Assembly (NCBI GenBank): GCA_002284615.2
Contig: MU069872.1
Coordinates: 91,564 to 104,249, forward strand
DNA: 12,686 nucleotides
Direction of reading: 5' to 3'
DNA from: Dunaliella salina
Taxonomy: Eukaryota; Chlorophyta; Chlorophyceae; Chlamydomonadales; Dunaliellaceae
Part shown: in pieces, positions 1 to 12,686 of the stretch
How the letters are laid out: every line of letters begins with the position of its first letter
How positions within the stretch are numbered: the stretch's first letter is position 1
The notes under the pieces: model-generated
Databases searched by the model: none
Told to the model about the DNA's origin: nothing
The model's input: the letters and a program-made list of their open reading frames with translations, nothing else
Position numbers and translations under genes: made by a program

Positions 1-37
<37 letters not shown>
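1..37. repeat. (AC)n microsatellite at left edge
   Basis: An uninterrupted AC dinucleotide run opens the window. A second AC run closes it at 12636-12686, so the window may be bounded by these runs, for example at assembly breaks. Confidence 0.97.
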
Positions 38-39
<2 letters not shown>

Positions 40-185
40 ACACGCTCACCGAATTTAACTTTCTGCAATCAATTCATGGCACCCTTTGTGAAGTGGGCGT
101 ACCATGATTGAAGGCCCACTCCCAATGCTTCATGGCTGAAGGGATGCCTCGAAAGTGCCCTTGTTATTCCTGAAGAACCTTGAAA

Positions 186-432
186 CCTGCAGCACACTGC
201 AGCAAATCAATCTTGCAACCCGCACCTTGCAACCTGCAGCAAATCAATCTTGCAAATCAATCTTGCAAACCAATCTAGCAAATGAATCTTGCAACCTGCA
301 GCAAATTGATCTTGCAAATTGATCTTGCAAATCAATCTTGCAAATCAATCTTGCAAATCAATCTTGCAAATCAATTTTGCAACCTGCAGCAAATCAATCT
401 TGCAACCTGCAGCAACCTGCAGCGAATCAATT
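186..432. repeat. 13-bp minisatellite AAATCAATCTTGC with CTGCAG punctuation
   Basis: The unit AAATCAATCTTGC, with variants such as AAATTGATCTTGC and AAACCAATCTAGC, recurs head to tail about a dozen times. It is interrupted at intervals by the word AACCTGCAGC. The open frames across it (from 319 and 338) only translate the repeat, so I do not call a gene. The repeated CTGCAG words look like 3' splice sites, but no exon-like sequence follows them. Confidence 0.9.
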
Positions 433-454
433 GATGGGTACAGAAAGAAAATCC

Positions 455-646
455 CAGGGATGGATCATAAGTGGCTTTGGGAGGAGCCGTACGCATATAA
501 AATGCAAGACACATGCGTTGCATACGAACGCGCTACGTCCAATTGGCATTCTAGGCAATGAAGGCAAGTGCATTTGAAGCATACGCATTTCAACATCAGC
601 CATTTCGATGCATCAAAATATGCGCTTCACGTATGACCCATCCCTG
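455..646. mobile_element. Small non-autonomous element with terminal inverted repeats (MITE-like)
   Basis: The left end reads CAGGGATGGATCATAAGTG. The right end is its near-perfect reverse complement, CACGTATGACCCATCCCTG, giving inverted repeats of about 19 bp around a 192-bp element with no coding capacity. Ends starting CAGGG are common in the hAT superfamily. The 8-bp flanks GAAAATCC and GAATAATC agree at 5 of 8 positions, a weak target duplication. A third copy of the terminal word, CCATCCCTGG, lies just outside at about 660-669. Superfamily assignment is inference. Confidence 0.6.
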
Positions 647-1081
647 GAATAATCCATGCCCATCCCTGGGCCTTGTTTGGCTTTGATAGGATTAAAGAAG
701 ATTATGAGAACAGGAGGTGATTTAATAATTGGCTAATTGGAATACCCAATATCATCATATCGCTGCAATGGAGAAGCTTCATTCAGCAAGGCATAATTTG
801 TTTGTGCCTCTTTTACCTTTTACGTGACATGTCTTTCAGCATTGGGCATGATTTTTGTCTAAATTTGCTGCTTTCTTTTGCTGGTTGCCTGCCTTTTTTT
901 GTGGTTGGCTTTTTGTTGGATCTGAAACATGCATCACATATTTTGCATTTGCGCTCAACCACGACAATACACCCAAAGCTGCCCTCCCACCAGCTTTTTG
1001 CAAAATCTGTGTGTTGTGTGCAAGGAATGCCGCATCATCACCAATCCCGAGAGTTGAAGCTTCCGTTTTTGCTACATGCAG
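647..1081. other. Intronic sequence without recognised gene
   Basis: Apart from the extra CCATCCCTGG word near 660, this stretch is unique, AT-leaning sequence. It becomes pyrimidine-rich around 800-910. Open frames at 802-1095 and 855-1130 overlap in different frames, resemble nothing I recognise and show no splice-bounded exon. I read it as intron upstream of the exon 1 acceptor-side repeats. The exon that should supply the first residues of the EF-hand loop continued in exon 1 was not found here and may lie outside the window. Confidence 0.4.
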
Positions 1082-1784
1082 CTGCAGAGCAGTGAGGCTC
1101 TGTATGATGAGGGTTATGCAAAATGCCTAGGAGCTTTTGATTGACCTCATGACCGACAATTTCACTATGTCAGTGCATGCAGCTGGGTGACAGTGACGTT
1201 GTGTGTGGGGAGGTGGTGCCAAAAGCCCTGGCACAAGTGACGAACCTCGAGAGTTGAATGTTGCTGTGCGCAGCAGAAGGGCAAAGAGGTTCTGTATGAG
1301 GAGGGCATGCGCATTGCCTTGGGGCACTTCATCGATCTAACGCAAAATGCCTTGGAGCACTTGATTGACCTAACACAAAATGCCTTGGAGCACTTCATTG
1401 ATCTAATACGAGTGACCATTCACCATTGTGATGCATGCAGCTGGATGGTGCTGACATTGTGTATGAGGAGGTGGGGCCAAAGGCCCCGGAATAAATGACA
1501 ATTTCAAGAATAGTACCTCTTATTTCTACTGCGCTCGTTTCTACTGCATTTGACCTCACAAATGGCCATTCACCATTGTGATGCATGCAGTTGGCGGTGA
1601 GGTTGTGTATGAGGAGGTTTTGCCAAAGGCCCTGGAACAAATGAACAACCTCAAGCGTTTAGTTCTTCATTTCTGCTGAACGCAGCTGAAGGGCAGTGAG
1701 GTTGTGAGTCAAGAGGGAATGTCAAATTTCTTGTAGCATTTACTTGACCCCACAAGTGACGCTTCACCGTTTCGGTTCATGCAG
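1082..1784 (+). repeat. Tandem decayed copies of the exon 1 acceptor and exon head
   Basis: Six degenerate copies of the junction that opens exon 1 precede it, each a GCAG followed by words related to CTGGATGGCGGTGATGT. Copy starts are about 1082, 1183, 1274, 1441, 1591 and 1686, and the functional copy starts at 1785. All six keep the AG of the splice acceptor, usually within GCATGCAG. Exon words such as TATGAGGAGGT and GCCAAAGGCCCTGGA survive, but frames are broken by stops and indels. Spacing is irregular, from about 91 to 167 bp. Confidence 0.8.
1316..1410 (+). repeat. Nested 33-bp triplication of an exon 1 segment
   Basis: GCCTTGGRGCACTT followed by ATTGATCTAA-type sequence recurs at 1316, 1349 and 1382, an exact 33-bp spacing. 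Each unit encodes ALEHFIDL-like residues, matching the KALEHMISLI helix of exon 1. This is therefore a secondary expansion inside one of the decayed exon copies. It keeps the frame because 33 is a multiple of three. Confidence 0.85.
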
Positions 1785-1928
1785 CTGGATGGCGGTGATG
1801 TCGCGTATGAAGAGGTTGTGCCCAAGGCCCTGGAGCACATGATCAGCCTCATTAAGGATGAAATCGTCATGAGTGGCATCCTCCAGAGCCAAGATAGCAT
1901 GCAGGGCATGTTGCTGTCCCATTTCAAG
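1785..1928 (+). CDS. Exon 1 (internal) of a multi-EF-hand protein gene, partial
   Basis: This 144-nt, 48-codon phase-0 exon lies between the acceptor TTCATGCAG and the donor AAG|GTACGT. It starts LDGGDVAYEE, the later part of an EF-hand loop (Gly at loop position 6, hydrophobic at 8, Glu at 12), followed by the F helix VVPKALEHMISLIKDE. A linker and the next E helix, ending GMLLSHFK, complete it. The helix runs straight into the loop of exon 2. The first residues of the split loop should come from an upstream exon that I cannot see. Six decayed acceptor-side and two donor-side copies of its ends surround it. The product would be a calcium-binding or EF-hand scaffold protein; an axonemal (radial-spoke RSP7-like) role is only a guess. 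The exact acceptor and the family need transcript support. Confidence 0.72.
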
Positions 1929-2191
1929 GTACGTCTTTGGCGTCTTGCTGTCAAGGGCCTGCTACGTTCAGCCTCATCAAGGATGAAATTTCCATGAACG
2001 GCATCTTCCAGAGCCAAGATAGCATGCAGGGCATCTTGTTGTCCCATTTGAAGGTTTGTCTTTGGCGTATTGCTGTCGAGGGCCTGCTACATTTAGCCTC
2101 ATTAAGGATGAAATCGTCAAGAGTGGCATCCTCCAGAGCCAAGATAGCATTTAGGGCATGCTGCTGTCCCACTTGAAGGTGGGTCTTGGAT
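1929..2191 (+). repeat. Two tandem copies of the exon 1 tail plus donor (125-bp period)
   Basis: The segment from CAGCCTCATTAAGGATG through the donor is repeated at exact 125-bp steps: donors lie at 1929 (GTACGT), 2054 (GTTTGT) and 2179 (GTGGGT). Copy 2 keeps the exon frame open internally (SIKDEISMNGI-like, ending SHLK). Copy 3 has an in-frame TAG at 2152-2154. The copies cannot be read through as one exon because the 125-bp period shifts frame. Divergence is low, so this duplication is younger than the acceptor-side copies. Confidence 0.88.
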
Positions 2192-2199
2192 GTCTTACT

Positions 2200-2374
2200 A
2201 AATAAAGGAAAGAGAAAGAGAAAGAGAGAATTATGCTTATCGTTAGGCTGCGTGCATTAAGGACCAGATTCCCCCTGAGGGCTTCAACCAAATCTCCTAG
2301 GCCGACCCTAGGACTCGAACCCAAATTCCGGGCACCTGACGCAAGCGCCAAAGTAATACTCCGACAACCAGGGG
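2200..2374 (-). mobile_element. tRNA-derived SINE insertion with target duplication
   Basis: On the minus strand the element starts CCCCTGGTTGTCGG and carries GGGTTCGAGTCC at 2322-2311. That word fits the RNA polymerase III internal B box, with a tRNA-like T arm around it. No clean A box was identified. The element ends in a (TTTCTC)-type simple tail and TTTATTT. Flanking words GTCTTACT (2192-2199) and GTCTTGCT (2375-2382) match at 7 of 8 positions and fit a target-site duplication. It interrupts the third exon 1 donor repeat: the unit's continuation, CTTGCTGTCAAGGGC, resumes directly after it. Confidence 0.68.
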
Positions 2375-2520
2375 GTCTTGCTGTCAAGGGCATGCTGCTT
2401 TCCTGCTTCAATGCATGGTTTCACATGGTTTAGAATGAAGTAGCCATCAATTAAAACACATGACTGCTAGGCTAAAAGTAAAATCCTGTAAAGAGTTGCT
2501 TCGAGGTCTGGCTTGTTGCT
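2375..2520. other. Intron remainder between the SINE and the 110-bp array
   Basis: The first 40 bases resume the 125-bp donor repeat (TGTCAAGGGCATGCTGC). The rest is unique and contains nothing I recognise. Confidence 0.5.
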
Positions 2521-3650
2521 GTGTTGCTTGTTGAGGACCTCCTGAGGAACCTTGCTCATGCGCACCTGACCCTGAACTGTCAGGCCCTATGAGCCTCTGC
2601 TGCTTTGCCATTCCTTTGTTTGCCTTGACAGTGTTGCTCGCCAAGAACCTGCTCAGGAATCTTGCTCATGCACATATGACCCTGAATTGTCAGGCCTTGT
2701 AAGCCTCTGTTGCTCTCTCGCTTCAACGTGTGCCTTGACTGTCTTACTTGCCAAGGGCCTGCTAAGGAATCTTGCTCATGCACACCTGACCCTGGACTGT
2801 CAGGCCCTGCGAGCCACTGCTGCTTTGCGCTTCTTCGTGTGCTTTGGCTGTCTTACTTGCCAAGGACCTGCTCAGAAATCTTGCTCATGCATGTATGACC
2901 CTGAATTGTCAGGCCTTGCAAGCCTCTGTTGCTCTCTCACTTCAATGTGTGCCTTGACTGTCTTACTTGCCAAGGGCCTGCTAAGGAATCTTGCTCATGC
3001 ACACCTGACCCTGGACTGTCAGGCCCTGCGAGCCTCCGCTGCTTTGCCGTTCCTTCGTGTGCCTTGACTGTGTTGCTCGCCAAGGACCTGCTCAGGAACC
3101 TTGCTCATGCACGTACAACCCTGAACTGTCAGGCCTTGTAAACCTCTGTTGCTCTCTCGCTTCAACGTGTGCCTTGACTGTCTAAATTGCCAAGGACCTG
3201 CTAAGGAATTCTGCTCATGCACACCTGTCCCTGGACTGTCAGGCCCTGCGAGCCACTGCTGCTTTGTTTCGCTTCTTCGTGTGCCTTGACTGTGTTGCTG
3301 CCAAGGACCTGCCGAAAGGTCTTGCTCATGCACACCTGACCCTGACATGAACTGTCAGGCCCTAAGAGCCTCTGATGCTTTGCCGCTTTCAAGGGCCACC
3401 TTGACAGTGTTACTTGCCAAGGACCTGCTAAAGAACCTTGCTCGTACACGTATGACCCTGGACTGTCAGACCCTGCAAGCCACTGCTGCTTTGTCGCTTC
3501 TTCGTGTGCTTTGATTGTGTTGCTGCCAAGGACCTGCCAAAGGGTCTTGCTCACGCACACCTGACCCTGACATGAACTGTCAGGCCCTTAGAGCCTCTGC
3601 TGCTTTGCCGCTGTCAAGGGCCGCCTTGACTGTGTTGCTTGAAAAAACCA
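2521..3650 (+). repeat. 110-bp tandem array, about 10 copies, with a 220-bp dimeric order
   Basis: The word RACTGTCAGGCC or its variant recurs at 2575, 2685, 2795, 2904, 3014, 3124, 3234, 3350, 3461 and 3575, steps of 109-116 bp. In the middle two monomer types alternate. Type A (2685, 2904, 3124) has AATTGTCAGGCCTTG or AACTGTCAGGCCTTG and GTTGCTCTCTC. Type B (2795, 3014, 3234) has GGACTGTCAGGCCCTGCGAGCC. The flank TTCAAGGGCC...GTGTTACTTGCCAAGG resembles the exon 1 donor and its intron side, so the array may be a further amplification of that region (inference). Open frames on both strands here are repeat translations. Confidence 0.9.
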
Positions 3651-3696
3651 GGACCTGCAAAAAAGTCTTGCTTCTGCACTGACGGTTCAAGCCTCC

Positions 3697-3825
3697 TAAA
3701 CACCTGCTCTTGTTACCATTATGCAAAGTTCTTACTTCATCTGCACGATCCTCAATTCCCTAAACACCTGCTCTTGTTACCATTACGCAACGTTCTTACT
3801 TCATCTGCACGATCCTCAATTTCAT
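3697..3825 (+). repeat. 63-bp direct duplication
   Basis: CTAAACACCTGCTCTTGTTA begins two nearly identical units at 3697 and 3760. Both run through GTTCTTACTTCATCTGCACGATCCTCAATT. The period of 63 is a multiple of three, which explains the overlapping open frames, but no gene is evident. Confidence 0.88.
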
Positions 3826-3847
3826 TGCATGGTTTGCATCGTTCACA

Positions 3848-4743
3848 CTTTGCAGCACATGATCCCCCAACACAATGAAATGAGGTGTGGTTACTTTGCA
3901 GCACATGATCCTCGATCTAGTTGCAATCTGGTGACCCTGCTTTGCAGCACATGATGCTCGATTCAACATAAATTTGCTGTAGTTTTCCCATTTTGCAGGC
4001 GCATGATCCTGAAGGATTGGGCTTCCTTAGCCTCCACTCTCTCCTTGTCCTCCTCCTCATTCCTCAATTCTCTAACATATTTTGTGGTGATCCCACTTTG
4101 CGGCACATAATCCTGAAGGATCAAGCTTCCTCAGCCTCCACTCTCTCCTCCTCCTCCTCCTCGTTCCTCCATTGTGTTACATTGTGGTTAATCCACTTTG
4201 CAGGCACACGATCTCAAAGGATCGGGCCTCCCCAGCCTCCACTCTCTCCTCCTCCTCCTTCCTCAATTGGGTTACATTGCCTTTGGTTATCCAACTTTCC
4301 AGGCACACAATCCTGAAGAATCGGACCTCCTCAGCCTTCACTCTCTCCTCCTCCTCCTTCTCCTCATTCTTCACTTGAGTTACATTGATTGGAGTTAACT
4401 TACTCTGCAGGCACGCGTTCTCGAAGAATCGGGCCTCCTCAGCCTCCACTCTCTCCTCCTCCTCATTCCTCAATTGGGTTGCATTGCCTTTGGTTATCCA
4501 ACTTTGCAGGCACACAATCCTGAAGAATCGGAGCTCCTCAGCCTCCACTCTCTCCTCCTCCTCCTCCTCCTCATTCTTCACTTGAGTTACATTGATTGGA
4601 GTTAACTTACTCCGCAGGCACATGATCCTGAAGGATGAAGCCTCGTCAGCCTCCACTCTCTCCTCCTCCTCCTCCTCCTCCTCCTCCTCCTCCTCATTCT
4701 TCCGTTTAGTTATCACATTGTTTGTGCTTGTCCCACTTTTCAG
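3848..4743 (+). repeat. Tandem copies of the exon 2 acceptor and exon head
   Basis: Ten copies of the exon 2 opening junction, TTTGCAG followed by GCACAYGATCCTGAAGG-like sequence, lie upstream of the real exon. Exon-equivalent starts are 3856, 3902, 3948, 3999, 4103, 4204, 4303, 4411, 4510 and 4618. Nine keep the acceptor AG; the copy at 4103 has CGG. Most encode an EF-loop-like AHDPEG...SLHS, but the copy at 4618 has a stop. After CCACTCT each later copy runs into a CTC tract that grows from about four to more than ten triplets. From 4204 onward the spacing is 99, 108, 99, 108 and 126 bp, all multiples of three. Short ATTGATTGGAGTTAAC and CCTTTGGTTATCC units alternate. Confidence 0.88.
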
Positions 4744-4818
4744 GCACACGATCCTGAAGGGTCAGGCCTCCTCAGCCTCCACTCTGTAAAGAATGTCCTG
4801 AAGGATTTGTCATTCCAG
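4744..4818 (+). CDS. Exon 2 of the multi-EF-hand protein gene
   Basis: This 75-nt, 25-codon phase-0 exon lies between TTTTCAG and the donor CAG|GTGGGT. It encodes AHDPEGSGLLSLHS and then the F helix VKNVLKDLSFQ. With the exon 1 end (LLSHFK) this makes a complete helix-loop-helix. Loop positions 1, 3, 5 and 6 are D, E, S and G, but position 12 is Ser rather than Glu, so calcium binding may be weak. It is the last and best copy of the upstream array and the only one that continues into GTAAAGAATGTCCTG and a donor. That continuation is why I choose it over the ten upstream look-alikes. The open frame on the opposite strand is a repeat by-product. Confidence 0.74.
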
Positions 4819-5060
4819 GTGGGTGAAGGATACGTCATTCCAGTGAAGGATTTGTGCTTCCAGGTGGATTAGGCTGATTGTGACGGAGTGGAATTTAAGA
4901 GAGGTGCACAGGGTGCATGTCTGTTTCCTCTGTGCAACAATATCAAAACCGCTAGGTGGGGCTACTCCTTCCAGGTGGGTGAGGCGGAGTGTGACAAAGT
5001 AGAACACAAGAGAGGTGCACAGGGTGCATGTATACTTTCTCTGTGCGCCAGCATCAAGTC
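4819..5060 (+). repeat. Copies of the exon 2 tail plus donor, including a 111-bp duplication
   Basis: The exon 2 ending, AAGGATTTGTCATTCCAG|GT, is echoed at 4841-4843 (CAG with GT lost), 4861-4863 (CAG|GTGGAT) and 4972-4974 (CAG|GTGGGT). The last two lie at the head of two 111-bp units that share GAGGTGCACAGGGTGCATGT (4901 and 5012). The 133-codon open frame at 4888-5289 runs through these copies and shows no independent sign of being a gene. Confidence 0.75.
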
Positions 5061-5352
5061 CACACCGTGGGGCTTGGCATATAGGAGCATGCTCAAGGCA
5101 GACAAGAGCTTGAATAGAGGCTTAAGTAGGGGCTTAAACAGGTGGTCAAACAGGGTTCGCAAGGGGCTGGCCTACACCCTGAGGCTCTGTTTAGTCAGTT
5201 CTGGCTTGCATGGACTCAAGTGGCCTGCAGCAAATGTAAGAACAAAGAGGGCAGAAGCAGCGCACAAGCGCAGAGCGGAGAAGCGATGAAGCAGAAGTTG
5301 CTTATTGCTGGACACGTTGGCATGGCTCATGTGCATGAGGCCCATACGATAC
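5061..5352. other. Intron without recognised feature
   Basis: The sequence is unique. It contains short GAGCTTGAATAGAGGCTTAA-like echoes and one good-looking donor (AAAT|GTAAGA at 5235), but no matching acceptor gives an in-frame exon. Confidence 0.4.
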
Positions 5353-5790
5353 AGTAGCCAGAGCATCATGGTGGCTAAAGTGCCATGGAACACAGTGGCC
5401 CGCAGCATTGCTTCTGTCATGACGGCCAATGCATCATGAAAGCTCATGCATTGTGGTGGCCCATGTATCGTGGCAGCTTGTGGGTCGTGGTTGTAACTCA
5501 TTTGCCATGGAACACAGTGGCCTGCAGCATTGCATGTGTCGTGACTGCAATGCATCTTGAAAGCTCATGCATCATGGTGGCCCATGTATCGTGGCAGCTT
5601 GTGGGTCGTGGTTGTAACTCATGTGCCATGGAACACAGTGGCCCGCAGGATTGCATGTGTCGTGACGGCCATGCATCTTGAAAGCTCATGCATCATGGTG
5701 GCCAATGTATCATGGCTGCTTGTGGGTCGTGGCCGTAACTCATGTGCCATGGAACACTGGCTGGTCCGCAGCATTGCTTGTGACTGTGAA
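5353..5790 (+). repeat. 121-bp tandem array, four copies
   Basis: GCCATGGAACAC recurs at 5382, 5504, 5625 and 5746, spaced 121-122 bp. Each copy carries CCGCAGCATTGC or a variant, GCATCTTGAAAGCTCATGCA and GCTTGTGGGTCGTGG. Identity between copies is high, so the array is young or homogenised. Open frames on both strands are repeat translations. No relation to a nearby exon was found. Confidence 0.9.
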
Positions 5791-5826
5791 GCATGTTAAG
5801 GTTCTTGAAGACGTGGCCCGTACAAT

Positions 5827-6002
5827 ATACCGTACAGCATGTTGATGATTACGCAATATTCATCTTTTTTTAAGCTCTACGTAATGCACAAAAATTAATT
5901 TTGAGGTGCAAATTAGGTTTTTTTAAAATTTGGGTGCGTAGGGGGGGGTGCGCAATGGGTTTATTCAATTTGGAAGAAATAAGGGTGCATACTGGTCACA
6001 AT
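5827..6002. mobile_element. AT-rich insertion inside the 121-bp array, possible short TIR element
   Basis: This AT-rich block separates copy 4 of the 121-bp array from a fifth copy at 6003-6092. It begins ATACCGTACAG and contains poly-T, poly-G and GGTGCGCAATGGGT (5947-5960). Both words recur at 10271-10301: GGTGCGGAATGGGT in the same orientation, and the exact inverse CTGTACGGTAT. This suggests a dispersed family with ATACCGTACAG ends. The right end here is unclear (GTGCATACTGGTC near 5984), so the boundary is approximate. Confidence 0.4.
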
Positions 6003-6092
6003 TCTCTACAGTAGTCGCCGGAGCATCACGGTGGCTATGTGCCATGGAGCACGGCGGTCCGCAACATTGCTTGTGACTGTGAAGCATGTTGA
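6003..6092 (+). repeat. Fifth, displaced copy of the 121-bp array
   Basis: ACAGTAGTCGCCGGAGCATC followed by GGTGGCTATGTGCCATGGAGCAC matches the start of the array (5353-5395). CATTGCTTGTGACTGTGAAG matches the end of copy 4. Its separation from the array by about 200 bp of AT-rich DNA supports an insertion. Confidence 0.8.
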
Positions 6093-7771
6093 GAGCAGGT
6101 CCTGGAATGCTGCTTGCCCCATCATTGAACGCTCTGGTCGAAAGGTCCGCGTTGGAATGATCATGAAGGATGTCAAAGCATGCAATTGGAGGAGTTGGAC
6201 TTATAAATTGCGCAGAGGAGCAGGAATGGTAACCGACCTGAGTGTAGAAACAGAAGAAACAGCACACATGGGGCGGCGCACAACGTGCTCAGCTCCTCAG
6301 CCATTGTAATAAGCAACAAGCAAGCCTACCAGCGCCCAGTCTGCTGTGTTGTGGATGTCATATTCTCTTCTGCTCTGGCAGCCATAAAGATTTGTGATGT
6401 CATAGCATCGTACTGTTTGTGGATGTGTGTACCACCACTTTAAGAGGGTTGCTGTCCTTTTGTTTGCAAATCCAGTTTTCCTTCTGCTTTGGTAATCATT
6501 GTGGTTTGGCAGAGGCGGGCGACAGGCCCAGATTCCTGAAAATGTTCTTTCCTGCCAATATTTTCCAAATCTGACCAGGCCAACCTTTATGATATAAATA
6601 AAAAACACTTTCACCAAAAATTGATGAAAAATCAGTTGTGGACCCAGATCATTCCCCTGGCCTCAGATCACCGTACAATGGCCCACAGCTCCACTCTGGG
6701 ACCACTTTTCACCCCCAAATAACCCTTGTATGGTATGCTAACATCCTGCATATTCAAAAGTGGGAATGAAGAAGGTCAAAAGCTGACCTGTTTGGCACCC
6801 CTAGTGCTGGATATTCTGTTAGGGAAATGGCTGAAATTCAGTACCTGACCAACTACTAGGTCTTTTCACTCCATTTTTTTTGCAATGACATTTTTTTGGT
6901 TAAAGGACACCAACTCATTAAAAACCACCCAATTTGGTACAGTGGCTGGTCAGATATGGGCATCTGTGTGCCAAAAACTAGGGTTCACGCCGCGGCCGAT
7001 TAGGAGGGTGCCCCCTCATTTGCAAGACCAAAGCTTTGTGATGCACAATAGTATTTGATGCTAAGTTTAAAGATTGCAACCTAGGGGGCCTATGCTCAAT
7101 GAACACTTCATAAGTGCCCCTTTTTTGAGGCCTTCGTCGCTCACCTCTGGTGATTTGGTAATATGCTAGGAAGGAGTGTGGCCCACTGACGACATTAATG
7201 TGTCCATCAGTATGCGCTCTGCATCGTCTGCTTGCGGAGCATCCTCTCTGGACAAGAGCTGTGTCGTAGTGAGGAAGCATGCAGAATGTCGTTTGGCAGT
7301 TTTGGGGCTAGTTGCGTTTCATGGTTAGTTATGCTGCATGGGCAGTTGTGTGGACTAAAGCGTTGTATGGGTAGTTGTGTGGTCTTGCCTATGACGACGT
7401 ATCAACACACCTGCAGTGGCTGCAGTGGAATGGCTTATGACTGAACAATTAAGTTATATTACATTATTTCTTGTAATTTCATTTGTCACCCTTTAAAAAG
7501 GCTGCCCTGGGAAAATGTACATGTTTCCAGACCTCTGATTGGGTAACCTGAATTGCTTTGTTGCTTTGCCTGTCTTCTTACACACCGGTTCTTGTTGAAC
7601 CCTAGCCTTGTGGTCTTTGTTTTCCTTTTATCATGCGGTCTTTGGCCCCACTGTTCTCATCCCACACGCCTTCTTTAACCCCAGCCATGTCTTGCCTGTT
7701 TTGACTTCGCCTTGTCCTGACCTTACTCAACTCACGTAAATTTTTTTTGCATGCCCCTCTTGCGCCTGTAG
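6093..7771. other. Long, mostly unique intron without recognised gene
   Basis: This stretch lacks the strong tandem arrays of its surroundings. Two weak partial duplications are visible: CTTCTGCTCTGG at about 6366 and CTTCTGCTTTGG at about 6481, and GGGCAGTTGTGTGG near 7339 with GGGTAGTTGTGTGG near 7369. Open frames at 6031-6309 (plus), 6297-6617 (minus) and 6978-7280 (minus) show no domain I recognise. The interval 6600-7230 is AT-rich with several short open stretches on the minus strand and could be old transposon sequence. From 7560 to 7771 the plus strand is strongly pyrimidine-rich, as expected upstream of the exon 3 acceptor. Confidence 0.45.
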
Positions 7772-7831
7772 GTGCTTGGGCTTTCCACCCTGCAGCTCAT
7801 GTCTATCATCAGCCAAGCGCCCACAACACAG
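7772..7831 (+). CDS. Exon 3 of the multi-EF-hand protein gene
   Basis: This 60-nt, 20-codon phase-0 exon lies between TTGCGCCTGTAG and the donor CAG|GTGACA. It encodes VLGLSTLQLMSIISQAPTTQ: a short linker, an E helix (LQLMSIIS) and the first residues of an EF-hand loop that is completed by exon 4 (EGMVQY). Placed between exon 2 and exon 4 it puts 27 residues between the two loops, close to the 24 in calmodulin-type pairs, which is my main reason for calling so small an exon. The loop is degenerate (P, T, T at positions 1-3), so it probably does not bind calcium. Unlike the other exons, it shows no tandem copies of its ends. Being very short, it rests on frame, splice sites and fit to neighbours. 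Confidence 0.6.
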
Positions 7832-7910
7832 GTGACACAGCCACTCCATGTCTGTTCTTGACAGGAATGCCAATGTAAGGCCCAGCAACAGCCTAGGTCG
7901 AACAAGGGGT

Positions 7911-7978
7911 CGCAGAAGAAGTTCCTGTGTGGAAGGGAAGGGATCGCAGAAGAAGTTCCTGTGTGGAAGGGATAAAGA
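7911..7978 (+). repeat. 34-bp direct duplication
   Basis: CGCAGAAGAAGTTCCTGTGT followed by GGAAGGGA occurs at 7911 and 7945. The copies are almost identical and purine-rich. They lie in the intron after exon 3. Confidence 0.9.
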
Positions 7979-8371
7979 AGCATCAGCCTGGGGCTGAGAT
8001 TGGCCTCGAAGTGGAAAGATGAAGCCAGATACTTGCCCCAAAGTGCTTCTTAGGTGTCCACAAGCTGGGCATCCTGATGGAGTCAAGTTGTGGTTGGCAC
8101 ATGAAGGATCTGAGATGTAAGGTGCAGGCAACCCAAAGGCAAAGCCATGCGCAATAGGCTCAAAAAAATCGTCTGCAAAATGCATGATCAGGGGGCAGAG
8201 GACAAAGGCGGTGATTCATGCCACTTGCAAATGTTCCTTTTACGCCTGAAACGACGGAATTGATTTCACCTCCAGAAGGAACACAGGGACGGCGATGGTC
8301 ACATGGCACATGCTCGTGCTTCCTTTGCGCCTAAAGCAATGGAATGTTGTGTGCCCATGCATGCTGTGCAG
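7979..8371. other. Intron without recognised feature
   Basis: The sequence is unique. The minus-strand open frames at 7727-8185 overlap exon 3 antisense and show no recognisable domain. Confidence 0.4.
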
Positions 8372-9150
8372 GGATGAGGGGTACAGCATTTACACTCCGT
8401 TCCCAGTGCCACTGTCATGATCTGTCACGTGTTTCGTTGCTGGGCACCCCTGTGCCAGGGGGAGCAGTGCAGTTTGTACGATCTGTTTCCAGTGCATGCC
8501 ACTGTCATGATTTCTCTCATGTTTCATTTTTGAAACATTTTGGGCATTGTGTCTTATGGACATGTGAAAACATTTTGGGCATTGTGTCTTATGGACATGT
8601 GAAAACATTTTGGGCATCCTGTGCAGGAGGGCATTGTGTCTTATGGACATGTGATGCTTTGTGCAACCGCCATGACCTCCACTGTGCTTTCCTTTTGTGC
8701 TTTCTCTACAAGAAGGCATGGTGCAGTGCACATATTTGGTGCTCATTGCCACTGCCATCATCCTCCACATGCTTCATGTCTGTACTTTCTTTGCAGGAGG
8801 GAGTGGTGCAGCGTGTGCAATTTGTGCCTCTCACAGCCGTCGCGATCGGCTCTCAATGAAGTAGTTTGTGATTGTGCCCATTGCTACTGCCACCATCCTC
8901 CTATGTGCTTTGTTTCTGTGCTTTCTCTGCTGGAGGGCATGGTGCAGTATACACAGCGTGTGCTTGTTGCGACAGCCATCATCCCCCACAAGCTTTATTA
9001 CTGTGCTTTCTTTTGCTGGAGGGAATGGTGCAATATGTACGGTTTGTGCCTCTCACAGCCACCATGATCTCCCAATGAAGCAGTACGTGCTTGTGCTTCT
9101 CACTACTGCCACCAACCTTAACATGCTGCATTTCCTTGCTTCGTGTGCAG
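8372..9150 (+). repeat. Tandem decayed copies of the exon 4 acceptor and exon head
   Basis: Seven degenerate copies of the exon 4 opening (GCAG|GAGGGAATGGTGCAGTACA) precede it. Exon-equivalent starts are about 8372, 8459, 8627, 8711, 8797, 8933 and 9018; the functional start is 9151. Steps are about 85 bp, or longer at three places (168, 136 and 133). Copies at 8372, 8459, 8627 and 8797 keep the acceptor AG; in the copies at 8933 and 9018 it has become CTG, and at 8711 the cytosine of CAG is lost. Exon words such as GTTTGTGCCTCTCACAGCC and GCCATCATC persist. Divergence is higher than in the exon 5 copies. Confidence 0.82.
8536..8655 (+). repeat. 35-bp subrepeat inside the exon 4 acceptor array
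   Basis: CATTTTGGGCATTGTGTCTT and the following ATGGACATGTGAAAA occur at 8536 and 8571, exactly 35 bp apart. The start of the unit recurs at 8606. GGCATTGTGTCTTATGGACA appears once more at about 8631, directly after a GCAGGA junction word. Confidence 0.9.
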
Positions 9151-9243
9151 GAGGGAATGGTGCAGTACATACAGTTCGTGCCCATTGCCACGGCCATGAT
9201 CTCCCACATGTATGGTGCAGACAACATGAAGTTGCGGTTGCAG
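9151..9243 (+). CDS. Exon 4 of the multi-EF-hand protein gene
   Basis: This 93-nt, 31-codon phase-0 exon lies between TCGTGTGCAG and the donor CAG|GTGAGC, a near-consensus 5' splice site. It starts EGMVQYIQFVPIATAMI: Gly at loop position 6, Val at 8, then the F helix with an FVP motif. Exon 1 has the parallel YEEVVPKALEHMI, so the two look like repeats of one EF-hand unit. The exon ends MKLRLQ and continues into exon 5 (AIREVA) as a helix. It is the last member of the tandem acceptor array and the only copy with a full open frame and a donor. The preceding half-loop comes from exon 3. Loop ligand positions are poor, so a structural role is more likely than calcium binding. Confidence 0.75.
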
Positions 9244-9312
9244 GTGAGCGATGCATCACAATAAAAAGCATGTTTGATGATGAGCGTTGTGTCATTAAGA
9301 TGCGGGTGCAGG
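9244..9312 (+). repeat. Single copy of the exon 4 tail plus degraded donor
   Basis: CATTAAGATGCGGGTGCAG|GC (ending 9311) echoes the exon 4 end CATGAAGTTGCGGTTGCAG|GT (ending 9243), 68 bp downstream. The donor GT has become GC. Reading through from exon 4 meets a TAA at 9262-9264, so it is not an alternative end of the same exon. Confidence 0.55.
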
Positions 9313-9389
9313 CAAACAAAGCCATTGCCTTGACAGGTTTGATGCAAATTTGCTAAACTATTCACTCCATGCTGCCCTAAGAAAAATGA

Positions 9390-9800
9390 GGCCGCTCAGC
9401 TCAGTGCCAAAAAACACTTTAGGCTTCAGAAGCAACAGGGCTTTGGCAGTAAAAAAGGAATTACTGCAAGCGTGGCAGCTCAGAGCCATACCAATCATTG
9501 AATGAGGTCACACTACTAGAGCAGCAGGGCTTTTTGAGCAAAACAAGGCGCCGCTTGCATGGCAGCTCAGGTCCGTGCCATCGAGATCCAAACTATTGGT
9601 TTCAGGAGCAACACGGCTTTTGGTCAAAACATGGTGCCGCTTGCTTAGCAGCTTAGATCTGTGCCATTGAGGTCAAAATGACAAATTGCAGGAGCAACAG
9701 GCTTTTTGAGTAAAACAAGGCGCCGCTTGCATGGCAGCTCAGATCTGTGCCATTGAGATCAAAATTACAGATTCCAGGAGCAACAGGGCTTTGGGTCAGG
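9390..9800 (+). repeat. About 86-bp tandem array, five copies
   Basis: GCAGCTCAG or a variant recurs at about 9396, 9475, 9563, 9648 and 9734, steps of 79-88 bp. Each copy is accompanied by AGCAACAGGGCTTT, GCGCCGCTTGCATGGCAGC and TGCCATTGAGATCAAAAT. Divergence rises towards the left end. No exon or protein is recognisable in it. Confidence 0.88.
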
Positions 9801-9816
9801 CGCCACATCCCTGTGT

Positions 9817-10303
9817 GATACCGCAGGGAAAATAATGTATCATTCTGCAAATACCTTTTTTGGGCACTGCGGATAAATTGCAACTAGCAAAAATATTATT
9901 GTTTGAGGCGCTGCGGATGTGTGCAGATAAGTTGAAATTAATTATTTTACGTGATGAGTGAGCAGTGATGAGGAGGGGGATGGCTGCAGTGATGAGGAGT
10001 GCAAGAAGGGGGATGGCACTCTGAGGGTGGAGTGGGCTCGGATGAGAGAATGGATTAGGATCTAAGGCCTGGACTTCTAGGGTTAGGTTGGACACCAACT
10101 AAAGAACTGAGTGAGGATGCAAGCTTGCTTTTAAGACCACCTTAACAACAAGTTGTTTCTGTGGGCTTAGGCCATTTGGCACTGTGGAAATATGCGGACA
10201 TGAAAATAGAAACTTCTGTCAAGGGTGCGGAAGTGATGCGGACGTTAGAAACTAATTATGTCTGAAAAAGGGTGCGGAATGGGTACGTGTCTGTACGGTA
10301 TCC
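9817..10303. mobile_element. Possible short element with GATACCG inverted ends
   Basis: The left edge reads GATACCGCAG at 9817-9826 and the right edge CTGTACGGTATC at 10291-10302, whose inverse is GATACCGTACAG. The block begins exactly where the 86-bp array breaks off and is AT-rich with scattered TGCGGA words. The right end shares two words with the AT-rich insertion at 5827-6002. No protein and no convincing target duplication are visible, so this is tentative. Open frames inside (for example minus 9796-10098) show nothing recognisable. Confidence 0.38.
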
Positions 10304-11155
10304 TGCCTTTAGCCAGCCAGCCCACCTTTACTAATTTTGAGCACACCACCTAGGGTCGAGGGCCCAAGCTAGTTATAAAAGCAATTTTGCAGCACTGGGC
10401 TGGACTTGTTTGGTGTAGCCTGCTGTGCGCTAGACCTGCATGTTTGTGCGCCCAGCCAGCAAAACTCACCCCTGCGTTCTCAACCCCTCCAGCTGCATCC
10501 CTAAGCCTGCAGGTAGACCCCAGGATGGGCCCTGAGTGCACAGGTGGCCACCTGCTGCGAGCAGGCGGGAGGCTGTCTAAGGAGGTGCTTGAAAGTCAGC
10601 CGATGGGAGTGTTGACGACAGGGAACAGCTTTCTGTTAAGCTCCACTGAAATTTTGATGCTTCTCCGGGTTGCTGGGTCGAGGTCCGGATTTCAAATTTT
10701 GAGTCGTTCAAATTCCTGCCGACGGCCAGAGATGCGAGATGGCAAGCATTACGTTTATATTTATTAAAACAGCATCATATTTACTGAAAGGCAAGCCCAA
10801 AGAAGCAAAGCTTGGAAAGCTGTGAACACTTTCCCTTGAAGGATAGGTTAAAAACTACATTGACCTTCTTGGACGTTTGCCCACACACAAGCAAGAAGTC
10901 TGGAGGATTGAGCTCCAGCAGCTTTCCAGAGCCCAGCAGCTCCTCCCTGTACCAGCATGGCGGCCTGCGGTGTCAATGTTGATGCTTACAACCCCAGGCA
11001 TCAGCCACGACAAACAGTGGGCGCGGAGGTGGCCTATCGAGGTTAAGGGTTAGAAGATACAAGGCTACAACGATAAGTGGGCCTCGTGCCAAAGCGACAG
11101 TCTGCTAGCCTGTTCACACAAAAGGAGGAGCTTTCTTTTCTCTAAAAATACGCAG
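10304..11155. other. Intron upstream of exon 5, no recognised gene
   Basis: The sequence is unique. A pol III B-box-like word GTTCAAATTCC lies at 10706-10716, followed by an AT-rich TTTATATTTATTAAAA end near 10752-10767, so a decayed SINE is possible but has no clear A box or target duplication. A 126-codon open frame at 10387-10767 has low-complexity Ala/Cys/Pro content and no domain I know. The last bases, CTTTCTTTTCTCTAAAAATACGCAG, form a good polypyrimidine tract and acceptor for exon 5. No copies of the exon 5 head precede it. Confidence 0.45.
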
Positions 11156-11290
11156 GCCATCCGAGAAGTCGCAGCAGGGGGGGGCATCCAGGCCCTCAGC
11201 CAGATGGACATCGCTGGCCTCAGGCAGCTGCTTGAGGAAGCCTTCACATCAGTTGACACAGATGGCAGCGGCCAGCTCGCTCTGGACCAG
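11156..11290 (+). CDS. Exon 5 of the multi-EF-hand protein gene, carrying a canonical EF-hand loop
   Basis: This 135-nt, 45-codon phase-0 exon follows a polypyrimidine tract and ACGCAG and ends CAG|GTGCGA. It encodes AIREVAAGGGIQALSQMD, then the E helix LRQLLEEAF and the loop DTDGSGQLALDQ. Asp at positions 1 and 3, Ser at 5, Gly at 6 and Leu at 8 are canonical; Gln at 12 replaces the usual Glu and may lower affinity. This is the best calcium-site candidate in the gene. It joins exon 4 (MKLRLQ) in frame. The gene must continue, because the F helix of this hand is missing. The exon tail and donor are copied seven times just downstream. Confidence 0.78.
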
Positions 11291-12135
11291 GTGCGAAGTG
11301 TGCTCTCTGTGTGTTCATGGACATTGCAGAGCAGGCCTTCACGTTGGCTGACACTGATGGCAGCGACCAGGTTGCTCTGGACCAGGTGCCATGTGTGCTT
11401 CCCGCACTCACATGATCTCAATGAATGAACTTGGCTGAGGCAGCTGCTTGAGCAGGCCTTCACGTCTGTTGACACAGATGGCAGCGGCCAGCTCGCTCTG
11501 GACCAGGTGCGGAAGTGTCTTTTTGTGTGTCTTACATTGGAAATCGCATAAAGGAATGAGATTTCTGTGTGGCAGCTGCTTTAGCAGGCCTTTGTGTCAG
11601 GCAACACTATGGCAGTGGCCAGCTCGCTCTGGACCAGGTACGGAGTGTGTCTTCTGTGTGCTCATGCACATCATGTAAAGGAACGAGCTTGGCTGTGTAT
11701 GGCAGCTGCTTGAGTAGGTCTTCATGTCTGTTGACACAGATGGCGGCGACCAGCTCGCTCTAGACCAGGTGCGGTGTGTGCTCCCTGTGTGTCCATGGGC
11801 GTCGTTTGATTGGATGAGCTCGGCTGTGTGAAGCAGCTGCGTGAGCAGGCCTTCGTGTTGACACTGATGGTAACGGCCAGCTTGCTCTGGACCTGGTGCG
11901 GATTGGGCTCCTGCGTGCTCATAAACATTGGTAAAGGAATGAGCTTTGCTATGTGTGGTATCTGCTTGAGCAGGCCTTCGTGTTGATACTGATGGTGACG
12001 GCCAGCTCGCTCTGGACCAGGTGCGGTGTGGGCTCCCAGTGTGTTCAGGGAATGAGCTTGGCTGTGAGTTGCAGCAACTGAAGCAGGCCTTCACCTCAGC
12101 TGACACCAAGCAGCAGCCAGCTCACGCAGGGAAAG
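11291..12135 (+). repeat. Seven tandem copies of the exon 5 EF-loop tail plus donor
   Basis: After exon 5 the loop-coding tail and its CAG|GTGCG donor recur with donors at about 11386, 11507, 11638, 11769, 11896, 12021 and a diverged one near 12137. Steps are 95-131 bp. Copies 1, 2 and 4 (11335-11385, 11456-11506, 11718-11768) keep an open 51-nt frame encoding EF-loop residues such as FTSVDTDGSGQLALDQ. Copies 3, 5 and 6 carry 1-nt or 4-nt deletions. Copy 2 is identical to exon 5 over GTTGACACAGATGGCAGCGG and on to the donor. All copies have an AG just before the frame (mostly GAGCAG) where exon 5 has GAGGAA. Confidence 0.88.
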
Positions 12136-12299
12136 GTGGAGAGTGTGTGCTGCTTCCTTGTTGCGTTTTGTCTGAGGGTGTTCCTAGTTAAATTCAAGTG
12201 TGCGGGCCTGCAAATTTGAAAACGCCAACAGCACTAGAATCTATTGGATATGCAGCATTCAATTGCTGGCTGGTATGGTACTTGCATGTTGCTTTTGCT
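12136..12299. other. Intron without recognised feature
   Basis: Unique sequence follows the last exon 5 copy. No exon continuing the EF-hand (the missing F helix) was found before the window ends. Confidence 0.4.
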
Positions 12300-12600
12300 T
12301 GGTTGCTGGCAGTGAAATGCTGAGCAATGTGGGCATGCTGTAAGCAAGCAGATAAAGAGCCTGCGGATTGAGACGAACAAGAAACATCCCTCTGTGCGAT
12401 GTGAACACTGTGATGAGGACACTGTATGTGAAACATCGTTGTGTGTGTGGGCATGTTGAGACGGCTATGGCACCTAGTTGCTAAGACGAGCAAGAAACAC
12501 AACTGTTGTGTGCTTTGCGAGTAATGGAGGTGCTGTGCAATGTGGGAGCGTTGCAAGCAGATGGCTGTGGAGCCTGTGTGCTGAGACAAGCAGGAAACAC
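12300..12600 (+). repeat. Degenerate 100-113-bp array, three copies
   Basis: GAGACGAACAAGAAACA and variants occur at 12370, 12483 and 12583. Each is preceded by GTGGG-GC-TG..AAGCAG-like and AGCCTG-like words. Divergence is considerable. Confidence 0.65.
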
Positions 12601-12615
12601 TATGGCTGTCTTTTT

Positions 12616-12632
12616 GCGCGCGCGCGCGCGCG
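12616..12632. repeat. (GC)n dinucleotide tract
   Basis: Seventeen bases of alternating G and C stand four bases before the AC run. Alternating purine-pyrimidine DNA of this kind can adopt the left-handed Z form. Confidence 0.97.
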
Positions 12633-12634
12633 TG

Positions 12635-12635
<1 letters not shown>

Positions 12636-12686
<51 letters not shown>
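12636..12686. repeat. (AC)n microsatellite at right edge
   Basis: An AC run reaches the end of the window, mirroring the run at 1-37. The cysteine/valine open frames on the minus strand here are translations of this repeat. Confidence 0.97.

Follow-up and report, generated by a model that had tools for sequence, protein, structure and literature searches.

Tandem copies of exon edges, each carrying part of an exon together with its splice acceptor or donor, occur in introns of a radial spoke protein 7 (RSP7)-like gene in the green alga Dunaliella salina and recur in dynein and kinesin genes of the same alga. We consider it highly probable that these arrays are minisatellites of the 'mirage' type, formed by tandem duplications of ~100 nt that chanced to cross exon-intron junctions and left spare copies to drift in the intron. 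In such a process, the copy still joined to the exon body would remain under selection, and the remaining copies, which combine a piece of the exon with a spare acceptor or donor, would lie inside the intron and drift. The duplications would stem from replication slippage or unequal exchange and would act throughout the introns of D. salina, striking junctions about as often as intron interiors.

The RSP7-like gene and its exons

The window analyzed here (the whole stretch of 12,686 nt) contains five exons of the RSP7-like gene on the forward strand, each bordered by AG and GT and a multiple of three in length. Exon 1 (authentic copy, nt. 1785–1928), exon 2 (nt. 4744–4818), exon 4 (nt. 9151–9243), and exon 5 (nt. 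11156–11290) were assigned from their borders and the RSP7 alignment, with additional Pfam evidence for an EF-hand loop in exon 2 and an EF-hand in exon 5; exon 3 (nt. 7772–7831) was placed by its borders. Residues 4–169 of the joined 169 a.a translation align without gaps to residues 251–416 of the Chlamydomonas RSP7 (7jtk_M, E 1.5e-59), and the four exon-exon joins are therefore correct. EF-hands were the sole Pfam result for the gene, and the name RSP7 was instead taken from the 7jtk_M alignment. No Rfam family matched the window at gathering scores.

Copies of exon edges within the window

To identify copies, each exon with 60 nt of flank on either side was searched against the window by blastn, and gap-free repeat families were added. 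For four of the five exons, one or both edges were found again as decayed tandem copies in the intron alongside (most with E-values between 1e-4 and 1e-58). Ahead of exon 1, the ~6 decayed copies of acceptor and exon head (nt. 1055–1784) reported in the initial annotation, which was made from the sequence alone, were recovered as four blastn copies (E 2e-4 to 5e-19), rising to six with the ungapped families D12 and D13. The two claimed copies of its tail and donor were likewise found downstream (nt. 1929–2199; 125-nt unit, TRF period 125), with 88–89% identity (blastn E 2e-50 and 2e-35). Upstream of exon 2, seven copies of the acceptor and the first 42 nt of the exon were significant (nt. 3983–4743; blastn E 1e-12 to 1e-19); ten had been counted, and the other three are plausible as shorter ttgcagcacatgat copies seen by eye at ~3850–3960. 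Past the donor of exon 2, two short copies of its tail were detected (nt. 4819–4863; E 2e-4 to 3e-4) of the three described.

The acceptor array of exon 4 (nt. 8365–9150), previously given as seven copies, yielded six blastn matches to acceptor and exon head (E 0.007 to 1e-13), which form two overlapping pairs and two singles. The one donor copy claimed downstream of exon 4 was not found by blastn of the exon ±60 nt against the window, and by the same search edge copies were absent on both sides of exon 3. Following exon 5, all seven expected copies of the exon tail and donor were present (nt. 11291–12147; blastn E 1e-6 to 1e-32), with a spacing of mostly 95–132 nt and GT in 7/7.

To describe these introns as built from junction copies was an overstatement, as blastn assigns an exon-edge origin to ~30% of introns 1 and 3 but to little of intron 2, and intron 4 has no such sequence. 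The strict polarity of the arrays holds as to sides (copies of exon bases within the window are heads upstream and tails downstream) but is largely a logical consequence of naming, because the name exon goes to the copy that has remained attached to the exon body. At 2 of the 10 window junctions, 'wrong-side' matches appeared because the 60-nt head and tail queries overlap in exons of 75 and 93 nt.

Intron 1 also contains a 110-nt tandem array of ~10 units (nt. 2519–3641, forward strand; TRF) with two weak blastn matches to the exon 1 tail region (E 8e-4 and 2e-5). An exon-edge origin is not claimed for this array, as its score against the exon 1 donor unit was equalled by 22 of 500 shuffles. 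Several arrays in the window sit apart from any junction, without demonstrated junction origin.

It is most improbable that the arrays are an artefact of a short-read draft assembly. The D. salina v1.0 draft was built mostly from Illumina data with ~10x PacBio and comprises many scaffolds (PMC5658486); it is presumably the present assembly, and the contig holding the window is rich in gaps. However, copies within arrays are 5–33% apart (array means), unlike duplicated reads, and translated copies turn up at the exon 2 and exon 4 junctions in protein records of a related sequence (P0005 and, with less clarity, P0004).

Recurrence in other genes and the intronic background

Outside the window, we sampled 11 stretches of kinesin and dynein genes, with 41 exons and 80 junctions, placing exon borders by hand from the splice consensus and protein frame. 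The sample used 19 of 27 kinesin matches (the eight on contigs C32, C788, C342, C41, C106, and C3 were left out) and two further match sets in full (12/12 and 9/9), with the kinesin match C94:495361 split into two exons to give the 41. Two exons had no acceptor scored, namely the first coding exon of C345 and exon C266:329805, which follows a gap. For the three exons of C345, visual comparison with the D. salina kinesin protein bore out the borders, and the first kinesin-2 exon has 99% identity to D. salina F6MHJ0.

Copies of an exon edge in its own intron were present at 24 of these 80 junctions (30%), divided into 12/39 acceptors and 12/41 donors. The controls gave 1/80 for reverse complements, 3/80 for the wrong side, and 5/450 for exon edges against the flanks of other sampled genes (90 junctions, five each). 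One wrong-side match (C266:318344), in a 147-nt exon, is without explanation and counts against the mirage-type reading. In total, 87 junction-spanning copies with both exonic and intronic bases were collected in 28 arrays, at spacings of 45–340 nt (median 104, IQR 92–121, n = 87), the largest of which may hide undetected copies.

Duplication is also frequent away from the junctions. Random intronic 60-mers were duplicated in 243 of 1184 cases (199/842 and 44/342), a background drawn from gaps between consecutive mapped exons, where unmapped exons would lower the rate. Within the same introns, 24/78 junctions (30.8%) compared with 178/794 intronic sites (22.4%), the two junctions of C2:1069938 having no control intron and being excluded from the bootstrap. 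Resampling by gene placed the 95% interval of the difference at −5.8 to +21.0 points, which spans zero; junctions are thus not a proven hotspot. Nor are they exempt from a general process of tandem duplication in units of ~100 nt. The initial annotation had proposed a mode of intron growth repeated at several junctions and different from transposon insertion, to be refuted by a lack of enrichment at junctions; a mode specific to junctions is not supported, as exon edges in the sampled genes had no demonstrable excess of copies over randomly chosen sites of their introns.

That junctions are preferred sites of duplication, for example through transcription- or RNA-linked events, with introns growing specially from exon edges, is in our judgement unlikely. 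The nominally higher junction rate (24/80, or 24/78 vs. 178/794 in introns) fits this idea, as do the window itself, where 6/10 junctions compare with 162/410 intronic sites, and the ~30% share of exon edges in introns 1 and 3. However, the junction rate is biased upward because old copies are detected more readily when they derive from a constrained exon than when both partners are intronic, the bootstrap interval includes zero, and the window arrays lying off junctions weigh against it.

Longer introns tended to have more tandem content (Spearman 0.53, p 0.0017; 32 gaps separating mapped exons), in keeping with growth by duplication. The presence of edge copies was not significantly related to intron length (medians of 1095 nt, n = 16, vs. 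722 nt, n = 18; p 0.18), and copy identity showed no gradient away from the exon (12 arrays, mean Spearman 0.11).

Coding constraint and reading frame

Between real exons and their copies, differences at codon positions 1, 2, and 3 were 0.146, 0.123, and 0.234 (Wilcoxon p 0.0015, 28 arrays). Between copies, array means were 0.186 at positions 1 and 2 vs. 0.189 at position 3 (p 0.75, 17 arrays). A third-position bias in exon-copy comparisons, and hardly any in copy-copy comparisons, indicates that the exon is constrained and the spares are non-coding. When pooled, copy-copy differences were 0.197, 0.181, and 0.217, slightly higher at third positions, which counts against mirage-type drift. An in-frame, stop-free extension of the exon was possible from 4 of 77 intact spares. 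The earlier proposal that duplications crossing a junction are tolerated, with the spares falling into the intron, is borne out insofar as the repeats are arranged in tandem on the side expected, occur in further genes as well, and show little sign of coding constraint among themselves.

The copies could alternatively be tandem alternative exons, mutually exclusive or cassette, some of them dead. In the exon 5 copies, a 63-nt in-frame segment is indeed bracketed by a cryptic internal AG and a donor, with copy 2 reading LLEQAFTSVDTDGSGQLALDQ. However, among the 44 exons with a mapped acceptor, none had a copy covering ≥90% of the exon with both sites; the copies are one-sided edge fragments, and codon-position constraint among them was not significant. 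We regard this alternative as very doubtful.

Spare splice sites

The AG or GT dinucleotide was present in 78 of the 87 spares (34/39 acceptors and 44/48 donors), and the best spare equalled or outscored the real site in 8/14 acceptor arrays and 11/14 donor arrays. Since spares often match the real site in strength, the choice between them must be set by context, probably by exon definition. The acceptor and donor flanking a short exon body would be paired across the exon, and the spares, always outside this pair, would most likely be ignored for that reason. Splicing does appear to ignore them, judging by protein continuity, as the five exons join without gaps when the spliced protein is compared with RSP7.

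Divergence between copies was lower at the spare splice dinucleotides than at other dinucleotides (0.110 vs. 0.216, p 0.02, 17 arrays), also in a test of 11 arrays (p 0.036). Plain drift does not predict this low divergence, which counts against the reading that we prefer. The spare site was more divergent than the rest in 4/17 arrays (3/11 in the smaller test).

These observations bear on whether the spares are functional and selected, as alternative splice sites or as platforms for splicing-factor binding, which we hold to be quite improbable. The retention of AG/GT in most copies and the lower site divergence would fit such a role, as would divergence below that of the same dinucleotide elsewhere (p 0.004, 10 arrays) and the lack of any site change in two large arrays, C94 (11 donor copies) and that of exon 5 (seven). 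Against it, codon periodicity among the copies was not significant, so few intact spares keep the frame without a stop, and site differences occurred in 5/17 arrays; moreover, an array grows by copying its copies, so that those it contains are not independent of one another. A narrower version, in which the spare sites are selected and the adjoining exon fragments are not, would have the extra donors or acceptors help bring splicing factors to junctions that are weak or distant, and duplication at junctions would then be favoured and not merely tolerated; there is, we think, a small chance of this.

Comparison with known systems

Repeated splice sites have a reported precedent in humans, as Turri et al. 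are said to have described in 1995 a minisatellite giving multiple splice donors in an interferon-induced transcript. The gene, 6-16, reportedly has a short repeat unit and uses its spare donors in transcripts. The algal arrays resemble this human minisatellite in that a splice donor is repeated.

A closer precedent is the amphioxus 'mirage' minisatellites, described in Adh3 and in the globin genes BflGb6 and BflGb9 (PMC3087553). As outlined in that report, they concern few loci in a chordate, with demonstrated length variation between haplotypes (PMC3087553). They precede the D. salina arrays, of which the initial annotation knew no earlier description. Going by the amphioxus account, the algal arrays resemble the mirages in having a unit that crosses an exon-intron boundary, in affecting 5′ as well as 3′ boundaries, and in keeping AG/GT in many, though not all, copies. 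They differ in belonging to a green alga, in affecting ~30% of sampled junctions, in being set against an intronic background with codon-position and site-decay tests, and in coming from one assembly. Junction repeats as such are thus already known from the amphioxus mirages, and the algal addition is their presence at nearly a third of sampled junctions.

In Drosophila, intron gain is described through tandem duplication of exon segments containing a proto-splice site (PMC2891723). As in the alga, tandem duplication near splice signals alters gene structure there and splicing tolerates it; however, in the case described (PMC2891723) the new intron arises inside an exon, whereas the algal repeats lie at intron edges. 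Introners, as characterized in PMC9860276, share with the algal arrays a genome-wide route of intron sequence accumulation; unlike introners, the algal arrays are local, head-to-tail, and derived from their own exon edge.

If the sample holds genome-wide, junctions would be about as open to small tandem duplications as intron interiors, introns would have a measurable, transposon-free route of lengthening, and the arrays would offer a natural experiment in which the spliceosome chooses one from as many as a dozen sites, with many of equal strength. Gene predictors may also be misled, as public protein sets apparently include translated exon copies, as in the two records above.

Tandem copies of exon edges in the radial spoke gene

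The window carries five exons that code for a segment of radial spoke protein 7 (RSP7). Their joined translation matches residues 251–416 of the Chlamydomonas protein (7jtk_M) without gaps (E 1.5e-59), and because the alignment is gapless the exon joins are fixed as well. The assembly is taken to be from D. salina or a close neighbour of it: a kinesin-2 gene found there has a first exon with 99% identity to a D. salina protein, the second-best hit reaching 64%, and the G+C content of the examined part of the window's contig is 49.4%, against 49.1% for the D. salina draft genome (PMC5658486). Runs of (AC)n occupy both window ends (1–37 and 12636–12686), and ~82 kb of the contig (loci L006–L023) consist of N, including nearly all from the window end to ~168 kb.

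Comparing each exon and its 60 nt flanks with the whole window, we noted significant copies 5′ of exons 1, 2, and 4 and 3′ of exons 1, 2 (short), and 5, while neither exon 3 nor the downstream side of exon 4 yielded a copy; edge copies occur at 6/10 junctions of the gene. Of the junctions listed in the initial annotation, all three acceptors thus have copies, as do the donors of exons 1, 2, and 5 but not that of exon 4. Copies 5′ of an exon carry its head and copies 3′ of it carry its tail; most continue across the junction into intron sequence, indicating that the repeat unit spans the exon-intron boundary. Three other large intronic tandem arrays (window 2519–3641, unit 110 nt; 5380–5782, unit 121 nt; 9519–9792, unit 86 nt) have no demonstrable tie to an exon edge.

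The initial annotation knew of no description of such a pattern; however, in the amphioxus Adh3 and globin genes, tandem repeats across exon-intron boundaries have been termed mirages, with spare AG/GT present and splicing apparently undisturbed (PMC3087553). The arrays in the window likewise span the boundary and carry spare AG/GT. We found no report of such arrays in a green alga, or of their genome-wide rate, in the literature searched (mostly without subscription papers). We have classed the algal junction arrays with mirages, among which they are remarkable for their frequency in our sample.

Frequency at other junctions and within introns

Dynein exons (PF12774, PF08393) and kinesin exons (PF00225) were sought in the genome; a subset of them was used, with splice borders set by consensus and reading frame. 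A junction was scored positive if the first or last 60 exon bases were copied in the adjoining stretch (≤1.5 kb) at E ≤ 1e-3. Edge copies were present at 24/80 junctions (acceptors 12/39, donors 12/41). Controls gave 5/450 matches for all 90 junctions against the flanks of other sampled genes, 1/80 for the reverse complement, and 3/80 for the wrong side; two of these three came from 92- and 112-nt exons, whose head and tail queries share bases, and the third, in a 147-nt exon, lacks an explanation.

For a background rate, 60-mers drawn at random from these introns were tested as the junctions were; an intron here is the gap between two successive mapped exons and may contain exons that were not mapped. 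A nearby copy was found in 243/1184 trials (199/842 and 44/342 in two sets), and in 162/410 within the window. Junctions were affected about as often as intron interiors: junctions exceeded introns by 8.4 points (95% range by gene resampling, −5.8 to +21.0; 24/78 junctions, 178/794 intronic trials), and enrichment at junctions was thus not shown. Copies of a constrained exon remain recognizable for longer, so the actual rate at junctions may not exceed that of intron interiors.

Constraint on exons and choice of splice site

Differences between exon and copy fall mostly at the third codon position (0.234 vs. 0.146 and 0.123; p 0.0015, 28 arrays), whereas those between copies showed no significant bias among codon positions (array means: position 3, 0.189; positions 1 and 2, 0.186; p 0.75, 17 arrays; pooled by position 0.197/0.181/0.217). 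The exon is therefore constrained, and the spare copies drift as non-coding DNA, the outcome expected from tolerated duplication across junctions, as originally suggested. The strict polarity reported for the arrays gains a measured basis from these data, although it is partly a matter of definition that the copy adjoining the exon body is the intact one.

The splice dinucleotide is kept in 78/87 junction-spanning copies, and at least one spare scores as high as or higher than the authentic site in 8/14 acceptor and 11/14 donor arrays (ties counted), so site strength alone would often be insufficient to pick the right site. An in-frame, stop-free extension is possible for only 4/77 intact spares. 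Because the authentic acceptor and donor enclose none of the spares, exon definition, with pairing across the exon body, would select correctly, and we infer this as the rule of site choice. Spare sites are somewhat less diverged than other dinucleotides (0.110 vs. 0.216; p 0.02, 17 arrays; p 0.036 with 11 arrays), a lead only, given the opposite trend in 4/17 arrays and the non-independence of copies within an array. Dinucleotide runs also adjoin authentic splice sites in other genes, for example the donor of C531:23895–24086 and the acceptor of C104:351129–351380 (other contigs of the assembly).

Copy spacing and intron length

The spacing of copies varies little (median 104 nt, IQR 92–121, n = 87), clustering at ~90–125 nt across unrelated genes, and TRF periods in the examined part of the window's contig have a second mode at 80–140. 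Longer introns (again gaps between mapped exons) hold more tandem content (Spearman 0.53, p 0.0017, 32 introns); the presence of an edge copy alone did not predict longer introns (p 0.18). Whole-exon copies were absent among the 44 exons examined, as expected if an additional complete exon would end up in the mRNA.

Related protein records

Three EukProt records labelled Pelagomonas calceolata (P0002, P0004, and P0005) match the window gene at 61–98% over single exons, and their source is probably contaminated or mislabelled. In best local alignments, P0004 and P0005 are 61% and 87% identical to it. In P0005 the exon-2 head appears in two or three translated copies ahead of exon 2, and P0004 has a stretch before exon 4 that weakly resembles the exon-4 head copied out of frame (E 0.03). 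Judging from these records, at least one further sequence, whose source is uncertain, seems to have arrays at these junctions as well. A 46% identical relative, P0003, reads through exon 2, ~100 residues, and exon 3, suggesting an intron of ~0.3 kb where intron 2 of the window gene spans 2.95 kb.
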